Assembly (NCBI GenBank): GCA_004010535.1
Contig: RQYE01000002.1
Location: forward strand, 124,001-188,000
Source: Coriobacteriales bacterium OH1046
GTDB lineage: Bacteria; Actinomycetota; Coriobacteriia; Coriobacteriales; Atopobiaceae
DNA: 64,000 bases
Direction: 5' to 3'
The translations under genes were made by a program, and so were the position numbers. This document shows positions 1 through 64,000 of the stretch, in pieces. Each line of letters begins with the position of its first letter. Position 1 is the stretch's first letter. The notes beneath the pieces were generated by a model. It was not told the DNA's origin. It worked only from the letters and a program-made list of their open reading frames with translations, and did not search any database.

Positions 1-2
1 CG

Positions 3-896
3 TTCATGGCCCTCGCGAAGCCGCTCGTCGCGCTGACCGCGCACTCCGCCGAGGGCCTCTCGACGCTGCTCGGCATCTCCGATCTCGGCGCAGACGCCGG
101 TGCCTCCGAGGATGAGATCAAGTATCTGGTCACCGATTCCGAGGAGCTCTCCGACGAGGAGAAGAACATGATCCACGAGGTCATCGACCTCGGCGATACG
201 GTTGCCTACGAGGTCATGGTACCGCGCGTCGACATGACCGCCGTCGAGGATGACACCACGCTCGCCGAGGTCATCGGCCTCATGCGCGAGACGGGCTATT
301 CGCGCATCCCGGTCTATCGCGAGAGCATCGACCGCATCGTGGGCATCGCCCATCTGAAGGACCTGCTCACGCCCATCCTCGACCAGCGCGCCGAGAGCCA
401 CGAGATCAGCCGCTACATGCGCCAAGCGCGCTACGTGCCCGACACCAAGGACATCATGCCGCTCCTGTCCGAGATGCGCGCCACCCACGATCAGATGGTC
501 ATCGTCATCGACGAGTACGGCGGCACTGCGGGCGTCATCACGCTCGAGGATATCGTCGAGGAGGTCGTGGGCGAGATCGAGGACGAGTTCGACCCCGATA
601 ACAAGTACCTCTCGCAGATCTCCGCGCGCGAATGGCAGGTCGATGGGCGTTACTCCATCGATGATGCCCTCGAGCTGGGCTGGCCCGTCGAGGACACCGA
701 GGAGTACGAGACCATCGCCGGCTTCGTGCTCGAACTTGCCGACAAGCTGCCGCGCCCGGGCGATGTGTTCGAGCATGAGGGTTGGAGGTTCGTCGTCCAG
801 TCGCTGCGCGGCAGGCGTGTGGCGATGCTGCGCGTGATCGCGCCCGAACCTGAGCGTGAGGGCGAGGACGAGGCTCTTTCAACTACAATGGAGTGA
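3..896 (+). CDS. CorC/HlyC-family CBS-domain protein, 5' end cut off by window
   Basis: C-terminal part of a gene whose start lies before the window; the frame is open from base 3. Counted from the first visible Met (base 6), there is a CBS pair at about residues 70-190 and a CorC/HlyC (transporter-associated) domain at about 205-285. The hallmarks are 'MVPRVDM' (71-77), 'GYSRIPVY' (97-104) and 'IDEYGGTAGVITLEDI' (168-183). Full-length family members carry an N-terminal DUF21 membrane domain, which would be upstream. The family is linked to divalent cation (Mg/Co) efflux or homeostasis at the cytoplasmic membrane; exact substrate is not readable here. The next gene follows after about 35 bases. 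Confidence 0.9.
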   Translation, partial: FMALAKPLVALTAHSAEGLSTLLGISDLGADAGASEDEIKYLVTDSEELSDEEKNMIHEVIDLGDTVAYEVMVPRVDMTAVEDDTTLAEVIGLMRETGYSRIPVYRESIDRIVGIAHLKDLLTPILDQRAESHEISRYMRQARYVPDTKDIMPLLSEMRATHDQMVIVIDEYGGTAGVITLEDIVEEVVGEIEDEFDPDNKYLSQISAREWQVDGRYSIDDALELGWPVEDTEEYETIAGFVLELADKLPRPGDVFEHEGWRFVVQSLRGRRVAMLRVIAPEPEREGEDEALSTTME

Positions 897-931
897 AGCG
901 TCCGCGCTCCTCGATGAGAAAGGCGTCTACT

Positions 932-1651
932 GTGGCTCAGCTTATCGATATCCGCAACGTGACTATCAGCCCGCGCGCCCTCACGGCGCAGATCCGCATC
1001 GCCGATGACGCCCCGCTCTTCACGGGCGACGATCCCGAGGGAACCGACCGTATCGCCGACCTCATGCCCCAGATCCTCGACCATGCATGCTATGGCGACG
1101 GCGGGGAGGCCTTCGGCGAGGTTCTGGGTGATACCGAGCTCGCGCATCTGCTCGAACACGTGACGGTGGAGCTGCTCGCCCGTACCAAGCGCGCGGGTGC
1201 TGTCTCAGCCGGCCAGACCCGCGAGATCGACGCAGCCGAGCGCAGCTACGAGTTGCGGCTCGCCTGTCCGGATGATGTGCTGGTGGCAGGCGCCCTCTCG
1301 AGCGCCGCATGGATCGTGGATTGGGCCTACTGCGGCGGGGGCGATCCCGAGCCCGATATCGATGCCATCGCCTCCGGTTTGGTCGCGCTCGTCGACGGCC
1401 TCGATGCTCGGGAGGGGCGGGCCGAGGAATCCGAGCAGCCTGCCTTCGACGAGGATGCCACGCTCGCGGTTTCCCCGCCTGCGCTCGAGGAAGCTGCGGA
1501 TGGGATCTCCCGGGAGCCGGAGGGGGAACCGACCGGGCAGGAGGAGCCCGAGGCAGATGCCACCGCATCCGAGACGGCCGCCGAGCCCGAGCTCGAGGAA
1601 GAGGACCTATTGGCAGAAGAGGATGTCCCCGCGTCCCGTTTCGTCCGCTGA
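932..1651 (+). CDS. Hypothetical protein resembling the cyanophycin synthetase N-terminal domain
   Basis: A 239-aa soluble protein. The GTG at 932 is chosen because 'gagaaagg' lies 9 bases upstream; a GTG at 893 in the same frame overlaps the previous gene and has no such site. Residues from about 1 to 145 hold 'LGDTELAHLLEHVTVELL', which resembles the His-rich helix of the N-terminal domain of cyanophycin synthetases, without the ATP-grasp or Mur-ligase parts. The last ~90 residues are acidic, Glu/Ala/Pro-rich and probably disordered. No enzymatic function can be assigned. It sits in a plus-strand run with a YtxH and a PRC-barrel protein. The domain resemblance is from memory and is moderate. 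Confidence 0.7.
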   Translation: MAQLIDIRNVTISPRALTAQIRIADDAPLFTGDDPEGTDRIADLMPQILDHACYGDGGEAFGEVLGDTELAHLLEHVTVELLARTKRAGAVSAGQTREIDAAERSYELRLACPDDVLVAGALSSAAWIVDWAYCGGGDPEPDIDAIASGLVALVDGLDAREGRAEESEQPAFDEDATLAVSPPALEEAADGISREPEGEPTGQEEPEADATASETAAEPELEEEDLLAEEDVPASRFVR

Positions 1652-1669
1652 TCAGATAAGGAGATCGCC

Positions 1670-2125
1670 ATGGGAAAGAAACTTCACTTCGTACTGGGCA
1701 CCTTTGTGGGTGCCGCCGCCGGTCTCGTCGCCGGTGTCATGCTCGCCCCGCGTGCGGGTGCCGAGAGCCGTGCTATGGCCGCCGACGTCATGAACGACGC
1801 ATGGGATACCGCCGTCGATAGCTACGAGCGCGGATCCAAGGCCGTCGTCGACAAGGTCACCGAGGTTGCGGCCGCCAGCGGCGTCTCCTCCGACGAGCTG
1901 CGCGAGAAGGTCGACGCCGCCCGCGTCCGCATGGACCAGCTCCGCAATTCCCTCTCCGATGCCGTCGCCAACGCATCTGCCCAAGTGGTCGATGTCGTCA
2001 ACATGGTGTCCGATCAGGTCAGTTCCATGGCCGATACCGCCGCAGATGCCGCAGGCACGGCAGCCGAGGCAGTGAAGGTCGAGGTCGTCGACGAGGACGC
2101 CGAGCCGGCAGCGCCCGCAGAATAG
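1670..2125 (+). CDS. YtxH-domain membrane-anchored protein
   Basis: A 151-aa protein preceded by 'aaggagatcgcc', a clear ribosome site. The N-terminus (about residues 5-30) is a single Gly/Ala-rich membrane helix with 'GAAAGLVAGVMLAPRAG', the YtxH-type signature of a short hydrophobic anchor followed by 'LAP' and basic residues. The rest is an Ala/Val/Asp-rich amphipathic helical segment ending in an acidic, Pro/Ala tail. YtxH proteins are small stress- or envelope-associated proteins of unknown molecular role. It lies 18 bases after the previous gene and 7 before the next, so the three are probably co-transcribed. Confidence 0.8.
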   Translation: MGKKLHFVLGTFVGAAAGLVAGVMLAPRAGAESRAMAADVMNDAWDTAVDSYERGSKAVVDKVTEVAAASGVSSDELREKVDAARVRMDQLRNSLSDAVANASAQVVDVVNMVSDQVSSMADTAADAAGTAAEAVKVEVVDEDAEPAAPAE

Positions 2126-2132
2126 GCGTTTC

Positions 2133-2921
2133 ATGCTCAAGATGACGCAGCTCGCAGGTTTGGCGGTCTATGCGCCCAAGCGTCGTCGCACGCACGGCGA
2201 TGATACCGGGGCCGTCGTCAAGAGGGTCGGCAAGGTCCGCAACGTGGTCTGCTCGCCGTCGGGCACCCGCGTCGTGGGTCTTATCGTGCATCGGCGCGAT
2301 ATCGCCGGCATGGTGGCGCGCCCCGACCTCTTCGTGGCCTTCGATTCGTTCGAGCCCTTCGAGAGGGGTCTCCTCATCACGCGCCCCGACGATGGCGTCG
2401 ACGATGCCGCGTGCGAGCGTCTCGGGCTGGATTGGGATGCCTGCATCATCTGGAACGGCATGGATGCCCGGACCGAGGACGGCAGGCAGCTCGGCCATGT
2501 CGCCGATATCGAGTTCTCGGCCAAGACCGGCATGGTGAGAGCCTTCCATCTGGGCGATGGCAACATGTCGGAGTCGCTGGTGGGCCACGTGGCCGTTCCC
2601 GGCTCCCTGCTGGTAGGTTACGAAGATGGTTGGATGATCGTGAAACCCGAGGCCGCCCGCCTCGAGCTTTCCGGCGGTGCCGCCGCCAAGGCGGGCGAGG
2701 GCTATGCACGTGCCAAGGACGGCGTCTCGAAAGCTGCGAGAAAGGCCGGTTCGGCTGCGGGCAAGGCGCTCGGCAAGGGCTCGCGCGAGGTGGGCAAGGC
2801 GCTCGGCAAGGCCAAGCGCGCGGCAGGCAAGAACCCTGCGAAAAAGGCGGGCGAGCACCTCAAGGGCGTCACCTCGATGTTCTCGGATTTCGCCGACGAG
2901 TTCAGGAAGGCGAGCAAGTAG
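2133..2921 (+). CDS. PRC-barrel domain protein with Ala/Lys-rich tail
   Basis: A 262-aa protein. Residues 1 to about 180 hold two PRC-barrel-like beta segments ('VVCSPSGTRVVGLIVHRRD' and 'GHVADIEFSAKTGMVRAF'), a fold seen in the photosynthetic reaction centre H subunit, RimM and many small actinobacterial proteins. Residues about 185-250 are Ala/Lys/Gly-rich with repeated 'KALGK'-type units, resembling histone H1-like or nucleic-acid/polyanion-binding tails. There are no membrane helices. It starts 7 bases after the YtxH gene, so the two probably share a transcript. Function unknown. Confidence 0.75.
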   Translation: MLKMTQLAGLAVYAPKRRRTHGDDTGAVVKRVGKVRNVVCSPSGTRVVGLIVHRRDIAGMVARPDLFVAFDSFEPFERGLLITRPDDGVDDAACERLGLDWDACIIWNGMDARTEDGRQLGHVADIEFSAKTGMVRAFHLGDGNMSESLVGHVAVPGSLLVGYEDGWMIVKPEAARLELSGGAAAKAGEGYARAKDGVSKAARKAGSAAGKALGKGSREVGKALGKAKRAAGKNPAKKAGEHLKGVTSMFSDFADEFRKASK

Positions 2922-3022
2922 GCTGGATACCGCACGAGGGTCGTGCTGCGTGAGGGGGCGGATCGTCCCGATCGGATCTGCGCGAGCGGCTTGCCGCAGA
3001 CGGTTTAGGTCGCACAGGCCGA

Positions 3023-3051
3023 TTTCCCGTCCCCGTCGGCATGTGTATAAT
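3023..3051 (+). promoter_or_regulatory. Candidate sigma-70 promoter for the 3099 gene
   Basis: A perfect TATAAT at 3046-3051, preceded by TG two bases upstream (extended -10 character). A poor -35 (TTTCCC, 3023-3028) lies 17 bases away. It sits 48 bases before the start codon at 3099, in the 177-base gap after the PRC-barrel gene. That gap otherwise shows nothing clear. Confidence 0.5.
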
Positions 3052-3098
3052 CAGCTTGCAAGATGTAATCCCACTACGGTGCCGAGGAGGCGGATACG

Positions 3099-3524
3099 AT
3101 GAGGGGCAGAGAGGTCATTCCCGTGAACAGGAAGCTCAGCTTGGACGAGCTCGAGCGGTTCATGCAGGAGCGCTGGGACCGAGCGGAGTACGGCGAGTTC
3201 CGGAGGGGCAAGCCCACGCCTGCCTCGATCGAGGAATACATCCTCCTTCCCGCAACCGAGCGGACGATGGTCATCGTCTACCCGCGCGGGGGCGGCATCT
3301 TCAGCAAGGGCAACAAGGTCATCGTCACCGTGTGCGATTCGCCCGAGGGTGCGGCGCTGCTGGCCGCTACGGCCATCCCGGTGAAGAACGTCTTCTTCAA
3401 GATCGGCCAGACCGCGCACGTCATAAACCGCTCCAAGGAGTTCAGGGGCGAGGCTGCCGATATGGTGGAGGCCTATGCTGCCTACCTGCGCACGCTTCTC
3501 GAGGCGGCCGGGCTTACCGGTTAG
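3099..3524 (+). CDS. Hypothetical protein, 141 aa
   Basis: Not recognised. The ATG at 3099 is supported by 'gaggagg' 9 bases upstream. The protein is soluble and mixed alpha/beta. The N-terminal helix is charged ('LSLDELERFMQERWDRAEYG'), the middle has 'VIVYPRGGGIFSKGNKVIVTV', and a C-terminal helical segment follows. No signal peptide, membrane helix or metal-binding motif is visible. It is monocistronic by position: its own promoter lies upstream, and a convergent gene with a terminator-like hairpin lies downstream. Confidence 0.7.
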   Translation: MRGREVIPVNRKLSLDELERFMQERWDRAEYGEFRRGKPTPASIEEYILLPATERTMVIVYPRGGGIFSKGNKVIVTVCDSPEGAALLAATAIPVKNVFFKIGQTAHVINRSKEFRGEAADMVEAYAAYLRTLLEAAGLTG

Positions 3525-3546
3525 GCGGCAAAGGCGGGAGATACAA

Positions 3547-3602
3547 GGCTCCCTATCATCTGGCGGAGTGTCGCGCGTCGACAACTCGCTGGTTAGGGAG
3601 CC
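3547..3602. terminator. Hairpin between convergent genes
   Basis: GGCTCCCTA at 3547-3555 pairs perfectly with TAGGGAGCC at 3594-3602 across a 38-base loop. It lies between the convergent stops at 3524 and 3603. There is no T-run on either side, so termination is inferred from position only. Confidence 0.4.
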
Positions 3603-4430
3603 CTACAACCCGAATATACCCTCGAGCGTTTGGAGGACTCCGTGATCTCGGTTGCTCGGGCACAGGCGGTCGGCAGCCAAACGTGCCCCTTCTGAGGCGT
3701 TCTCCATGGCGTATCCCGTGCCTGCCAAGACGAGCATCTCGATATCGTTATCATTGTCGCCGAAGGCGACGATACGCGAGCGGGGAATCCCCCAGCGCTT
3801 GGCGAGCAGGGAGATTCCCGCAGCTTTAGTGCAGGCGGGCATCATGAGGTCTATCGACCCGTTTCCCGATACCGTGGGAACGAGGACTCTCCCCAGGCGG
3901 GCGGAGAGCTCCTCGGCAATCGCGGCTTCCTCCCCATCCGCAGTCGAGAGGGAGAATTTGAGGGGCACGTCGTCTATATCGAGCAGATCGTCCGTCCATC
4001 CGATGCGGGGGAAATAGCGTTTCATCACGGCGAAGAAACGCCGGCTTGCGGTGCCGTTCTGCACGTATGCCGCGTTAAGGCAGCAAAGGGCCGTCTCGAT
4101 ACGTGGATCCGCCAGTATCATCGCGACGGCATCGGCAAGCGCGTCGGCGGGTATCTCCGTGTACGAAATCACAGCGCCGCCCTCGGCAACAAGGGCACCA
4201 TTCTCGGCGACATATGATAGCTCGTGTGCCGGGTCGTCGAAAAATCGGCCGAGCTGATGGTATTGGTTGCCGCTCGCGACAACGAAGCGGCAACCTGCCC
4301 CGCGCATTGCCCGGCGGATGTGGGAGAAGCGCACACGGTCGTAGGATCCATCGGGATCGAGGAACGTTCCGTCCATATCCACCGCGACCATCAGCGGTAT
4401 AAGATTCGGAAGCTGCGGAGTACCCGCCAT
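3603..4430 (-). CDS. Cof-type HAD-IIB sugar-phosphate phosphatase
   Basis: A 275-aa HAD-superfamily hydrolase. Motif I is 'AVDMDGTFLD' (about residues 16-25), motif II is 'VVASGNQY' (about 50-57), and motif IV is 'VAFGDNDNDIEML' near residue 225, with a type IIB (Cof) cap between. Family members dephosphorylate small phosphometabolites such as sugar phosphates or flavin precursors. The ATG at 4430 follows 'gggagg' on the minus strand; the same frame stays open much further upstream, but that part is antisense to the SDR and SIS genes. It is divergent from the SDR operon and shares its AT-rich promoter gap, which suggests a role in the sugar-amine pathway. Confidence 0.85.
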   Translation of the reverse strand: MAGTPQLPNLIPLMVAVDMDGTFLDPDGSYDRVRFSHIRRAMRGAGCRFVVASGNQYHQLGRFFDDPAHELSYVAENGALVAEGGAVISYTEIPADALADAVAMILADPRIETALCCLNAAYVQNGTASRRFFAVMKRYFPRIGWTDDLLDIDDVPLKFSLSTADGEEAAIAEELSARLGRVLVPTVSGNGSIDLMMPACTKAAGISLLAKRWGIPRSRIVAFGDNDNDIEMLVLAGTGYAMENASEGARLAADRLCPSNRDHGVLQTLEGIFGL

Positions 4431-4524
4431 ATGAGCCGTCTGCCCCCTCCCTTTCTTGCTTCCATATACCGGTGCCGTTGCAGGTGGAAGCGTCAGGTGG
4501 AATGCTGCTTGAAAAAGTATACTA

Positions 4525-4550
4525 AATAAGTTATTACATAATATATACCA
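4525..4550 (+). promoter_or_regulatory. Island motif copy A (AATAAG-N14-ATACCA)
   Basis: AATAAG at 4525 and ATACCA at 4545, start to start exactly 20 bases, in the AT-rich gap between the HAD gene and the SDR operon. It is one of six copies with the same spacing (others at 8237, 19385 reversed, 25044, 25250 and 31541). Proposed operator of an island regulator, probably one of the GntR/UTRA proteins. Confidence 0.5.
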
Positions 4551-4592
4551 CCGAAAACCAACGGGAAAAGCACCAGAGAGAAAGAAGGGACC

Positions 4593-5366
4593 ATGAAGGG
4601 TATCAGCGGGAAGGTCGTTGTCGTGACCGGCGCGGCAAGCGGTATCGGGAAGGCCACTGCGGAGCGTTTCGCGGCCGAAGGGGCCCTCGTCGCGATGCTC
4701 GATCTCGACGAAACCTCTATCCAGAATGCGGCTGCCGATCTCGGGCTCGAGGACGGCAGCTATTTCGTCCAGCCTGTCGATGTGACCGATGATGAGATGG
4801 TTGCGGCCGCCGTTGCGAACGTTCGGGAAAAGTTCGGCAGGATCGACGTGCTCTGCAATATCGCCGGCATCGGCGGCAAGGTCGGTGCCGTCGAGGACCA
4901 GAGCGTCCAAGATGCACGCAAGGTCATCGAAGTCAACCTTCTGGGAACCTACGATATGATCCATCATGTGCTTCCCATCATGAAGGAGCAGGGGGAGGGC
5001 GTCATCCTCAATACCGCCTCCGTCGACGGCACTGCGTCCTATTCCTACGAGGCACCCTATGCCATGAGCAAGGCAGCCGTCATCCACCTCACGAAGAGCC
5101 TCGCCAACGAGAACGGCGGCAAGATCCGCGTGAACTGCGTTTCCCCCGGATGGGTGAAGACCCCGATGATGGATGCCACTGCCGATGATTTCGGGGATAT
5201 GGACTATAAGAACGAGGGGGACCTCATCGACTACGGCCCCCTTGGCAGAGTTCAGGAGCCTTCCGAGATCGCCGGCATCTTCGCCTTCCTCGCCTCCGAT
5301 GATGCGGCCATCCTCAACGGGATCGACGTGCATGCCGATGGCGGGAAATATCTGGGCAAACAGTAG
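4593..5366 (+). CDS. SDR-family NAD(P)-dependent oxidoreductase
   Basis: A 257-aa classical short-chain dehydrogenase. It has the cofactor loop TGAASGIG (12-19), an acidic residue at the end of beta 2 ('LDLD', 36-39) that favours NAD(H), 'NIAG' (89-92, normally NNAG), and the catalytic set N115, S143, Y156, K160. The C-terminus 'DVHADGGKYLGKQ' is a typical SDR end. It is the first gene of a three-gene unit with an FrlB-like SIS protein and an FrlC-like epimerase. It probably oxidises or reduces a carbon of the sugar moiety before or after deglycation; the substrate is not identifiable from sequence. Confidence 0.9.
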   Translation: MKGISGKVVVVTGAASGIGKATAERFAAEGALVAMLDLDETSIQNAAADLGLEDGSYFVQPVDVTDDEMVAAAVANVREKFGRIDVLCNIAGIGGKVGAVEDQSVQDARKVIEVNLLGTYDMIHHVLPIMKEQGEGVILNTASVDGTASYSYEAPYAMSKAAVIHLTKSLANENGGKIRVNCVSPGWVKTPMMDATADDFGDMDYKNEGDLIDYGPLGRVQEPSEIAGIFAFLASDDAAILNGIDVHADGGKYLGKQ

Positions 5367-5420
5367 GCTCGTGCAATCTGTGCGTATCGTCAAGGGCGTA
5401 AGCAACCGAGGAGGAATGCA

Positions 5421-6416
5421 ATGATAAAGTATGACGAGCAAGCCGAGCTCGACAGCGTCCGGGGCGCCTTGGCTGTCCGCGGGAAGATCGAATCCGCCGT
5501 GGACGACATCTGCCAGAAAGGCTACGACCTCGTGTGCTTCCTCGGTATCGGCGGGACGTGGGCCTCTGCGCTCCAGGCCGAATCCCACGCCAAGGAGCTC
5601 AGCGATCTCCCCATCATCTCCGAGAACGCATCGATCTACAACACCACGGGGAACAGGCGCATCACCGACAAGAGCGTCGTCATCCTGTCTTCTGTGACGG
5701 GAAGCACGTCCGAGATGGTCGACGCGCTGCGGCATATCAATGAGGTCGGCGCCACGAGCATCGGCTTCATCGATGCCCCCGGCTCCACGCTTGCCGGCAT
5801 GGTCACGCACTGCATCACCTATCCCGAGAACGAGCAGCTGAAGTTCTTCATGGTCGTCGATCGTTTCATGAGCAATGCAGGGCAGTTCCCCCAGTACGAC
5901 GAGTACTATGCCCAGCTCGACGCCCATCTTGCCGAGGATCTTGTCGGTGTTGCGAAAGCAGCGGACGCATTCGCGCAGGACTTCGCCGAGAAGCATCACG
6001 ATGATGCGCTGCACTACTTCGTCGGCGCCGGCGAACAGTACGGTTCAACCTATTCGTATGCCATGTGCTACTGGGAGGAGCAGCACTGGATCCGCACGAA
6101 GTCGATCCATGCGGCAGAATTCTTCCACGGCATGCTCGAGGTTATCGACCGCGACACCAACGTCACCGTCTTCCTCGGCGAGGACGCGGAACGCCCCCTC
6201 GCCGAGCGCGTCGCCGCATTCCTGCCCAAGGTCTGCTCCAGGTATACGCTCATCGACTCCAAGGATTACGAGCTTGCGGGCATCTCCCCCGAATATCGCG
6301 GCTACCTCAGCCATCTTGTCACCCATCAGGTGACCAACCGCATCGATATCCATATCGAGCGCATCAACTGCCATCCCATGGAGATCCGCCGCTACTATCG
6401 CCAGATCGCATACTAG
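5421..6416 (+). CDS. FrlB-like SIS-domain sugar-amine-6-phosphate deglycase
   Basis: A 331-aa protein with two SIS domains: about 25-150 ('FLGIGGTWASA', then 'SSVTGSTSEMVDAL') and about 190-315. The segment 'HAAEFFHGMLEVI' (E233, H236) matches the catalytic region of fructoselysine-6-phosphate deglycase FrlB and related GfrE/GfrF/FraB enzymes, where a Glu and a His act on the Schiff base. The C-terminal 'HPMEIRRYYRQIAY' resembles the FrlB end ('HNPDDRRYYGG'). Expected reaction: 6-phosphorylated Amadori product plus water to hexose-6-phosphate plus free amine. A 'gaggagg'-type site precedes the ATG. Of the four SIS proteins in the island this one looks closest to FrlB, although overall identity is modest. 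Confidence 0.8.
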   Translation: MIKYDEQAELDSVRGALAVRGKIESAVDDICQKGYDLVCFLGIGGTWASALQAESHAKELSDLPIISENASIYNTTGNRRITDKSVVILSSVTGSTSEMVDALRHINEVGATSIGFIDAPGSTLAGMVTHCITYPENEQLKFFMVVDRFMSNAGQFPQYDEYYAQLDAHLAEDLVGVAKAADAFAQDFAEKHHDDALHYFVGAGEQYGSTYSYAMCYWEEQHWIRTKSIHAAEFFHGMLEVIDRDTNVTVFLGEDAERPLAERVAAFLPKVCSRYTLIDSKDYELAGISPEYRGYLSHLVTHQVTNRIDIHIERINCHPMEIRRYYRQIAY

Positions 6417-6476
6417 CCTGCGCCGTCTCGGTGAATGCCAGACGGGTTCAAGGCGGGTTATGAGAAAGGAAGCAGC

Positions 6477-7334
6477 ATGTCCGTGATCACCATGCGCGAC
6501 GTATCCGTCATGGGTACCTCCTATGTCCACTATCCGTTCGAGTTCTTCCTGGAATCGATGCATGCTCTGGGGATCCACGGTATCGACCTGTGGGGTGCCG
6601 AGCCCTTCTACTGCCGCCTCGACTATCCCACCAGCTATGATGCGACGCTGCGTCTCAAGAAGATGTGCACGCAGATGGAGGAGCGGGACCAGAAGGTGAC
6701 CATCTATACGCCCGAGACCCTCGGCTACCCCTTCAACTTCTCCGATCCGAATCCCTCGCTCACGCTCAGGACCATCGAGTATTTCAAGTGGGCATTCGAG
6801 GATGCCCACGTGATGGACTGCCACCGCGTCTTCGTCAACAGCGGCTGCGGACCGCGCAACCTCCCCCGGGAGGAGTCGTTCAAGCGCTGCGCCAACACGC
6901 TCAGGACGATCATGGACATTGCCGAGCAGGAGGACATCCTCGTGCCCCTAGAGCAGCTCCAACCCTACGAATCGAACCTCGTCACGACCATCGACGATGT
7001 GGAGGCCATGCTTGACATGGTCGGCTCGCCCAATCTGCGGGTCTGTGTCGACATCACCGCCATGGAGGTGCAGGGGGAGAACCTCGAGCAGTACTTCGAT
7101 ACCTTCGGTGACAAGATCGAGTGGATCCACTACTCGGATAGCCATCATGAGGTGGTTGGGAGCGGATCTTACGGCAAGGAGAAGCTTGCCGGCTATATCG
7201 AGACGCTCGAGCGGCGCGATTTCAGAAACGGCATCGACCTTGAGATCAACGATTCGATCTATTGGGAAGATCCCCATACGCCGCACGCCGAGACCTGCCG
7301 CTACCTCCGCAAGGAGCTTGGCCTCAAAGACTAG
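6477..7334 (+). CDS. FrlC-like sugar phosphate isomerase/epimerase (TIM barrel), copy 1
   Basis: A 285-aa xylose-isomerase-like TIM-barrel protein. The ATG at 6477 follows 'gaaaggaagc'. Visible metal or substrate residues include 'IYTPETLGYPFNF', 'VPLEQLQPYESNL', 'VDITAME', 'IHYSDSHHE' and 'DLEIND', matching the Glu/Asp/His/Glu metal set of FrlC and DTE-type epimerases. FrlC interconverts fructoselysine and its C3 epimer psicoselysine. This copy is more distant from E. coli FrlC than the one at 26157. It is the last gene of the SDR-SIS-epimerase unit and is followed by a strong terminator. Confidence 0.8.
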   Translation: MSVITMRDVSVMGTSYVHYPFEFFLESMHALGIHGIDLWGAEPFYCRLDYPTSYDATLRLKKMCTQMEERDQKVTIYTPETLGYPFNFSDPNPSLTLRTIEYFKWAFEDAHVMDCHRVFVNSGCGPRNLPREESFKRCANTLRTIMDIAEQEDILVPLEQLQPYESNLVTTIDDVEAMLDMVGSPNLRVCVDITAMEVQGENLEQYFDTFGDKIEWIHYSDSHHEVVGSGSYGKEKLAGYIETLERRDFRNGIDLEINDSIYWEDPHTPHAETCRYLRKELGLKD

Positions 7335-7361
7335 GAGGCGCACGACATCGCATGTGCCGAG

Positions 7362-7391
7362 GCGGGGCCGGTGCGAAAGCATCGGCCCCGC
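7362..7391 (+). terminator. Strong hairpin terminator
   Basis: A 13-bp stem (one G-T wobble), 7362-7374 with 7379-7391, closed by a GAAA tetraloop and followed by 'tattctt'. It ends the SDR-SIS-epimerase operon and touches the stop of the convergent esterase gene. Confidence 0.75.
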
Positions 7392-8173
7392 TATTCTTGG
7401 CTGAGTCCGCAGAATGAGCGTAAGGCGCGCTCGATGGCACCGTTCCAGAACATGAAATCGTGGCGTCCCGGCCAGCTCTCGAACGAGGAATCGAGCCCCA
7501 GCTCCCCGAGTTCTTCCGCGAGCGCCTTCACGGAGGGTTTGAAGGGGTCGTCATCGCCGACCACCTGCATGATGCGCGGCATCGCATCGGCGCCCCACGC
7601 CTTAACCGCATCCCTTGCATAGGAGATGATGGAATCTTTCTCCGTCGGACCCCCTTCGCCGAAAATCGCCTCCAGCTCCCGCATCCCCCACATGAGGTCG
7701 GGAAACTCCCTGCCGATCATCTGGGGGTCGGTGACCGATGAGAGCGCGGCGCAGCCTGCGAAAGCGTCCGGGCGCTCGAGCGCGATCCTGAGAGCGCCAT
7801 ATCCCCCCATGCTCTCCCCGGCGATGAAGGTGTGCTCGCGATCCTGCGGCAGACGGAGCCATTCATGCACGATGGACGGAAGCTCGTAGGCGATCCAGTC
7901 GAAGTAACGCGGTCCCGTCCCCATGTTCTGGTAGAAGCTCCGGTTGCCGTCGGGCATGATGACGGCGAGGTCGTAGATCTTCGCATACGCCTCGATCATC
8001 GAGAAGCGCACCCACTCATCCGCATTGGAGCCGAGCCCGTGCAGCAGGTACAGCACACGTAGCTCATCATCGATCACGGTCCAGAAATCTTCGGACGTAT
8101 CGGGGATGATGATGTTGACATGCTGCGTGACACGAAGGGATCTCGAGTAGAAATCTCCGCTGAGCGTTCCCAT
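7391..8173 (-). CDS. Alpha/beta-hydrolase esterase (esterase D/feruloyl esterase-like)
   Basis: A 260-aa alpha/beta hydrolase of the esterase-D/putative esterase family. It shows 'LYLLHGLGSNADEW' (oxyanion region), the nucleophile elbow GESMGG, an acid in 'VVGDDDPF' and the catalytic His in 'WPGRHDFMFW'. No signal peptide is seen, so it is probably cytoplasmic. The ATG at 8173 follows 'ggaggcag' on the minus strand. It converges on the SDR operon and its upstream gap carries island motif copy B, so it is probably co-regulated. It could deacylate modified sugars or glycated peptides; the substrate is unknown. Confidence 0.85.
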   Translation of the reverse strand: MGTLSGDFYSRSLRVTQHVNIIIPDTSEDFWTVIDDELRVLYLLHGLGSNADEWVRFSMIEAYAKIYDLAVIMPDGNRSFYQNMGTGPRYFDWIAYELPSIVHEWLRLPQDREHTFIAGESMGGYGALRIALERPDAFAGCAALSSVTDPQMIGREFPDLMWGMRELEAIFGEGGPTEKDSIISYARDAVKAWGADAMPRIMQVVGDDDPFKPSVKALAEELGELGLDSSFESWPGRHDFMFWNGAIERALRSFCGLSQE

Positions 8174-10061
<1,888 letters not shown>

Positions 10062-10190
10062 AGAACGATGATGCTCGAGATGTAGCATCGGTTTTCGGCG
10101 CTCGAACAGACGTGCGACATGCGGCCACCCGGTAACGAGACGTTCAGTCGAGGAGTCGGGTGGCCCTCGTATAGAGGGGTGATGAACCAC

Positions 10191-11087
10191 ATGCTGATGA
10201 ACAGACTTACCACCGGAGAGATCTATCGCTGGTGCGAGATCCCCTGGCAGGAGCTCGAGGGGAGGGATGACCTCAAGGTCAAGCTCGCCGTGCGCGCGAG
10301 CCGTCCCGAGATGATGCGCGAGATCGGCGCTCTGATGGCCGACGAGGTGAAGGCCCACAACGAGGCGGGACTACCGACCAAGTGGGTCCTGCCGGCCGGT
10401 CCCTGCGACGAGTACGACACCTTCATACAACGGGTCAACGAGGAGCGTATCGATTGCACCGACCTCTGGGTCTTCCACATGGACGAGTTCCTCGACTGGC
10501 AGTGCCGCGCCTATCCCGTGGCAGACACCTATGAGAGCCTCGAGGGCACGATGCTCGCCTGCTTCTACAACAGGATCGATGAGGAGCTGAGGCCGCCCGA
10601 GGACCATAGGATCTGGCCGCGGCTGGGCGACATCGACTACCCCGATGAGCTGTGCGACGAGCTTGGCGGCATCGATACCGTCTGGGCGGGTATCGGTGCC
10701 ACGGGGCTTGTGGCATTCAATGAGGAGCCCCGGGATTACTGGTATCGCCTGACGGTCGAGGAGTATGCAGCCTCGAAGACGCGTATCGTCGATATCAATT
10801 CCGATACCATGGTCGCCATGGCCCAGAGGTCGTTCGGAACCTGCCTCGACCGGGTTCCCCCGAAAGGCCTCACCCTGGGCTTCCACGTCATCTGCTCCGC
10901 AAAGCGCGCGGTCTATATGGTCGCCACCGGGGATTGGAAGCAGACGGCCTGCCGCATCCTCCTCTTCAGCGATCCGACCACGGAGTATCCGGTCACGATC
11001 CTTCCTAAGTACATACCCGATGTGACGCTCTTCACCGATGAGCGGACCATCGATCATCCGATGTCCCACGAGATCAGGGGGTGGTAG
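10191..11087 (+). CDS. NagB-like glucosamine-6-phosphate deaminase/isomerase family protein
   Basis: A 298-aa protein related to glucosamine-6-phosphate deaminase. 'FHMDEFLDW' corresponds to the NagB 'NMDEY' segment, which carries the catalytic Asp, and 'GGIDTVWAGIGATGLVAFNEEP' corresponds to '[21 protein letters not shown]'. The ring-opening His of NagB ('DGHIAFNE') is Leu here ('TGLVAFNE'), so chemistry or substrate probably differs. The ATG at 10191 has 'gagggg' 11 bases upstream; an ATG at 10182 is also possible but lies too close to that site. It ends 2 bases before the next gene. It may deaminate or isomerise an amino-sugar-type intermediate of the island. Confidence 0.75.
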   Translation: MLMNRLTTGEIYRWCEIPWQELEGRDDLKVKLAVRASRPEMMREIGALMADEVKAHNEAGLPTKWVLPAGPCDEYDTFIQRVNEERIDCTDLWVFHMDEFLDWQCRAYPVADTYESLEGTMLACFYNRIDEELRPPEDHRIWPRLGDIDYPDELCDELGGIDTVWAGIGATGLVAFNEEPRDYWYRLTVEEYAASKTRIVDINSDTMVAMAQRSFGTCLDRVPPKGLTLGFHVICSAKRAVYMVATGDWKQTACRILLFSDPTTEYPVTILPKYIPDVTLFTDERTIDHPMSHEIRGW

Positions 11088-11089
11088 CC

Positions 11090-12025
11090 ATGTCCGCCAA
11101 AGATGTGATCGTGCTCAATAGCCATGGGGTCGGTCAGTATGCCTACTGCGATCGCATGCCCGAATGGGGGGAATCGCTCCCCGTCAAAGGATGGCATATC
11201 GCAGAGGATGGGGGAAAGGGCTCGAACGTGACCGTAGCCCTTGCCCGCCTCGGGCTTTCCGTCGCCTATATCGGGAAGGTCGGGTATGACGCCTGGGGCG
11301 ACCTCGGCGAGAAATGGATGCGCGATGCCGGTGCCGACGTGACCTTCCTCTACCGGGACAGCAGCGTCTCGACGGGGACCGGTCTCATCCTCATCGCCCC
11401 CGATGGCAGGAACACAGTCATCGACGGCGACAGCTCGAGCGAGAAGCTCACCGTCGAGGAGGTCGTCTCCGCCCTCGATGCGATGGCGGGTTCGAAGTAC
11501 TTCCTAACCGGTTTCGAGGTTCCCTATCGGGTGTCGCTCGCCGGCGCTCGCCATGCCCATGAGATGGGGATGATAACGGCGCTCAACCCCTCGCCTTTGC
11601 CGGACGCCCCGCTTGGGAAGATCGAATTCGTGGACCATCTCTTTGTGAACGAGATCGAGGCAGCGCAGATCTCGGGTCTCAAGCGCAGCGCCGATGCCGA
11701 GGAACTTGCGCGGGCGGTCCACGCGTCGACCGCTTGTGCGAATGTCATCGTGACGTTCGGTTCCGACGGCTCCTGCGCGCTTTCCCATGAGGGGGACTTC
11801 TTCGAAGTCGCCCCCGTGCATGTGGAGAGCGTCGTCAATACCGCCGGCGCAGGCGATGGGTTCATGGCGGCGACGGTATACGGTCTCGTGAACGGGAAGC
11901 CCCTCAGAGAAGCCATGGAATGGGCAAGCGCCTATGCTGCGTTGAGCGTGACCATCGACGGGACCATTCCAGCGTATCGCCCTCTTGATGAGGTCGAGGA
12001 CTTCATAGCGCGCGTCGAACGATGA
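11090..12025 (+). CDS. PfkB/ribokinase-family sugar kinase, copy 1
   Basis: A 311-aa PfkB kinase. The N-terminal GG-type motif is 'EDGGKGSNVTVALARLG' (about 40-56), and the C-terminal anion-hole/catalytic motif is 'NTAGAGDGFMAAT', with the base Asp in GAGD. It is a paralogue of the kinase at 22501: both begin with a '(V/I)IV(L/M)NSHGVGQ' strand and share 'YIGKVGYD.WGD' and 'SVSTGTGLI'. It phosphorylates a sugar or glycated amine; which hydroxyl is unknown. It follows the NagB-like gene by 2 bases. Confidence 0.85.
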   Translation: MSAKDVIVLNSHGVGQYAYCDRMPEWGESLPVKGWHIAEDGGKGSNVTVALARLGLSVAYIGKVGYDAWGDLGEKWMRDAGADVTFLYRDSSVSTGTGLILIAPDGRNTVIDGDSSSEKLTVEEVVSALDAMAGSKYFLTGFEVPYRVSLAGARHAHEMGMITALNPSPLPDAPLGKIEFVDHLFVNEIEAAQISGLKRSADAEELARAVHASTACANVIVTFGSDGSCALSHEGDFFEVAPVHVESVVNTAGAGDGFMAATVYGLVNGKPLREAMEWASAYAALSVTIDGTIPAYRPLDEVEDFIARVER

Positions 12026-12066
12026 CCGGAACAGGCGCCCTTCGGGGCGGGAAAGGTGGCGAGCTT

Positions 12067-13605
12067 ATGACATGCGCTTCATATCTGCTGAGATCGCATG
12101 CGATCTTCGATGCGACGGGACGGGAAGCGTTCGACGGGTACGTGGCCATCGGGGGAAGCAGGATCATCGCCTTGGGCGAAGGTGACGGAAGCGAGTACGC
12201 CGGCCCCCGGACCCAGGTGCTTGAGCTGGGCGATGGGCTCGTCATACCCGGCCTCGTGGATGTCCACTGCTTCTTCAACGGCTGGTTGCTCCAGCACGCC
12301 GGGGCGGATCTCTCGTCGGTATCGTCCATCGAAGAAGCGTTCGATCTGGTCCGTCCCCACGCACGCAACGGGCTCTTCATCGGCCACAGCCTGCCCATGC
12401 ATCTGGTTGACGTCGACGAGTCGCTTGTAGACGAAGCCTTTGGAGACGTACCTGCAGTCCTTGTCGCCGAGGGCGCAGAAACCATGGTCATGAACACCGC
12501 CGCCGAGCGCAGCTTCGGCTTCACGCCCCAGGAGTGCTGGTCGGAACGTGCCCATCTTCTCCTCAAGGCCGTGATGGATGATGACGGGTTATCGGTTCCG
12601 CTCTACCGGGAGTATCTGGCGATGATGAACTCCTATGGGGTGACGTCGACGAAGGAGATGGGTTTCGATGACTCATGGTTCGTCGACCGGGTGCAGGAGC
12701 TCGAGGATGCGGGCGAGCTCACGGTGAGGCTCCACCTCATGAGCCAACCGGTGGGGAAGCCCATCGACATCGAGTACGGTATTGCGATGCGGGACAGATT
12801 CGCCCATGACCCCTTCATCAGCTTTTCCGGATTCAACCAGATGACGGACGGTTCGATCAGCCAGCATGAGGGCGAGATGAAGGAGCCCTACCTCGATGCC
12901 GATACCCGTTGCGCCCTCGATATCGACTGGAGTCGCCATAGGGAGGACGTGCTCCGCGCCGATGCGGCGGGCCTGCGTTTCTCGCTGCACGCGCAGGGAG
13001 ATGGCGCGGTATCCCATGCGCTCGACATTCTCGAGCAGTGCCGGTGCGGCGACGGGGGCAAGCTGGAGCTTCGCCACGCCATGACGGACCTCGAGTGCGC
13101 CGATCCGGCAGATTACCAAAGGATGGCCGAGCTGGGGGTTGTGGCCGAGGTCTATCCGCTCATCCAGTCGATTGCCGATAGGGCCGGCAAGCTTGCCATG
13201 ATCGATGCCAAAGTCGGCCCTGCGCGCGGACGCAACTATTGGAACAGGAGGGCGATGCTCGACGCCGGGGTCACCGTCTCCTGCGGTACCGACCTGCCCA
13301 TGACCTTGGATGATGTGGGCGTGGGGGTATACAGCGCCTGCGGCGGGTATTTTCCCGAGGGCGGTGAACCCTTCAATCCCGAGAACACCATCACACCGGC
13401 CGAGCTCATCTGCGCATGGACGGCGGGCGGGTCGTATAATCTCGGCCAGCTCGACCGCACCGGGACTCTCGAGGTGGGAAAATATGCGGACATCGCCGTC
13501 TTCGACGTGAATGTCCTCGCGTGCGATCCCATCGAGGCGCGGTCGTGCCGCTGCCGTCTGACCATGCTCGACGGCCGCGTGGTATTCGATGGATTGGATG
13601 GCTAA
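12067..13605 (+). CDS. YtcJ-like amidohydrolase (amidohydrolase 3 family)
   Basis: A 512-aa metal-dependent hydrolase of the YtcJ/N-substituted formamide deformylase type. Visible motifs are 'VIPGLVDVHCFF' (normally DxHxH), 'MTDGSISQHEGEM' (family 'ADGSLG' region), 'LHAQGDGA', 'RHAMTD' and 'CGTDLPM' (metal Asp). The second His of the first HxH is Phe here (HCF), so the metal site may be mononuclear or altered. The ATG at 12067 follows 'aaaggtgg'; an ATG at 12022 overlaps the kinase and lacks a site. It probably cleaves an amide, N-formyl or cyclic bond in a modified sugar-amine or its precursor. Confidence 0.8.
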   Translation: MTCASYLLRSHAIFDATGREAFDGYVAIGGSRIIALGEGDGSEYAGPRTQVLELGDGLVIPGLVDVHCFFNGWLLQHAGADLSSVSSIEEAFDLVRPHARNGLFIGHSLPMHLVDVDESLVDEAFGDVPAVLVAEGAETMVMNTAAERSFGFTPQECWSERAHLLLKAVMDDDGLSVPLYREYLAMMNSYGVTSTKEMGFDDSWFVDRVQELEDAGELTVRLHLMSQPVGKPIDIEYGIAMRDRFAHDPFISFSGFNQMTDGSISQHEGEMKEPYLDADTRCALDIDWSRHREDVLRADAAGLRFSLHAQGDGAVSHALDILEQCRCGDGGKLELRHAMTDLECADPADYQRMAELGVVAEVYPLIQSIADRAGKLAMIDAKVGPARGRNYWNRRAMLDAGVTVSCGTDLPMTLDDVGVGVYSACGGYFPEGGEPFNPENTITPAELICAWTAGGSYNLGQLDRTGTLEVGKYADIAVFDVNVLACDPIEARSCRCRLTMLDGRVVFDGLDG

Positions 13606-13670
13606 CCCTCGGGGTTGGTCGAAAAGGGCGGTGCGGTCGCATCGCAGGCGCCTCTTCCCGGGAGGATACG

Positions 13671-14774
13671 ATGGACGGTAAGACGGTGATGATGGATGAG
13701 ATCTTGGAGCAGCCGGGTCTTCTGACCTCGCTGAGAGATACCCGCGAGAAATGGACGCGGCCCTTCACCGACCTGTGCAAAGGGCATCGCTTCGAGAAAG
13801 TGGTCTTCGTCGGGAACGGCTCGCCCTACTATGCGGGCTGCACGCTGCGGTATGCAGCAGAGCGTTGCCTCCATGCCCATGCCGAGGCGGTTATGGCGGG
13901 CGCCTTCTCGCATCACGGGAGCTTCGATGCGTCGGGATCCATCGATCCAAGCCGCATCCTGCTGGTATGCCCGGCCGAGACGGGTCATTCGCGGGGACAG
14001 GTCGACGCCGCTCGCAGGGCGAGGGCCTTGGGAATCCCGGCGGCGTGTACCACGCTCAACCCGAGCGGCGTGCTTGCCCGGGAATGCGATGTGGTCCTTG
14101 CGAAACCGGGAGCAGGCGAGCGCTCCGTTGCCGCAACCAAGCATCAGACCACGGCTCTCTACCTGGTGCTGACCTGTCTCGTCGAGGCGGGTCGGGCGCT
14201 CGGGAACCTCTCGGATGATCAGTACGGGCGCTACGTGCGTGCGCTCGATGCCGTTCCCGATCATGTTAGTGAGAGCATCGGGCGCAGCGTGGCATGGTTC
14301 GAGGAGAACGAGGTTCGTCTCATGCGGACCCCGGCATTCTTCCTAGTCGGATATGGGGCGAATGTTGGAACCGTGATGGAGGGCGCTCTCAAGTTCTACG
14401 AGACGCACGAGCGGCCTACCTATGCCTTCGAACTCGAAGAGACGCTCCACGGTCCTTTCAGGGCACTGCACAAGGACGATATGGTGCTGCTCCTTTCTGC
14501 CGAGGCAGGAGCCGAGCGGGATAGGATGGCCCTCCTCGCAAACGCCGCCACGCGTTACTGCGATAATCTCGTGACCATCCAAAGCGACCGGCAGGCCGCC
14601 GCCTGCGATCCGCTGATAATCGCGTCATCTGACGTAGAGGATGTGTGCGCAATCGAATACCTCATCCCGTTCCAGGTGATTTCAGCGCTCTTGGCCGATC
14701 GCGTGGGAATAGACGTGACGATCCCCAAAGTTTCCGAGTTGGATCCGGTCATGCTTCCCGCTTACGAGGATTAG
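13671..14774 (+). CDS. SIS-domain protein, GlmS/AgaS-like, copy 2
   Basis: A 367-aa protein with two SIS domains (about 40-170 and 210-350). The phosphosugar-binding segments are 'VFVGNGSPYYAG' and 'CPAETGHSRGQVDAA', followed by 'ERSVAATKHQTTALYL', the GlmS-like substrate-loop region. The second domain has 'AFELEETLHGPFRAL', whose Glu and His-Gly-Pro are the usual isomerase/deglycase catalytic neighbourhood. It resembles the isomerase half of GlmS and deglycases without a glutaminase domain. 'gggaggatacg' precedes the ATG at 13671. Probable deglycase or deaminase for a phosphorylated glycated amine. Confidence 0.8.
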   Translation: MDGKTVMMDEILEQPGLLTSLRDTREKWTRPFTDLCKGHRFEKVVFVGNGSPYYAGCTLRYAAERCLHAHAEAVMAGAFSHHGSFDASGSIDPSRILLVCPAETGHSRGQVDAARRARALGIPAACTTLNPSGVLARECDVVLAKPGAGERSVAATKHQTTALYLVLTCLVEAGRALGNLSDDQYGRYVRALDAVPDHVSESIGRSVAWFEENEVRLMRTPAFFLVGYGANVGTVMEGALKFYETHERPTYAFELEETLHGPFRALHKDDMVLLLSAEAGAERDRMALLANAATRYCDNLVTIQSDRQAAACDPLIIASSDVEDVCAIEYLIPFQVISALLADRVGIDVTIPKVSELDPVMLPAYED

Positions 14775-14781
14775 AGACGCT

Positions 14782-16113
14782 GTGGCCGCCCCCGTCGACT
14801 CCCATGCCGCTGTGGTTGCAATCGATATCGGGGGATCGAAATACATGGTCGGCATCTGCGATGCCCGCGGCGCCATCCTCTGCTCGCGCAGCTATGGGTG
14901 GCGCGGGAGGACGGCGGATGAGATCGTGGACCAGGTGGCCGATGCCGTGGCCGGCGAGCTGTCATCCCATCCCGACCTCGCCGCCCGCATTGTCGCCGGT
15001 GGCGTCACCATTCCCGGTTTCGCCGACCCGGTGCGTGGGATATGGGTTGATTCCGACTACCTTCCCGTACATAACCTGCCTATCTGCGATCTGCTTGCCG
15101 AGCGCACGGGTATGCCGTTCTTCAGCGATAACGACGGCAATGCGTGCGTGCTCGCAGAGGCTCTTTTCGGCGGCGGCAGGGGTTTGCGGGATTTCCTGTA
15201 CATCACGGTCAGCTCGGGAATCGGAGGCGGGGTCTTTCTGGGGGGAAGGCTGTTCTATGGCGAGCGGCTTCTCTCCGGTGAGATCGGACTCACCATAGTC
15301 GAGCCCCTGCCCAGGCCTGAGATATCGGGAAAGATCCGTGGCCGGCTCGAAGCATACGGATGCACCCGGGGAATGGCGCAGACCTTTGCCGAGCTCGGCG
15401 GCAAGATCGACGGGGAGGGTCCGATCGGAGGCTTGGAGATTGCCCGGGCTGCTGCCCGGGGCGAGGCGGCGGCTCTGGAAACGCTAGGGCGGGAGGGGGT
15501 CTATCTCGGACGTGCCATTGCCGGAGCGGATGCGCTTATCGCCCCCGAACGCGTTATCGTGGGAGGCGGGATCTCCCTCATGCTCGATCGCTTCCTCGAA
15601 CCTCTCATGGATGAGCTGCATCGCATCAGGCCCCATACCGCCGCACGTGTCGAGGCGACGCCGCTGGGATACGGAGGAGCCTTCCTCGGGGCGGCGGCCT
15701 GCGCGCTGAGGGGCATGTCGGGTGATGCACGCGTTCTCGCCGGCGCCGGCGAGGGCAGTGTCCTGACCGTGCGCTGCGAGACGGGCCATACCTTCGCTAC
15801 GCTCTCATGCGCAGGCCGCGAAGAGCTCGCCGCTCCGGGTGCAGGGGATTTGGGAGGCTATCTTATCGCGGAGGGCATCGATGATCGCGGCGTGCTGCTC
15901 GACGATCTTCTGACAGCTGGGGATGAGCTGTATGGAGCCGCACTCGGACGTGCCCTCGCGTTCGCATGCACGCTGCTCGATCCGGAAACGGTCCATCTTG
16001 CCGGAAAGCTCGGTGCTGCCCGATCCCATCTGGAGGATGTGCTGCTCGAGGCGTTCTGGCGCGATAGCTTCTGGGCCCGGGATGAGATCCCGTACCGCTT
16101 CATCTGGTCGTAG
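14782..16113 (+). CDS. ROK-family protein with a duplicated C-terminal lobe
   Basis: A 443-aa protein, about 130 residues longer than usual ROK kinases (300-320). Residues 10 to about 310 form a ROK domain: 'AIDIGGSKYMVG' (ATP loop), 'SDNDGNACVLAE' (catalytic Asp) and 'VSSGIGGGVFLGG'. The usual zinc motif CxCGxxGC is absent. The extra C-terminus ('GRALAFACTLLDPETVHLAGKLG') looks like a second copy of the ROK C-lobe ('LA.L.NLLDPE.VVIGGG'), suggesting internal duplication. The start is GTG 14782, 7 bases after the preceding stop, with 'gagga' upstream. It ends the permease operon and converges on a second SIS-ROK-SIS set. Confidence 0.8.
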   Translation: MAAPVDSHAAVVAIDIGGSKYMVGICDARGAILCSRSYGWRGRTADEIVDQVADAVAGELSSHPDLAARIVAGGVTIPGFADPVRGIWVDSDYLPVHNLPICDLLAERTGMPFFSDNDGNACVLAEALFGGGRGLRDFLYITVSSGIGGGVFLGGRLFYGERLLSGEIGLTIVEPLPRPEISGKIRGRLEAYGCTRGMAQTFAELGGKIDGEGPIGGLEIARAAARGEAAALETLGREGVYLGRAIAGADALIAPERVIVGGGISLMLDRFLEPLMDELHRIRPHTAARVEATPLGYGGAFLGAAACALRGMSGDARVLAGAGEGSVLTVRCETGHTFATLSCAGREELAAPGAGDLGGYLIAEGIDDRGVLLDDLLTAGDELYGAALGRALAFACTLLDPETVHLAGKLGAARSHLEDVLLEAFWRDSFWARDEIPYRFIWS

Positions 16114-16146
16114 GCCCCACTTTACAGAGCGTCCGCCCCGAGTCCC

Positions 16147-17238
16147 CTACAGGACCTCCTTGTCCACGTAGTTCTCGCTCTTCCCGCTGAGCGCCGCATC
16201 GAATCGCGCCACGAGCGGATGCTTGTGCCACAGATGCCTATCCTCGGTGATCCGATAGGCGCATATCTGATAGAAGGGGAGGAGGCATGCGGGACGTGCG
16301 AGAACCGGTCCCGCAGGCTCGATGAGGATATCGGCGTCGGCGATGCGCGGGTCATCGGTCAATACGAAGACATGGTCGGTCACAAGACGTGTTGCCGCCA
16401 CGATCTGCCGGGCACGCTCGTGGTCGCTCACGCCGACGGCATTGACGAATACGGTGTATTCGGGCGACAGCTGCAGGTTGGGACCGTGCAGGTATTCGTC
16501 GAGCTCGAAGGCCATGGCGGGGATTTGGATGCATTCCCCGAACTTGAGGGCTCCCTCGCAGCCCACCCCGTAGTTGGCACTGGCACCGGCGAAGAAAACC
16601 CGCTTCATTGCCGAGAGCTCCTTATAGCGCCCCTCAATGGTCTCCCTTGCCTGCACCGTGGCGGTTTCGAATTGCCTCACCATCTCTGCCAGATGGGATA
16701 GCTCGGCCTTCCGGGCACGCTCGTCGAGTCGCCCTTCCCGATACGCGATCTCGAGTCCGAGGAGCTGCAAGAAGAGGACGAGTGCGCTCACCCCCTTCGT
16801 GACATAGCCGACCTGCTCTTCCCCAACACCGTAATCGATGAGGACATCGGCGGCATCTTTGAAGTCCGAGGAAACGTCTCCGGTGATTCCGATGGCGAGG
16901 CGGCCTGATCCGCGCATGGCCGCGAGCGCCTCCAGGGTATTCGTGGAATAACCGCTTTGGGAGATCGCGAAGCAGAACTCGTTGGCGGGGAGCTCGCACT
17001 CATACGAGCAGAACGTGTAGGGTTCGGTAACCAGCACCTCTCGCCCGAGCATCGCACGGAGATAGGGCCGCGCGATGAGCGCGGCGTTTCTGGATGAGCC
17101 GCTTGCCACGATCCTCATCCGCTCGTATGCATCCGCGCAGAAGATGTCCGCCAAGGAAGACGCCGGTGAACTGGCAAGCTGCGCACGGAGGACGTGCGGC
17201 GTTTCGAGAACATAGTCGAGCATGGTGGGCTTATCCAT
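16147..17238 (-). CDS. SIS-domain protein, deglycase-like, copy 3
   Basis: A 363-aa double-SIS protein. 'VASGSSRNAALIARPYL' (about 44-60) and 'ISQSGYSTNTLEALAAM' are the first-domain phosphosugar loops. 'GYVTKGVSALVLFLQLLGLE' lies in the GlmS-like loop region, and 'AFELDEYLHGPNLQL' supplies the catalytic-type Glu and HGP. It probably deglycates or isomerises a 6-phosphorylated amino or glycated sugar. Its start overlaps the end of the ROK gene at 17231 by 8 bases, and 'ggaaggag' precedes it within that gene, so translation is probably coupled. It is the last gene of the minus-strand SIS-ROK-SIS operon. Confidence 0.8.
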   Translation of the reverse strand: MDKPTMLDYVLETPHVLRAQLASSPASSLADIFCADAYERMRIVASGSSRNAALIARPYLRAMLGREVLVTEPYTFCSYECELPANEFCFAISQSGYSTNTLEALAAMRGSGRLAIGITGDVSSDFKDAADVLIDYGVGEEQVGYVTKGVSALVLFLQLLGLEIAYREGRLDERARKAELSHLAEMVRQFETATVQARETIEGRYKELSAMKRVFFAGASANYGVGCEGALKFGECIQIPAMAFELDEYLHGPNLQLSPEYTVFVNAVGVSDHERARQIVAATRLVTDHVFVLTDDPRIADADILIEPAGPVLARPACLLPFYQICAYRITEDRHLWHKHPLVARFDAALSGKSENYVDKEVL

Positions 17239-18187
17239 GGGTCCGCTCCTTCCCATTCGAGAAGAGGGAGGCTGCGCCGATGACGCCCGACCCCTCCTTC
17301 AGTCGGCTGATCCTCAGTCCGGTATGCTGCCCCTCGAACACCTGGGCGACGAGACCCTCTTGCAAGCGTGCGAGATGGGGGCCGAGAGAGCGCGCAACAC
17401 CGCCGCCCAACACGATGGTATCCGGGCAGTAGAGGTAGACATACTGGTTGAGTGCGCGCAAGAGCATGGCGAGGTACCAATCCACGAGCCCTGCGGCGCG
17501 CCCACCCTCCGTGCGCCCGCGTGAGAACAGCTCTTCGATGCTTGCATCTGCGCCGAGCTCATGCCGGACATGGCACAGGAGCGCACTTGCCGAACAGGTT
17601 GATTCGAAGCAACCGGTCATGCCGCAGTAGCAGGGCTCGCCATCGAGCCAGGGCAGCTCTCCTCCCTCTCGCACGCGGATGTGGCCTGCGAGATGCATAT
17701 ATGGCTCGTTATCGACGGGCTTCCCGTCTACGCATAGGCCGATGCCCACGCCCGTGCCCAGCGTGAGGGCCAAGACCCTCGAAAACCCCCTGCCCTCGCC
17801 GCAGACCGCCTCGGCAAGGCAGGCGAGCTGCGCGTCGTTGCCGATGCGTACCGGGAGTCCCAGCCGATCCTGCATGCGCCCCGCGAGCGGATAGCCCCTG
17901 ACGAGGAAAGGCACCATGGACGAGAGGCCGTCGATGCTGCCGTCGGCGAATGTGTACGAACCGATGGAAACCCCCGCTCCGCATGGTCTTCCATAACGCT
18001 TCGAGAGACGGCGCATGCTTTGGGCCACATTGTCGAGGAACAGCTCCTCGGATCCATGTTCGGTGGGGAATACCTCGAGTTCGATCAGCCCGTCATACGC
18101 GAGGTCGACGAAGCCGACCTTCGTCCTGGTCCCTCCGAGATCGATGCCGCACACAAGGTTTCGGCCGGGATATGCGGCGCTGCTCAT
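17231..18187 (-). CDS. ROK-family sugar kinase with intact zinc motif
   Basis: A 318-aa ROK protein of normal length. It has 'GIDLGGTRTKVG' (about residues 14-25), 'IGNDAQLACLAE' (catalytic Asp) and 'LGTGVGIGLCVDG'. The zinc-binding motif 'CYCGMTGCFE' is complete, with three Cys. It is expected to phosphorylate a hexose, such as glucose, allose or an N-substituted amino sugar, in the cytoplasm. Its ATG overlaps the upstream SIS stop in an ATGA arrangement, and its own stop overlaps the next SIS gene, so the three genes are tightly coupled. There is no N-terminal HTH, so it is a kinase rather than a NagC-type repressor. Confidence 0.88.
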   Translation of the reverse strand: MSSAAYPGRNLVCGIDLGGTRTKVGFVDLAYDGLIELEVFPTEHGSEELFLDNVAQSMRRLSKRYGRPCGAGVSIGSYTFADGSIDGLSSMVPFLVRGYPLAGRMQDRLGLPVRIGNDAQLACLAEAVCGEGRGFSRVLALTLGTGVGIGLCVDGKPVDNEPYMHLAGHIRVREGGELPWLDGEPCYCGMTGCFESTCSASALLCHVRHELGADASIEELFSRGRTEGGRAAGLVDWYLAMLLRALNQYVYLYCPDTIVLGGGVARSLGPHLARLQEGLVAQVFEGQHTGLRISRLKEGSGVIGAASLFSNGKERTHG

Positions 18188-19233
18188 GTCACCACCCACC
18201 CTTCGTCGAAGAACATGCCGGGTTCGATGCCCCTGCACAGAGCCACCTGATAGCTTAGAAGCTGGAAATGCAGGGCTTGTCCCAGCATCATCCAGCTTGC
18301 GTCGAGTCCGAGCTCGGGGAGAAGGAAGCGGAATGCGGCCGGGGCGGAGGGATCGGCACCGAAGTAGAGGGAGCTGGGAGCCGCGTCGTTGATGCGGCGC
18401 CAGATCATCCGGGAGCGCCCATCGGGGCAGGCGTCGAGGAGAACGGGCGTCGTTGCGGTCTTGGTAATCTTCTGCGCTCGTATGATCTCCATAGGCCCGT
18501 GGTAGAAGTTGTCGAGCGACATGACGTTGGCGGGCACCTTTGCCGTCTCCTCGATCCACAGCGATGCGCTCCTCATCATATTGATGCCCTGCGAACGCGA
18601 GAGGAGGTAGAAGCTTCCGGTGCTGGCGAGGAAATCTATATCCTCGAACCCGCGCAGCAGATCGCGTTTATGCGCCTCCATCCAATCGAACAAGTGCTTG
18701 AGCTTGTCGACCAGCTTGGGATCGGGTGTCGTGCGTCCCAGCATGGAGGCGAGCATGAGGCCGCACAGCGCCATGGAGCTGTAAGCCTTGATGCAGACGA
18801 TCTTGTCGTAGGATGCGATGTCGTGGAGGGAGTACGTGCAGGTGCTCGCCATGGTGGAATCGGGGGTCATGCTGATGCACATCGAGCTCAGCTGCCTATC
18901 CGAGAGCATGCGGGAGAAATCCGCCACCTCGCGGCTCTCGCCCGAGCGGCTCATCAGCACATAGAGCGCATTGCCCGAGAGCCGTTCAGGATGGCGGATG
19001 AGCTCCGCTGTCTCGATGAGGCTGACGTTTCGCATCCCGCGCGCGAGCATGGCCTCGTACATGGGCATGAGCGAGTAGAACGCGCTGCCCATAGATGTGA
19101 GGACGACCTCGCCGGCCAGATCGACGATCCTGGAGAACTCCCTCAGCTGCCCCAGCTTCGGTCCTATGAGGTCGTCGAGTACACGGTGCAGCTCGGCAGG
19201 CTGCTCATAGATGTTCTCGAGTATGGGATTCAT
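18184..19233 (-). CDS. SIS-domain protein, AgaS-like, copy 4
   Basis: A 349-aa double-SIS protein. The first SIS domain shows 'VVLTSMGSAFYSLMP' and 'LMSRSGESREVADFSRML'. The second has 'SLDNFYHGPMEII', in which the HGP is kept but the acidic residue usually 3-4 places before it is Asn, so catalysis may differ. The closest recognisable type is AgaS/GlmS-isomerase-like sugar-amine deaminase. The ATG at 19233 follows 'agggggcg'. It is the first gene of the minus-strand unit and divergent from the DapA-like operon, sharing the AT-rich gap that contains motif copy C. Confidence 0.78.
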   Translation of the reverse strand: MNPILENIYEQPAELHRVLDDLIGPKLGQLREFSRIVDLAGEVVLTSMGSAFYSLMPMYEAMLARGMRNVSLIETAELIRHPERLSGNALYVLMSRSGESREVADFSRMLSDRQLSSMCISMTPDSTMASTCTYSLHDIASYDKIVCIKAYSSMALCGLMLASMLGRTTPDPKLVDKLKHLFDWMEAHKRDLLRGFEDIDFLASTGSFYLLSRSQGINMMRSASLWIEETAKVPANVMSLDNFYHGPMEIIRAQKITKTATTPVLLDACPDGRSRMIWRRINDAAPSSLYFGADPSAPAAFRFLLPELGLDASWMMLGQALHFQLLSYQVALCRGIEPGMFFDEGWVVT

Positions 19234-19384
19234 ATCCGCGCCCCCTGTTTCTGCTGCCCGCCCTAAGCATCCACGTGCACTCCGCAAGACCACGCCCGCG
19301 AAACGCTTCCTCCTGCCCTGCATTAGCGCCCTTTCGCCGCTTCCGAGGGACGGGGATGCGGTGGGGATGGTATGTTAGGCCTAG

Positions 19385-19410
19385 TGGTCTAAGTTATAGT
19401 ATAAGTTATA
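19385..19410 (-). promoter_or_regulatory. Island motif copy C, reversed (TATAAC-N14-AGACCA)
   Basis: On the minus strand TATAAC-N14-AGACCA, with the same 20-base spacing as the other copies and one mismatch in each half. On the plus strand this reads TGGTCT at 19385 and GTTATA at 19405. It lies 40 bases before the DapA-like start (19451) and about 150 before the SIS start (19233). Confidence 0.4.
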
Positions 19411-19450
19411 TATTATTTTTGACGGACGAGAGTTGAGGAGGAGGCTATCG

Positions 19451-20413
19451 ATGGGCCATTTCATCGAAGGCGTGCTGACCGAGATCTGCACGCCGTTCAC
19501 CCGGGATGGGGAGATCGACACCGCGTATCTGAGGGACATGATCGAGTGGCAGATATCCTGCGGAATCAAGGCCTTTTTCGTGAACGGTTACGCAGGCGAG
19601 TGCCACGAGCTGTCGTTTGAGGAGAAGCTCGACGTCCTCAAGGAGGTCCACGACGCCGCCGCCGGGCGCGCGAAGATCATGGCTTGCTCATTCGAGAATG
19701 ACGTTCGCGCCAACAAGCGCCTCATCGACGCCTACGAGCAGACGGGATATGCCGACTGCTACTGCATCACGGCACCTCCTTTCTTCAAGTTCTCCCAAGC
19801 GGCGCTCTATGATTGGTCCGCAGAGCTCGTCGATCATGCGCAGCGCCCCGTCTACATCTACAACTGCGTCGAGCAGTCCGTGCTCTTCGACCCGGATACC
19901 CTTGCAAGGTTGGCATCCGAGCATCCCAACCTCAGGGGCTTCAAGGATGCCTCGACCAATGTGGTGAACTTCCAGCAATGCGTGCTCCGCATCGATCCCG
20001 AGAACTTCGACTTCCTGGGAGGTTGCGACGGCTTCGACGGCATCATGGTGCTCTTGGGCGCCGTGGGAGCCGTCTCGTTCATGGCCGTGCCGTTCCCACG
20101 CGAGATGATCGAGATCGTGGAGAAGGGTCGCGCGGGCGACTGGAGGGGCTGTATCGAGGCCCAGCAGAAGGTCCTCCGCATCCGCAACGTCGTCAAGAAG
20201 ACCCCGTTCAACGCGGGTTGGAATTGGGCCATGCGCTATGGCTTCGGGCGGCCCACCATCTCGCGTATGGGGGAGAAGCAGGATTGGGTCCCCTACGAGG
20301 TCAAGCGAGAGCTCGATGCGCTCATGGTCGAGCTCGGCTACAGGAGCTTGGGAGGCGAGATCGCCCGTACGGAGCTCGACGAGTCCATGGCGGGGAAGAT
20401 GGATTTCCGCTAG
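19451..20413 (+). CDS. DapA/NAL-family class I aldolase or lyase
   Basis: A 320-aa dihydrodipicolinate synthase/N-acetylneuraminate lyase-family TIM barrel. 'FFVNGYAGECHELSFEEK' (about 42-59) is the family signature. The catalytic Tyr is in 'VYIYN' (Y137) and the Schiff-base Lys in 'GFKDAS' (K165). It is not the biosynthetic DapA by context: it starts a five-gene unit with a DUF4432 epimerase, an FrlC-like barrel, a PfkB kinase and a flavoprotein. A pyruvate-dependent aldol cleavage or dehydration of a sugar acid or sugar-amine is likely. 'gaggagg' precedes the ATG. Confidence 0.88.
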   Translation: MGHFIEGVLTEICTPFTRDGEIDTAYLRDMIEWQISCGIKAFFVNGYAGECHELSFEEKLDVLKEVHDAAAGRAKIMACSFENDVRANKRLIDAYEQTGYADCYCITAPPFFKFSQAALYDWSAELVDHAQRPVYIYNCVEQSVLFDPDTLARLASEHPNLRGFKDASTNVVNFQQCVLRIDPENFDFLGGCDGFDGIMVLLGAVGAVSFMAVPFPREMIEIVEKGRAGDWRGCIEAQQKVLRIRNVVKKTPFNAGWNWAMRYGFGRPTISRMGEKQDWVPYEVKRELDALMVELGYRSLGGEIARTELDESMAGKMDFR

Positions 20414-20457
20414 GTCGTCGCATCGTGCGGTGTTTCGATACGAGGATGGGAAGAGGC

Positions 20458-21555
20458 ATGTCATTCACGCGCGTGGGCTTCAAGTCCGAGTTCTTCGGGG
20501 ACCGTCCGTTCCGGCTCATATCAGATGGCGAGCTGGGCGCCACGGCCTTCAGGTATGAAAGCGGCGTCGCCGGCTTGAGGATCTCCAACGCCCGCTCGAG
20601 CATGGTCGTGCTGCCCTATACGGGTATGCAGGTCTGGTTCGTCGAGTTCGACGGAAGGCTCGTCTCCCAGAAGTCGATGTTCGACATGCCGCTCGCGACC
20701 ACCAAATTCGGCGACAACTACGGGGGTTTCCTCTACCACTGCGGACTCAACAACATAAACGGGCCCGAAGATGGGGATTCCGACTACCCGATGCACGATG
20801 TGCTCCCCTTCGGCGTGTTCGGGGACACCTACACGGGTGTCGGGGAGGATGAGCGGGGAAGGTATCTGGCCGTGGGCGGGACCTACGTGTTTCGCAACAG
20901 CCAGGAGCTCCATTGGGCGTATGCTCCGGAGCTGCGCCTCTATGAGGGTGAAACCATGGTCGAGATGTGCGCGACCGTGGAGAACCGCCGTTCGCACCCG
21001 CTCGAATATCTTTGGATGTGCCATATGAATTGGCGCGGCGTCGACGGCGCCCGCTTCGTCTACAGCTGCCCCAAGGATCCCGAGCATGTGCAGGTCGCCC
21101 CCACCGAGCTGGGCGACGGCAGCCCCCGTGCGGTCGCGATCCGCGCGTATGGGAAGAAGCTCATCGCAGATCCCGCGCTTGCCGATGTTTTAGACTCGGG
21201 CAACCAGGTCTATGACCCGGAGCTGTGCATCAACTATCGCTATAGGGCCGACGAGAGCGGATGGGCGCACTCCCTCATGGTGCTCCCCGACGGCGTTTCG
21301 TGCTATGTCTCATGGGAGATCGCCAAGGCCCCCTATGCCCTGCGCTGGCTCTGCCGTACCGGCGATGAGGATGGCGTGGGGATCGCCCTGCCCTCCACGG
21401 GCACCAACAGGGGGACCGCATACCAGCGCAGCCACGGTAACTGCAACACGCTCGAGCCGGGCGCGCACGACGTGCTCCGCTGGCGTTTCGGGCTGCTCGA
21501 TGAGGCGGAGACGAGGGATGCCGAGCTCCGCGTGGCAACGATAGCGGGTGGATGA
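20458..21555 (+). CDS. DUF4432-family (aldose 1-epimerase-like) protein
   Basis: A 365-aa protein of the DUF4432 group of galactose-mutarotase-like beta-sandwich proteins. Supporting segments are 'GFLYHCGLNNINGPED', 'HDVLPFGVFGD' and 'EYLWMCHMNWR', where His residues of the mutarotase-type site occur. The family sits in sugar-catabolic operons and is presumed to interconvert anomers or bind sugars. The ATG at 20458 has 'gggaagaggc' immediately upstream. The preceding gene ends 44 bases earlier and the next starts about 58 later, so it is mid-operon. Its true substrate cannot be told from sequence. Confidence 0.8.
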   Translation: MSFTRVGFKSEFFGDRPFRLISDGELGATAFRYESGVAGLRISNARSSMVVLPYTGMQVWFVEFDGRLVSQKSMFDMPLATTKFGDNYGGFLYHCGLNNINGPEDGDSDYPMHDVLPFGVFGDTYTGVGEDERGRYLAVGGTYVFRNSQELHWAYAPELRLYEGETMVEMCATVENRRSHPLEYLWMCHMNWRGVDGARFVYSCPKDPEHVQVAPTELGDGSPRAVAIRAYGKKLIADPALADVLDSGNQVYDPELCINYRYRADESGWAHSLMVLPDGVSCYVSWEIAKAPYALRWLCRTGDEDGVGIALPSTGTNRGTAYQRSHGNCNTLEPGAHDVLRWRFGLLDEAETRDAELRVATIAGG

Positions 21556-21613
21556 GCAGGAGACAAGGACGGGCCGGATCATGGCCCCGGATCGGCGAGG
21601 GAAGGAATGCGGT

Positions 21614-22453
21614 ATGGCAATGAAGGTTTCGCTCTTCTCGACGGGCTTCTCCAGCTGGCCTCTCGAGCGAACGTTCCAAGCTGCAGAGCGCTGCGGTTAC
21701 GATGGGATCGACGTGGGTGGATTCAGGCCGCATGCCTATCCTCCCGATGTGCTCGGCGGTGTCAACGGCGGTGCGTCTGCGATCCTCGGCTATGTCCAGA
21801 AGTATCAGATGCCCATCGTGAGCTATGTCCCCGAGAACACCGGGTCTCCCCACAGCTTCGTGTTCCGCGAGAAGGAACTCAACGATATCTCCCTCGCATA
21901 CTTCAAATCCGCCATCGATGCTGCGAAGGCGATCGAGGCGCCGCTCGTCATGTTCGCGATCAATATGCCCGGATTCGGCATCGATTTCGAGTGCATGCGG
22001 CGTCAGGTGGTGGAGGATCTCAAGGTTCTTGCCGACCATGCCGCCCGTCTTGGCGAGACGATCATCCTCGAGCCCGTCACGCCCTACGAGGGGAGGCTCT
22101 GCTGCAGTTCCGAGGATGTGAGGTATTTCCTCGATGAGGTCGATAACGAGGCCCTCCAGGTTGTGCTCGACCTTGCCTGCCCGCTCACCTGCGGCGAGCC
22201 GATGAGCGAGTACTGGGATAAGGTGCCGGGGAAGATCAAGGAGATCCACTTCATCGACGCGACGCCCGATTGCGAGGATCACCTGATCCCCGGCGACGGA
22301 TCGATGGACTGGCCGCGCATCGTCTCGTACCTCAAGCGCGTCGGCTACGACGGGTATCTGGCCTTGGAGCTGTTCAGCCGCTATGGGAACGAGCCGGACT
22401 TCGCTGCGGAACGCGGCATCGAGGTGATCCGGGGGCTTCTGGCAGACAGCTGA
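21614..22453 (+). CDS. FrlC-like sugar phosphate isomerase/epimerase, copy 2
   Basis: A 279-aa TIM-barrel epimerase. It follows the FrlC plan: 'GYDGIDVGGFRPHAY' (FrlC 'GYDGIEIWGGRPHAF'), 'VSYVPENTGSPHSF', 'IILEPVTPYEG' (metal Glu), 'VVLDLACP' (metal Asp), 'IHFIDATPDCEDH' (His/Asp) and 'ALELFSRY' (metal Glu). It probably catalyses C3 epimerisation of a ketose or ketosamine. 'gagggaaggaatgcggt' precedes the ATG. It is less FrlC-like than the copy at 26157 and may serve another substrate. It lies between the DUF4432 gene and a PfkB kinase. Confidence 0.82.
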   Translation: MAMKVSLFSTGFSSWPLERTFQAAERCGYDGIDVGGFRPHAYPPDVLGGVNGGASAILGYVQKYQMPIVSYVPENTGSPHSFVFREKELNDISLAYFKSAIDAAKAIEAPLVMFAINMPGFGIDFECMRRQVVEDLKVLADHAARLGETIILEPVTPYEGRLCCSSEDVRYFLDEVDNEALQVVLDLACPLTCGEPMSEYWDKVPGKIKEIHFIDATPDCEDHLIPGDGSMDWPRIVSYLKRVGYDGYLALELFSRYGNEPDFAAERGIEVIRGLLADS

Positions 22454-22500
22454 TGGATTGTTTCCCAAAAAGAACATGTGCGATCTGATTGGAGATGAGC

Positions 22501-23460
22501 ATGGGCAAGTATGGACCGATCGATGTGATTGTGATGAACTCGCACGGAGTCGGGCAGGTGTGCAGAGTGCATCGCCTGCCGCGGCGCGGCGAGACCATGG
22601 AGGCATGGGACTGGCACGTGGAAGAGGACGGCGGAAAGGGGGCAACCGTCTCGGTCGCCCTCGGCCGCCTCGGCATCTCTGCCGGATATATCGGCAAGGT
22701 CGGCTATGACCCCTGGGGCGATATGGGAGAGGCGTGGATGAGCGAGGCGGGCGTCGATACCACCTACATGTATCGTGACCACAGCGTGTCGACGGGCACC
22801 GGCCTCATCATGATCGATGATGAGGGTCTCAATACGATCGTCGATGGGGATTCGGCATGCCGCGCCCTGACCGAGCAGGAGACGAGGGATGCCATCAAGG
22901 CGATGTCGGAGGCCCGGTTCTTCATCACGGGCTTCGGCATGCCCTTCGAGAAGGCCCTCCTCGGCGCCAAGATCGCCAAGGAGGAGTTCGGCATGACGAC
23001 GTTCTGCAATGCCTCGCCACTGCCCTCGGAACCCATGGGAAAGATCGGCTTCGTCGACTATCTCGTCGTGAACGACGTGGAGGCCAAGGTCCTGTGCGGC
23101 CTTGATGAGGATGCCGACCTGTCTCATGAGGAGCTCCTCGGCAGGATCGCCGCTCTTCTCGGATGCTCCGGCGCCATCATGACCTGCGGTCCGGAGGGCT
23201 CGGCCGTGCTCGATAGGGGAGCATACTTCTTCGTTCCCGGCATCAAGGTCGAGGCGGTCTACACCATAGGTGCGGGGGATGGCTATCTTGCCGCAACGGT
23301 TGCGGGGCTCGCGCGGGGCAAGACCCTGCGGGAAGCCTGCTCGTGGGCGAGCGCGTACGCGGCATGCAAGGTGACGCGCCCCGGCACGATGACGACGAGG
23401 CCGGGGGAGGGTTATCCGCGCCTTGAGGAGGTCGAGGAGTGGATAGAGGAGCTCGGTTGA
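22501..23460 (+). CDS. PfkB/ribokinase-family sugar kinase, copy 2
   Basis: A 319-aa PfkB kinase, paralogous along its length to the kinase at 11090. It has 'EEDGGKGATVSVALGRLG' near residue 40, 'YIGKVGYDPWGDMGEAWM', 'VSTGTGLIMIDDEG' and the C-terminal 'TIGAGDGYLAATV' with the catalytic GAGD Asp. 'ttggagatgagc' precedes the ATG at 22501. The matching pair suggests a duplicated gene set in which each kinase serves a different sugar-amine or epimer. It is followed 40 bases later by the flavoprotein gene. Confidence 0.87.
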   Translation: MGKYGPIDVIVMNSHGVGQVCRVHRLPRRGETMEAWDWHVEEDGGKGATVSVALGRLGISAGYIGKVGYDPWGDMGEAWMSEAGVDTTYMYRDHSVSTGTGLIMIDDEGLNTIVDGDSACRALTEQETRDAIKAMSEARFFITGFGMPFEKALLGAKIAKEEFGMTTFCNASPLPSEPMGKIGFVDYLVVNDVEAKVLCGLDEDADLSHEELLGRIAALLGCSGAIMTCGPEGSAVLDRGAYFFVPGIKVEAVYTIGAGDGYLAATVAGLARGKTLREACSWASAYAACKVTRPGTMTTRPGEGYPRLEEVEEWIEELG

Positions 23461-23499
23461 CAACATGCCGCCATCACGGCAGAGGGGGGGGACGCCACG

Positions 23500-24144
23500 A
23501 TGAGGGTCGCTATCGTCAATGGGAGCCATAACAAGAACGGGTGCACCGCCCGTGCGCTTGCGGAGGTTGCCAAGACTTTGGAGGAGGAGGGCATCGGGAC
23601 CGAGGGGTTTTGGATCGGCGGAAAGCCCCTGGGCGGATGCATGGGGTGCAACGCATGCCTCTCCTTGGGTCGCTGCGTCATCGACGATCGCGTCAACGAC
23701 TTCCTCAAGGTTGCCGAGCGGGCGGATGGCTTCGTCTTCGGTGCTCCGGTGCACTATTCGCACGCCGGCGCATCGCTTCTCGGCTTCATGGATAGGCTGT
23801 TCTATCTCTCAGGCGGAAACGCCGAGGGTGCGGGCGGCCTGTTCGCCCATAAGCCCGCTGCAGCGGTCGTTGCGGCCCGCCGCTCCGGTACGACGGCCTC
23901 CTTCGAGGATGTAAATCAATTCTTCGCCATCTCGCAGATGCCTATCGTGACATCGACATATTGGAATAACGTGCATGGCGATGATGATCCGTCCGAGACC
24001 GAGCAGGATGTGGAGGGCCTTCGGGTCATGAGGATCCTCGCACGGAACATGGCATGGATGCTCCGCTGCATCGAAGCGGGACGCGCCGCCGGTGTGGAGC
24101 CGCCGGGTACCGAACGGGGGCCGTGGACGAGCTTCATCCGCTGA
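23500..24144 (+). CDS. NAD(P)H-dependent flavin reductase, iron-sulfur flavoprotein-like
   Basis: A 214-aa flavodoxin-fold protein. 'AIVNGSHNKNGCTARAL' (about 4-20) is the FMN phosphate loop. 'GGCMGCNACLSLGRC' (about 46-60) gives the CxxCxxCx5C cluster seen in iron-sulfur flavoproteins and some NADPH-dependent FMN reductases. 'GAPVHYSHAGASLLGFMDR' is the second flavin-contact segment. It may carry a [4Fe-4S] cluster and act as a low-potential electron carrier or reductase. It is the last gene of the DapA-like operon and converges on frlD. Its role in the sugar pathway is not evident. Confidence 0.85.
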   Translation: MRVAIVNGSHNKNGCTARALAEVAKTLEEEGIGTEGFWIGGKPLGGCMGCNACLSLGRCVIDDRVNDFLKVAERADGFVFGAPVHYSHAGASLLGFMDRLFYLSGGNAEGAGGLFAHKPAAAVVAARRSGTTASFEDVNQFFAISQMPIVTSTYWNNVHGDDDPSETEQDVEGLRVMRILARNMAWMLRCIEAGRAAGVEPPGTERGPWTSFIR

Positions 24145-24226
24145 CTATCGCGGCGCCGGGACCGCAGGGTATCAGGTGGGGTGCACAGGGGATATGCGTG
24201 TGTGCTCGGGAGGCGGGATCGTGCGC

Positions 24227-25012
24227 TCACCAAGCGCCGCTGTACTGGAGGGTCACCGCCGAGCTGTTCGCACCGAGCGACATGCACTCGTCGAGGTCCT
24301 TGTCCTCGAGGATCCCCTTGATGAAGCCGGCGATGAAGGAATCGCCGGCTCCCATGGTGTCGGCGATATCGACCTCGATGATGCCGTGCTTGTGGAACTT
24401 CGTGCCGTCGTAGGCGAGGCTCCCATGCTCGCCGAGAGTCACCACGACCGCCTTCGGGCCCATGGCCTGCTTTTCCCTCATGAACGAGCGGACCTCCTCG
24501 GTATCGTCGCCCTCGAGTCCGAAGAACGCGTAGTCCACATTGCCGATGGAGGAGTCCACGATGGGGTCCTGCGGCTGGTCCGAATAATCGAAGACGATGG
24601 GGGTGCCCGACTGCTTGATCTTGCCGAGATCGTCGGCAGTGTGTCCCCAGATTCCGCTCACGACCAGATCATGGGAGCACAGGAACTCGATGTCCTCGTC
24701 GGAGAGCTCGAAGTGCTCCATGACGCCCTCGATATAGTCGCCGAAGACCCTGTTCCCGTTGACGATCTCGACCATCGTGACTGCGGTCGATCCTTCTGCG
24801 ACATGCACATGGCTCGTGTCAACGCCTTTGGAGCCGAGCGCATCGATGAGGCTCCTACCGTATTCGTCTGTCCCCACAACCCCCGTGTAAGAGGCATCTA
24901 TCCCCATGCGTTCGAGGTAGACCGAGACGTTGACGGGATTGCCGCCTGGATAGCTCCTGCCCTCCCGCGCATACACATCGACGCAGTTATCCCCTACGGC
25001 AGCGACCTTCAT
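24227..25012 (-). CDS. frlD: FrlD, fructoselysine 6-kinase-like PfkB kinase
   Basis: A 261-aa PfkB kinase, the same length as E. coli FrlD and very similar as recalled: 'VGDNCVDVY' (6-14), 'PGGNPVNVSVY' (22-32), 'GVDTSHVH' (63-70), 'NRVFGDYIEGVM' (87-98), 'IWGHTADD' (121-128), 'TMGAGDSFIAGF' (219-230, catalytic D224) and the C-terminal 'LQYSGAW'. It phosphorylates fructoselysine to fructoselysine-6-phosphate using ATP. It is transcribed alone and divergently from the second FrlD-like gene, with an AT-rich gap carrying motif copies D and E. 'gaagggagccgg' precedes the ATG. It is the best family match in the island together with frlC. Confidence 0.92.
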   Translation of the reverse strand: MKVAAVGDNCVDVYAREGRSYPGGNPVNVSVYLERMGIDASYTGVVGTDEYGRSLIDALGSKGVDTSHVHVAEGSTAVTMVEIVNGNRVFGDYIEGVMEHFELSDEDIEFLCSHDLVVSGIWGHTADDLGKIKQSGTPIVFDYSDQPQDPIVDSSIGNVDYAFFGLEGDDTEEVRSFMREKQAMGPKAVVVTLGEHGSLAYDGTKFHKHGIIEVDIADTMGAGDSFIAGFIKGILEDKDLDECMSLGANSSAVTLQYSGAW

Positions 25013-25043
25013 GTCCGGCTCCCTTCTATGAAAATAAATGGCA

Positions 25044-25069
25044 TATAAGTAAATACTATTAATATACCA
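25044..25069 (+). promoter_or_regulatory. Island motif copy D (TATAAG-N14-ATACCA)
   Basis: Exact TATAAG at 25044 and exact ATACCA at 25064. It is 31 bases upstream of frlD, which reads the other way. Confidence 0.55.
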
Positions 25070-25249
25070 ATATCGTGTATAGATAGGGTAAAGGAGAGGT
25101 ACCGAATCGTCTGTGAGTGGTATCCGTATCGGGGGGTAGGGCATTACCAAGCTTAGGTTTTGTCCGAATCGCCGAGTTGAGCGTTGCAAAAATTACGGTA
25201 AAGGGCAAAACCAAAGCGCACCTGCTATAAGGAAGAATTTAGATTAGTA

Positions 25250-25275
25250 TATAAGGTAATAGTAAAAACATACCA
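25250..25275 (+). promoter_or_regulatory. Island motif copy E (TATAAG-N14-ATACCA)
   Basis: Exact TATAAG at 25250 and exact ATACCA at 25270. It ends 13 bases before the start codon at 25289, so a bound protein would probably cover the transcription start, consistent with repression. Confidence 0.55.
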
Positions 25276-25288
25276 TATGGGAGGAATT

Positions 25289-26083
25289 ATGCGTGCCGCG
25301 TGCATAGGCGATAACTGCATCGACTACTATAAGAACCTCGATCGTGCATATCCGACAGGGAATGCTGTGGATACGGCGGTGTGCATGCGTCACCTCGGCG
25401 TCCCCGTATCGATTATCTCGACCACGGGATCTGACGAGCACGGTGCATGGATGGTTGACTTCCTCGGTAAGGCGGGGCTCGACACCTCGCATCTCAAGGT
25501 GGCGGAAGGGGCTACCGCCATCACCTACATGGACCTCGTCGGCCTCGACCGCGTGCATGGAGAGTACCGGGAGGGCGTTCTCGAGCACATGGTCTTCGAT
25601 GATGAGGATGTGCGCTTTGCCTGCGAGCACGACATCGTCCATTCCGCCCTGTGGGGCAAGGCGGAGTCCGTGCTTCCCGCCATACACGGCTCGGGTACGC
25701 TCGTGAGCTTCGACTATGCGGACCGGCTCGACCACCCGCTGGTGGAGTCTACCATAGGCTGCGTCGATTACGGGTTCTACTCCTATCATGAGGGGAGGGA
25801 CCCCTTCATCGAGGGCTTCCTCAAAGACAAGGTTGCGCGCGGGCTCAAAGTGGCCACTGCCACCTTCGGCGAGCGGGGCAGCCTCTCCTGGGACGGCGAG
25901 CGTTTCTCCGAGGGTCCGGTCTACCCTGCCGAGAACCTTGTCAATACGGTCGGCGCGGGAGATTCCTTCATCGCGGGGTTCCTTGTCGGAGTGCTTGAGG
26001 GGGATGATGTCGGTGGTTGCCTCGACAGAGGTGCCCGGATCGCCTCTCGGGTTGTGAGCGTCTTCGAACCCTGGCTCATCTGA
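25289..26083 (+). CDS. FrlD-like PfkB kinase, copy 2
   Basis: A 264-aa PfkB kinase, paralogue of the divergent frlD. Shared segments include 'IGDNCIDYY', 'GLDTSHLKVAEGAT', 'HGEYREGVLEHM', 'HSALWGKAE' and 'TVGAGDSFIAGF'. The substrate-loop 'GGN.VN' of FrlD is 'TGNAVD' here, and the FrlD C-terminal 'YSGAW' becomes 'FEPWLI', so the substrate has probably shifted. The ATG at 25289 is chosen because 'gggagga' lies just upstream; an ATG at 25277 lacks a site. It is followed by frlC, an amidohydrolase, YjbQ and two regulators. Confidence 0.88.
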   Translation: MRAACIGDNCIDYYKNLDRAYPTGNAVDTAVCMRHLGVPVSIISTTGSDEHGAWMVDFLGKAGLDTSHLKVAEGATAITYMDLVGLDRVHGEYREGVLEHMVFDDEDVRFACEHDIVHSALWGKAESVLPAIHGSGTLVSFDYADRLDHPLVESTIGCVDYGFYSYHEGRDPFIEGFLKDKVARGLKVATATFGERGSLSWDGERFSEGPVYPAENLVNTVGAGDSFIAGFLVGVLEGDDVGGCLDRGARIASRVVSVFEPWLI

Positions 26084-26156
26084 TCGGCGCCTATGGGGTG
26101 TAAGCGCGGCGTCCAATGGTTGCGATGCCGCATCTGCGAGGAGAAAGGATGCAGGG

Positions 26157-26981
26157 ATGTTCAAGATCGGCATGTTCACGTCCGGGTATCAGCGCAATCC
26201 TTTGGAGGACATCTTCGAGGATGCCGCCCGCTTCGGGTACGACTATATCGAGCTTTGGGGCGGCAGGCCCCATGCATTCGCTCCCGACCTTGCTGCGGGC
26301 GAGATCGATGAGGTCCTCAGACTGCGTGACAAATACGGGGTTCCCATAACCGGGTATTGCCCTGAGCACAACGGGTATCCGTACAACTTCATGATCGGTT
26401 CGGAGCGTCAGCGCGAGGACGCCGTGCGCTATCTCAAGCTTTGCCTGGACCAAGCGCGCGTCCTCGGTTCCGGCTTCATGCTCATCTCGCCGGCGCATGC
26501 AGGTTACGAGGCGACGTACGGGGAGATCCGCAGCCGCCTGTACCGTACCTGCGAGGAGCTTGCGAAGCATGCCGAGAAGGTCGGCGTGCGCATCGTCGTC
26601 GAGCCGCTCACCACGATGGAATCGAATGCTTTCAAGAGCGCCAACGATCTGGTCGACCTCTTCGAGCATGTCGATTCGGATTACCTGCTCGCCATGATGG
26701 ATATCGTTCCGCCGTTCCAGCAGCAGGAGCAGATGATGAGCTACTTCTCCAAGCTGGGTGGGAAGTTACACCACCTGCACATCATCGACTCCGACGGCGC
26801 CTCCGATTCCCATGTGATGCCAGGAGAGGGCGTCCTGCCGATGCGGGAGCTCCTCGAGGAGATACGCGATCTACCCTACGAGGGCACGGCGACCATCGAG
26901 CTCGTCACGGGCTACATCAACGAGCCGAGGCTGTATGCGAAGCGGGCCATCAGGAATGTCCGCGCCATGCTCGGTGAATGA
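26157..26981 (+). CDS. frlC: FrlC, fructoselysine/psicoselysine 3-epimerase
   Basis: A 274-aa TIM barrel (E. coli FrlC is 276 aa), strongly FrlC-like as recalled: 'ELWGGRPHAFAPDLAAG', 'GYCPEHNGYPYNFMIG', 'ISPAHAGY', 'VVEPLTTMESN' (metal Glu), 'MMDIVPP' (metal Asp), 'HLHIIDSDGASDSH' (His) and 'TIELVTGYINEPRLYAKRA' (metal Glu). It interconverts fructoselysine and psicoselysine. 'gaggagaaagg' lies upstream. It is followed after 1 base by an amidohydrolase gene. With frlD and the FrlA-like permease it fixes the core identity of the island. Confidence 0.93.
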   Translation: MFKIGMFTSGYQRNPLEDIFEDAARFGYDYIELWGGRPHAFAPDLAAGEIDEVLRLRDKYGVPITGYCPEHNGYPYNFMIGSERQREDAVRYLKLCLDQARVLGSGFMLISPAHAGYEATYGEIRSRLYRTCEELAKHAEKVGVRIVVEPLTTMESNAFKSANDLVDLFEHVDSDYLLAMMDIVPPFQQQEQMMSYFSKLGGKLHHLHIIDSDGASDSHVMPGEGVLPMRELLEEIRDLPYEGTATIELVTGYINEPRLYAKRAIRNVRAMLGE

Positions 26982-26982
26982 C

Positions 26983-27834
26983 ATGTTCATCGACGTCCAT
27001 GTCCATCCGGCGTTCTACGAGCCGATCAACGGAGACGGATGCCGGGAACGCATGCGCCATGAGACCCTGGGCATCCACAAGAACGGAACCGCCAAGCTCG
27101 AGCACATCTTCAACCAGATGAGGCTTGCCGGGCTCGATGCCCTGTTCCTGCTCGCGCAGGACTACTGCGTTGCAGAAGGGGTTGTCCCGGTGACGAACGA
27201 CGAGGTCAAACAGCTCGTCGATCTTGCCCCGGATCGTTTCATGGGCTTTGCCGGTGTCGATCCCCACGATCCGGGTGCGAACGATAAGCTGGAGAGGGCT
27301 TTCGGAGATCTCGGCCTGCAAGGGCTCAACCTCCATCCGGGCAGGCAGCGTTTCTACCCCATGGATAGCTGCGCACAGCGGCTCTACGATATCTGCGAGG
27401 CGTACAACCGACCCGTCATGTTCCACGCGGGGATGTCGTGGGAGCCCAACACCCTCTCGCGGTACGGGAGGCCCGTCGAATTCGAGGAGCTTGCCGCAAC
27501 GCGCCCCGGCCTCCGCTTCTGCCTCAGCGGCTTCGGATGGCCGTGGGTGGAGGAGGCGGCCATGGTTATGGTGAAGTATCCCAATGTGTATGCGGATACC
27601 GGGATCCTGCACTTCGATAGCGCCCGGGAGTTCCTGAAACGCCTGTTCACACACGAGCTCGCTGCCACATGGGTCGACAGGAGCCTGCGGCATCAGGTTA
27701 TGTTCGGAAGCGATAACCCGCGATTCGAGCAGATTCGGATGGCCCGCATGCTCGACCAGCTGGGTCTGCGCGAAAGCACCGTCGAACTCATCAAGGGGTC
27801 GAATGCCCTCGAGTTCCTCAACGGACTGGAGTAG
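26983..27834 (+). CDS. Amidohydrolase-2 family TIM-barrel hydrolase/decarboxylase
   Basis: A 283-aa protein that starts 'MFIDVHVHPAFYEP', giving the HxH metal ligands at residues 6 and 8. Further motifs are 'GFAGVDPHDPG', 'LNLHPGRQ', 'VMFHAGMSWEPN' (metal His) and 'MFGSDNPRFE' (metal Asp), typical of the amidohydrolase-2 (ACMSD-like) group. Members hydrolyse lactones or amides, or decarboxylate. It begins 1 base after the frlC stop with no clear ribosome site, so translation is probably coupled. It may open a lactone or lactam formed from the sugar-amine; this is a guess. Confidence 0.85.
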   Translation: MFIDVHVHPAFYEPINGDGCRERMRHETLGIHKNGTAKLEHIFNQMRLAGLDALFLLAQDYCVAEGVVPVTNDEVKQLVDLAPDRFMGFAGVDPHDPGANDKLERAFGDLGLQGLNLHPGRQRFYPMDSCAQRLYDICEAYNRPVMFHAGMSWEPNTLSRYGRPVEFEELAATRPGLRFCLSGFGWPWVEEAAMVMVKYPNVYADTGILHFDSAREFLKRLFTHELAATWVDRSLRHQVMFGSDNPRFEQIRMARMLDQLGLRESTVELIKGSNALEFLNGLE

Positions 27835-27838
27835 CGCC

Positions 27839-28267
27839 ATGATCGATACGACAACGCGTACCTTCCTCACGAGCGAGTACAACCAATTCGTGAACATCAC
27901 CGATCTGGTATCGGGGGCGGTCGCGGAAAGCGGGGTGAGGGAAGGGGCGGTCACGGTCATCTCCAAGCATACGACGACCGGGATCACCACGAACGAGGCG
28001 CTCGAATGCCTCGAGAGCGATATCCACGAGTTTCTCGCCAAGCTCATTCCCGAGGATCATCCCTATGCGCACGCGAGGGTACTGAAAGACTATGGGTCTA
28101 CGGCAGGTAACCCGACAGGGCATCTCAAATCCCTGTTGATGGGGAACCATGCCCATTTCATCATCAGGGACGGCGAAGTGGACAAAGGGGGTGCGCAAGA
28201 GATCTACTTCTGTGAGTTCGATGGGCCATCCGAGAGGACCATTATCATTCAGGTGATGGGCGAATAG
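27839..28267 (+). CDS. YjbQ-family (UPF0047) protein
   Basis: A 142-aa protein of the YjbQ/UPF0047 family: 'FVNITDLVSGAVAESGVREG', 'ISKHTTTGITTNEA' and 'GNPTGHLKSLLMGN' are hallmarks, with the conserved His residues in 'SKHTTTG' and 'GHLKS'. The E. coli protein shows weak thiamine-phosphate synthase activity, but the physiological role is unsettled. It follows the amidohydrolase by 4 bases in the frlD2-frlC operon, which is unusual company for this family. It may have been recruited for a phosphotransfer or isomerisation step. Confidence 0.9.
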   Translation: MIDTTTRTFLTSEYNQFVNITDLVSGAVAESGVREGAVTVISKHTTTGITTNEALECLESDIHEFLAKLIPEDHPYAHARVLKDYGSTAGNPTGHLKSLLMGNHAHFIIRDGEVDKGGAQEIYFCEFDGPSERTIIIQVMGE

Positions 28268-28325
28268 AGGGTGCAGCGGATATACGTCCAGCTATCCCGC
28301 AGCGTCCAATGGTAAGATTCTTGTT

Positions 28326-29087
28326 ATGAGGATCCTGCTAGACGACTCGAGGGTGATGCTCAAGGTGGGCTCGCGCAATCAGACAGCCGAACTCGTTGAG
28401 GCATATATCATCGACCACGGCCTCCTTCCTGGGGACAAGCTCCCCTCCGAGCGCGAGATGTGCGAGATGTGGGGCTTGAATCGGATGACGCTCAGGAATG
28501 CCCTGAAGCGTCTCTCCAATCTCGGCATCGTCGAGAGCCGGGCCAGCTTGGGCATGTTCGTGGCCCCTCCCAAGATGGTGAGGAATCTCCAAGACACCAT
28601 CGGTTTCTCGCAGGCGGTAAGGGAAGCGGGGCGTGTTCCCGGACACCGGGTAATCGGTTGCGAGCTGATCGAGGCGAACAAGTTCGTCGTGAGGCATCTC
28701 CGCGTCATCCTCGCTTCCCCGACCTTCGTCATCAAGAGGGTGAACACGATCGATGGCCACCCTGTCGCGGTGGAGACCTCTTGGATCAACGCGCAGCACT
28801 GCAAGGGGATCGAAGCCTACGATTTCTCCACAGCATCCCTCTATGGGGTCTTGGAGGATCGATACGGCATCATCCCGACGAGCGGCACGGAGAAGATCAG
28901 CGTCACGAAGGTTGATGAGGAGGAGGCCGATCTTCTCGGCGTTCGGGGTGGGGACTCGGCCTTCTTCCAGACGGGGTTGATCCTCGACCAGCACGAGAGG
29001 CCGGTGGAGTACTTCAAGAACGTCGTGCTTCCCAGCCGCATCTCGTTCAGTACCGAGCTCCGGCGCATGACGACAAGCGAGGCATAG
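28326..29087 (+). CDS. GntR-family (HutC/UTRA) transcriptional regulator 1
   Basis: A 253-aa regulator with an N-terminal winged helix (about 18-85: 'LPSEREMCEMWG', 'NRMTLRNAL', 'GIVESRASLGMFVA') and a C-terminal UTRA ligand-binding domain (about 105-245), as in FrlR, NagR/YvoA and HutC. UTRA domains sense sugar phosphates or similar effectors. An alternative start is ATG 28356, because the site before 28326 is weak. It lies in the frlD2-frlC operon directly before a second GntR. It is a leading candidate for binding the six-copy TATAAG-N14-ATACCA motif. Confidence 0.88.
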   Translation: MRILLDDSRVMLKVGSRNQTAELVEAYIIDHGLLPGDKLPSEREMCEMWGLNRMTLRNALKRLSNLGIVESRASLGMFVAPPKMVRNLQDTIGFSQAVREAGRVPGHRVIGCELIEANKFVVRHLRVILASPTFVIKRVNTIDGHPVAVETSWINAQHCKGIEAYDFSTASLYGVLEDRYGIIPTSGTEKISVTKVDEEEADLLGVRGGDSAFFQTGLILDQHERPVEYFKNVVLPSRISFSTELRRMTTSEA

Positions 29088-29091
29088 GATC

Positions 29092-29817
29092 ATGGCTGCG
29101 GTGAATGCGAGATCACCCCTCTACCTCCAACTCCGCGAGGTCGTAAGGGAAAGGATCGAGACGGGGGAATATGCCCCCGGCTGTCCGATCCCGTCGGAAA
29201 GCAGCCTTGCCAAGACCTACGGTGTCAACAGGCTCACGGTGCGCAGCGCCCTCGACGCCCTCGTCGAGGAAGGGATGATCAAGCGGGTGCAGGGCAAAGG
29301 GGCCTTCGTGGTAGGTACGAGGGTCGAACGCGATCTTGACAACCTCACGGGTTTCCATCAGGCAATCGAGGGGAGCAGTGCCAGCCCGGGCGTCAGGATC
29401 CTCGAGAAGAGCCGCCGCAAGGCCGGCTCCGTCTATGCCAAGCACCTCGGGATCGATCGGGATGATGACATCTTCTTCATCAAACGGCTCGATACGGTTG
29501 ACGGGATGCCCATCTCGGTGGAATACATCTACATTCCCAGTGAGTTCGTGCCCAATCTCCTCGATGTCGATTTGGATGTCTTCACCCTCTACGATGTGTA
29601 CGGATTTTACGATACCGTCCCCGTGCGCGCATATCAGACCCTCGACGTCGTGCATCTCGAACCGCGCATCGCGCGCGCCCTCGACGTCGGCTCCTGCAAG
29701 GATGCGCTGATGTTCACCTGCCTGAGCTATAGGGAGGATGGCAGGGCCATGGAATTCATGCGCTCCTTCAACAGGTGCGATACCTGCTTCTTCACCGTAA
29801 GGAACGGCATCCGATAG
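29092..29817 (+). CDS. GntR-family (HutC/UTRA) transcriptional regulator 2
   Basis: A 241-aa regulator with a winged helix (about 10-75: 'IPSESSLAKTYGVNRLTVR', 'RVQGKGAFV') and a UTRA domain (about 95-235, 'DIFFIKRLDTVDGMPISVE'). It begins 4 bases after regulator 1. The two are clearly different in sequence, so they probably sense different effectors. The kinase, BtpA and aldolase genes follow. It may control the second half of the island or cross-regulate with regulator 1. Confidence 0.88.
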   Translation: MAAVNARSPLYLQLREVVRERIETGEYAPGCPIPSESSLAKTYGVNRLTVRSALDALVEEGMIKRVQGKGAFVVGTRVERDLDNLTGFHQAIEGSSASPGVRILEKSRRKAGSVYAKHLGIDRDDDIFFIKRLDTVDGMPISVEYIYIPSEFVPNLLDVDLDVFTLYDVYGFYDTVPVRAYQTLDVVHLEPRIARALDVGSCKDALMFTCLSYREDGRAMEFMRSFNRCDTCFFTVRNGIR

Positions 29818-29900
29818 TACGCGCCGTCCTGGCTGCCATAGGCTTCCCCGATCGTCTGCTTTCGATCTTCTCATTATCTGGCAACAGAAAGGACACCGAC

Positions 29901-31421
29901 ATGGTGGGAACATATTTCATGGGTATCGACACCGGCACCTTCGGGAGCAAGGGTGTCATCATCGACCTCGACGGCAACGTGATCGCCGAGAGCTCCACCG
30001 AGCACGGGATGGAGAACCCCCGTCCCAACCACTACGAGCACGATGCCGACGCGGTGTGGTGGCACGACTTCTGCCTCATCAGCAACGACCTGATCGCCAG
30101 AAGCGGTGTCGATCCCGAAGATATCAAGGGCGTTGCGGCGAGCGCCCTCGGAGCGGACTGCCTGCCTGTCGATGAGGAGTGCAGGCCGCTGCGCAAGGCC
30201 ATCCTGTATGGAATCGACGCGCGCGCTCTCGACCAATGCGCAGAGCTCACCGACCTCTATGGCATCGATCAGATCAAGGCGTGGTTCGGCAGGCCACTCG
30301 GGTCATCAGACGTGATGCCCAAGATCCTCTGGGTCAAGCAGAACGAGCCGGACATTTACGCGAGGACCTACAAGTTCCTCACCGGATCGAGCTTCATCAC
30401 CGCCAAGCTCACCGGGGAGTACTACGTTGACAAGTTCCTCGGACTCGCGAGCTTCAACCCGCTCTATGACCCGGATGGGACCCCGAATGCCAAGCTCTGC
30501 GGGCCGATATGCCGGCCCGACCAGCTGGCCCGCGTTGGGGAGACGATCGATATCGCCGGATATGTCACTGCGCAGGCTGCCAAGGAAACCGGGCTTGCAG
30601 AGGGGACCCCGGTGACGGTGGGTACCGACGATTCGGGCGCTGAGGGCATCTCCTGCGGCATCGGGAGGCTCGGCGACCTCATGTTGCAGTTCGGCTCCTC
30701 GATCTACATGTTCCTCGTCGCCGACAGGCTCATCGACGATGACCGTATCTGGCGCGAGCGGTTCATCATCCCGGGGACCTTCGATGTCTCGGCGGGCACG
30801 AATACCGCCGGAACGCTTACCCGTTGGCTCAGGGACCAGATCTTTTCCGATCTCAAGGCTATCGAGGATGCGGGTGGGGAGAACGCCTATGCCGCCATGG
30901 CGCGGGAGGCTGCCGATATCCCCCTCGGTTCCGATGGCCTGATCTGCATGCCCTACTTTGCTGGCGAGCGCACTCCCATCAACGACCCCAAGGCCCGTGG
31001 GGCCTTCGTCGGCCTCGACCTCTCGCATACCCGGGCGCATCTCTATCGTGCGAGCCTTGAGGGCGTGGCATACTCGATCAACCAGCATTTCAATATCTTC
31101 GAGGAGGACGGTGTGCCCGTGCGCCGCGTCATGGCCGCCGGGGGCGGGACGAAGAACACCCTGTGGATGCAGATCGTCTCCGATGTCACCGGCAAGTCCA
31201 TTTCCGTGCCTGCGATCGGCATCGGTGCCAGCTACGGCGATGCGATGATGGCTGCCGTCGCCACCGGTCACTGGGACGGTTTCGACGAGCTTGCGTCCAA
31301 GGTGAGGCCCGGTGTCACCTATGAGCCCGATAGGGGGAATCACGAGGCCTACAAGAAGTACCAGGCGCTGTTCGACGAGCTCTATCCTGCAACGAGGGAG
31401 ATCGTGCATAGGCTCTCGTAA
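29901..31421 (+). CDS. FGGY-family carbohydrate kinase, copy 1
   Basis: A 506-aa FGGY kinase (xylulose/glycerol/gluconate kinase superfamily). It has 'GIDTGTFGSKGVIIDLDG' (about 8-25, phosphate 1 loop), a substrate Asp region 'TVGTDDSGAEGISCG', 'PYFAGERTPI' (FGGY signature region) and 'RRVMAAGGGTKNTLWMQI' (adenosine motif). It probably phosphorylates a pentulose, hexulose or sugar acid. 'agaaaggac' precedes the ATG. A strong terminator follows at 31443, so it ends the transcript that began at frlD2. Confidence 0.9.
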   Translation: MVGTYFMGIDTGTFGSKGVIIDLDGNVIAESSTEHGMENPRPNHYEHDADAVWWHDFCLISNDLIARSGVDPEDIKGVAASALGADCLPVDEECRPLRKAILYGIDARALDQCAELTDLYGIDQIKAWFGRPLGSSDVMPKILWVKQNEPDIYARTYKFLTGSSFITAKLTGEYYVDKFLGLASFNPLYDPDGTPNAKLCGPICRPDQLARVGETIDIAGYVTAQAAKETGLAEGTPVTVGTDDSGAEGISCGIGRLGDLMLQFGSSIYMFLVADRLIDDDRIWRERFIIPGTFDVSAGTNTAGTLTRWLRDQIFSDLKAIEDAGGENAYAAMAREAADIPLGSDGLICMPYFAGERTPINDPKARGAFVGLDLSHTRAHLYRASLEGVAYSINQHFNIFEEDGVPVRRVMAAGGGTKNTLWMQIVSDVTGKSISVPAIGIGASYGDAMMAAVATGHWDGFDELASKVRPGVTYEPDRGNHEAYKKYQALFDELYPATREIVHRLS

Positions 31422-31442
31422 ACCGCAGTCCATGAACTGATG

Positions 31443-31481
31443 TCCGCCGACCGTCTCATATGCGGCGGTCGGCGGATTCTT
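31443..31481 (+). terminator. Intrinsic terminator after the first FGGY kinase
   Basis: A perfect 11-bp stem, 31443-31453 with 31466-31476, loop 12 bases, followed by TTCTT. It separates the frlD2-frlC-regulator-kinase transcript from the BtpA transcript. Confidence 0.75.
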
Positions 31482-31540
31482 ATCCGCGAATGGTTGTCTC
31501 GATCATCTCGCCCGTATGTGATACCCATGCGTATAGACTA

Positions 31541-31566
31541 TATAAGTGTTGGCAAAATGCATACCA
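31541..31566 (+). promoter_or_regulatory. Island motif copy F (TATAAG-N14-ATACCA)
   Basis: Exact TATAAG at 31541 and exact ATACCA at 31561. It lies 49 bases before the BtpA-family start, in the AT-rich stretch after the terminator. Confidence 0.55.
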
Positions 31567-31615
31567 GTATAGGAAGTCCGTACAAAGGGTTTCCGCAGAC
31601 AGCAAGGAGAGGACC

Positions 31616-32449
31616 ATGCTTTGGACTGAGGAACTGTTCGGCACCAAGAAACCCATCATATCCATGCTCCATCTCGACCCCCTTCCGGGAGATCCCCGTT
31701 TCGGAAGAAGCGGCGGGAGCGTCTCCACGGCGGTCGAGCACGCCAAGCGGGATCTTGAAGCTCTCCAGGAGGGCGGTGTCGACGGCATCATCGTCTCCAA
31801 CGAATTCTCGCTGCCGTATCAGCGCCGCATGAATTTCGTAACCCCTGCCACGATGGCTTACGTTGTCGGCCAGCTGAGATCCGAGCTGTCCGTCCCATAC
31901 GGGGTCGATGCCATCTCCGACGGCTTGGCGTGCATAGAGCTTGCCGCAGCGTGCGAGGCGAGCTTCGTTCGCGGCACCTTCTCGGGCGTCTATGTGGGCG
32001 ACGGCGGCCTCTACAACAATGATTTCTCCATGCTCATGCGCCGCAAAGCCGAACTCCATCTCGATGACCTGCGCATGCTGTACTTCATCAATCCGGAGTC
32101 GGACCGCAACCTCGACACGCGTCCTCTTGCCGATATCGCCGCATCCACCATCTTCAAGGTCCATCCCGATGGGCTCTGCGTCTCGGCCAACGCCGCCGGA
32201 ACCGATGTGGACAGCGATCTCATCGCTTCCGTCAAGGCGAAGAACCCCGAGGTGGCGGTGCTTGTCAATACCGGCTGCCGCCCCGACACCATCGAGGAGA
32301 AGCTCTCTGTTTCCGACGCCGCAGTGGTGGGCACGTACTTCAAGGAGGGTGGCCAGCTCGAGGATGACGATCTCAACAACGTCCGGGTTGATGTGAATCG
32401 CGTCAAGGAATTCATGGATGTCGTCTATGAGGTGCGCAAGAGCCTGTGA
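31616..32449 (+). CDS. BtpA/SgcQ-family TIM-barrel protein
   Basis: A 277-aa protein of the BtpA/SgcQ family: 'PIISMLHLDPLPGDPRF' at the N-terminus is the family signature, with 'GGVDGIIVSNEFSLPY' and 'AAVVGTYFKEGG' later. BtpA was named for photosystem I stability in cyanobacteria. In heterotrophs such as the E. coli sgc locus the gene sits with sugar kinases, PTS and an RPE-like epimerase, as here. A catalytic role on a sugar phosphate is plausible but not shown. 'aaggagaggacc' precedes the ATG. It heads the BtpA-FGGY-RPE-aldolase module. Confidence 0.88.
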   Translation: MLWTEELFGTKKPIISMLHLDPLPGDPRFGRSGGSVSTAVEHAKRDLEALQEGGVDGIIVSNEFSLPYQRRMNFVTPATMAYVVGQLRSELSVPYGVDAISDGLACIELAAACEASFVRGTFSGVYVGDGGLYNNDFSMLMRRKAELHLDDLRMLYFINPESDRNLDTRPLADIAASTIFKVHPDGLCVSANAAGTDVDSDLIASVKAKNPEVAVLVNTGCRPDTIEEKLSVSDAAVVGTYFKEGGQLEDDDLNNVRVDVNRVKEFMDVVYEVRKSL

Positions 32450-32460
32450 CGGATCTAGAT

Positions 32461-32496
32461 TGCCTGGCGGGAAAAGACTTCTCTTACCGCCAGGCA
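32461..32496 (+). promoter_or_regulatory. Intra-operon hairpin between BtpA and FGGY genes
   Basis: A perfect 10-bp inverted repeat, 32461-32470 with 32487-32496, loop 16 bases, in the 69-base gap between the two genes. There is no T-run, so it is more likely an mRNA processing or stability element or an attenuator than a full terminator. Confidence 0.5.
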
Positions 32497-32518
32497 TGCC
32501 TATGAAAGGGGTCGGACG

Positions 32519-34027
32519 ATGGCCGAGAAGGTTCTGCTGGGATTGGACAACGGGGGCTCCGAGACCAAATGCGCCGTCTACGCTCTCGATGGCCGTGAGC
32601 TTGCGGTTTCGAGGAAGAGGCTTCCGATCGAGGTGCCCCACCCCGGATGGAGCGAGCGGGATGCCGAAAAGGTGTGGAACGCGAATGTCGAGGCCGTACG
32701 AGAGGCGCTGTCCCGTGCCCACGTGAGCGGCTGCGATGTCGTGGGCGTCGGCCTGACGGGATACGGTAACGGCGCGTGCTTGGTCGACGCTGCCGGCCAA
32801 GCGGTTTGCAAGGTCATCGTCTCGACCGACGAGCGTGCGAACGGTATCTGCGCCGAGTTTGCAGACCGAGGGATCGAGCGAAAGATCTATCCCTTCACCT
32901 GCCAAAGCACATGGGCTGCGCAACCTGCGGCCCTTCTCCCTTGGCTCAAGCGCAACAGCCCGGAGCTCCTCGAGCGGGCGCGGTGGTGGCTGGGCATCAA
33001 AGACTATGTGCGGCTCCGTCTCACAGGCGAGGTCTCGACCGAGATCACCGAGGCGAGCTCGACCTGCCTGCTCAACCTGCATACACGCGAGTTCGACGAG
33101 AAGATCTTCGAAGCCCTCGGTATTCCCGAGCTGTTCCGCCTCATGCCGCCGGTACGGGAGAGTACCGAGGTCGCGGGCCACGTGAGTGCGGAAGCCGCCC
33201 AACTCTGCGGCCTTCTCGAGGGCACCCCTGTCGCGGCGGGATATTTCGATATCGATGCCGCGGAGTTTGCCAGCGGCGTCGTGAACGATAGGACCCTCTG
33301 CCTCATCACGGGAACCTGGTCCATCAACGAGCGGCTTGCCATGAGCGCGAACACAGACTACGACAGGAACAAAAACACCGTGACTCTGGGGTATCGCCCC
33401 GGCTATTTCAATGTCGAGGAATCCTGGCCCACCTCGGCCTCGAACTTCGACTGGTATATCCGCGAGGTTATCTGTCAGGGAAGTTCCGAAGTCGATCGGG
33501 AAGAACTTTACGCTCGCTGCAACTCGATGGTATCTTCTCTGGACCCTCGCGACTCCGATGTGATCTTCGTGCCCTATCTCTACGGCTCATCGTATCCATC
33601 CGATGCTCGGGGGTGCTTCCTCAACCTGAGCAGCTACACCACGCACGAGCACATGCTGCTCGCCGTATACGAGGGCGTATGCCTCTCTACGCTGTGGAAT
33701 GTCCGCCAGCTCGTGGGGGAATCGCTTCCCGAATTCCAAATCAGGATCTCGGGCGGCGTGACGAGGAGCCGCGCATGGACCCAGATCATGGCCGATGTTC
33801 TCCAAGCACCGATGCAGATGCTCGAGAATCACGAGCTCTCTGCCCACGGTGCGGCGATGTGCGCGGGTGTAGCCTCGGGAGTGTACGATTCTCTCGACGA
33901 CGCGATTGCCCGGAGCGTTCGGCTTGGCGAGAAGATCCACCCCAGAGCCGAGCTCGCAGAGTGCTATCGGGAGAAATACGAGCGATATGTGCAGGCCCTC
34001 GAGGCGCTTGCCGTTCTCGGAAGGTGA
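32519..34027 (+). CDS. FGGY-family carbohydrate kinase, copy 2
   Basis: A 502-aa FGGY kinase, clearly different from the one at 29901. It shows 'GLDNGGSETKCAVYALDG' (about 7-24), 'CQSTWAAQPAALLPWLKR', 'DIDAAEFASGVVNDRT' (substrate and phosphate 2 region) and 'ISGGVTRSRAWTQIMADVL' (adenosine motif). It most resembles L-xylulose/carbohydrate kinases of the FGGY superfamily. It ends 5 bases before the RPE-like gene. It probably phosphorylates a ketose that the downstream epimerase and class II aldolase then convert to triose phosphates. Confidence 0.9.
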   Translation: MAEKVLLGLDNGGSETKCAVYALDGRELAVSRKRLPIEVPHPGWSERDAEKVWNANVEAVREALSRAHVSGCDVVGVGLTGYGNGACLVDAAGQAVCKVIVSTDERANGICAEFADRGIERKIYPFTCQSTWAAQPAALLPWLKRNSPELLERARWWLGIKDYVRLRLTGEVSTEITEASSTCLLNLHTREFDEKIFEALGIPELFRLMPPVRESTEVAGHVSAEAAQLCGLLEGTPVAAGYFDIDAAEFASGVVNDRTLCLITGTWSINERLAMSANTDYDRNKNTVTLGYRPGYFNVEESWPTSASNFDWYIREVICQGSSEVDREELYARCNSMVSSLDPRDSDVIFVPYLYGSSYPSDARGCFLNLSSYTTHEHMLLAVYEGVCLSTLWNVRQLVGESLPEFQIRISGGVTRSRAWTQIMADVLQAPMQMLENHELSAHGAAMCAGVASGVYDSLDDAIARSVRLGEKIHPRAELAECYREKYERYVQALEALAVLGR

Positions 34028-34032
34028 GGGGC

Positions 34033-34692
34033 ATGTTTCAGGTGAGCCCATCCCTCGAAGCGGGATGCCAGCTTGATCTGGCCTCGACGCTCGAGTCGGT
34101 GAGGGGGCTGGAGCATATCCATCTCGATGTCGATGATGGCAATTTTGTCCGAGGCATCACGTTCGGCATGGGAACCGTGGGGCTTGTAGCCCGCAACACC
34201 GCTATTCCGATCGACGTCCATCTCGAGGTGCTCAATCCGCTCGAGTACCTCGATCCCCTTGGCGAATCCGGCGTTGCCGCCGCCTGCGCGCAGGTTGAGA
34301 CCCTCCTCTCTCCAAGCGCATGGCTGAGCGGTCTCAAAGCACGCGGGATAGGGAAGAGGGGATTGGCGATAAACCTCAAGACGCCGGTGGATGAGGTTCT
34401 CAGCTATGCAGATCAACTCGAGTACATCCTGTTCGTGAGCGTCGAGGCCGACTGCGAGGGGCTCCCGTTCCGTCCTATGACGCTCGAAAAGCTGAGACGT
34501 GCCCGGAGTGTTGTCGGGACGGATATCGAGCTCTGGGTTGATGGCGGTATCAATGCCGGGAATTTGCGCGATGTGGTCGAGGCGGGAGCCGATGGCGTTG
34601 TCGTGGGGCGTGCGGTTTTCGGTGCGGAAGATCCCAAGGTTGCGGCAGAGGAGATCAAGCGGCTGGGCGAATCGCTCAGAGGGGGAGCATGA
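34033..34692 (+). CDS. Ribulose-phosphate 3-epimerase-like TIM barrel
   Basis: A 219-aa protein of the RPE family: 'VSPSLEAG' at the N-terminus, 'HIHLDVDDGNFVRGITFG' (RPE has 'HxDVMDGxFVPNxTxG'), 'IPIDVHLEV' (DxHLM) and 'ELWVDGGINAGN' (DGGI). The metal-binding His/Asp set is kept, but 'MDG' is replaced by 'DDG', so it is a divergent member like SgcE or AlsE rather than housekeeping Rpe. It lies between an FGGY kinase and a class II aldolase. Likely reaction: C3 epimerisation of a ketose phosphate. Confidence 0.85.
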   Translation: MFQVSPSLEAGCQLDLASTLESVRGLEHIHLDVDDGNFVRGITFGMGTVGLVARNTAIPIDVHLEVLNPLEYLDPLGESGVAAACAQVETLLSPSAWLSGLKARGIGKRGLAINLKTPVDEVLSYADQLEYILFVSVEADCEGLPFRPMTLEKLRRARSVVGTDIELWVDGGINAGNLRDVVEAGADGVVVGRAVFGAEDPKVAAEEIKRLGESLRGGA

Positions 34693-34693
34693 T

Positions 34694-35338
34694 ATGCACG
34701 AGATAGAGAGACGGGGCCTGATCGACTGCGCGCTCTCCATGAAGCGTGAGAGCCTCGTTAGGGGAAGCGGCGGGAACGTGAGCCTGCGGGTAGATCTCGA
34801 TAGGGTTCTCATAACCCCGTCGGCGATGGATTACGAGACGATGGAGATAAGCGATATCTGCTGCGTCGACCTTTCCGGCAACATGGTCGAAGGCACGCGT
34901 CGTCCGTCATCGGACATCTCCGCAATCCTGTACATCATGCGGAATATGCCCCGAGCCAAAGCGGTCATCCATACCCACCAGCCGTATGCGACGGCGCTTT
35001 CCCTCGTTGCAGATGAGCTTCCGGCCGATCTCGTCACGGTTATCGACGAGCTCGGGGGTGCCGTCAGGGTTGCGCCGTTCACCAGAAGCTCGGATGAGGG
35101 GATGGGTATCCAGACCGTCGAATACGCAGGGGATTCCAATGCTGTCATCCTCAAGCATCATGGTGTTGTTGCATGGGGAAACGATGCCGATAGCGCACTC
35201 TCTGCAGCGGTCAACCTCGAGGAGGGGTGCAGGTGCTTCCTCGCCGCTCTCGCAACGGGGCTTCCGCTTGCGCATCTCACGCCGGAGCAGATAGCGGACG
35301 AATCGAAAGAACGCGGCTATTACGGGCAGCCCGGATAA
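34694..35338 (+). CDS. Class II aldolase/adducin family protein
   Basis: A 214-aa zinc aldolase of the FucA/AraD type. It has 'VRGSGGNVSLR' (phosphate loop), 'VIHTHQPYATALS' (two zinc His) and 'ILKHHGVVAWG' (third zinc His), plus an acidic residue in 'STDISAIL'-like position 'SSDISAILYIM' where an acid is often Glu. It probably cleaves a ketose phosphate to dihydroxyacetone phosphate and an aldehyde, or epimerises a pentulose phosphate. It starts 1 base after the RPE-like gene and closes the island; a perfect 12-bp hairpin follows. Confidence 0.87.
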   Translation: MHEIERRGLIDCALSMKRESLVRGSGGNVSLRVDLDRVLITPSAMDYETMEISDICCVDLSGNMVEGTRRPSSDISAILYIMRNMPRAKAVIHTHQPYATALSLVADELPADLVTVIDELGGAVRVAPFTRSSDEGMGIQTVEYAGDSNAVILKHHGVVAWGNDADSALSAAVNLEEGCRCFLAALATGLPLAHLTPEQIADESKERGYYGQPG

Positions 35339-35358
35339 GCTCGGATAACCTATCTGAA

Positions 35359-35389
35359 ACGCCCGCCACCGAACAAGGGTGGCGGGCGT
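35359..35389. terminator. Bidirectional hairpin at end of island
   Basis: A perfect 12-bp GC-rich stem, 35359-35370 with 35378-35389, loop of 7 bases, between the convergent stops at 35338 and 35417. There is no long T-run on either side. Confidence 0.65.
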
Positions 35390-35416
35390 CAAATGAACCA
35401 GCAACCGAATAGCTGC

Positions 35417-36421
35417 CTAGCCGTTGAGGGCTGCGTTCACGGCGACGGCGCAGGCCACGGTGCAGCCGACCATCGGGTTGTTGCCCATGCCGATGAGGCC
35501 CATCATATCCACGTGCGCGGGTACCGAGGAGGAGCCTGCGAACTGCGCGCTGGAGTGCATGCGCCCCATGGTGTCGGTCATGCCGTAGGAGGCGGGGCCG
35601 GCCGCCATGTTGTCCGGGTGCAGCGTGCGGCCGGTGCCGCCGCCGGACGCCACGGAGAAGTACTTCTTGCCGGCGAGCACGCGCTCCTTGAAGTAGGTAC
35701 CCGCAACCGGATGCTGGAAGCGCGTGGGGTTGGTGGAGTTGCCGGTGATCGAGATGTCGACGCGCTCATGCCACATGATGGCGACGCCCTCGCGGACATC
35801 GTCGGCACCGTAGCAGTTGACCTTGGAGCGCGGGCCGTCGGAGTACGGGATGGTCTGGACGACCTCGAGCTCGCCGGTGAAGTAGTCGAACTTGGTCTGG
35901 ACATAGGTGAAGCCGTTGATACGGGCGATGATCTGGGCGGCGTCCTTGCCCAGCCCGTTCAGGATGACGCGCAGTGGCTTGGTGCGCGCCTTGTTGGCGT
36001 TGTTGGCGATGCCGATGGCACCCTCGGCGGCGGCGAAGGACTCGTGACCGGCTAGGAACGCGAAGCACTCGGTATCCTCGCCGAGCAGCATGGCGCCCAG
36101 ATTGCCATGGCCGAGGCCGACCTTGCGGTCCTCGGCGACGGAGCCGGGAACGCAGAATGCCTGCAGGCCGATGCCGATGGCCGCTGCGGCATCGGAGGCC
36201 GTGGCGGCGTTCTTCTTGACGGCGATGGCGCATCCTAGGGTATAGGCCCACTTGGCGTTCTCGAACGCGATGGACTGGATGCCGGTGGTGATGTCGTAGG
36301 GGTTGAAGCCCTTGTCGGTGCAGGTCTTCAAGGCCTCGTCGAGGTCGGCGATGCCGTATTCGGCGAGGGCGGCGTTGATCTTGTCGATGCGGCGCTCGTA
36401 TCCTTCGAATGTGACTGCCAT
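35417..36421 (-). CDS. GGGtGRT protein
   Basis: A 334-aa protein carrying the diagnostic 'ASGGGTGRTLHPDNMAAGP' segment. The family is named only for this motif; function is unknown, although it is regularly paired with an Fe-S scaffold-like protein, as here. Other conserved-looking segments are 'GIGLQAFCVPGS', 'LAGHESFAAAEGAIGIANNA' and the Cys-containing C-terminus 'GMGNNPMVGCTVACAVAVN'. No signal peptide or membrane helix is visible. 'gaaaggagctg' precedes the ATG. The gene lies 18 bases downstream of its partner on the minus strand. Confidence 0.92.
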   Translation of the reverse strand: MAVTFEGYERRIDKINAALAEYGIADLDEALKTCTDKGFNPYDITTGIQSIAFENAKWAYTLGCAIAVKKNAATASDAAAAIGIGLQAFCVPGSVAEDRKVGLGHGNLGAMLLGEDTECFAFLAGHESFAAAEGAIGIANNANKARTKPLRVILNGLGKDAAQIIARINGFTYVQTKFDYFTGELEVVQTIPYSDGPRSKVNCYGADDVREGVAIMWHERVDISITGNSTNPTRFQHPVAGTYFKERVLAGKKYFSVASGGGTGRTLHPDNMAAGPASYGMTDTMGRMHSSAQFAGSSSVPAHVDMMGLIGMGNNPMVGCTVACAVAVNAALNG

Positions 36422-36439
36422 GGTATTCAGCTCCTTTCC

Positions 36440-37132
36440 CTACTCGTGGCGGGGGTCGATGACCTTGGCGGGATTGTCCCACTGACCATAGCGGCCGGTA
36501 GCCTTCCCCATGGCCTCCTTGGCGTCGACATCCTTCTTGAGGAGGTCGGCCAGGACGCCGAGGTTGACGTACTCGAAGCCGATGATCTCATCGCGCTCGT
36601 TGAGGGCGAGCTGGGTCACGTAACCCTGGGCGAGCTCGAGGTAGCGGGCACCCTTGGCTTTGGTGCCGTAGGTGGTGCCGATCATGGAGCGGAGGCCCTT
36701 GCCGAGATCATCGAGGCCGGCGCCCACGGGCAGGCCGTCCTCCGAGAAGGCCGTCTGCGTGCGGCCGTAGACGATCTGGAGGAAGAGTTCCCTCATCGCG
36801 ACGTTGATGGCATCGCAGACGAGGTCGGTGTTGAGCGCCTCGAGGATGGTCTTGCCGGGAAGGATCTCGGCGGCCATGGCTGCCGAGTGCGTCATGCCGG
36901 AGCAGCCGATGGTCTCGACCAAGGCCTCCTCGATGACGCCTTCCTTGACGTTGAGGCTGAGCTTGCACGCACCCTGCTGCGGTGCGCACCAGCCGATTCC
37001 GTGCGTGTAGCCGGAGATATCGGAAATCTCCTTCGCCTGGACCCACTTTCCCTCTTCGGGGATGGGAGCTGGGCCGTGGTATGCGCCCTTGGCGACCGGG
37101 CACATGTGCTCCACTTCTGCCGAGTACAGCAT
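36440..37132 (-). CDS. Iron-sulfur cluster scaffold-like (IscU/NifU-fold) protein paired with GGGtGRT
   Basis: A 230-aa protein with a NifU/IscU-like core. The Cys set expected for cluster binding is 'GIGWCAPQQGACKLSL' and 'VETIGCSGMTHSAAMAAEIL' (about 50-95). The C-terminal half is an extension not found in IscU. 'ggagaggagacgc' places the start at 37132; an upstream ATG at 37147 overlaps that site. It is always seen with the GGGtGRT protein in genomes I recall, so the two probably form one biochemical unit. Confidence 0.88.
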   Translation of the reverse strand: MLYSAEVEHMCPVAKGAYHGPAPIPEEGKWVQAKEISDISGYTHGIGWCAPQQGACKLSLNVKEGVIEEALVETIGCSGMTHSAAMAAEILPGKTILEALNTDLVCDAINVAMRELFLQIVYGRTQTAFSEDGLPVGAGLDDLGKGLRSMIGTTYGTKAKGARYLELAQGYVTQLALNERDEIIGFEYVNLGVLADLLKKDVDAKEAMGKATGRYGQWDNPAKVIDPRHE

Positions 37133-37334
37133 GCGTCTCCTCTCCATACCATGCGGTGCCGAGGCCCCCTGCCATGCGGCGATCCGCGTTCAACCTTTCG
37201 ATAGCTAGGATGATAGCGTATCGCGGATGCTGCGATGCGGGAGGCGGGGACGCCTGCGCCAGACGTCGTGCTATCATAGCGTGGATGGCAACCAGATCGG
37301 ATTGCCCGGCTCGTCTCATATGGGAGAAGCATCC

Positions 37335-37922
37335 ATGTCCAAACTCTACCTTGTCCGGCATGGCCAGACGTTCTTCAACCGACGCAAGATCATCCAGGGC
37401 TGGTGCGACTCCCCGCTCACCGAGGCGGGCATAGCCCAGGCGGAGGCCCTGCGGGACCATTTCGAGGGGGAGGGGATCCGCTTCGACCACGTGTACAGCT
37501 CGACGGCGGAGCGCGCCTGCGACACCGCCGAGGTCCTCATGAGGGGGATGCTTCCCTATGAGCGTTGCAAGGGGCTGCGCGAGTTCAATTTCGGGAAACT
37601 CGAGGGGTGCAGCACCGATACCATCCTTCCGGGGAAAGGCCGGTTCGGCGACTTCCTCGTGCCGTTCGGCGGCGAGGGCGAGCAGGAGGTCATGGAGCGC
37701 GTGAGCGCGACGCTCACCGAGATCATGCTGCGTCCCGGCCATGAGTCGGTGCTCGCCGTGTCGCACGGCGCGTCGATCTTCACCTTCCTGATCAGGTGGT
37801 ACGACGAGAGCTCCGTCAAGATCGATCGTATCCTCGGCAACTGTACGGCCTACAAGTTCGAGTTCGATTCCGGCACCCGGGCCTTCTCGTGCGTGGGCTA
37901 CTTCGATCCTACGGCGGCATAG
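37335..37922 (+). CDS. Histidine phosphatase family protein (phosphoglycerate mutase-like)
   Basis: A 195-aa branch-1 histidine phosphatase. 'YLVRHGQTFFN' (about 5-15) contains the catalytic RHG, 'STAERACDTAEV' the second Arg-Ser region, 'REFNFGKLEG' the acid, and 'AVSHGASIFTF' the second His. It could dephosphorylate a small phosphometabolite, or act on phosphoglycerate. 'gggagaagc' precedes the ATG. It is monocistronic by position; a 43-bp perfect inverted repeat begins 16 bases after its stop and might end its transcript. Confidence 0.9.
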   Translation: MSKLYLVRHGQTFFNRRKIIQGWCDSPLTEAGIAQAEALRDHFEGEGIRFDHVYSSTAERACDTAEVLMRGMLPYERCKGLREFNFGKLEGCSTDTILPGKGRFGDFLVPFGGEGEQEVMERVSATLTEIMLRPGHESVLAVSHGASIFTFLIRWYDESSVKIDRILGNCTAYKFEFDSGTRAFSCVGYFDPTAA

Positions 37923-37937
37923 CAGTTCGAGTAGTGA

Positions 37938-38029
37938 CAGGGGGACGCACCGTGACAGGGGGACAGGTCACTTGTCACGGAGTCTACCGTGACAAGTGAC
38001 CTGTCCCCCTGTCACGGTGCGTCCCCCTG
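37938..38029. repeat. 43-bp perfect inverted repeat (REP-like palindrome)
   Basis: The left arm 37938-37980 and right arm 37987-38029 are perfect reverse complements of 43 bases, separated by the 6-base loop AGTCTA. Inside each arm the unit 'gtgacagggggac' recurs in part. It lies in the 272-base gap between the phosphatase and surface-protein genes. It may be a REP-like or miniature mobile element, or an exceptionally strong terminator. It lacks a T-run. Confidence 0.85.
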
Positions 38030-38194
38030 CCCGACCTCTGCGCCCATCCTCCATTCACGAACTGTCGGCAGGCTGTCATTGACAAATCGCCGCAATCCAA
38101 GGGCGTGTGCCTACACTGTCCTGCGTACGCTGCATCGATTCCCGATGCAGATGGGAATCGTCTGCTCTGGACGGACAATTGAGAAGGGGGCGTC

Positions 38195-39580
38195 ATGTCA
38201 AGGTCGCGCGCATCGATGTCATGGTGGATGGGCAGGAGGACGAAGCCGCTTTCCCGCGTGCTCGCCTCGCTGCTGTCGGCCTGCCTCATCGCAGGAACGT
38301 CGCCGTTCGCCTTTGCGGAGGGGTTATCCGACGATGGCGGGACAGAGGCGGCAATCGAGGAAACCGTACCCGCAGAGGAGGCAGGACAGGAGCTTCCGGT
38401 TGTCGATGAGGGCGAACCCGAGGAATCCGCCGATCCGGCCGATCCCGAGCTCGGCGGCGACGCCCTTCCCGAGGGAGAGGAGCCCGTTATCGAGGAGGTC
38501 GTTGAAGGGGAGGATCCCTCCGAGATAGCGCCGGACGGGCAGGATGCGCTTCCGGAGGCCGAGCAACTCCCAGAGCCTGCGGCAGAGGTGCAGGAAGAGC
38601 TTGATACGCCGGAAGCGGCCGAGGGGTCGATGCTGCTTCCCAGGGAGGATCCGCCCGCCGATCCCGTCCCCGATGGCTTTACGGCAGGGCCGAACGAGCT
38701 GCTCGCCTATCGCATCGACAGCGATCAGAGGGTCGATGTCCGAGGCCTGTTCGATGGCCGTTGGATCAGCTCGACGTACGGCAATGGCGGATACCGTCCT
38801 GTCATCCGCATCGGCGAGGATAGCTCGGCTGCCGAAGGTGCCTCCAATATCCTAGGGCAGACGGGGCTGGTGGTCACGGCCCTGCCCAGCTTCTCCGAGG
38901 ATGGGCGTGCCATCTTCCTCCGCTACTCCATCGCGTATCCCGAGGGCTCCGCATCCGATGCCATCGGATTCGATTTCGCCATTGCAGGTGACATCAAGAT
39001 CGGCGGCGATGACAGCGCGGATGTGATGCTCATGGAGAACGGGCGGGGCTTCTACATGACCTCGTCCTTCGATGTCGACGCTAACGGGACACCCGCATCC
39101 TTGGCCATCTACTTCAGCAACACCGCAGGCGTCGACGAGCCCACGGCCGTATGGATCGGGGACTACGGCATGTGGAGGGAAAACTTCTTCTCCGATCAGC
39201 GCGAGGGCACCGATGATGTCGACAGCGCATTCTCCATCTCGTGGCATGATCTCTCGCTCCAACAGGGTGAGAGCCTGACGCGCGGCGCGGCGAGCGCGGT
39301 GGGCGAGCTCGCCGAGGAAGCGCTTCCCGAGCCTGAACCCGAGCCGGAGCCTGAACCCGAACCCATCCCCGAGCCGGAGCCTGAACCCGAACCTGCTCCC
39401 GAACCTGCTCCTGCGCCCGAACCCGAGAAGCCGGCGCCCATCCAGCAGGCATCGGCCAAGGCTGCGATGCCCGCGACCGGCGATGTCGTGCAGAACCCCC
39501 TGCCGCTCGCCCTGCTCGGTGCCGTGGCGCTCCTGGCGGGTGGCGCGCTCGTCGTTCTCAGGAAGGATACCGACCGCTAG
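38195..39580 (+). CDS. Sortase-anchored acidic surface protein with Pro-Glu repeat
   Basis: A 461-aa exported protein. The N-terminal ~42 residues form a signal peptide: basic start, hydrophobic 'LASLLSACLIAG', cleavage after 'FAFA'. An acidic, Glu/Asp/Pro-rich segment follows (about 43-150), then a globular middle (about 165-365) with beta-rich character, then tandem 'EPEPEPEP' repeats (about 375-410) that should span the wall. It ends with a sorting signal: 'MPATGD' (LPXTG variant), a hydrophobic helix 'LALLGAVALLAGGALVVL' and a short basic tail. It is probably linked to peptidoglycan by sortase. The domain function is unknown. 'gagaagggggcg' precedes the ATG. Confidence 0.85.
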   Translation: MSRSRASMSWWMGRRTKPLSRVLASLLSACLIAGTSPFAFAEGLSDDGGTEAAIEETVPAEEAGQELPVVDEGEPEESADPADPELGGDALPEGEEPVIEEVVEGEDPSEIAPDGQDALPEAEQLPEPAAEVQEELDTPEAAEGSMLLPREDPPADPVPDGFTAGPNELLAYRIDSDQRVDVRGLFDGRWISSTYGNGGYRPVIRIGEDSSAAEGASNILGQTGLVVTALPSFSEDGRAIFLRYSIAYPEGSASDAIGFDFAIAGDIKIGGDDSADVMLMENGRGFYMTSSFDVDANGTPASLAIYFSNTAGVDEPTAVWIGDYGMWRENFFSDQREGTDDVDSAFSISWHDLSLQQGESLTRGAASAVGELAEEALPEPEPEPEPEPEPIPEPEPEPEPAPEPAPAPEPEKPAPIQQASAKAAMPATGDVVQNPLPLALLGAVALLAGGALVVLRKDTDR

Positions 39581-39611
39581 GGGCATGCGTTCTGAATACG
39601 AGCTCGCGACG

Positions 39612-39645
39612 ATCGGGTGGGATCCACGATAGGGTCCCGCCCGAT
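39612..39645 (+). terminator. Hairpin terminator after the surface-protein gene
   Basis: An 11-bp stem (one G-T pair), 39612-39622 with 39635-39645, loop 12, followed by 'atcctt'. It lies 32 bases after the stop at 39580. Confidence 0.55.
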
Positions 39646-39803
39646 ATCCTTGCAAGAAGGGGCGGGCTCCGGATGAGACGGGGGGCATTCCCCACGCCGT
39701 CCCATCCGCAGGTCATCCCTGCGCGCTTCCCGCGCTCCGTTTCTCCTGATTTGGTATACTTGCCCACGATGCTCGCCCCCCGGACGAACACGGAGCCACC
39801 TCC

Positions 39804-41288
39804 ATGCCAGATGATCATATCCCCAGCTTCTCGGAAAAGCTCGGGTGGTCGCTCGATGCCCTCGGTCATTCGAATGCGCTCGCGGCGAAGCTTCTGAATA
39901 TCGACCCCTCCTATGTCAGCCGCATGCGGTGCGGGACGAGGATGCCCAAATCCGATTCGGAGCTGATGGGGCTCATCTGCGATAAGCTCGGTGGACGCCT
40001 GTGGGATCAGGGTCTTGCCGAAGAGGCCGTCCGGCACATGGGGGCGGCAAGGAGGGATCTGCAGCCTGCCGATACGCGGGAGGGATTCCTCGGCGCCTAC
40101 CGCAGCTGGATGTCATCGAATGAGCCCGACATCGATATGACGGCGACGGTCGGGATCATCAAGACGATCCAGGAGTGCTCCGATATGCTCCGTCTGCGGA
40201 ACGAGGCGCTCCCGGATGTATCGAAGTTGCTGTCGGGTATTGCGGGAAGGATGGGGCGGCGGACGTATTTCGGACGTCAGGGCCTCTCCGAGGCGGTGCT
40301 GCGGCTTTTCTACGAGGCTCGTGCAAATCCCGTGGGAAGCCTGGACATCTACTCGGATCAGGATATCTCGTGGGCATCGGGCGATCATGAGATCGAGGTC
40401 GCTCTGCAGGGTACGGTCGCCGGCTACCTTCTTGCAGGTGCCAGCATACGGGCTGTCCACTTCTTGAGCAGGGATGACGATGAGCTCATCGAGGGTCTCA
40501 AGCTTTGGATCCCCCTGTACTTCCTCGGCGAGGTGGAATCGCGTTACCTCACGGAGGATCCCGGCAAGGCGTTCTGCCACACGCTCATGAGCCATCGCGG
40601 CCATGCTGCCGTCGCAGGCACGTGCCTGCGCGGTGCCGAAGACAGCGGCTTATACCGCTACATCACCGCAAAGCCCGAGCTCGATCAGCACGATGCGCTC
40701 TTCGATCAGCTGGTGAGAACCTCCCGGCCGTTCGTCTCGAGCGCGATCGAGCATGATCAGGTCAAACGGATCGCGCAGCGTTCGGGCGAGAGCATGATCC
40801 TCTCGCTGAGCAGCCTTCCCGTCGAGGCGCTCGCCGCCGATGGTCTGGCTGCCATGCTCACGCGAGCGTCTGTCGGCCAAAGCGAGATCGATGGAGCCCT
40901 GGTCCGGCATCGCCGCGCCCGGCAGCAGCTCGAGCGCGTGCTCGCTGAAAACGATGTTGCCCTCCTGCTCCATGTGGGCGGGAGGAACGATCCCCGGGTG
41001 ATCGCCGACGACAGGCTCTTCAGCAAGATTGCAGGGCTTTCCTACCGCGACGGCGAGTGGGAGGCGCACCTTCGCGACACCATCGAGTTCTTCTCGAAGC
41101 AGGGAGTTCCCATCGACCGGACGACCGACGGGTTCATGGGGCACATGGATGTCATGGTGCTCAGAGACTGCGTCATCATCAGCATGGCGGACCTGCCGCA
41201 GAAGAGCTTCGTCTTATCGCAGGAATCCGCAGTGCGGGCGATGGGGCGGCTGATCGGCATGCTGGGCGAGGCGTGCCCGCTGCCATAA
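39804..41288 (+). CDS. Helix-turn-helix protein of unknown function, 494 aa
   Basis: Residues 8 to about 60 are a Cro/C1-type HTH ('LAAKLLNIDPSYVSRMRCG'). The remaining ~430 residues are a large alpha/beta region not recognised as a standard ligand domain; it contains 'GLYRYITAKPELDQHD' and 'HVGGRNDPRVIADD', and no membrane helices. It may be a transcription regulator with an unusual sensor domain. An extended -10-like TATACT (39755-39760) lies 44 bases before the start. It converges on the enolase-family gene, and a GC-rich hairpin lies between. It is not clearly linked to either neighbouring cluster. Confidence 0.75.
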   Translation: MPDDHIPSFSEKLGWSLDALGHSNALAAKLLNIDPSYVSRMRCGTRMPKSDSELMGLICDKLGGRLWDQGLAEEAVRHMGAARRDLQPADTREGFLGAYRSWMSSNEPDIDMTATVGIIKTIQECSDMLRLRNEALPDVSKLLSGIAGRMGRRTYFGRQGLSEAVLRLFYEARANPVGSLDIYSDQDISWASGDHEIEVALQGTVAGYLLAGASIRAVHFLSRDDDELIEGLKLWIPLYFLGEVESRYLTEDPGKAFCHTLMSHRGHAAVAGTCLRGAEDSGLYRYITAKPELDQHDALFDQLVRTSRPFVSSAIEHDQVKRIAQRSGESMILSLSSLPVEALAADGLAAMLTRASVGQSEIDGALVRHRRARQQLERVLAENDVALLLHVGGRNDPRVIADDRLFSKIAGLSYRDGEWEAHLRDTIEFFSKQGVPIDRTTDGFMGHMDVMVLRDCVIISMADLPQKSFVLSQESAVRAMGRLIGMLGEACPLP

Positions 41289-41302
41289 CGCCGCCGGGCA
41301 AA

Positions 41303-41329
41303 CGGCACGCCCCGGAAGGGAGCGTGCCG
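41303..41329. terminator. Hairpin between convergent genes
   Basis: An 8-bp perfect stem, CGGCACGC (41303-41310) with GCGTGCCG (41322-41329), lies between the stops at 41288 and 41365. It may serve both strands; no T-run is visible. Confidence 0.45.
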
Positions 41330-41364
41330 CAGGTCGCGTCATGTTGGCAGGAAGCTACCCGGAT

Positions 41365-42567
41365 CTACTCGGAAATCGTGACGATGTCGGCGTTCTGGAG
41401 CGCGTAGTCGGTCAGCTCCTGTCCGATGCCGGGCGCATCGGGGACCTCGAAGTATCCGTCCTTGGCAACATAGTCGTTCTTGCAAAGACGGATGTTGTCG
41501 TCGATGAGCGCACTCGCATGCAGCTCATGGATCACGAAGTTCGGAATGACCGCCTCGAGCTGGAGCGCCGCGCTCGCCGAAACCGGTCCGCCGCAGCAGT
41601 GAACCTGCACGCCGATATCGTAGACATGCGCGTAGTCGCAGATCTTCTTTCCCTCGGTGATGCCTCCCACGTTGCAGAGGTCGGGTTGGATGATGTGGAT
41701 GGAATGGTCCTCGAAGAAGGGCCGGTATCCCCAGCGCGTGTACACGCGTTCGCCTGTGGCGATGGGGATGCCCACCTTATCGCGGATCTCGCGGAACAGC
41801 TTGGGGTTCAGGGGCTGGGTGGGCTCCTCGTAATAGAAGCACCCGAGCTTCTGCAGCTCGCGGCCGAGCTGGACGGAGGTGGTGGTGTCGGTGAGGGCGT
41901 GGAGCTCGATGATGATATCCACGTCGGGGCCTGCCTCGCGCATGGCGGCAACGCGGTCGACGGCGAGCTGCATCTGGTCACGCTGGAGGATGCCCCGGCT
42001 GGAGCGTCCCATCCACACGCCGTCCTTGTCGAAGCCCACAGGGTCGACCTTGACCGCGTCGAAGCCGTCGGCCATCGCCTTGCGCATGGCCTCGGCGTAC
42101 TCCTCGGGCTGGGCGAGCGAGTGGCTGACCTTGCCCCAATCGAATTGCAGCTGGGAGGCATAGGCACGCAGCTTCGTGTTGGTCTTGCCGCCGAGCAGTT
42201 GATGGACGGGCGCGTTCAGGGCCTTGCCGCGGATATCCCACAGCGCGATGTCGATGCCCGAGATGCCCGCCATGATCACGCCGCCATTGCCCATGCCCCA
42301 GAATGTGAGGCGATGGAGGCGGTCCCAGATCTGCTCGTTGTTCATCGGATCGAGGCCGATGATGCATTTCGCGAAATCGCAGGCCATGCCGAAGCCCGCG
42401 CTCTGCGCGTTGCCGTAGGCCACGCCGACCTCGCCGAGGCCGGCGATGCCCTCATCGGTGTTGATGCGCACGAATACGGGATGCCAGGGCACATTGCCCA
42501 CGGCGACCTCGGCCGCCATCGACGGCTCCCTGAATGCCTTGATGATGTCTATACTCGTGATGTTCAT
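41365..42567 (-). CDS. Enolase-superfamily (mandelate racemase/muconate lactonizing) sugar-acid dehydratase-like protein
   Basis: A 400-aa enolase-superfamily protein. The N-terminal capping domain spans about 1-120. The barrel carries metal ligands in 'DIIIELHAL' (Glu), 'FYYEEPTQP' (Glu) and 'IATGERVYTRW' (Glu), the pattern of the mannonate/galactonate dehydratase group, with 'VQVHCCGGPVSASAAL' supplying the catalytic-side His. It probably dehydrates a sugar acid to a 2-keto-3-deoxy acid. It is the last gene of the galactitol-type PTS operon on the minus strand, 45 bases after the Fe-ADH gene, so the substrate may be a sugar acid formed in that pathway. Confidence 0.85.
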   Translation of the reverse strand: MNITSIDIIKAFREPSMAAEVAVGNVPWHPVFVRINTDEGIAGLGEVGVAYGNAQSAGFGMACDFAKCIIGLDPMNNEQIWDRLHRLTFWGMGNGGVIMAGISGIDIALWDIRGKALNAPVHQLLGGKTNTKLRAYASQLQFDWGKVSHSLAQPEEYAEAMRKAMADGFDAVKVDPVGFDKDGVWMGRSSRGILQRDQMQLAVDRVAAMREAGPDVDIIIELHALTDTTTSVQLGRELQKLGCFYYEEPTQPLNPKLFREIRDKVGIPIATGERVYTRWGYRPFFEDHSIHIIQPDLCNVGGITEGKKICDYAHVYDIGVQVHCCGGPVSASAALQLEAVIPNFVIHELHASALIDDNIRLCKNDYVAKDGYFEVPDAPGIGQELTDYALQNADIVTISE

Positions 42568-42612
42568 GGATGACTCCCCTCATTCGGTGACCTTGCTGCG
42601 CGAAGCGGGTCC

Positions 42613-43773
42613 TTATGCCCCGCAGTACACCCGATGGAGCAGATCGCGCGCCTGCTCGGCGGTGACCTCCACCGGGTTCGCGGGCGTTGCGACATCGGCG
42701 AGGACCTTCTCGACGAGCTCGTCGAGAGAAGCCTCGAACTCCGCAGTATCCGGCACGAGCTGCTGCATGGCATGGGGGACGCCGAGTTCCTTGCGCAGGT
42801 CGACGATGACCCGATGCAGGTCGCTTTTGCCCACGAATCCCGCGAGCTCCTCATAGCGTGCCGCTGCACGCGTATCGTTCCCGGCGTTGAAGGCGATGCT
42901 GTAGGGGAGCACGACGGCATTCGCGAGTCCGTGCCCGATACCGTAGGTCGCGCCGAAGGTATGCGCGATGCCGTGGCAGATGCCGAGCGCGCAGTTCGAG
43001 AATGCGATGCCCGCGAGGCAGCTCGCAGCGAGCATATCGCCTCGCGCGCCCAGATTGTCAGGATCATCTGCGCAGATGGGCAGGCTCTTGTAGCCGTAGA
43101 TCCACGCCCCGATCGCCAGGGCATCCGAGAAGGGGTTCGCGAGCGGCGTCACATAGGACTCGATGGCATGCGTGAGCGCATCCATGCCGCAGGCGACGGT
43201 GCCGCTGCGCGGCATGGTGGTGGAGAACACCGGATCGATGATGGCGACATCGGGCACGAGCCTGCCGCTGTAATCGCGGATGGAGTATTTCCGCTTCTGC
43301 ACGGGATCTTTGATGAGCGCGGCCCGCGTGCATTCGGATCCGGTTCCCGCACTGGTGGGGATGCAGCAGACGCGGGCCTTGACCTTGAGATGCTCGATGA
43401 CGGTGGGGGGCATGACCTCTTCCAAGGACGAATACTGCGGGTTCTCGTAGAAGACCCACATCGCCTTGGCGGCATCCATCGCGGAGCCGCCGCCGAACCC
43501 GATGATCCAGTCGGGTTCGAATGCGCGTATCTCCTCGACGCCCTTGGCCACCGACTCCCAGCATGGTTCCGGTTCGACGTCGGTGTTGGCTCTCCACGTG
43601 AACCCTGCCGATTCGAGGGCTTCGGTGACCATGCCGAGCTGTCCGAGATCCTTCTGGATCGGTCCGCTCATGACGATGTAGGCGCGTTTGCGGCGGGCTG
43701 GCAGATCGGCGAGGGCCGCTATGGCGCCCTCGCCGAAGAACATCTTCTCCGCGCCCAACTTGATCTGGCGCAT
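42613..43773 (-). CDS. Iron-containing alcohol dehydrogenase (group III)
   Basis: A 386-aa Fe-type ADH. 'GFGGGSAMDAAKAM' is the NAD-binding loop. The iron ligands lie in 'PDVAIIDP', 'CGMDALTHAIE', 'CHGIAHTFGA' and 'GIGHGLANA' (Asp and three His). 'aaaggagctctgc' precedes the ATG at 43773. Members reduce aldehydes such as lactaldehyde, succinic semialdehyde or butyraldehyde. Here it probably reduces the aldehyde released by the class II aldolase two genes upstream, regenerating NAD+. Confidence 0.92.
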   Translation of the reverse strand: MRQIKLGAEKMFFGEGAIAALADLPARRKRAYIVMSGPIQKDLGQLGMVTEALESAGFTWRANTDVEPEPCWESVAKGVEEIRAFEPDWIIGFGGGSAMDAAKAMWVFYENPQYSSLEEVMPPTVIEHLKVKARVCCIPTSAGTGSECTRAALIKDPVQKRKYSIRDYSGRLVPDVAIIDPVFSTTMPRSGTVACGMDALTHAIESYVTPLANPFSDALAIGAWIYGYKSLPICADDPDNLGARGDMLAASCLAGIAFSNCALGICHGIAHTFGATYGIGHGLANAVVLPYSIAFNAGNDTRAAARYEELAGFVGKSDLHRVIVDLRKELGVPHAMQQLVPDTAEFEASLDELVEKVLADVATPANPVEVTAEQARDLLHRVYCGA

Positions 43774-43786
43774 GCAGAGCTCCTTT

Positions 43787-44812
43787 CTAGTCGTATACGA
43801 TGCAGTTCTTGATGACCTTGCCTGCGGCATGCTCGAGGATCGCAGCCTCGAGATCGAGCAGGCGGTATTCGTTCTGGATGAAGTCGTCCTCGTCGATGGC
43901 GCCGAGTTCGAGCAGTTTGAACGCCTCCGAAACGCAGAGGGGCATCGTGTGGAACACGCCTTTTATGGTGATCTGCGCATAGTGCAGCAGGGTCGCATCG
44001 ACTTCGAGCACGGAGCCGGATCGTGTCCCCCCGAACAGGAGGACGAAGCCGCCCCTGCGTGCCATGCGGCAGCTCGCCCTCCATACGTCGATCAAGCCCG
44101 TCGCCTCGATCACCACGTCGGCACCGCGGCGGCAGTCGGTGAGGGCGCGGACGGCCTCGACGCTGTCCTCGAGGCCCGCCAGGTTGAGCGTCGACCACAC
44201 GCCGAGCCTTCGCGCTGCCTCGAGGCGGTTCTCCATCAGGTCGGTCACGAGCACTTGGGCTCCCTTGAGCACCGCGAGGCGCGCGAACATGAGGCCGATG
44301 GGCCCCGCCCCGTTCACGATGACGAAATCGCCCTGCTCGATGGGGCAGTTCTGGATGCCGTAGACCGCGCATGAGAAAGGCTCCATCAGGCTGGCGGTCC
44401 TATGCGTCATGGAATCCGGCATGATGAACATGTTCTGACGCACGATCTGCCCGGGAACGCGCACGTATTCGGCATATGATCCCCGGTTGAACACGAGGTT
44501 CTCGCACATCGAGAACTGGCCGTGCTTGCACCAATAGCAGTGGCCGCAGGGTGCCGTGTTGTGGACGGCCACGCGATCGCCTGCCTTGAAGCCGACGACC
44601 TCCGAGCCTACCCGCTCGATCACGCCCGAGAACTCATGGCCGTACGGATGCGGGGGTTCGAGCAGCGGGTAGCCGCGCTGGTAGATCTTGACATCGGTAC
44701 CGCAGGTGGTCGAGACCTCGGTGCGCACAAGGACCTCGCCGCAGCCGATCGCAGGGATGGGGACGTCCACGATGCGGATATCCTGCCGATCGAAGAGCAT
44801 TGCCTGGAGCAT
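43787..44812 (-). CDS. Zinc-dependent polyol (phosphate) dehydrogenase, MDR family
   Basis: A 341-aa medium-chain dehydrogenase. The catalytic zinc set is 'TTCGTDVK' (Cys), 'YGHEFSG' (His-Glu) and 'LMEPFSCA' (Glu). The structural zinc cysteines are in 'CGHCYWCKHGQFSMC', and 'GAGPIGLMFARLA' is the Rossmann loop. It resembles galactitol-1-phosphate 5-dehydrogenase or sorbitol dehydrogenase. With a Gat-type PTS in the same operon it probably oxidises the incoming polyol phosphate to a ketose phosphate. 'aaaggagacgacggc' precedes the ATG; it starts 14 bases before the Fe-ADH. Confidence 0.9.
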   Translation of the reverse strand: MLQAMLFDRQDIRIVDVPIPAIGCGEVLVRTEVSTTCGTDVKIYQRGYPLLEPPHPYGHEFSGVIERVGSEVVGFKAGDRVAVHNTAPCGHCYWCKHGQFSMCENLVFNRGSYAEYVRVPGQIVRQNMFIMPDSMTHRTASLMEPFSCAVYGIQNCPIEQGDFVIVNGAGPIGLMFARLAVLKGAQVLVTDLMENRLEAARRLGVWSTLNLAGLEDSVEAVRALTDCRRGADVVIEATGLIDVWRASCRMARRGGFVLLFGGTRSGSVLEVDATLLHYAQITIKGVFHTMPLCVSEAFKLLELGAIDEDDFIQNEYRLLDLEAAILEHAAGKVIKNCIVYD

Positions 44813-44876
44813 GCCGTCGTCTCCTTTGCAAGAACGGCACCGGGCATGCAGCCGCGCCCGGTGCCTTGGAAAGCCG

Positions 44877-45539
44877 CTATTTGGCGGGTTGCTGGCCGTA
44901 GGTCTTCGAACGCTCCAGAGCGTCCGCGAACTCCGCCTCGGTGAGGTTCACCGGGGTTCCCGCGCACATGCACTGCCACTGGATGCGCGCGGTGAACTCG
45001 ACGTTCTCGGCGAGGCCGAACGCTTTCGCGAGATTGATGTGGAAGCATACGTCCCCGTGGTTGGCGAGGAGGACCGCACGGGCGCGGGGATTGTCCTTGA
45101 GGACGATGCCCACCGCATCGGCGAGCTCGGGTGTGCCGAAGGTCACATAGGGGACCAGGGGAACCTCGTAGACATTGGCGCCCATCATGGCGTAGTGGAC
45201 GGGCTTCAAGGTCGTGTGCAGCCCGGCGAGCGTCGTGGCATACGGCGCATGCGTGTGCACGACGGCGCGGGCCTCGGGTCGGTTCTTGTAGACGATGGTA
45301 TGCAGGCCATGCTCCGAACTCGGCTTGCGGTTCCCGTCCACGATCTCGCCACCGAGCGTCATGACCACGATATCCTCGGGCTCGGTGTCGAAGTATCCGA
45401 GGCCCGAGGGACTGATGGCCATGTAGCCGGTTTCGGGATCGTAGACGGAGATGTTTCCGCTCGTGCCGATCGAGAGGCCGGATGCGCTCATGCGCTTGCC
45501 GTACTCGACGATCTGCTTGCGTGCTTCTTCCATGATCAT
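44877..45539 (-). CDS. Class II aldolase (FucA/AraD-like)
   Basis: A 220-aa zinc aldolase or epimerase with 'LSIGTSGNISVYD' (phosphate loop), 'VVHTHAPYATTLA' (two zinc His) and 'LLANHGDVCFHI' (third His). The ATG at 45539 has 'ggaag' 8 bases upstream; ATG 45533 is an alternative. It is related to the aldolase at 34694 but not its closest duplicate: the catalytic loops match while the rest differs. In this operon it probably splits a ketose-1-phosphate to DHAP plus an aldehyde. Confidence 0.9.
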   Translation of the reverse strand: MIMEEARKQIVEYGKRMSASGLSIGTSGNISVYDPETGYMAISPSGLGYFDTEPEDIVVMTLGGEIVDGNRKPSSEHGLHTIVYKNRPEARAVVHTHAPYATTLAGLHTTLKPVHYAMMGANVYEVPLVPYVTFGTPELADAVGIVLKDNPRARAVLLANHGDVCFHINLAKAFGLAENVEFTARIQWQCMCAGTPVNLTEAEFADALERSKTYGQQPAK

Positions 45540-45607
45540 GTCGATCACTTCCTTACTCCCCGTTGCGGGGATGGTATCGGATGCTGTCTTCCTGCCGAGC
45601 GCGCGGG

Positions 45608-46660
45608 TTAGAGCGTGATGTCCTTGAGGTTGACGACCATATCGCTCGTTCCGGCATCCCAAAACTCTTGGATCTTGCGCGCGAGCAGAAGCGGGCTCTT
45701 GGGGAGCGCGTCGACGACCTGGCCTGCGGTATGCGGCGTGATCGTGATGTTGTCGAGGGCGAGGAGCGGATCGCCCTCGGGGATGGGCTCCTCCCAGAAG
45801 ACATCGAGCGCCGCTCCGCCGATGGTGCGTTCTCGGAGCGCCCTGACCAGGGCGTCCCTATCGAGCACGCCCGCACGCGAGGTGTTGATGAGGTAGGCTG
45901 TGGGCTTCATGAGGCCGAGCTGCCTCGTCGAGACCGCGTTCGCCGTATCCGGTGTGAGCCTCATGTGCAGGCTCACGATATCTGCCGTGGAGAAGAGCTC
46001 GTCTTCCGAGACGAGCGCGACATCGAGGCCCTGGTCGTCGAGCTGCGCCTGGGTGATATAGGGGTCGTATGCGATGACCTTCTTCATGCCGATGCCGAGG
46101 CACTTCTTAGCGACGAGCTTGCCGATGTTTCCGAGACCCATGAGTCCGAGCACCATATCGCACATCGACGTGGTATATCCGGAGTTCGCATAGGTCTTGC
46201 GCCATTCTCCCTGCATGAGCGCCCTATGCGCGCGCGCGATATTTCTGGTCTCGGCGAACATGAGCCCGACGGCGAAATCGGATGTGCACTCGGCGTTGCG
46301 GATGCAGTGGATCACGGGGATGTTGCGTGCGGTTGCGGCGGCAACGTCGACGTGCTCCATGCCGCCGCGGCAGGTGCCGATGAGCTTGAGGTTCCTGCCC
46401 GCATCGATCAGGTCTGCGGGAACGGGGCAGAAGTGGACGAGCAGCATATCCGCATCGGCGATCAGCCCGTATGCCTCATCGGGGATCTTCTCGGCGGTCG
46501 GCCCGTTCTTCTCGATGTTCAGGGAGTGGCGGTTGAACTCGTTGCGGGCACCGGTATCCCAGTAGCAGGTCTCGATTGCGGCGTGCGCGTCGAGCGATCG
46601 CGCCGCCTCGACGAGCAGGTCGACGGATACGACGACGTCTCCGATGACCAGGATCTTCAT
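45608..46660 (-). CDS. NAD-dependent D-isomer-specific 2-hydroxyacid dehydrogenase
   Basis: A 350-aa dehydrogenase. The Rossmann loop is 'LGLMGLGNIGKL' (about 175-186), followed by 'INTSRAGVLDRDAL' (catalytic Arg region), 'DVFWEEPIPEGDPL' (Glu) and 'ITPHTAGQ' (catalytic His). It reduces a 2-keto acid to a D-hydroxy acid or the reverse. It lies between the aldolase and IIC genes. The family is broad (D-lactate, phosphoglycerate, glyoxylate), and nothing in the sequence fixes the substrate. It starts 99 bases after the IIC stop. Confidence 0.9.
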   Translation of the reverse strand: MKILVIGDVVVSVDLLVEAARSLDAHAAIETCYWDTGARNEFNRHSLNIEKNGPTAEKIPDEAYGLIADADMLLVHFCPVPADLIDAGRNLKLIGTCRGGMEHVDVAAATARNIPVIHCIRNAECTSDFAVGLMFAETRNIARAHRALMQGEWRKTYANSGYTTSMCDMVLGLMGLGNIGKLVAKKCLGIGMKKVIAYDPYITQAQLDDQGLDVALVSEDELFSTADIVSLHMRLTPDTANAVSTRQLGLMKPTAYLINTSRAGVLDRDALVRALRERTIGGAALDVFWEEPIPEGDPLLALDNITITPHTAGQVVDALPKSPLLLARKIQEFWDAGTSDMVVNLKDITL

Positions 46661-46759
46661 GGGCGTGCACTTCCTTTCGGGTTTGGTTCCGCGCGGGGGC
46701 GGCGGAGGGTTCCCGCCGTCCCCGCGTCGGCTCTATGGGCCGGATCCGGAGAGGGTGCG

Positions 46760-48199
46760 CTATGCGGCATCCTCGGTTGCGGCCTCGGGTTTGGTGCCGG
46801 TGGCAAGGTACTCGAGGTAATCCTGGAAGCGGACCTTGTTCTTCTTGAAGAGGATGAAGAATACGGCGTAGACTGCCGCAACCACGGCGATGATGACCGG
46901 ATTCATGGTGAGGAACGCCATGGTGATCAGGCCGGCGGTGCAGTTGGACATGATGAAGCCGATGACGAAGGTGCCGCCCGCGAGGGCCTCGGCGGCGGCC
47001 TCGAAGCCGATGCCGGAGGCGACCTGCGTGAAGGTCTCGGCCCAGTAGGAGGCCATGAGCATCTTGGCGCAGAAGACGATGAGGGCCATGATCCAGGCCT
47101 TCACGACGTTGCCGTTGGAGAGGGATACGGGAACCTCGACCATGTAGGGCAGCGAGGGGAGCACCATGAGGGGGATGACCAGGTTGCCGGGCAGGATGAA
47201 GCCGATGAGGATCGCGAAGGGGATGACGAGCAGGCCCGTGGTGAGCGTGGCCGCCTCGCCATAGCCGAGGGCGTCGTTGACGGCGACGATGAACTGGCGG
47301 CCCTGTCCGTATTTGGACTTGGCGAGGGTCTTGCGGGAGTACTCGGTGAGGGCGCCGAAGCCGGCTGCGAACATGCCTGCGATGCGCGGGAAGATGGCCA
47401 TGACGGCCGCGCAGGTCACGGAGACGTTGGCGATGGAACCCCAGCCCGCGATGGTGCCGAGCGTGGTGATGTTGCCCGCGACGCCGAGGATGAGGCCCAC
47501 GGCGAGGCCGATGTACATGGGCTCGCCCATGAAGCCGATCTTCTTGCGGATGGCCTGGGGGTTCGCCTGGATCTTATCGAGGCCGAGCTTGGAGAGCAGG
47601 ATGTTGAGCACGAGGTACATGGGGGCGTCGCCGTTATGGTGCGGCGCGGTCATGGCGCAGCTCGGGTAGTTATAGTAGGTCGACCAGCGCTTCTGGATGG
47701 ACTCGGCGATGAGCAGGGTGACCATGTTGATGAAGATCATCAGGACGAAGGCCATGACCATGTTCTGCGTGAGCAAAAAGAACATGGAGCCCCAGACTGA
47801 GATGGAATAGTTGTTCCACAGATCGGAGGGCATGAAGATGTCGGTGAGCTTCACCAGCCAGAACGCCACCTGGAAGAGGAGACCGACGCCGATGAACATC
47901 ATGCCGAGGTCGGTGGAATAGGCGATGGCGGCGACGGCCTGCCAGCCGATGTCGAGAGCGGGCTTGTTGAGGCCCGATGCGGTGACCATCTGCTGCACGA
48001 GGGGCGAGAGCACGGCGCCGAAGGCGGATGTGATGAATGCCATGCCCTTGAGGCCCACGCCGACGAGCACTGCTGACTGGAAGGCGCGCTTGCGCGGGGT
48101 CTGGAAGATGCGGCAGATGATGTAGATGATGATGGGGACCGTGATGTAGTTCCCGAACGCGTCGAAGAACTGCTTCAGAGCTGCGAAGAAACCATCCAT
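46760..48199 (-). CDS. PTS galactitol-family transporter subunit IIC
   Basis: A 479-aa polytopic membrane protein of the GatC family: it begins 'MDGFFAALKQFFDAFGNY' with 'ITVPIIIYIICRIFQTP' as the first helix, and keeps 'SYWAETFTQVA' and 'PSCAMTAPHHNGDAP'. Ten or more hydrophobic helices are apparent. It forms the sugar channel and imports a polyol or sugar with phosphorylation by IIB. IIB lies 46 bases upstream and IIA further up, the usual separate-subunit arrangement for this family. The exact sugar is unknown; the galactitol-1-P-dehydrogenase-like gene downstream favours a polyol. Confidence 0.92.
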   Translation of the reverse strand: MDGFFAALKQFFDAFGNYITVPIIIYIICRIFQTPRKRAFQSAVLVGVGLKGMAFITSAFGAVLSPLVQQMVTASGLNKPALDIGWQAVAAIAYSTDLGMMFIGVGLLFQVAFWLVKLTDIFMPSDLWNNYSISVWGSMFFLLTQNMVMAFVLMIFINMVTLLIAESIQKRWSTYYNYPSCAMTAPHHNGDAPMYLVLNILLSKLGLDKIQANPQAIRKKIGFMGEPMYIGLAVGLILGVAGNITTLGTIAGWGSIANVSVTCAAVMAIFPRIAGMFAAGFGALTEYSRKTLAKSKYGQGRQFIVAVNDALGYGEAATLTTGLLVIPFAILIGFILPGNLVIPLMVLPSLPYMVEVPVSLSNGNVVKAWIMALIVFCAKMLMASYWAETFTQVASGIGFEAAAEALAGGTFVIGFIMSNCTAGLITMAFLTMNPVIIAVVAAVYAVFFILFKKNKVRFQDYLEYLATGTKPEAATEDAA

Positions 48200-48245
48200 A
48201 CGATATTCCCTCCCTGGAGATAGGTTGCTTATGCGGCCGTGCGTG

Positions 48246-48551
48246 CTAATCCGAAAGGTTCAGCTTGCCGATCTCGTCCATGAGCTGCTCGATGAACTCG
48301 TCCTCGTTGATGCCCACCAAAAAACCGGTGGCATTGAGGAGCGGGATGTCGGGGGCATCCTCGATAGGGCTGGTGAACGCGATGAGATCCCAGCTGTTCG
48401 CCATCATGGCGATGGGGACTCCGGGCGGGTTGGTCTCGTCGCCCTCCATCTGATACCCATGCTCCTCGAGCACATCCTGGAGTTTCGCGGCGAGCATCGC
48501 CGAGGTCGCGGTTCCGGAACCGCACACGCAGAGAATTCTGACCGGTCTCAT
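48246..48551 (-). CDS. PTS galactitol-family subunit IIB
   Basis: A 101-aa cytoplasmic IIB protein of GatB length. 'ILCVCGSGTATSAMLA' contains the phosphoryl-accepting Cys at residue 10. It passes phosphate from IIA to the sugar in IIC. It lies between IIA (58 bases upstream) and IIC. Confidence 0.9.
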   Translation of the reverse strand: MRPVRILCVCGSGTATSAMLAAKLQDVLEEHGYQMEGDETNPPGVPIAMMANSWDLIAFTSPIEDAPDIPLLNATGFLVGINEDEFIEQLMDEIGKLNLSD

Positions 48552-48608
48552 GGTTGTTCTCCTTCGGTTTGTCGTGGCTTGTCGGCTGGTGCGCCGTGGA
48601 CCATCCCG

Positions 48609-49070
48609 TCAGGTGCCCTCGAGCGGGCGGAGCAGGCTGAGGATCTCGCCCGCATCGGACGAGGCGCGGATCTTCTCGAGCCGCTCGCCATCTTGGATGA
48701 CGTGCATCATCTCCTTGAGAAGCTCGATCTGCTTTGCGGGATCCTTGATGACGAGGGGCATGATCAGGCTTACCTCGAGCTTGGTCCCAGGCTCCCCCAT
48801 CATGTCGAACAAGACGGTGCCCTGCGGGACGATCACGCCTATGGCGGGCCTGTTGACGAGTGCGGGATCGGTGTGCGGGATCGCTATGCACATCGTCTTG
48901 CCGGGAAGTCCCGTGGGGAAGACCTTCTCGCGCTCGATCACCATCTCGGCATAGCCGGGCTTGACGTAGCCGCATTCCTCGAGGCGCGCCGCCATGAGGC
49001 GGATGGCCTCCTCCGCCGTGCGGACGTCGGCGCCGATGAAGACGAGCCTCTCGTCGAGCAAGTGTTGCAT
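48609..49070 (-). CDS. PTS subunit IIA (fructose/mannitol-fold)
   Basis: A 153-aa EIIA of the mannitol/fructose superfamily, as used by Gat systems. The active-site His is in 'CIAIPHTDPALV' (about residue 66). A strong 'aaaggaggtgatagca' site precedes the ATG at 49070. It accepts phosphate from HPr and donates it to IIB. It is the first PTS gene of the minus-strand operon, after the small membrane protein and the PRD regulator. Confidence 0.9.
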   Translation of the reverse strand: MQHLLDERLVFIGADVRTAEEAIRLMAARLEECGYVKPGYAEMVIEREKVFPTGLPGKTMCIAIPHTDPALVNRPAIGVIVPQGTVLFDMMGEPGTKLEVSLIMPLVIKDPAKQIELLKEMMHVIQDGERLEKIRASSDAGEILSLLRPLEGT

Positions 49071-49149
49071 TGCTATCACCTCCTTTCCGTGCGAGCGTCT
49101 TCCCATGACGCATCCGAGTGCCGATGTTGTGGGGATCGCGGATGCCTGC

Positions 49150-49593
49150 TCAGGTGAGGCTGACCGATGCAGCCACGCCGAGCGCGGCAAGCGCGAGGGC
49201 GATGATCCGGATGATCCGCCTCGTTCTCACGAGGCCGAGCTTCAGGTAGAGCGAATAGTGGGTGAACACCTGCGGCCACACGGCAACGCTGAGGCATATG
49301 CCGATGAGCGGCAGGTAGGTCCACCACGCATGCACCTCGAGGCCGATCATGAGGAGGTTCGCAGCGACGAGGAGCCCTATCACGATGTAGAAGGCGTTCC
49401 TGACCTTGTTGTCGCGCTCGATGTATGCGCGGGCCCGCTCGTAGTGGTCTTGGCAGCAGCAGCGGAGCACGGGTGAGCCGCCCGGATTCACCACATAGGC
49501 GGACTCCGTCGTCGGCATCCCGCACCACATGCAGGCGCCGGGTTCGTCCAGCTCCCTATGGCCGTGGTAGACGAGCTTATGCTTCTTCGACAT
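49150..49593 (-). CDS. Small membrane protein with Cys motif
   Basis: A 147-aa protein. The N-terminal ~60 residues hold 'CMWCGMPT' and 'RCCCQDHYERA', a possible zinc-ribbon-like cluster; then three hydrophobic helices follow ('FYIVIGLLVAANLLMIG', 'YLPLIGICLSVAVW', 'IIALALAALGVAAS'). Its start overlaps the end of the PRD regulator gene by 17 bases, and 'ggggagggagc' lies inside that gene, so the two are translationally linked. Function unknown; it may be a small membrane partner of the PTS or regulator. Confidence 0.8.
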   Translation of the reverse strand: MSKKHKLVYHGHRELDEPGACMWCGMPTTESAYVVNPGGSPVLRCCCQDHYERARAYIERDNKVRNAFYIVIGLLVAANLLMIGLEVHAWWTYLPLIGICLSVAVWPQVFTHYSLYLKLGLVRTRRIIRIIALALAALGVAASVSLT

Positions 49594-51688
49594 GCCGCTC
49601 CCTCCCCTCGGCCCCATCCGCAGGGGAGTCGGTCGGATCGACATACTCCTCTTCGAGCTTCCTCACGTGTCCATCATCGGAAAGGTAGTGGTAGATGTTG
49701 TAAAGCGTGCCCCAGTGCGAGTAGCGGTTGATGGTCGCCATGCAGATGACGACCTTGGCGGGACGCCCGTCGGGGGAGGGGACCCCATCGGCGGAGAGCA
49801 CGATCTGGGCCGCAACACGGGAGCCTTCGTCTCCCTGCATGGGGCAGCGGACGATCATGACGTCATCCGCCATGCGGTACCACTGGAGCTTCCCGGAATT
49901 GAGGAGGTTCATCATGCGTGCCACGAGCCGGCTCTGGGGCGCCTCCGCCTGCAATGCGCGCGATCCCGCGAGGATGGCATCCTCCCAAGACGAGCCTGCG
50001 GGCAGGCAGATCCGTTCGTGGATGATGCGGGCATCCGTGGATTGCGCGCCGCCATCATCGAGGAAGCCGCGATCGTTGGTATCGAAGAAGCGGAACAGCT
50101 CGAAGCGGAGCTTGTCCGATTCGAGTCCGGACCTATCGTCGTCGGGGATGGAGCGGCCCACGATCTCGATGATCCCGTCGATAAGCGTGTTGTAGCGCGA
50201 GATGATGCGGTTCCCGCGCAGGATCTCGAAGATGCGCTGCTTGTTGGCGTCCGTGAGGATGGGTGCCGCCTCGACCATGTTGTCGCTCCTCATAGAGGCG
50301 GGAAGGGGTGACAGCGCGATGACCAGGGCATAGCTGTCGAGCTCCCAGCGGTGGAGCTTCCCCGGCTCAGCATGCTCGTATTCGAACTGGATACCGCAGA
50401 CATCGGTAAGCTGGTCCTTCACGAGCGTCGCGGTCGACATGTTGCTCGCGCCCACGATGAGCACGCGCGTCGCGCTCGTGTCGCCCTCCTCGAGCATCTT
50501 GTTGTCGAGATCGGAGGAGAGGTAGATGGTCAGGAATGCGAGCTCGCCGTCGGAGAGGACCCCCATGCCCGATTCAAGCGCCGCGCGCCGGGTGAACTCG
50601 AACGCCATCGGATACATCTTCTGGACATCCGCCGCCAGCGGGTTGTGCGCGGAAAGCCCGTATTTCTGGCGGTAGTAGAGCGGCCTGATATGGTGCGAGA
50701 GCTGATCGCGCACGAAGCCCTTGTTCATGAAGGTGAGGCAGCCCACACGCTCGAAATTGACGATGAGGCGCTCGGCGAGCTCCGAGACGTACTCGTCCTC
50801 ATCGCTCTGGGCGGCGAAATCGGTGGTCTTGATGCCGAGCATGAGGGAGGTGATATAGAGGAGCTCCTCCGAGGGGAGTATGATGCCGCTCTTCTTGAGC
50901 TTCTCCGCGCTCATCTGGACCGATCGGTACGAGATCGTGCCCATGAGCGTGATCTGCTCCTCGCGGCCCATGATCACCCAATGGCCCTTGAGGCCGCGGA
51001 GCCATGAGACCTGGATCATCATGCCCTCGAGGCCGTTGCTGTCGAGGAAGCAGCGGGTTTGGAGATCGCTCTCGTACTGCTTGATGAGGCTCCGGCACAG
51101 CTCGTAGTAGTCGATGTCGTTCCCGGTCACCTCGGTGAGCGTGGTCTGGAGGAACGAGCGCACCTGCACGATGCACTCCGCATTGCCGAGGTGCTGGAGC
51201 TCGCTCCAGATGACCTTGCGCACGGTGATCTCATCGCCCCGCAGCGTATACCCCGTGCTCGCGACGCTTGCGAGGGCGATGCCGAAGGGTGCGAGGTCCT
51301 GCTTGAGCGTGCGGATATCCGAGATGACAGTGTTGCGGGAGACGGAGAAGACCTCCATCAAGCGGCCGATGGTGACCTGCCTGCCCGAGAGGGCGATGTA
51401 GAGGAGGAGCATGGCATGGCGTTCCCGCACCGAGAGATAGTAGCGCTCCGATGTGCGGGTGAGCCTGCCCACGCCCTTCCAGTCGACGTCGATGGCGCGC
51501 AGCCGCTGGTCGATGACGGCGACATGGCCGAGATCGCGGGAGGCGAGCCATGCGTCGATATCGGAGATGTCGTAATAGACGGTGCGGCGCGAGACCCCGT
51601 GCGCCTTGGCGATGCCGGCGATGGGAATGCCGTCTATGTTGTGCGAAAGGGTACGGAGAATCGAGGCCTGCCTGCTCTTGAGGGTCAT
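49577..51688 (-). CDS. PRD-domain (BglG/MtlR-type) transcriptional regulator
   Basis: A 703-aa regulator in the usual order: HTH_11 (about 5-60, '[19 protein letters not shown]'), Mga-like HTH (about 80-165, '[18 protein letters not shown]'), two PTS-regulation (PRD) domains (about 190-400), an EIIB-like domain (about 410-510, '[16 protein letters not shown]', Cys replaced) and an EIIA-like domain (about 540-690, no clear active His). It probably activates or anti-terminates the PTS operon depending on PTS phosphorylation. It is the first gene of the minus-strand block and diverges from hcp. 'gagaggagtg' precedes the ATG. Confidence 0.9.
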
Positions 51689-52029
51689 GGCTCACACTCC
51701 TCTCTCCAACCGCCGGGTATGGGCAGCTGGCTCCATTATTGCCTGCGTCGGAAACCGCGAGAATTACCAACTTATTGCAAAAGATGTGCTGGCACACGTG
51801 CAAGTATCTGTGTCAAGGGGTGCGGTATCCGCCGTTTTTGCCCGGCATGCGATGCGGGCGTGGGCAAAGCCCCCTCTCCTCGTCCATGCCAGCGCATCGT
51901 TTCCTGTATCTGCGTTTTCTGTTGCCATGGCAACAGAATTTACCGTCCATCCAGAGTATGCTCCCGCTATCCATCGGATTACCCGCCGCTGACTCGACGC
52001 GGTGCGGCATCGACACGAGGAGGGCTCGT
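51689..52029. other. 341-base divergent promoter region, PRD regulator/hcp
   Basis: The gap between two divergent starts. Its only strong element is the 22-bp palindrome at 51917-51938 with a -10-like TATGCT at 51957. The remainder shows no gene with a ribosome site and no RNA. 'ggagggctcgt' before 52030 is the hcp ribosome site. Confidence 0.6.
51917..51938. promoter_or_regulatory. 22-bp perfect palindrome, likely operator of hcp
   Basis: The 22 bases from 51917 to 51938 equal their own reverse complement (core GTTGCCATGGCAAC). The centre is at 51927.5. A -10-like TATGCT lies at 51957-51962, so the probable transcription start is near 51969, placing the palindrome at about -41.5, the class II position for Crp/FNR-family activators such as HcpR. 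The TSS is inferred. Confidence 0.65.
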
Positions 52030-53661
52030 ATGTTCTGCTACCAATGCCAGGAGACGGCCGGGGGCAAAGGCTGCACGGTCAAAGGCGTCTGCGGGAAATC
52101 GCCCGAGGTCGCGGCCATGCAGGATCTGCTGGTCTATGCGACCAAGGGGCTCTCGTGCGTGACGACGGAGCTGAGGCGCACGGGGATCGCGATCGATCCC
52201 TCTACCAACCACCTGGTGACGATGAACCTGTTCTCGACCATCACCAACGCCAACTTCGACTACGACGCCATCGCAGACCGCGTGCGCGAGACGCTCGCGG
52301 AGAAGGAACGGCTGCTCGCGCAGGTCGATGATGCCGCCTCGCTTCCCGAGGCCGCGCGCTGGAAGGGCGGCCCGTCCGAGTTCGATGCCAAAGCCTCGAC
52401 GGTCGGCGTGCTCGCGACCGGGGACGAGGATGTGCGCAGTCTGCGCGAGCTCATCATCTACGGCCTGAAGGGCCTCTCGGCCTACACCAAGCACGCCAAC
52501 GCGCTTCTCAAGGATGACGGGGAGGTCGATGCCTTCATCCAGCGCGCGCTTGCCGCGACGCTCGACGACAGCCTCTCGGTCGACGATTTGGTGTCACTCA
52601 CGCTCGAGACGGGCGAGTACGGCGTGTCCGGCATGGCGCTGCTCGATGCCGCCAACACCGGGGCTTACGGTAACCCCGAGGCAACGGAGGTGCAACTCGG
52701 CGTCCGCAGCAACCCCGGCATCCTGGTTTCCGGGCACGACCTGCGCGATCTCGAGATGCTCCTCGAGCAGACGGAGGGGACGGGTGTCGATGTCTACACC
52801 CATGCGGAGATGCTGCCCGCCCACTATTATCCTGCGTTCAAGAGGTACCCGCATCTCGCGGGCAACTACGGTAATGCTTGGTGGAGGCAGGAGGAAGAGT
52901 TCGAGAGGTTCAACGGGCCCATCCTCATGACGACCAACTGCGTGGTGCCGCCGGCAGACTCCTATCGGGATCGCCTGTGGACCACCGGTGCCACCGGCGT
53001 ACCCGGCTGCCGGCATATCGATGGCGCGTATGGCGAGGCCAAGGACTTCTCCGCGCTTATCGATCAGGCCAAGGCCTGCGCTCCCCCCGAGGAGCTCGAG
53101 ACGGGCGCTATCGTCGGCGGCTTCGCCCACGAGCAGGTGCTCGCCTTGGCGGACAAGATCGTGGACGCAGTGAAGACGGGGGCCATCCGCACGTTCGTGG
53201 TCATGGCCGGATGCGACGGGAGGATGAAGTCGCGCGCATACTACACCGAGTTCGCCCGCCGCCTGCCCCGGGATACGGTCATCCTCACGGCGGGGTGCGC
53301 GAAGTACCGGTACAACAAGCTGGGCCTCGGCGCTATCGACGGCATCCCGCGCGTACTCGATGCCGGCCAATGCAACGACTCCTACTCGCTTGCGCTCATC
53401 GCGCTCAAGCTCGCGGAGATCTTCGACCTCGAGGACCTCAACGACCTGCCGCTCGTCTTCAACATCGCCTGGTACGAGCAGAAAGCCGTCATCGTGCTGC
53501 TCGCCCTGCTCTACCTAGGGGTGAGGAACATCCACCTCGGTCCCACGCTGCCGGCGTTCCTCTCGCCCAACGTGGCGAACGTGCTGGCGGAGCACTTCGG
53601 CATCGCCGGTATCGGCACGGTCGACGATGACCTCGAGCTCTTCTTCGGGAAGGGGGCCTAG
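52030..53661 (+). CDS. hcp: Hydroxylamine reductase / hybrid cluster protein
   Basis: A 543-aa hybrid cluster protein. The N-terminal cluster cysteines are C3, C6, C15 and C21 ('[19 protein letters not shown]'). Hybrid-cluster ligands are visible in '[10 protein letters not shown]', '[12 protein letters not shown]', 'GCDGRMK', '[13 protein letters not shown]', 'GQCNDSYS' and 'WYEQKAV'. It reduces hydroxylamine or NO during nitrosative stress. The start is chosen at ATG 52030 (Cys motif immediately follows, 'ggaggg' upstream); the frame is open further upstream but without motif support. It has its own promoter region with the 22-bp palindrome. Confidence 0.95.
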
Positions 53662-53748
53662 CAGGGCGGCGGCCTCCCGCCAACGGGCCTGTCCGCCGGT
53701 TTGGCCCGCAGCGCGGCGTCATCGCGGCGCGCGGCCTATAATGAGGGC

Positions 53749-54420
53749 ATGGATGCGAAGCTTGTGAGAGATGCGCTGATGAGATTCGCCGTCGGCGTGG
53801 TGGCGGTGGGCCTGCTCGTGTTCGTCCCCGCCGGCTCCTTCGGCTACACGGCGGGATGGGTTCTCATGGGCATCCTTTTCGCCCCCATGCTCCTCGCGGG
53901 CATCGTGCTGCTCGTCTTCAAACCCGATCTGCTCCGCAGGCGCCTCAAAGCACGGGAGGAGCAGGCCGAGCAGCGCGGCGTCATCGCGGCGAGCGGCCTC
54001 ATGTTCACCGCTGCTTTCGTTGTGGCGGGGTTGGGCTTCCGTTTCGGCTGGATCGGCTTCCCCACCTGGGCCGAGCGTCTCGGCGCGGTGCTCTTCCTTG
54101 CCGGATACGCGCTCTTCGCCGAGGTGCTGCGCGAGAACGAGTACCTCTCGCGCACGGTCGAGATCCAAGAGGGCCAGCATCTCGTCGATACCGGCCTCTA
54201 CGGTATCGTCCGCCATCCTCTGTATGCTGCGACGCTGTTGCTCTTCCTGAGCATGCCGATCGTGCTCGACGCACCCCTCTCGCTTGCGATCATGCTGGCC
54301 TACCTGCCCATCATCTCGCGGCGCATCGCCAACGAGGAGCAGGTCCTCGAGCAGGGCCTCAGGGGCTATCGCGCGTACGAGCGGCGCGTGCGCTACCGTG
54401 TCATTCCCTTTGTATGGTAG
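53749..54420 (+). CDS. Isoprenylcysteine carboxyl methyltransferase-family membrane protein
   Basis: A 223-aa integral membrane protein with about five hydrophobic helices. The C-terminal half has the ICMT/PEMT signature 'YGIVRHPLYAATLLLF' and 'NEEQVLEQGLRGYRAYERRV' followed by 'RYRVIPFVW'. Bacterial members probably methylate small or lipid substrates with S-adenosylmethionine; substrates are mostly unknown. The ATG at 53749 follows 'aatgagggc'. It converges on mntP with only 5 bases between the stops. Confidence 0.85.
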   Translation: MDAKLVRDALMRFAVGVVAVGLLVFVPAGSFGYTAGWVLMGILFAPMLLAGIVLLVFKPDLLRRRLKAREEQAEQRGVIAASGLMFTAAFVVAGLGFRFGWIGFPTWAERLGAVLFLAGYALFAEVLRENEYLSRTVEIQEGQHLVDTGLYGIVRHPLYAATLLLFLSMPIVLDAPLSLAIMLAYLPIISRRIANEEQVLEQGLRGYRAYERRVRYRVIPFVW

Positions 54421-54425
54421 AGGCC

Positions 54426-55001
54426 TTAGAGCGCCAGGATGCCGAGGTGCTCGAGCAGGACCTTCGCACCGATGAGGATGAGGATCGCACCGCCCACGAT
54501 GCTGGCGATCTTGCGGTGCCTGGCACCGAAGCGGTTGCCGATGAGCACCCCCGCGAAGCTGAGGCAGAACGTGATGATGCCGATGAGCACCACGGCGCAC
54601 ACGATGTCGATCTCGAGCGGCGCCAGGGCGATGCCCGAGGCCAGCGCATCGATGGAGGTCGCGATGGCGAGCATGAGCAGCTCGTTTAGCGGTACATGGT
54701 CGACCGAGCCGCGCTCGATATCCCCCTGGCCCTCAAGGGCTTCGCGGATCATGCCGCCGCCGATCAAGGCGAGAAGGATGAAGGCGATCCAATGGTCGAC
54801 GGGCTCGATGAGCCAGAGGAACTGGCTGCCGAGCGCCCAGCCGATAAGCGGCATACCCGCTTGGAACAGGCCGAATGCGAGGGCGAGCTCGAGCGTGGTC
54901 AACCAGTTGACGCGCGCCATTCCGAGACCCTTGCAGATGGATACCGAGAAGGCGTCCAACGACAGCCCCACAGCGAGCAATATCAGCTCGAAAAGACCCA
55001 T
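54426..55001 (-). CDS. mntP: Manganese efflux pump MntP
   Basis: A 191-aa membrane protein with six helices in two repeats of three. Each repeat carries the MntP motif: 'AVGLSLDAFSVSICKG' (about 7-22) and 'AIATSIDALASGIALA' (about 113-128), with membrane Asp residues needed for Mn export. It exports Mn2+ across the cytoplasmic membrane. The ATG at 55001 follows 'gaggaggggcgc'. The 90-base gap to the next gene is too short for the yybP-ykoY Mn riboswitch often found before mntP, so Mn control here must come from elsewhere. Confidence 0.9.
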   Translation of the reverse strand: MGLFELILLAVGLSLDAFSVSICKGLGMARVNWLTTLELALAFGLFQAGMPLIGWALGSQFLWLIEPVDHWIAFILLALIGGGMIREALEGQGDIERGSVDHVPLNELLMLAIATSIDALASGIALAPLEIDIVCAVVLIGIITFCLSFAGVLIGNRFGARHRKIASIVGGAILILIGAKVLLEHLGILAL

Positions 55002-55091
55002 GCGCCCCTCCTCATGCCCGCTTCCCCAAACCGGCAAAGGAAGAGTATAGGGCAAACGGTGCGGATGGATGGGCGTGGCGAATCCTCTCCG

Positions 55092-56180
55092 CTATTCCAG
55101 CGTTTCCGCGCACCGTGCGAGCAGGTCGATGATGGACAGGTGCTGTGGGCAGGCCGCCTCGCACCGCCCGCATGCGATGCAGGATGAGGCAGGGTTCCCC
55201 GTGCTTGCAGCCCGAGCGTACAGCGTGCGTGCGTGCTCTCTCCGGCCGTTGCCGAGCTGCTCGTTCATCGCCGAGAAGACAGCGGGGATGGGGATTTTTT
55301 GCGGGCAGCCCGCCGTGCAGTAGCCGCATCCGGTGCATTGGATGATGCCCGACGCGCCGAGAGCCGCCTGCGCTTGGCGGATCGTCGCGCGCTCTGCGGC
55401 ATCGAGGGGTTTGAAATCGCGCATGGACGAGAGGTTATCGGCCATCTGCCCGATGTCCGACATGCCCGAGAGCACGGCGAGCACGCCGTCGAGCGATGCG
55501 GCGAAGCGGATGGCCCAGGAGGCGGGGGAGGCGTCCGGATTCGCAGCCGCGAGGATCCGCGCAACCTCGGTAGGCGGATGTGCGAGCTTGCCGCCTTTGA
55601 CGGGTTCCATGATCACGATCTGCTTGCCATGCGCACGGGCGATCTCGTAGTTGGCGCGTGCGTGCACGGTGGGGCTCTCCCAGTCGGCGTAGTTGATCTG
55701 CAGCTGCACGAACTCCGCATCGGGATGCAGGGTCAGGAGCTCGTCGAGCAGCTCGGGGCCATCGTGGTACGAGAAACCCCAATGGCGGATGGTGCCCTCG
55801 CGCTTAAGCTGGCGTGCGTAATCCCAGAGGCCCATGCGGTCGTACTTGCTGCGGTTGCCCGACATGATGGAATGCAGCAGGTAATAGTCGATGTAGTCGG
55901 TTCCCATGCGCTTGAGGCTCGTCCGGATCTGCTTGCGTGCAGCAGCCTCGGTGGGAGCGATGGGTGCGTAGAGCTTGGTCGCGATGGTGAACGACGCGCG
56001 CGGATGGCGGCGCACGAGCGCCTTGCGCGTGGCATCCTCCGAACCCACATACACGAGCGCGGTATCGAAATAGGTGAAACCCGCTTCGAGGAACATATCG
56101 ACCATGGTGCAGGTTTGCCCGATGTCGGTCATGAGGCCCTTGCGCGGCAGCCGCATGAGGCCGAATCCCAGATTGGACAT
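55092..56180 (-). CDS. Aldo/keto reductase with C-terminal 2x[4Fe-4S] ferredoxin domain
   Basis: A 362-aa protein. Residues 1 to about 270 form an aldo/keto reductase barrel: 'FDTALVYVGSEDATRKAL' (catalytic Asp-Tyr region), 'IATKLYAP' (Lys) and 'HWGFSYHDG' (His). The C-terminus has two cluster motifs, 'CTGCGYCTAGCPQKIPIP' and 'CIACGRCEAACPQHLSI'. This fusion is common in anaerobes and couples reduction to ferredoxin-type electron transfer. The ATG at 56180 has 'aggagggtgc' upstream. Substrate unknown. A 41-bp inverted repeat lies between it and nrdG upstream. Confidence 0.92.
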   Translation of the reverse strand: MSNLGFGLMRLPRKGLMTDIGQTCTMVDMFLEAGFTYFDTALVYVGSEDATRKALVRRHPRASFTIATKLYAPIAPTEAAARKQIRTSLKRMGTDYIDYYLLHSIMSGNRSKYDRMGLWDYARQLKREGTIRHWGFSYHDGPELLDELLTLHPDAEFVQLQINYADWESPTVHARANYEIARAHGKQIVIMEPVKGGKLAHPPTEVARILAAANPDASPASWAIRFAASLDGVLAVLSGMSDIGQMADNLSSMRDFKPLDAAERATIRQAQAALGASGIIQCTGCGYCTAGCPQKIPIPAVFSAMNEQLGNGRREHARTLYARAASTGNPASSCIACGRCEAACPQHLSIIDLLARCAETLE

Positions 56181-56252
56181 GGCACCCTCCTGTTCCGCGT
56201 ACTCGCGCCTCGATTGTAGCGCTGCTTCCAAGAGGCGGATGCAGTCCCATCT

Positions 56253-56421
56253 AGACCGTACCCATGAGCAAATCGGAGTTGTGGGAAGATTTCAGGCGAG
56301 GCTGCGCGTTACAGGAGGAGAGGCGTCAAAGAAGCGCAGGTAGAAATGGTTCCCCGTATGACGGGTCGAGCGATGGGAGAGAAATCTTCCCACAACTCCG
56401 ATTTGCTCATGGGTACGGTCT
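56253..56421. repeat. 41-bp perfect inverted repeat with 87-base loop
   Basis: The left arm 56253-56293 and right arm 56381-56421 are exact reverse complements over 41 bases. The 87-base loop contains smaller potential hairpins (CTGCGC/GCGCAG and CCCGT/ACGGG). It sits between nrdG and the aldo/keto reductase, both on the minus strand. No transposase, target duplication or T-run is visible. It may be a non-autonomous mobile element or a structured RNA. Confidence 0.85.
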
Positions 56422-56432
56422 GCCCATCGTGC

Positions 56433-57158
56433 CTACGCGCGCCGGAATTCGAAATGCTCGAACAGATCGGCCACGCCTGCGGGCATGTCGGAGGGGAAAA
56501 CCGTCTCGTTGGGAAGCGATCCGTCCGTACCGGTGTGACGGTAGGCCTGAACCGCCCAGGTCCTCACGCCGCGCGCAGCCAGATCGCGGCCGATCGCCGC
56601 GATGTCGTCCTGCGACAGCAGGGCGGGATGCCAGGTGGTGCGTGCCTCCATATCCACGTCCGCCTCGAGGACGGCATCGAGGCTCGCGCGCGCGAGGGGG
56701 CCGGTGCCCGGTGCCAGCGTCACCCGATCATAGGCATCCCACGGGGCCTTCACATCGAGGCCCACCCAGTCAACGGAGGGAAGGATCGCGCGCAGGCGCG
56801 CGGGGAACGCGCCGCAGGTGTGGAGCCCCACGGCAAAGCCCAGCTCGCGGGCATGCTGCGCCGCGCCGATGACGTCTTCCTGCGCAAGCGGCTCGCCGCC
56901 CGAGAAGACCACGCCGTCGAGCAGGCCCCGCCGCGCCTCGAGGAACGAGAAGAGCTCTTCGGCTCCCAGTGTGGCGGCATCGCGCGCCTGCAGGATGTGG
57001 TTCTGGCAGTAGGGGCACCTCCACGGGCATCCGGCGAGGAATGCCACGCATGCGAGCCTCCCCGGCCAATCGACCGTGGAGAACGGCGTGATCCCCCCGA
57101 TGTAGAGCGGTCCGCCGCCGCCCCGGGAGGAGACGGCAGCGGAGTCGTGGACCGTCAT
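56433..57158 (-). CDS. nrdG: Anaerobic RNR-activating radical SAM protein
   Basis: A 241-aa radical SAM protein. The cluster motif CxxxCxxC is 'CPWRCPYC' (about 44-51), and 'VVFSGGEPLAQED' is the SAM 'GGE' region. In the order nrdD, glycyl tail gene, nrdG on the minus strand it must generate the glycyl radical on the NrdD system. It lies 12 bases downstream of the small glycyl gene. The ribosome site before 57158 is weak, so the start could lie slightly downstream. It is the last gene of the class III RNR operon. Confidence 0.92.
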   Translation of the reverse strand: MTVHDSAAVSSRGGGGPLYIGGITPFSTVDWPGRLACVAFLAGCPWRCPYCQNHILQARDAATLGAEELFSFLEARRGLLDGVVFSGGEPLAQEDVIGAAQHARELGFAVGLHTCGAFPARLRAILPSVDWVGLDVKAPWDAYDRVTLAPGTGPLARASLDAVLEADVDMEARTTWHPALLSQDDIAAIGRDLAARGVRTWAVQAYRHTGTDGSLPNETVFPSDMPAGVADLFEHFEFRRA

Positions 57159-57170
57159 GTTGCGAGGAAC

Positions 57171-57371
57171 CTAGTTCATGCAGCAGGAAGCGGGCTCGAC
57201 GAACTCGACGCGCTCGTGGAACTCGCCCTTCTTGCCGACATTGTAGAAGGAGACGGGGCGGTAGTAACCCATGACGCGGGTCCAGACCTCGCACTCCTGG
57301 CGCTCGCTGTTATCGAGCTCGATGCCGTCGATGACGACGCTGTTCTGCGTGAGTTCTTCCTTGTTGACCAT
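57171..57371 (-). CDS. Separate glycyl-radical domain of anaerobic ribonucleotide reductase
   Basis: A 66-aa protein. 'WTRVMGYYRPVSFYNVGKKG' (about 30-49) is the NrdD C-terminal glycyl-radical segment; G35 in 'RVMGY' is the expected radical Gly, and 'EFHERV' follows as in full-length NrdD. The main NrdD gene upstream ends after its zinc segment and lacks this part. The gene has its own ATG and a modest purine-rich tract. It is in the same frame as nrdD, separated by one TAG and 28 sense codons that use codons rare in this genome (AGA, ATA, GTA). The domain is therefore probably supplied in trans, or by stop readthrough. Confidence 0.85.
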   Translation of the reverse strand: MVNKEELTQNSVVIDGIELDNSERQECEVWTRVMGYYRPVSFYNVGKKGEFHERVEFVEPASCCMN

Positions 57372-57455
57372 GATGCTCTCTTTTCTCGCTACGGCTTCTA
57401 CTGCTATTCTTCCCGTTTTCGGCCGGGTCGTAACCGCTTCCGGCGTGTGGCTCCG

Positions 57456-59483
57456 CTAGGCGCCCAGTGCTTCCTGCTGCGTGCGCTTGGCCTGCACCAG
57501 CTCCTCGTCGCAGATCGGGCAGTAGCTGTGCTCGCCTGCGATGTAACCGTGCTTGGGGCAGATCGAGAACGTGGGCGTGATCGTGATGTAAGGCAGGCGG
57601 AAGTTCTCGAGGGAGCGCTTGACCAGCTGCTTGCAGGCCTCGGCGGACGACACGCGCTCGCCCATGTAGAGGTGCAGGACGGTGCCGCCGGTGTACTTCT
57701 TCTGCAGCTCCTCCTGCTCGGCGAGGGCTTGGAACGGATCTGCGGTATAGCCCACGGGCAGTTGCGAAGAGTTGGTGTAGTAGGGCTCCGCAGAGGTTCC
57801 GGCCTGGATGATGTCGGCGTAGCGCTTGCGGTCCTCGCGCGCGAAACGGTACGTGGTCCCCTCGGCGGGCGTGGCCTCGAGGTTGTACATGTGCCCCGTC
57901 TCCTCCTGGAACTCCACCATCTTCTCGCGCACGTGGTCGAGCGCGCGGATGACGAGCGCGCGGCCCTCCGGCGCGGTGAGATCGCAGGCGTCGTCGGTGA
58001 AGTTGCGCACCATCTCGTTCATGCCGTTGACGCCGATGGTCGAGAAGTGGTTGCGGAGCGTGCCCAGGTACCGGTAGGTGTAGGGGAAGAGGCCCGAGTC
58101 GATGAGGCGCTGGATCTCCTTGCGCTTGAGCTCGAGCGAGATCTTGGCCAGCGTGAGCAGGGAGTCGAGCTCCTTCATCAGGCCCGCCTCGTCGCCCTTG
58201 TGCTTGTAGCCCAGCCGTGCCATGTTCATGGTGACGACGCCGATCGAGCCGGTCTGCTCGGCGGATCCGAAGAGGCCGTTGCCGCGCTTCAGGAGCTCGC
58301 GCAGGTCGAGCTGGAGGCGGCAGCACATGGAGCGCACCATGTGCGGCTCGAGATCGGAGTTCACGAAGTTCTGGAAGTAGGGCAGGCCGTACTTCGCGGT
58401 CATCTCGAAGAGGAGGCCCGCATTCTTGGAATCCCAGGGGAAGTCCTTCGTGATGTTGTAGGTGGGGATGGGGAAGGTGAACACGCGGCCCTTGGCGTCG
58501 CCTTCGGTCATGACCTCGATGAACGCGCGGTTGATCATGTCCATCTCTTCTTGCAGGTCGCCGAAGGTGAAGTCCACCGGCTTACCGCCCACCAGCGGGA
58601 CCTGGTCGCGAAGGTCCTCGGGGCAGGTCCAGTCGAAGGTGAGGTTGGAGAACGGCGTCTGCGTGCCCCAGCGCGAGGGGACGTTCATGTTGTAGACGAA
58701 GCCCTGCATCTCCTGCTTGACGCTCTCGTAGGAGAGGCGGTCGGCGCGGACGAAGGGGGCGAGGTAAGTGTCGGTGGACGAGAAGGCCTGCGCACCGGCC
58801 CACTCGTTCTGAAGCGTGCCGAGGAAGTTGACCATCTGGCCCATGGCGGCGCCGAGGTGCTTGGGGGGCGCGGACTCGACCTTGTTGGGCACGCCGTTGA
58901 AACCCTCGTTGAGCAGGGTGCGCAGGCTCCAGCCGGCGCAGTAGCCGGAGAGCATGTCGAGGTCGTGGATATGCACGGCGCCCGAGCGATGCGCCTCGCC
59001 CACGGCAGGCGGGTAGATGTGGGAGAGCCAGTAGTTGGCGATGACCTTGCCCGAGACGTTGAGGATGAGACCGCCGAGCGAGTAGCCCTGGTTGGCGTTG
59101 GCGTTGACGCGCCAATCCGCACGGGAGAGGTACTCGTTGACGGAGCTCGTGACGTCGATGTAGGTCTCGCGGTCGCGGCGGGTCTGGCTGCGCTTCTCGC
59201 GGTAGACGATGTAGGCGCGGGCCGTGGCGAAGTGGTTGGCGGCGATGAGCGTCTGCTCGACGATGTCCTGGATCTCCTCGACCGTGGGGGCGGCGCCGTC
59301 GAAGCGGTGGGCGATGACCTTGCAGACCTGGCCGGAGAGGATGATGGCCTCGTCGGGGCCGAACTCGCCGGTGGCCTCGCCGGCCTTCTCGATGGCTGCG
59401 GTGATCTTGCTCTGGTCGAACGATGCGAGCGAGCCGTCGCGCTTGACGATGCTGGATGGATAGTGGTGGCTTGCTGACGGCAT
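57456..59483 (-). CDS. nrdD: Anaerobic ribonucleoside-triphosphate reductase, catalytic part without glycyl domain
   Basis: A 675-aa class III RNR. The N-terminal ATP-cone spans about residues 8-105 ('VKRDGSLASFDQSKI'). The body is typical NrdD, with the active-site Cys in 'MVRSMCCRLQLDLREL'. It ends in the zinc segment 'CPKHGYIAGEHSYCPIC' and then stops (TAG), without the 'RVxGY' radical segment that family members normally have next. It makes dNTPs from NTPs under anaerobiosis using formate. The ATG at 59483 follows 'gaggagg'. It is regulated by NrdR by inference, since two NrdR boxes lie 63-110 bases upstream. Confidence 0.92.
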   Translation of the reverse strand: MPSASHHYPSSIVKRDGSLASFDQSKITAAIEKAGEATGEFGPDEAIILSGQVCKVIAHRFDGAAPTVEEIQDIVEQTLIAANHFATARAYIVYREKRSQTRRDRETYIDVTSSVNEYLSRADWRVNANANQGYSLGGLILNVSGKVIANYWLSHIYPPAVGEAHRSGAVHIHDLDMLSGYCAGWSLRTLLNEGFNGVPNKVESAPPKHLGAAMGQMVNFLGTLQNEWAGAQAFSSTDTYLAPFVRADRLSYESVKQEMQGFVYNMNVPSRWGTQTPFSNLTFDWTCPEDLRDQVPLVGGKPVDFTFGDLQEEMDMINRAFIEVMTEGDAKGRVFTFPIPTYNITKDFPWDSKNAGLLFEMTAKYGLPYFQNFVNSDLEPHMVRSMCCRLQLDLRELLKRGNGLFGSAEQTGSIGVVTMNMARLGYKHKGDEAGLMKELDSLLTLAKISLELKRKEIQRLIDSGLFPYTYRYLGTLRNHFSTIGVNGMNEMVRNFTDDACDLTAPEGRALVIRALDHVREKMVEFQEETGHMYNLEATPAEGTTYRFAREDRKRYADIIQAGTSAEPYYTNSSQLPVGYTADPFQALAEQEELQKKYTGGTVLHLYMGERVSSAEACKQLVKRSLENFRLPYITITPTFSICPKHGYIAGEHSYCPICDEELVQAKRTQQEALGA

Positions 59484-59545
59484 GGGCTCCTCCTCGGCTA
59501 CGTTTGACCGTCCCGAATATGCGCTGTGATGCATGGCTGCAAGAA

Positions 59546-59561
59546 ACACAATAACTTGTGG
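59546..59561. promoter_or_regulatory. NrdR box 1 (acacaataacttgtgg)
   Basis: Matches the NrdR-box consensus acaCwAtATaTwGtgt at 13 of 16 positions. It is paired with box 2, whose start is exactly 32 bases away, the spacing usual for NrdR tandem boxes. It lies upstream of nrdD. Confidence 0.75.
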
Positions 59562-59577
59562 GAACGGATAAATCAAT

Positions 59578-59593
59578 ACGCAATATGTGGTGT
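59578..59593. promoter_or_regulatory. NrdR box 2 (acgcaatatgtggtgt)
   Basis: Matches the NrdR consensus at 13 of 16 positions and is phased with box 1 by 32 bases. The nrdR gene itself is not in this window. Confidence 0.75.
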
Positions 59594-59637
59594 GCGGAAC
59601 TAATCCGCGAACGGTAGGCGCACCCGCCTGCGCAGCC

Positions 59638-60396
59638 TCAGCGCTTCTTGCGGAAGGGCAGGTAGAATGCCCCGATCACCGCGAAGGACAGCACGGCGAG
59701 GAGCGCCACGTAAGCGTACCACTGCCAGATCTCGGTGAGGGCGAGGTTGATGGGCGTGCGGAAGGTGAAGAAGAAATTGGGGGTGTTCTCCACGGAGCGC
59801 AGCACCGTGCCCGTATAGGTGGGGAAGGCGAAGGCGGAGTTCAGGTAGATGGAGATGAGCCCGAAGGCGTAGAACAGCGCGAGGGTGGACCAGAAGTGCC
59901 GCGCGGAGATGTCCACCTCGCCGGAGCGTGCGATGTAGACGCCCAACACCACGAGCATCGAATGGTAGATGAAGAACTGGTAGGCGATGGGATGGGAAAA
60001 CGCCTGGTCGGGCGTGATGCCGTTGGTGAAGATGGAGGGCAGGAGGAGCGCCGCCGCAGCACCCGCGATGCAGGTGGGGTACATGAACGCGAGGACGGTC
60101 GTGCGCCGCCGCTCGCTTTCGGCGAAGCGCACGTAGAAGATCAGGAAGATCTGGATCGAGCAGAGGTGGAAGGGCAGATGGCGCCATTCCATGAACAGGT
60201 GCAGGGAGGTGCCGTCGGCGGAGGGCACCATCTGGATGTTGGAGAAGATCTTGATGATCTCCGAGATGGCGGCCAGCACGCAGGCGGCGGTGAGGACGCG
60301 CTCGATGGGAGCGGGGCGCGCAAGCAGGAGCCGGGAGGCGATGGCGATGCCGATTGCAGAGATGGAGAGCCAGATGATGTGCTGGAAGCTGAACAT
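59638..60396 (-). CDS. YwaF/TIGR02206-family integral membrane protein
   Basis: A 252-aa protein with about seven hydrophobic helices. 'MEWRHLPFHLCSIQIFLIFY' is the family's conserved helix (Arg, His and Cys), and 'FSHPIAYQFFIYHSMLVVLG' is another. It ends with a basic 'FRKKR' tail. Function of this family is unknown. It lies upstream of the nrdD control region on the same strand, and about 160 bases from the next gene, which is divergent. No ribosome site stands out, but the ATG at 60396 fits the family's N-terminus. Confidence 0.8.
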   Translation of the reverse strand: MFSFQHIIWLSISAIGIAIASRLLLARPAPIERVLTAACVLAAISEIIKIFSNIQMVPSADGTSLHLFMEWRHLPFHLCSIQIFLIFYVRFAESERRRTTVLAFMYPTCIAGAAAALLLPSIFTNGITPDQAFSHPIAYQFFIYHSMLVVLGVYIARSGEVDISARHFWSTLALFYAFGLISIYLNSAFAFPTYTGTVLRSVENTPNFFFTFRTPINLALTEIWQWYAYVALLAVLSFAVIGAFYLPFRKKR

Positions 60397-60558
60397 GCGG
60401 GCCCCTTCATGCCGACGGTGGCGCTATCACTCACATGATACGGGAGGGAGGGCGCGACGGTGTGCGCCTCTTCGCCGATTGGCACCGCGCGGGGGCCATC
60501 GTGCACGCCGTGAACGTGTTCGCGACGGGCCTCGCCATCTGGGCTGAGAACCCGCATC

Positions 60559-61398
60559 ATGCGCGCCATGGCCGATATGGACGGCACGGATGCGAGGGTA
60601 AGGGCCAGGATAACCTACGAGCATTTCGACGAGCTCGACCATATCGGCGGGATCGTTCCCGCCGAGACGTTCGCTGCGGCGTTTCGCGAGGCGTGCGAGG
60701 GCGCAGATGGCCTGAACCCGCTCGTCCCGTCCGATCTGCTTGCGCACGGCATCCACCGACCCTTCGGCTGCGAGCTCGCCGAGGTGCTGCGCGTCCAGAT
60801 CTTCCTGCGCTATGCGGGAAGCCCCCTGCATGCCGCCGATCTGCTCACGTGGACGCAGCTCGAGGAGACGGGCTGGGTGCGCGACTGCGTGGAGGAGCTC
60901 ATGGCCCATGCCGGCACCGCTCCCGCGTGCGATACCCGCGTCGTTTGGGTGGAAGACCAGCGGAGCTGCCACGAGCGCGCGGCCGCACGCTCCACGCGTG
61001 ACCAGGCTGCGAGCAAACGCGTGGTCAAGCTGGCGTTCTGGCTGAGCATCGCCTTCTATGTCGCGGCCTTCGTCTTCGAGCTCGCCTGCGGCGACCTTAC
61101 CAGCGCACCCCTCTTCCCCATCGATCCCGTCGAGCCCGTGCGCGCAGGATTGAAGATCGTGCTCGGATCGGTTTCCGCAGCCACCCTGTTCATCGGCAGC
61201 TATTACGACAAATCGTCGTTCTCGCGCGTGCATGAGGACCATATCAAGATGGAGCGCTTCTTCGCATGGGCCGGATCCCAGCTCGATGCGTGCGGCCAGT
61301 GCGCGGAGCTTCTCGAGCGCATCGCCCGCGAGGAGCTTATCGAGAACGGAAACTGGTACTCCTACCAGCTCGAAGGTGCACCCGATCCCGTGCTGTGA
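60559..61398 (+). CDS. Hypothetical membrane protein with SLATT-like C-terminal region
   Basis: A 279-aa protein. Residues 1 to about 155 are soluble and mixed. Two hydrophobic helices follow ('LAFWLSIAFYVAAFVFELA', and 'GLKIVLGSVSAATLFIG'). Then comes 'SYYDKSSFSRVHEDHIKMER' and 'IAREELIENGNWYSYQL', which resemble the post-membrane helix and C-terminal end of SLATT-type proteins. Such proteins are often pore or effector-like partners, but no nucleotidyltransferase is next to it, so that role is not supported. ATGs at 60568 and 60577 are alternative starts. Downstream is tRNA-Thr. Confidence 0.65.
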   Translation: MRAMADMDGTDARVRARITYEHFDELDHIGGIVPAETFAAAFREACEGADGLNPLVPSDLLAHGIHRPFGCELAEVLRVQIFLRYAGSPLHAADLLTWTQLEETGWVRDCVEELMAHAGTAPACDTRVVWVEDQRSCHERAAARSTRDQAASKRVVKLAFWLSIAFYVAAFVFELACGDLTSAPLFPIDPVEPVRAGLKIVLGSVSAATLFIGSYYDKSSFSRVHEDHIKMERFFAWAGSQLDACGQCAELLERIAREELIENGNWYSYQLEGAPDPVL

Positions 61399-61450
61399 GA
61401 AAGACATCCCCGTCGTGGCGCGGTGCGGAATGCGCTAGAATGGGCGGTGC

Positions 61451-61526
61451 GCCGGTTTAGCTCAGTTGGTAGAGCAACGGTCTTGTAAACCGTAGGCCAT
61501 CAGTTCGAGTCTGATAACCGGCTCCA
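61451..61526 (+). tRNA. tRNA-Thr (anticodon TGT)
   Basis: A complete 76-base cloverleaf. The acceptor stem GCCGGTT pairs with AACCGGC (61516-61522), discriminator T and encoded CCA end at 61526. The anticodon arm is ACGGT-CTTGTAA-ACCGT with anticodon TGT (codon ACA). The T arm has 'GTTCGAGT'. A terminator hairpin follows at 61540. Confidence 0.97.
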
Positions 61527-61539
61527 CGATTTTATGCGG

Positions 61540-61568
61540 GCCGCCGATACGCTCGGCGGCTTCTTCTT
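61540..61568 (+). terminator. Terminator after tRNA-Thr
   Basis: An 8-bp stem, GCCGCCGA (61540-61547) with TCGGCGGC (61553-61560), loop of 5, followed by TTCTTCTT. Confidence 0.8.
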
Positions 61569-61663
61569 GAGCGCATGTCTTTCGTGCCTTTGTTTTCCAG
61601 TAGGTCGCGTATGTCGATAATGGAAAGTAACAATTTAAATTAATAAAAAACAATAATAAATAC

Positions 61664-61691
61664 TTGACACGTGCTAGAGACACCATATAAT
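61664..61691 (+). promoter_or_regulatory. Near-consensus sigma-70 promoter for the fructose-type PTS
   Basis: Exact TTGACA (61664-61669) and exact TATAAT (61686-61691) with a 16-base spacer, in an AT-rich stretch. It lies about 78 bases before the IIB start at 61769. Confidence 0.8.
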
Positions 61692-61703
61692 CAAAATCAA
61701 TAA

Positions 61704-61729
61704 GAAACACGATTAAATAAAAGTGTTTC
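61704..61729. promoter_or_regulatory. Inverted repeat downstream of the PTS promoter
   Basis: GAAACAC (61704-61710) and GTGTTTC (61723-61729) form a 7-bp dyad with a 12-base spacer, starting 12 bases after the -10 box, so over or just after the transcription start. It is a possible operator for the DeoR regulator at 63316. Confidence 0.45.
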
Positions 61730-61768
61730 GGAATTATCACGAAAAAATTGAAGGGATTGGTGGGACCT

Positions 61769-62080
61769 ATGAAGCTCGTTGCAGTTACAGCCTGCCCCTC
61801 TGGCGTCGCGCATACGTACATGGCGGCCGGCGGTCTGAGAAAGGCTGCGGAGAAGTACGGGGTCGAGATCCATGTGGAGACCCAGGGTTCCATCGGTATC
61901 GAAGGAGAGCTCACGCCTGAGCAGATCGTCGAGGCGGATGCGGTGATCCTTACCAACAACATCGGCATCAAGCATGAGGAGCGCTTTACGGGTAAGCCGA
62001 TTATCCGTGTGGGAGCCTCCGATTGCATAGCCAAGGGCGGCTCCATCGTCAAGACCGTCATGAAGAAGCTCGGCAAGTAG
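61769..62080 (+). CDS. PTS fructose-type subunit IIB
   Basis: A 103-aa IIB of the fructose-like family. The active-site Cys is C9 in 'VAVTACPSGVAHTYMAA', and 'EIHVETQGSIGIEGELT' is the second conserved segment. It carries phosphate to the sugar via IIC. The ATG at 61769 is chosen over an in-frame TTG at 61748 because 'ggtggg' precedes it. It is the first gene of a two-gene operon with IIC; no IIA is present in this window, so IIA must be encoded elsewhere or further right. Confidence 0.92.
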   Translation: MKLVAVTACPSGVAHTYMAAGGLRKAAEKYGVEIHVETQGSIGIEGELTPEQIVEADAVILTNNIGIKHEERFTGKPIIRVGASDCIAKGGSIVKTVMKKLGK

Positions 62081-62115
62081 CGTCTCGGCAACCTTATCAA
62101 GAAGGGGGTAGAACC

Positions 62116-63219
62116 ATGTCAGATCTCATCACCATTCTCAGAGGCGCCAAGAAGCACGTCATGACCGGCGTCTCATACATGATTCCGTTTGCTGTTGCAG
62201 GTGGTGTCACCTTGGCGGTCTGCGTTATGCTCGGCGGTCAGAATGCCGTGCCCAGCGAGGGCGTACTCGGTCTCATCGCCCAAGTCGGTATCGCAGGACT
62301 CACCCTCATGGTTCCCGTGCTCGCGGGTTATATAGCGTACTCTATCGCCGACCGCGCGGGTATCGCTCCCGGCTTCATTGGCGGGTATATCGCAAATACC
62401 ATAGGCGCGGGTTTCCTCGGAGGCCTTTTCGCCGGCCTGCTCGCGGGCATTCTCGCCTTCTATCTTAAAAGGGTGAAGGTTCCCGCCGCCATGAGCTCCG
62501 TCGTCTCCATCTTCATCATCCCCCTTGTCGATACCCTGCTGGTCTGCTGCGTGATGCTGTTTGTTGTCGGCACACCCATCGCCGCCATGATGTCGGCCCT
62601 CACCGACTGGCTTAACAATATGGGCACCGGCAATGCCGTCCTGCTCGGCATCATCCTTGGCGCCATGGACTGCACCGATATGGGCGGCCCCATCGGAAAG
62701 GTCGCCTACACCTTCGGCGTGACGATGGTGGGAACCATCGAGGCTTCCACCGGCTTGCCGTCCTTCTCGGCTATGCAGGTCATGGCTGCAGTGGGCGCCT
62801 CCTGCGCCATCCCGCCGCTCGCCTGCGGCCTTTCCACTCTCTTGTTCCGCGACCGCTATACCGACGATGAGAAGGAGGCGGGAAAGGCTGCGCTCGTCAT
62901 GGGCGTCGTCTCCATCTCCGAGGGAGCCATTCCCTTCGCCGCCAATTCCCCGTTGCGTACCATCCCCCAACTCATGGTCGCCGGCGGTCTCGGCGGTGCG
63001 CTGGCCATGCTGCTCGGCGCGGGCAACCCCGCCCCCTGGGGCGGTCTCATCGTGGCGCCGATTGTCACCAATCCGTTCGGCTACTGCCTGGCGATTGCCG
63101 CCGGGGCCGTCGTGGGAGCCCTGCTCATGGGAATCTCCCGCAAGGCGATCGCAGCCAAAACTGAGATGGTTGGAGAAGATGATGATGACGATCTCGACCT
63201 TGACATCGAGATCGGCTAG
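62116..63219 (+). CDS. PTS fructose-type subunit IIC
   Basis: A 367-aa polytopic membrane protein of the fructose IIC family, with 'HVMTGVSYMIPFAVAGGV' at the N-terminus, 'GFIGGYIANTIGAGFLGG' and 'AMDCTDMGGPIGKVAY' (the conserved IIC substrate-loop region) and 'ISEGAIPFAANSP'. About ten helices are seen. It ends in an acidic tail. 'gaaggggg' precedes the ATG at 62116. It is followed by a 21-bp hairpin and the convergent DeoR gene. Confidence 0.93.
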   Translation: MSDLITILRGAKKHVMTGVSYMIPFAVAGGVTLAVCVMLGGQNAVPSEGVLGLIAQVGIAGLTLMVPVLAGYIAYSIADRAGIAPGFIGGYIANTIGAGFLGGLFAGLLAGILAFYLKRVKVPAAMSSVVSIFIIPLVDTLLVCCVMLFVVGTPIAAMMSALTDWLNNMGTGNAVLLGIILGAMDCTDMGGPIGKVAYTFGVTMVGTIEASTGLPSFSAMQVMAAVGASCAIPPLACGLSTLLFRDRYTDDEKEAGKAALVMGVVSISEGAIPFAANSPLRTIPQLMVAGGLGGALAMLLGAGNPAPWGGLIVAPIVTNPFGYCLAIAAGAVVGALLMGISRKAIAAKTEMVGEDDDDDLDLDIEIG

Positions 63220-63235
63220 GCGCGAGAAGACGCAT

Positions 63236-63284
63236 CGCATGGCAGGAGGCCGGCGGGCTCGATCCGCCGGCCTCCTGCCATGCG
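63236..63284. terminator. Bidirectional 21-bp hairpin between PTS IIC and DeoR genes
   Basis: A perfect 21-bp stem, 63236-63256 with 63264-63284, loop GCTCGAT, between the convergent stops at 63219 and 63316. Confidence 0.75.
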
Positions 63285-63315
63285 CTCTTGCTCTTGGGAG
63301 GAATGGACGGCCTCC

Positions 63316-64000
63316 TTACAGGCAGGTCGACCCGAGCCTCGCCACCGCTTTGCGTGCCTTATCCGTGAAGCTCTCCATGATGATCGAGTTGAAGTCGCCT
63401 ATGTTTGCAAAGCGGTAGGTTCCTGAAGACGAGAGCTTGCTCGTGTCGGCCACGAGGTACGTGTTCGAGGAGTTGCGGATAACGAGTTCCTTCACGGAGC
63501 CGTCATCGATGTTATAGGTGAGGACGGAGCCGTCTTCAAGGTCGACTGCGAGCGCACCGATGAAGGATCGATCGAAACGCATTGACCCGACCATTTTGAG
63601 GGTGGCCGAGCCCACGAAGCCGTCGAGGTCGCGGCTAACGGCACCGCCCGTGCACACGGCGCTCACCAAAGGGTTTATGGCGAGCGTACGCATAATCTCC
63701 ATCATGTTGGAGATGACGGTGCACTGCTTCGTGCCGGCTGCGAGCAGCTCGGCGATAGCGAGCGTGGTTGTGGAAACATCCAGAAAGACGGTGTCATCAT
63801 CGTGAATGAGCGCGTAGGCCTTTTCGGCGATGGCGCGTTTTGCCGCAGTGTTGGCTGTGAGACGTTTCGTGATGTTGCGCTCCGGTGCGGAGGCAACGCT
63901 GACCGCACCGCCGTAGACGCGCTGAAGCTTTCCTTGGGCATCGAGCTGCTTGAGATCCTTGCGAATGCAGTCATCGGTCACAGAGAAAAGCTCTGCGAGA
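63316..64000 (-). CDS. DeoR-family transcriptional regulator, N-terminus cut by window end
   Basis: The last 228 residues of a DeoR repressor; the frame is open to base 64000 and the true start lies beyond it. The recognition part of the winged helix is visible as 'LAELFSVTDDCIRKDLKQL', followed by 'LQRVYGGAV', the DeoR wing. The C-terminal sugar-phosphate sensor domain has 'DDDTVFLDVSTTTLAIAELL', 'TVISNMMEIM' and 'VCTGGAVSRDLDGFVG'. It probably represses the convergent fructose-type PTS, with a sugar phosphate as effector. Confidence 0.9.
   Translation of the reverse strand, partial: LAELFSVTDDCIRKDLKQLDAQGKLQRVYGGAVSVASAPERNITKRLTANTAAKRAIAEKAYALIHDDDTVFLDVSTTTLAIAELLAAGTKQCTVISNMMEIMRTLAINPLVSAVCTGGAVSRDLDGFVGSATLKMVGSMRFDRSFIGALAVDLEDGSVLTYNIDDGSVKELVIRNSSNTYLVADTSKLSSSGTYRFANIGDFNSIIMESFTDKARKAVARLGSTCL

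Follow-up and report, generated by a model that had tools for sequence, protein, structure and literature searches.

A mobile palindromic mini-element beside nrdG in Coriobacteriales bacterium OH1046 and its relatives in a sister species

What is the long, perfect inverted repeat that stands beside nrdG in Coriobacteriales bacterium OH1046? It is located in a stretch of 64,000 nt (contig RQYE01000002.1, positions 124,001 to 188,000), the whole of which is referred to below as the window. A preliminary description of this DNA pointed to a 41-bp perfect inverted repeat with an 87-base loop between two minus-strand genes, and considered a MITE-like non-autonomous element, a structured RNA gene and a recently inverted duplication. 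Here, the genome with the window copy is designated G000 and that of the sister species G001; contigs and loci are numbered with the prefixes C and L, and this repeat is called family 1.

A repeat search in the window recovered exactly these arms, 41 nt in length, 100% complementary and 87 nt apart, with nrdG and an aldo/keto reductase gene on either side. The features of the region are as follows.

55092..56180, minus strand: aldo/keto reductase with a 4Fe-4S domain; its start codon is 72 bp from the left arm
56253..56293, plus strand: left arm of the 41-bp perfect inverted repeat (repeat search)
56253-56258, part of the left arm: outer stem AGACCG, which varies among loci (outer stem comparison)
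56259..56415, no strand: repeated (mobile) unit, 157 bp, ends TACC...GGTA, family 1, loop group C2 (limits of copy-versus-copy similarity)
56270..56292, plus strand: conserved arm core AAATCGGAGTTGTGGGAAGATTT (21 genome matches at <=3 mismatches, reversed control 0)
56294..56380, no strand: loop of 87 bases, oriented as in the orthologous G001 copy (loop orientation test)
56328..56344, plus strand: loop-centre motif AAAGAAGCGCAGGTAGA, kept among C2-group copies (alignment of loop groups)
56381..56421, minus strand: right arm, the reverse complement of the left arm (repeat search)
56382..56404, minus strand: conserved arm core of the second arm (same pattern search)
56416-56421, part of the right arm: outer stem CGGTCT
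56433..57158, minus strand: nrdG (radical SAM activase); the element begins 11 bp past its stop codon

The folding energy of the plus strand is -103 kcal/mol (z = -14.6), and none of 200 dinucleotide shuffles was as good; for the minus strand, the values are -93.7 and z -14.4 (dinucleotide shuffles). The further hairpins ascribed to the loop are present as just two short stems in the predicted fold, but they are weak. The arm core has no other match within the window, where the shuffle expectation is 0.

Outside the window, further copies are numerous. A search with the 189-bp region as a query revealed more arms on many G000 contigs; the 23-nt arm core with up to 3 mismatches gave 21 matches in G000 and 0 for the reversed control, nearly all G000 arm matches being arranged in inverted pairs. 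According to the pattern searches on which the copy counts rest, the arm TACCTATGAGCAAATCGGAGTTGTAGGAAGATTY occurs in inverted pairs in about 20 copies in G000 and about 18 in G001. Using arm patterns that would miss diverged arms, 16 forward and 18 reverse arms were found in G001 and none in G002-G004 of the same genus; no paired arms were detected outside G000 and G001 among 140 genomes of the taxonomic family at the mismatch limits used; and an exact paired-arm scan of 84,980 named genomes yielded a single match, the MAG JPNA_maxbin.197. A shorter arm pattern (<=1 mismatch) in the 140 genomes was found in G000 and G001, plus one stray single match. Searches of phages, plasmids and viral contigs gave no match for the element. 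According to a rough gene finder, all 38 copies lie clear of predicted genes, and no copy with a gene between its arms was found. The pattern searches gave no copy with a long interior either, all paired arms found being 80-90 bp apart. In the two sister species, the family 1 unit is scattered over intergenic sites, and the reading of the locus as a one-off duplication fails. A recently inverted duplication is contradicted by the presence of the window element at the orthologous G001 site: the window copy predates the species split, and its stem has been kept perfect. In G002-G004, no empty window site is readable, because the neighbourhood is not conserved there; the aldo/keto reductase gene is present, and no nrdG was seen next to it in the stretches compared.

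Copies of the repeated unit measure about 148 or 157 bp, with arms of about 38 nt, and are limited by TACCTNNGAGC at one end and its mirror GCTCNNAGGTA at the other. The similarity of non-orthologous copies typically ends 7-8 nt outside GAGC/GCTC, with unrelated flanks beyond; several G000 group A copies, however, have some flank in common beyond this limit. The L085 and L090 copies are 97% identical over 147 nt. In L078, L085, L095 and L112, the outer flanks are locus-specific yet complementary. By length, the loops form two classes (about 79-81 and 89-91 bp); by sequence, they form four groups, A, B, C1 and C2, the last of which includes the window copy. The sequence GCAGGTA in the loop centres of group C (for example, window positions 56328-56344) is the reverse complement of the G001 element end TACCTGC. 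Two contigs, C16 at its end (L104) and C6 at its start (L105), break off inside element copies of G000 that share 148 identical bases. A mixed loop orientation of one locus was considered here, but the outer flanks differ, and L104 and L105 are better read as two copies, probably very recent and near-identical ones that broke the assembly. The G000 copy L101 (C2:261966), located just past a tRNA-like sequence, is collapsed and has lost its loop, and its G001 orthologue L090 is intact.

The copies differ in how they are shared between the two species. Group A copies occupy non-orthologous places in G000 and G001, with loops that are still alike, whereas some group B and most group C copies are orthologous. 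One clean pair of empty and filled sites was found, L244 of G000 (empty) and L078 of G001 (filled), with flanks 98-99% identical. The empty site has the hairpin structure CCGAGAGCATGGAAG-CGCGCGGCCGCCC-CTTCCATGCTCTCGG, and the filled one reads stem, loop, element, reverse complement of the loop and original 3' stem. The element entered a pre-existing hairpin, and an inverted second copy of the hairpin loop now stands beyond the element. At L078, TTCC is the only candidate for a 4-bp direct repeat, and a simple target duplication is not seen. Shorter orthologous G001 sites can also be noted for the group A copies L103, L106, L110 and L114, plus L100. In L100, the left flank mirrors the right one, and the element is missing from G001 at a hairpin-like site, so this copy may follow the same insertion pattern; insertion at or next to dyad symmetry is thus seen at L078 and, it seems, at L100. 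Family 1 is less than 200 bp in length, non-coding, multicopy and bounded by terminal inverted repeats, and has an empty/filled site. These features, with the copy numbers in both genomes and no transposase inside, support the MITE-like, non-autonomous element suggested in the preliminary description.

Two signatures mark the copies, namely the agreement of their arms and the orientation of their loops. The two arms of a copy resemble each other more than they resemble the arms of other copies; among 2000 permutations in each genome, 0 reached the observed agreement. Compared with G001, the window arms carry six mirrored substitutions and one unmirrored, and L106 has a 1-base deletion in both arms, which fits copying better than stepwise compensation. 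The homogenisation is incomplete, since changes in one arm outnumber mirrored ones in several orthologous pairs (1 mirrored versus 8 unmirrored in L097/L082). Loop orientation relative to the flanks can be tested in seven orthologous pairs, between species only. It is the same in four, including the window copy, and inverted in two, probably three: L109/L088 (z 12.6 versus 2.7), L108/L087 (z 11.5 versus 2.7) and L102/L089 (z 6.9 versus 1.4), the last with L089 at a contig edge and a different loop on another contig. In G001, the starts of C56 (L089) and C23 (L086) carry the same flank next to different loops; either copies have exchanged loops or the assembly is chimeric here. Because the G001 sequence is a fragmented assembly from a metagenome, with 6% contamination, assembly could account for part of the differences in loop orientation.

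Taken together, family 1 is probably a non-autonomous palindromic MITE-like family that is mobilised in trans, its arms being kept perfect and its loops flipped by replication template switching. A trans-acting transposase would recognise the conserved arms TACCTNNGAGCAAWTYGGAGTTGTAGGAAGATT and insert the unit near palindromic sites. Template switching between the arms during replication would then copy one arm onto the other, giving perfect arms despite indels; the same process may carry the palindrome on into flanking DNA and, at times, turn the 80-90-bp loop round. The inverted loop of L078 and such extension of the palindrome could likewise be explained by fold-back copying after a plain insertion. 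Template switching has been documented both to homogenise arms and to invert spacers (PMC8604942, PMC8794818). The reported inversions share with family 1 the matching arms and the turned spacer; however, they concern 2-5 bp in yeast and up to 8 nt in rRNA, while family 1 has spacers of 80-90 bp in dispersed repeats (PMC8604942, PMC8794818).

G000 also contains a second, unrelated family of palindromes, whose arms, built around GGGCACTTATTCCGCAG, start exactly 117 bp from each other; its loci include C1:106116, C15:126070, C13:33974, C1:285374 and C14:147518 (L294, L300, L308, L304 and L310). It is present in G000, G001 and, as one degenerate copy, in G002; among the family genomes searched, it is limited to this genus. 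Loop inversion within the genome was considered for it and dropped, because the flank similarity belongs to the palindrome and all four orthologous copies keep their loop orientation. This constancy counts against the explanation preferred for family 1, although the difference, four of four kept against three of seven inverted, is not decisive.

Invertons consist of inverted repeats of shared sequence that flank short segments found in both orientations. Family 1 resembles them in the two or three of seven orthologous loci whose segment differs in orientation between species, and differs in that its unit also reaches new sites and no recombinase is assigned to it. The copies might accordingly be invertible DNA switches, whose 80-90-bp segments would be flipped via the shared arms by a dedicated site-specific recombinase, perhaps turning promoters. 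Arms common to all loci of a genome and two loop lengths that differ by about one helical turn would suit such switches. Nevertheless, the window copy has no promoter-like site around it, and no candidate for a shared invertase was found. G001 has no serine recombinase and G000 only a large one, so a shared serine invertase is ruled out by its absence from G001. Judged by size and sequence features, the tyrosine recombinases shared by both genomes appear to comprise two of Xer type and one phage-type integrase; this integrase is also present in G004, where the arms were not found. Switches would also leave insertion and arm homogenisation in need of other explanations, and we regard them as unlikely. 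An integrase at G000 C15:54479 was considered as well and set aside; a second-family copy lies near it in G000 but not near its orthologue in G001. A bolder version of mobility, in which family 1 is a hairpin-targeting mobile hairpin with a fold-back mode not described before, leaving an inverted duplication of the target loop and about twenty flipping segments across the genome, also appears doubtful.

It is rather improbable that the copies are REPINs, that is, paired REPs mobilised by the RAYT (Y1/HUH) transposase of the genome. RAYT genes do occur, one in G000 and two in G001, GTAG is present within the arms, and the intergenic location and inverted pairing fit; extragenic placement and a spacer between two conserved sequences in inverted orientation are likewise shared with GTAG-tagged REPs and REPINs (PMC3733652). 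The arm, however, does not look like a short hairpin with a GTAG tag, the CCTA/TAGG self-pairing being weak and missing in some copies. The repeat flanking the RAYT genes, GACAAGGGGACAGG or a variant, differs from the family 1 arms, and RAYTs are also encoded by other genomes of the genus without arm matches. RAYT was therefore rejected as the family 1 mobiliser, its flanks holding another repeat. The G000 RAYT-like Y1 transposase gene (C12:120707-121033; L042, L283) has GTGACAAGGGGACAGG-type repeats on both sides. Of the G001 genes, located on C112 and C33, L281 also has GTGACAAGGGGACAGG-type repeats on both sides, and a CCCGTCCCCTTGTT variant lies near L282.

It is very improbable that the copies are structured RNAs or terminators maintained by selection for the RNA stem: the fold is very stable, the window arm substitutions are mostly mirrored and the element follows nrdG closely, but Rfam covariance models give no match, a T-run terminator is absent at the window copy, gene contexts are mixed (rough gene finder), the both-arm deletion points to copying, and transitions and transversions are about equally frequent among the arm mismatches (the strand not being known), so that no sign of G-U tolerance is seen. 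The suggestion of a structured RNA gene is not needed for the locus, while a transcribed role, such as a 3'-end or termination hairpin or a structured RNA at nrdG, is possible as a guess.

The probable MITE-like family can be compared with elements already known. YPAL/RU-2 of Yersinia, a palindromic repeat of about 168 bp (PMC2229807), is the closest to family 1. The two are similar in length, palindromic and intergenic, and their ends are not of the TA MITE type; both show recent mobility by empty and filled sites and targets at or beside dyad symmetry, and in neither is a mobilising enzyme assigned (PMC2229807). They differ in sequence and host, and the arms of family 1 are longer and near-perfect; loops inverted between species and an inverted duplication of the target loop are features of family 1 that the available part of PMC2229807 does not describe for YPAL/RU-2. 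ERIC/IRU and the Correia (NEMIS) MITEs are also short, non-coding and intergenic, with terminal inverted repeats and strong hairpins, but, according to that review, their perfect TIRs are shorter (7 and 24 bp) and they have simple target duplications, which are not seen in family 1 (PMC2229807). On the evidence here, family 1 is best placed beside YPAL and ERIC as a new family of the same kind, being neither YPAL itself nor a REPIN.

Family 1 adds a family of palindromic mini-elements to a lineage in which literature searches found none, and it offers a clean empty site inside a hairpin. Its roughly forty copies in two species form a test set for distinguishing site-specific inversion from template switching, and they can also serve to study how hairpin targets are chosen.
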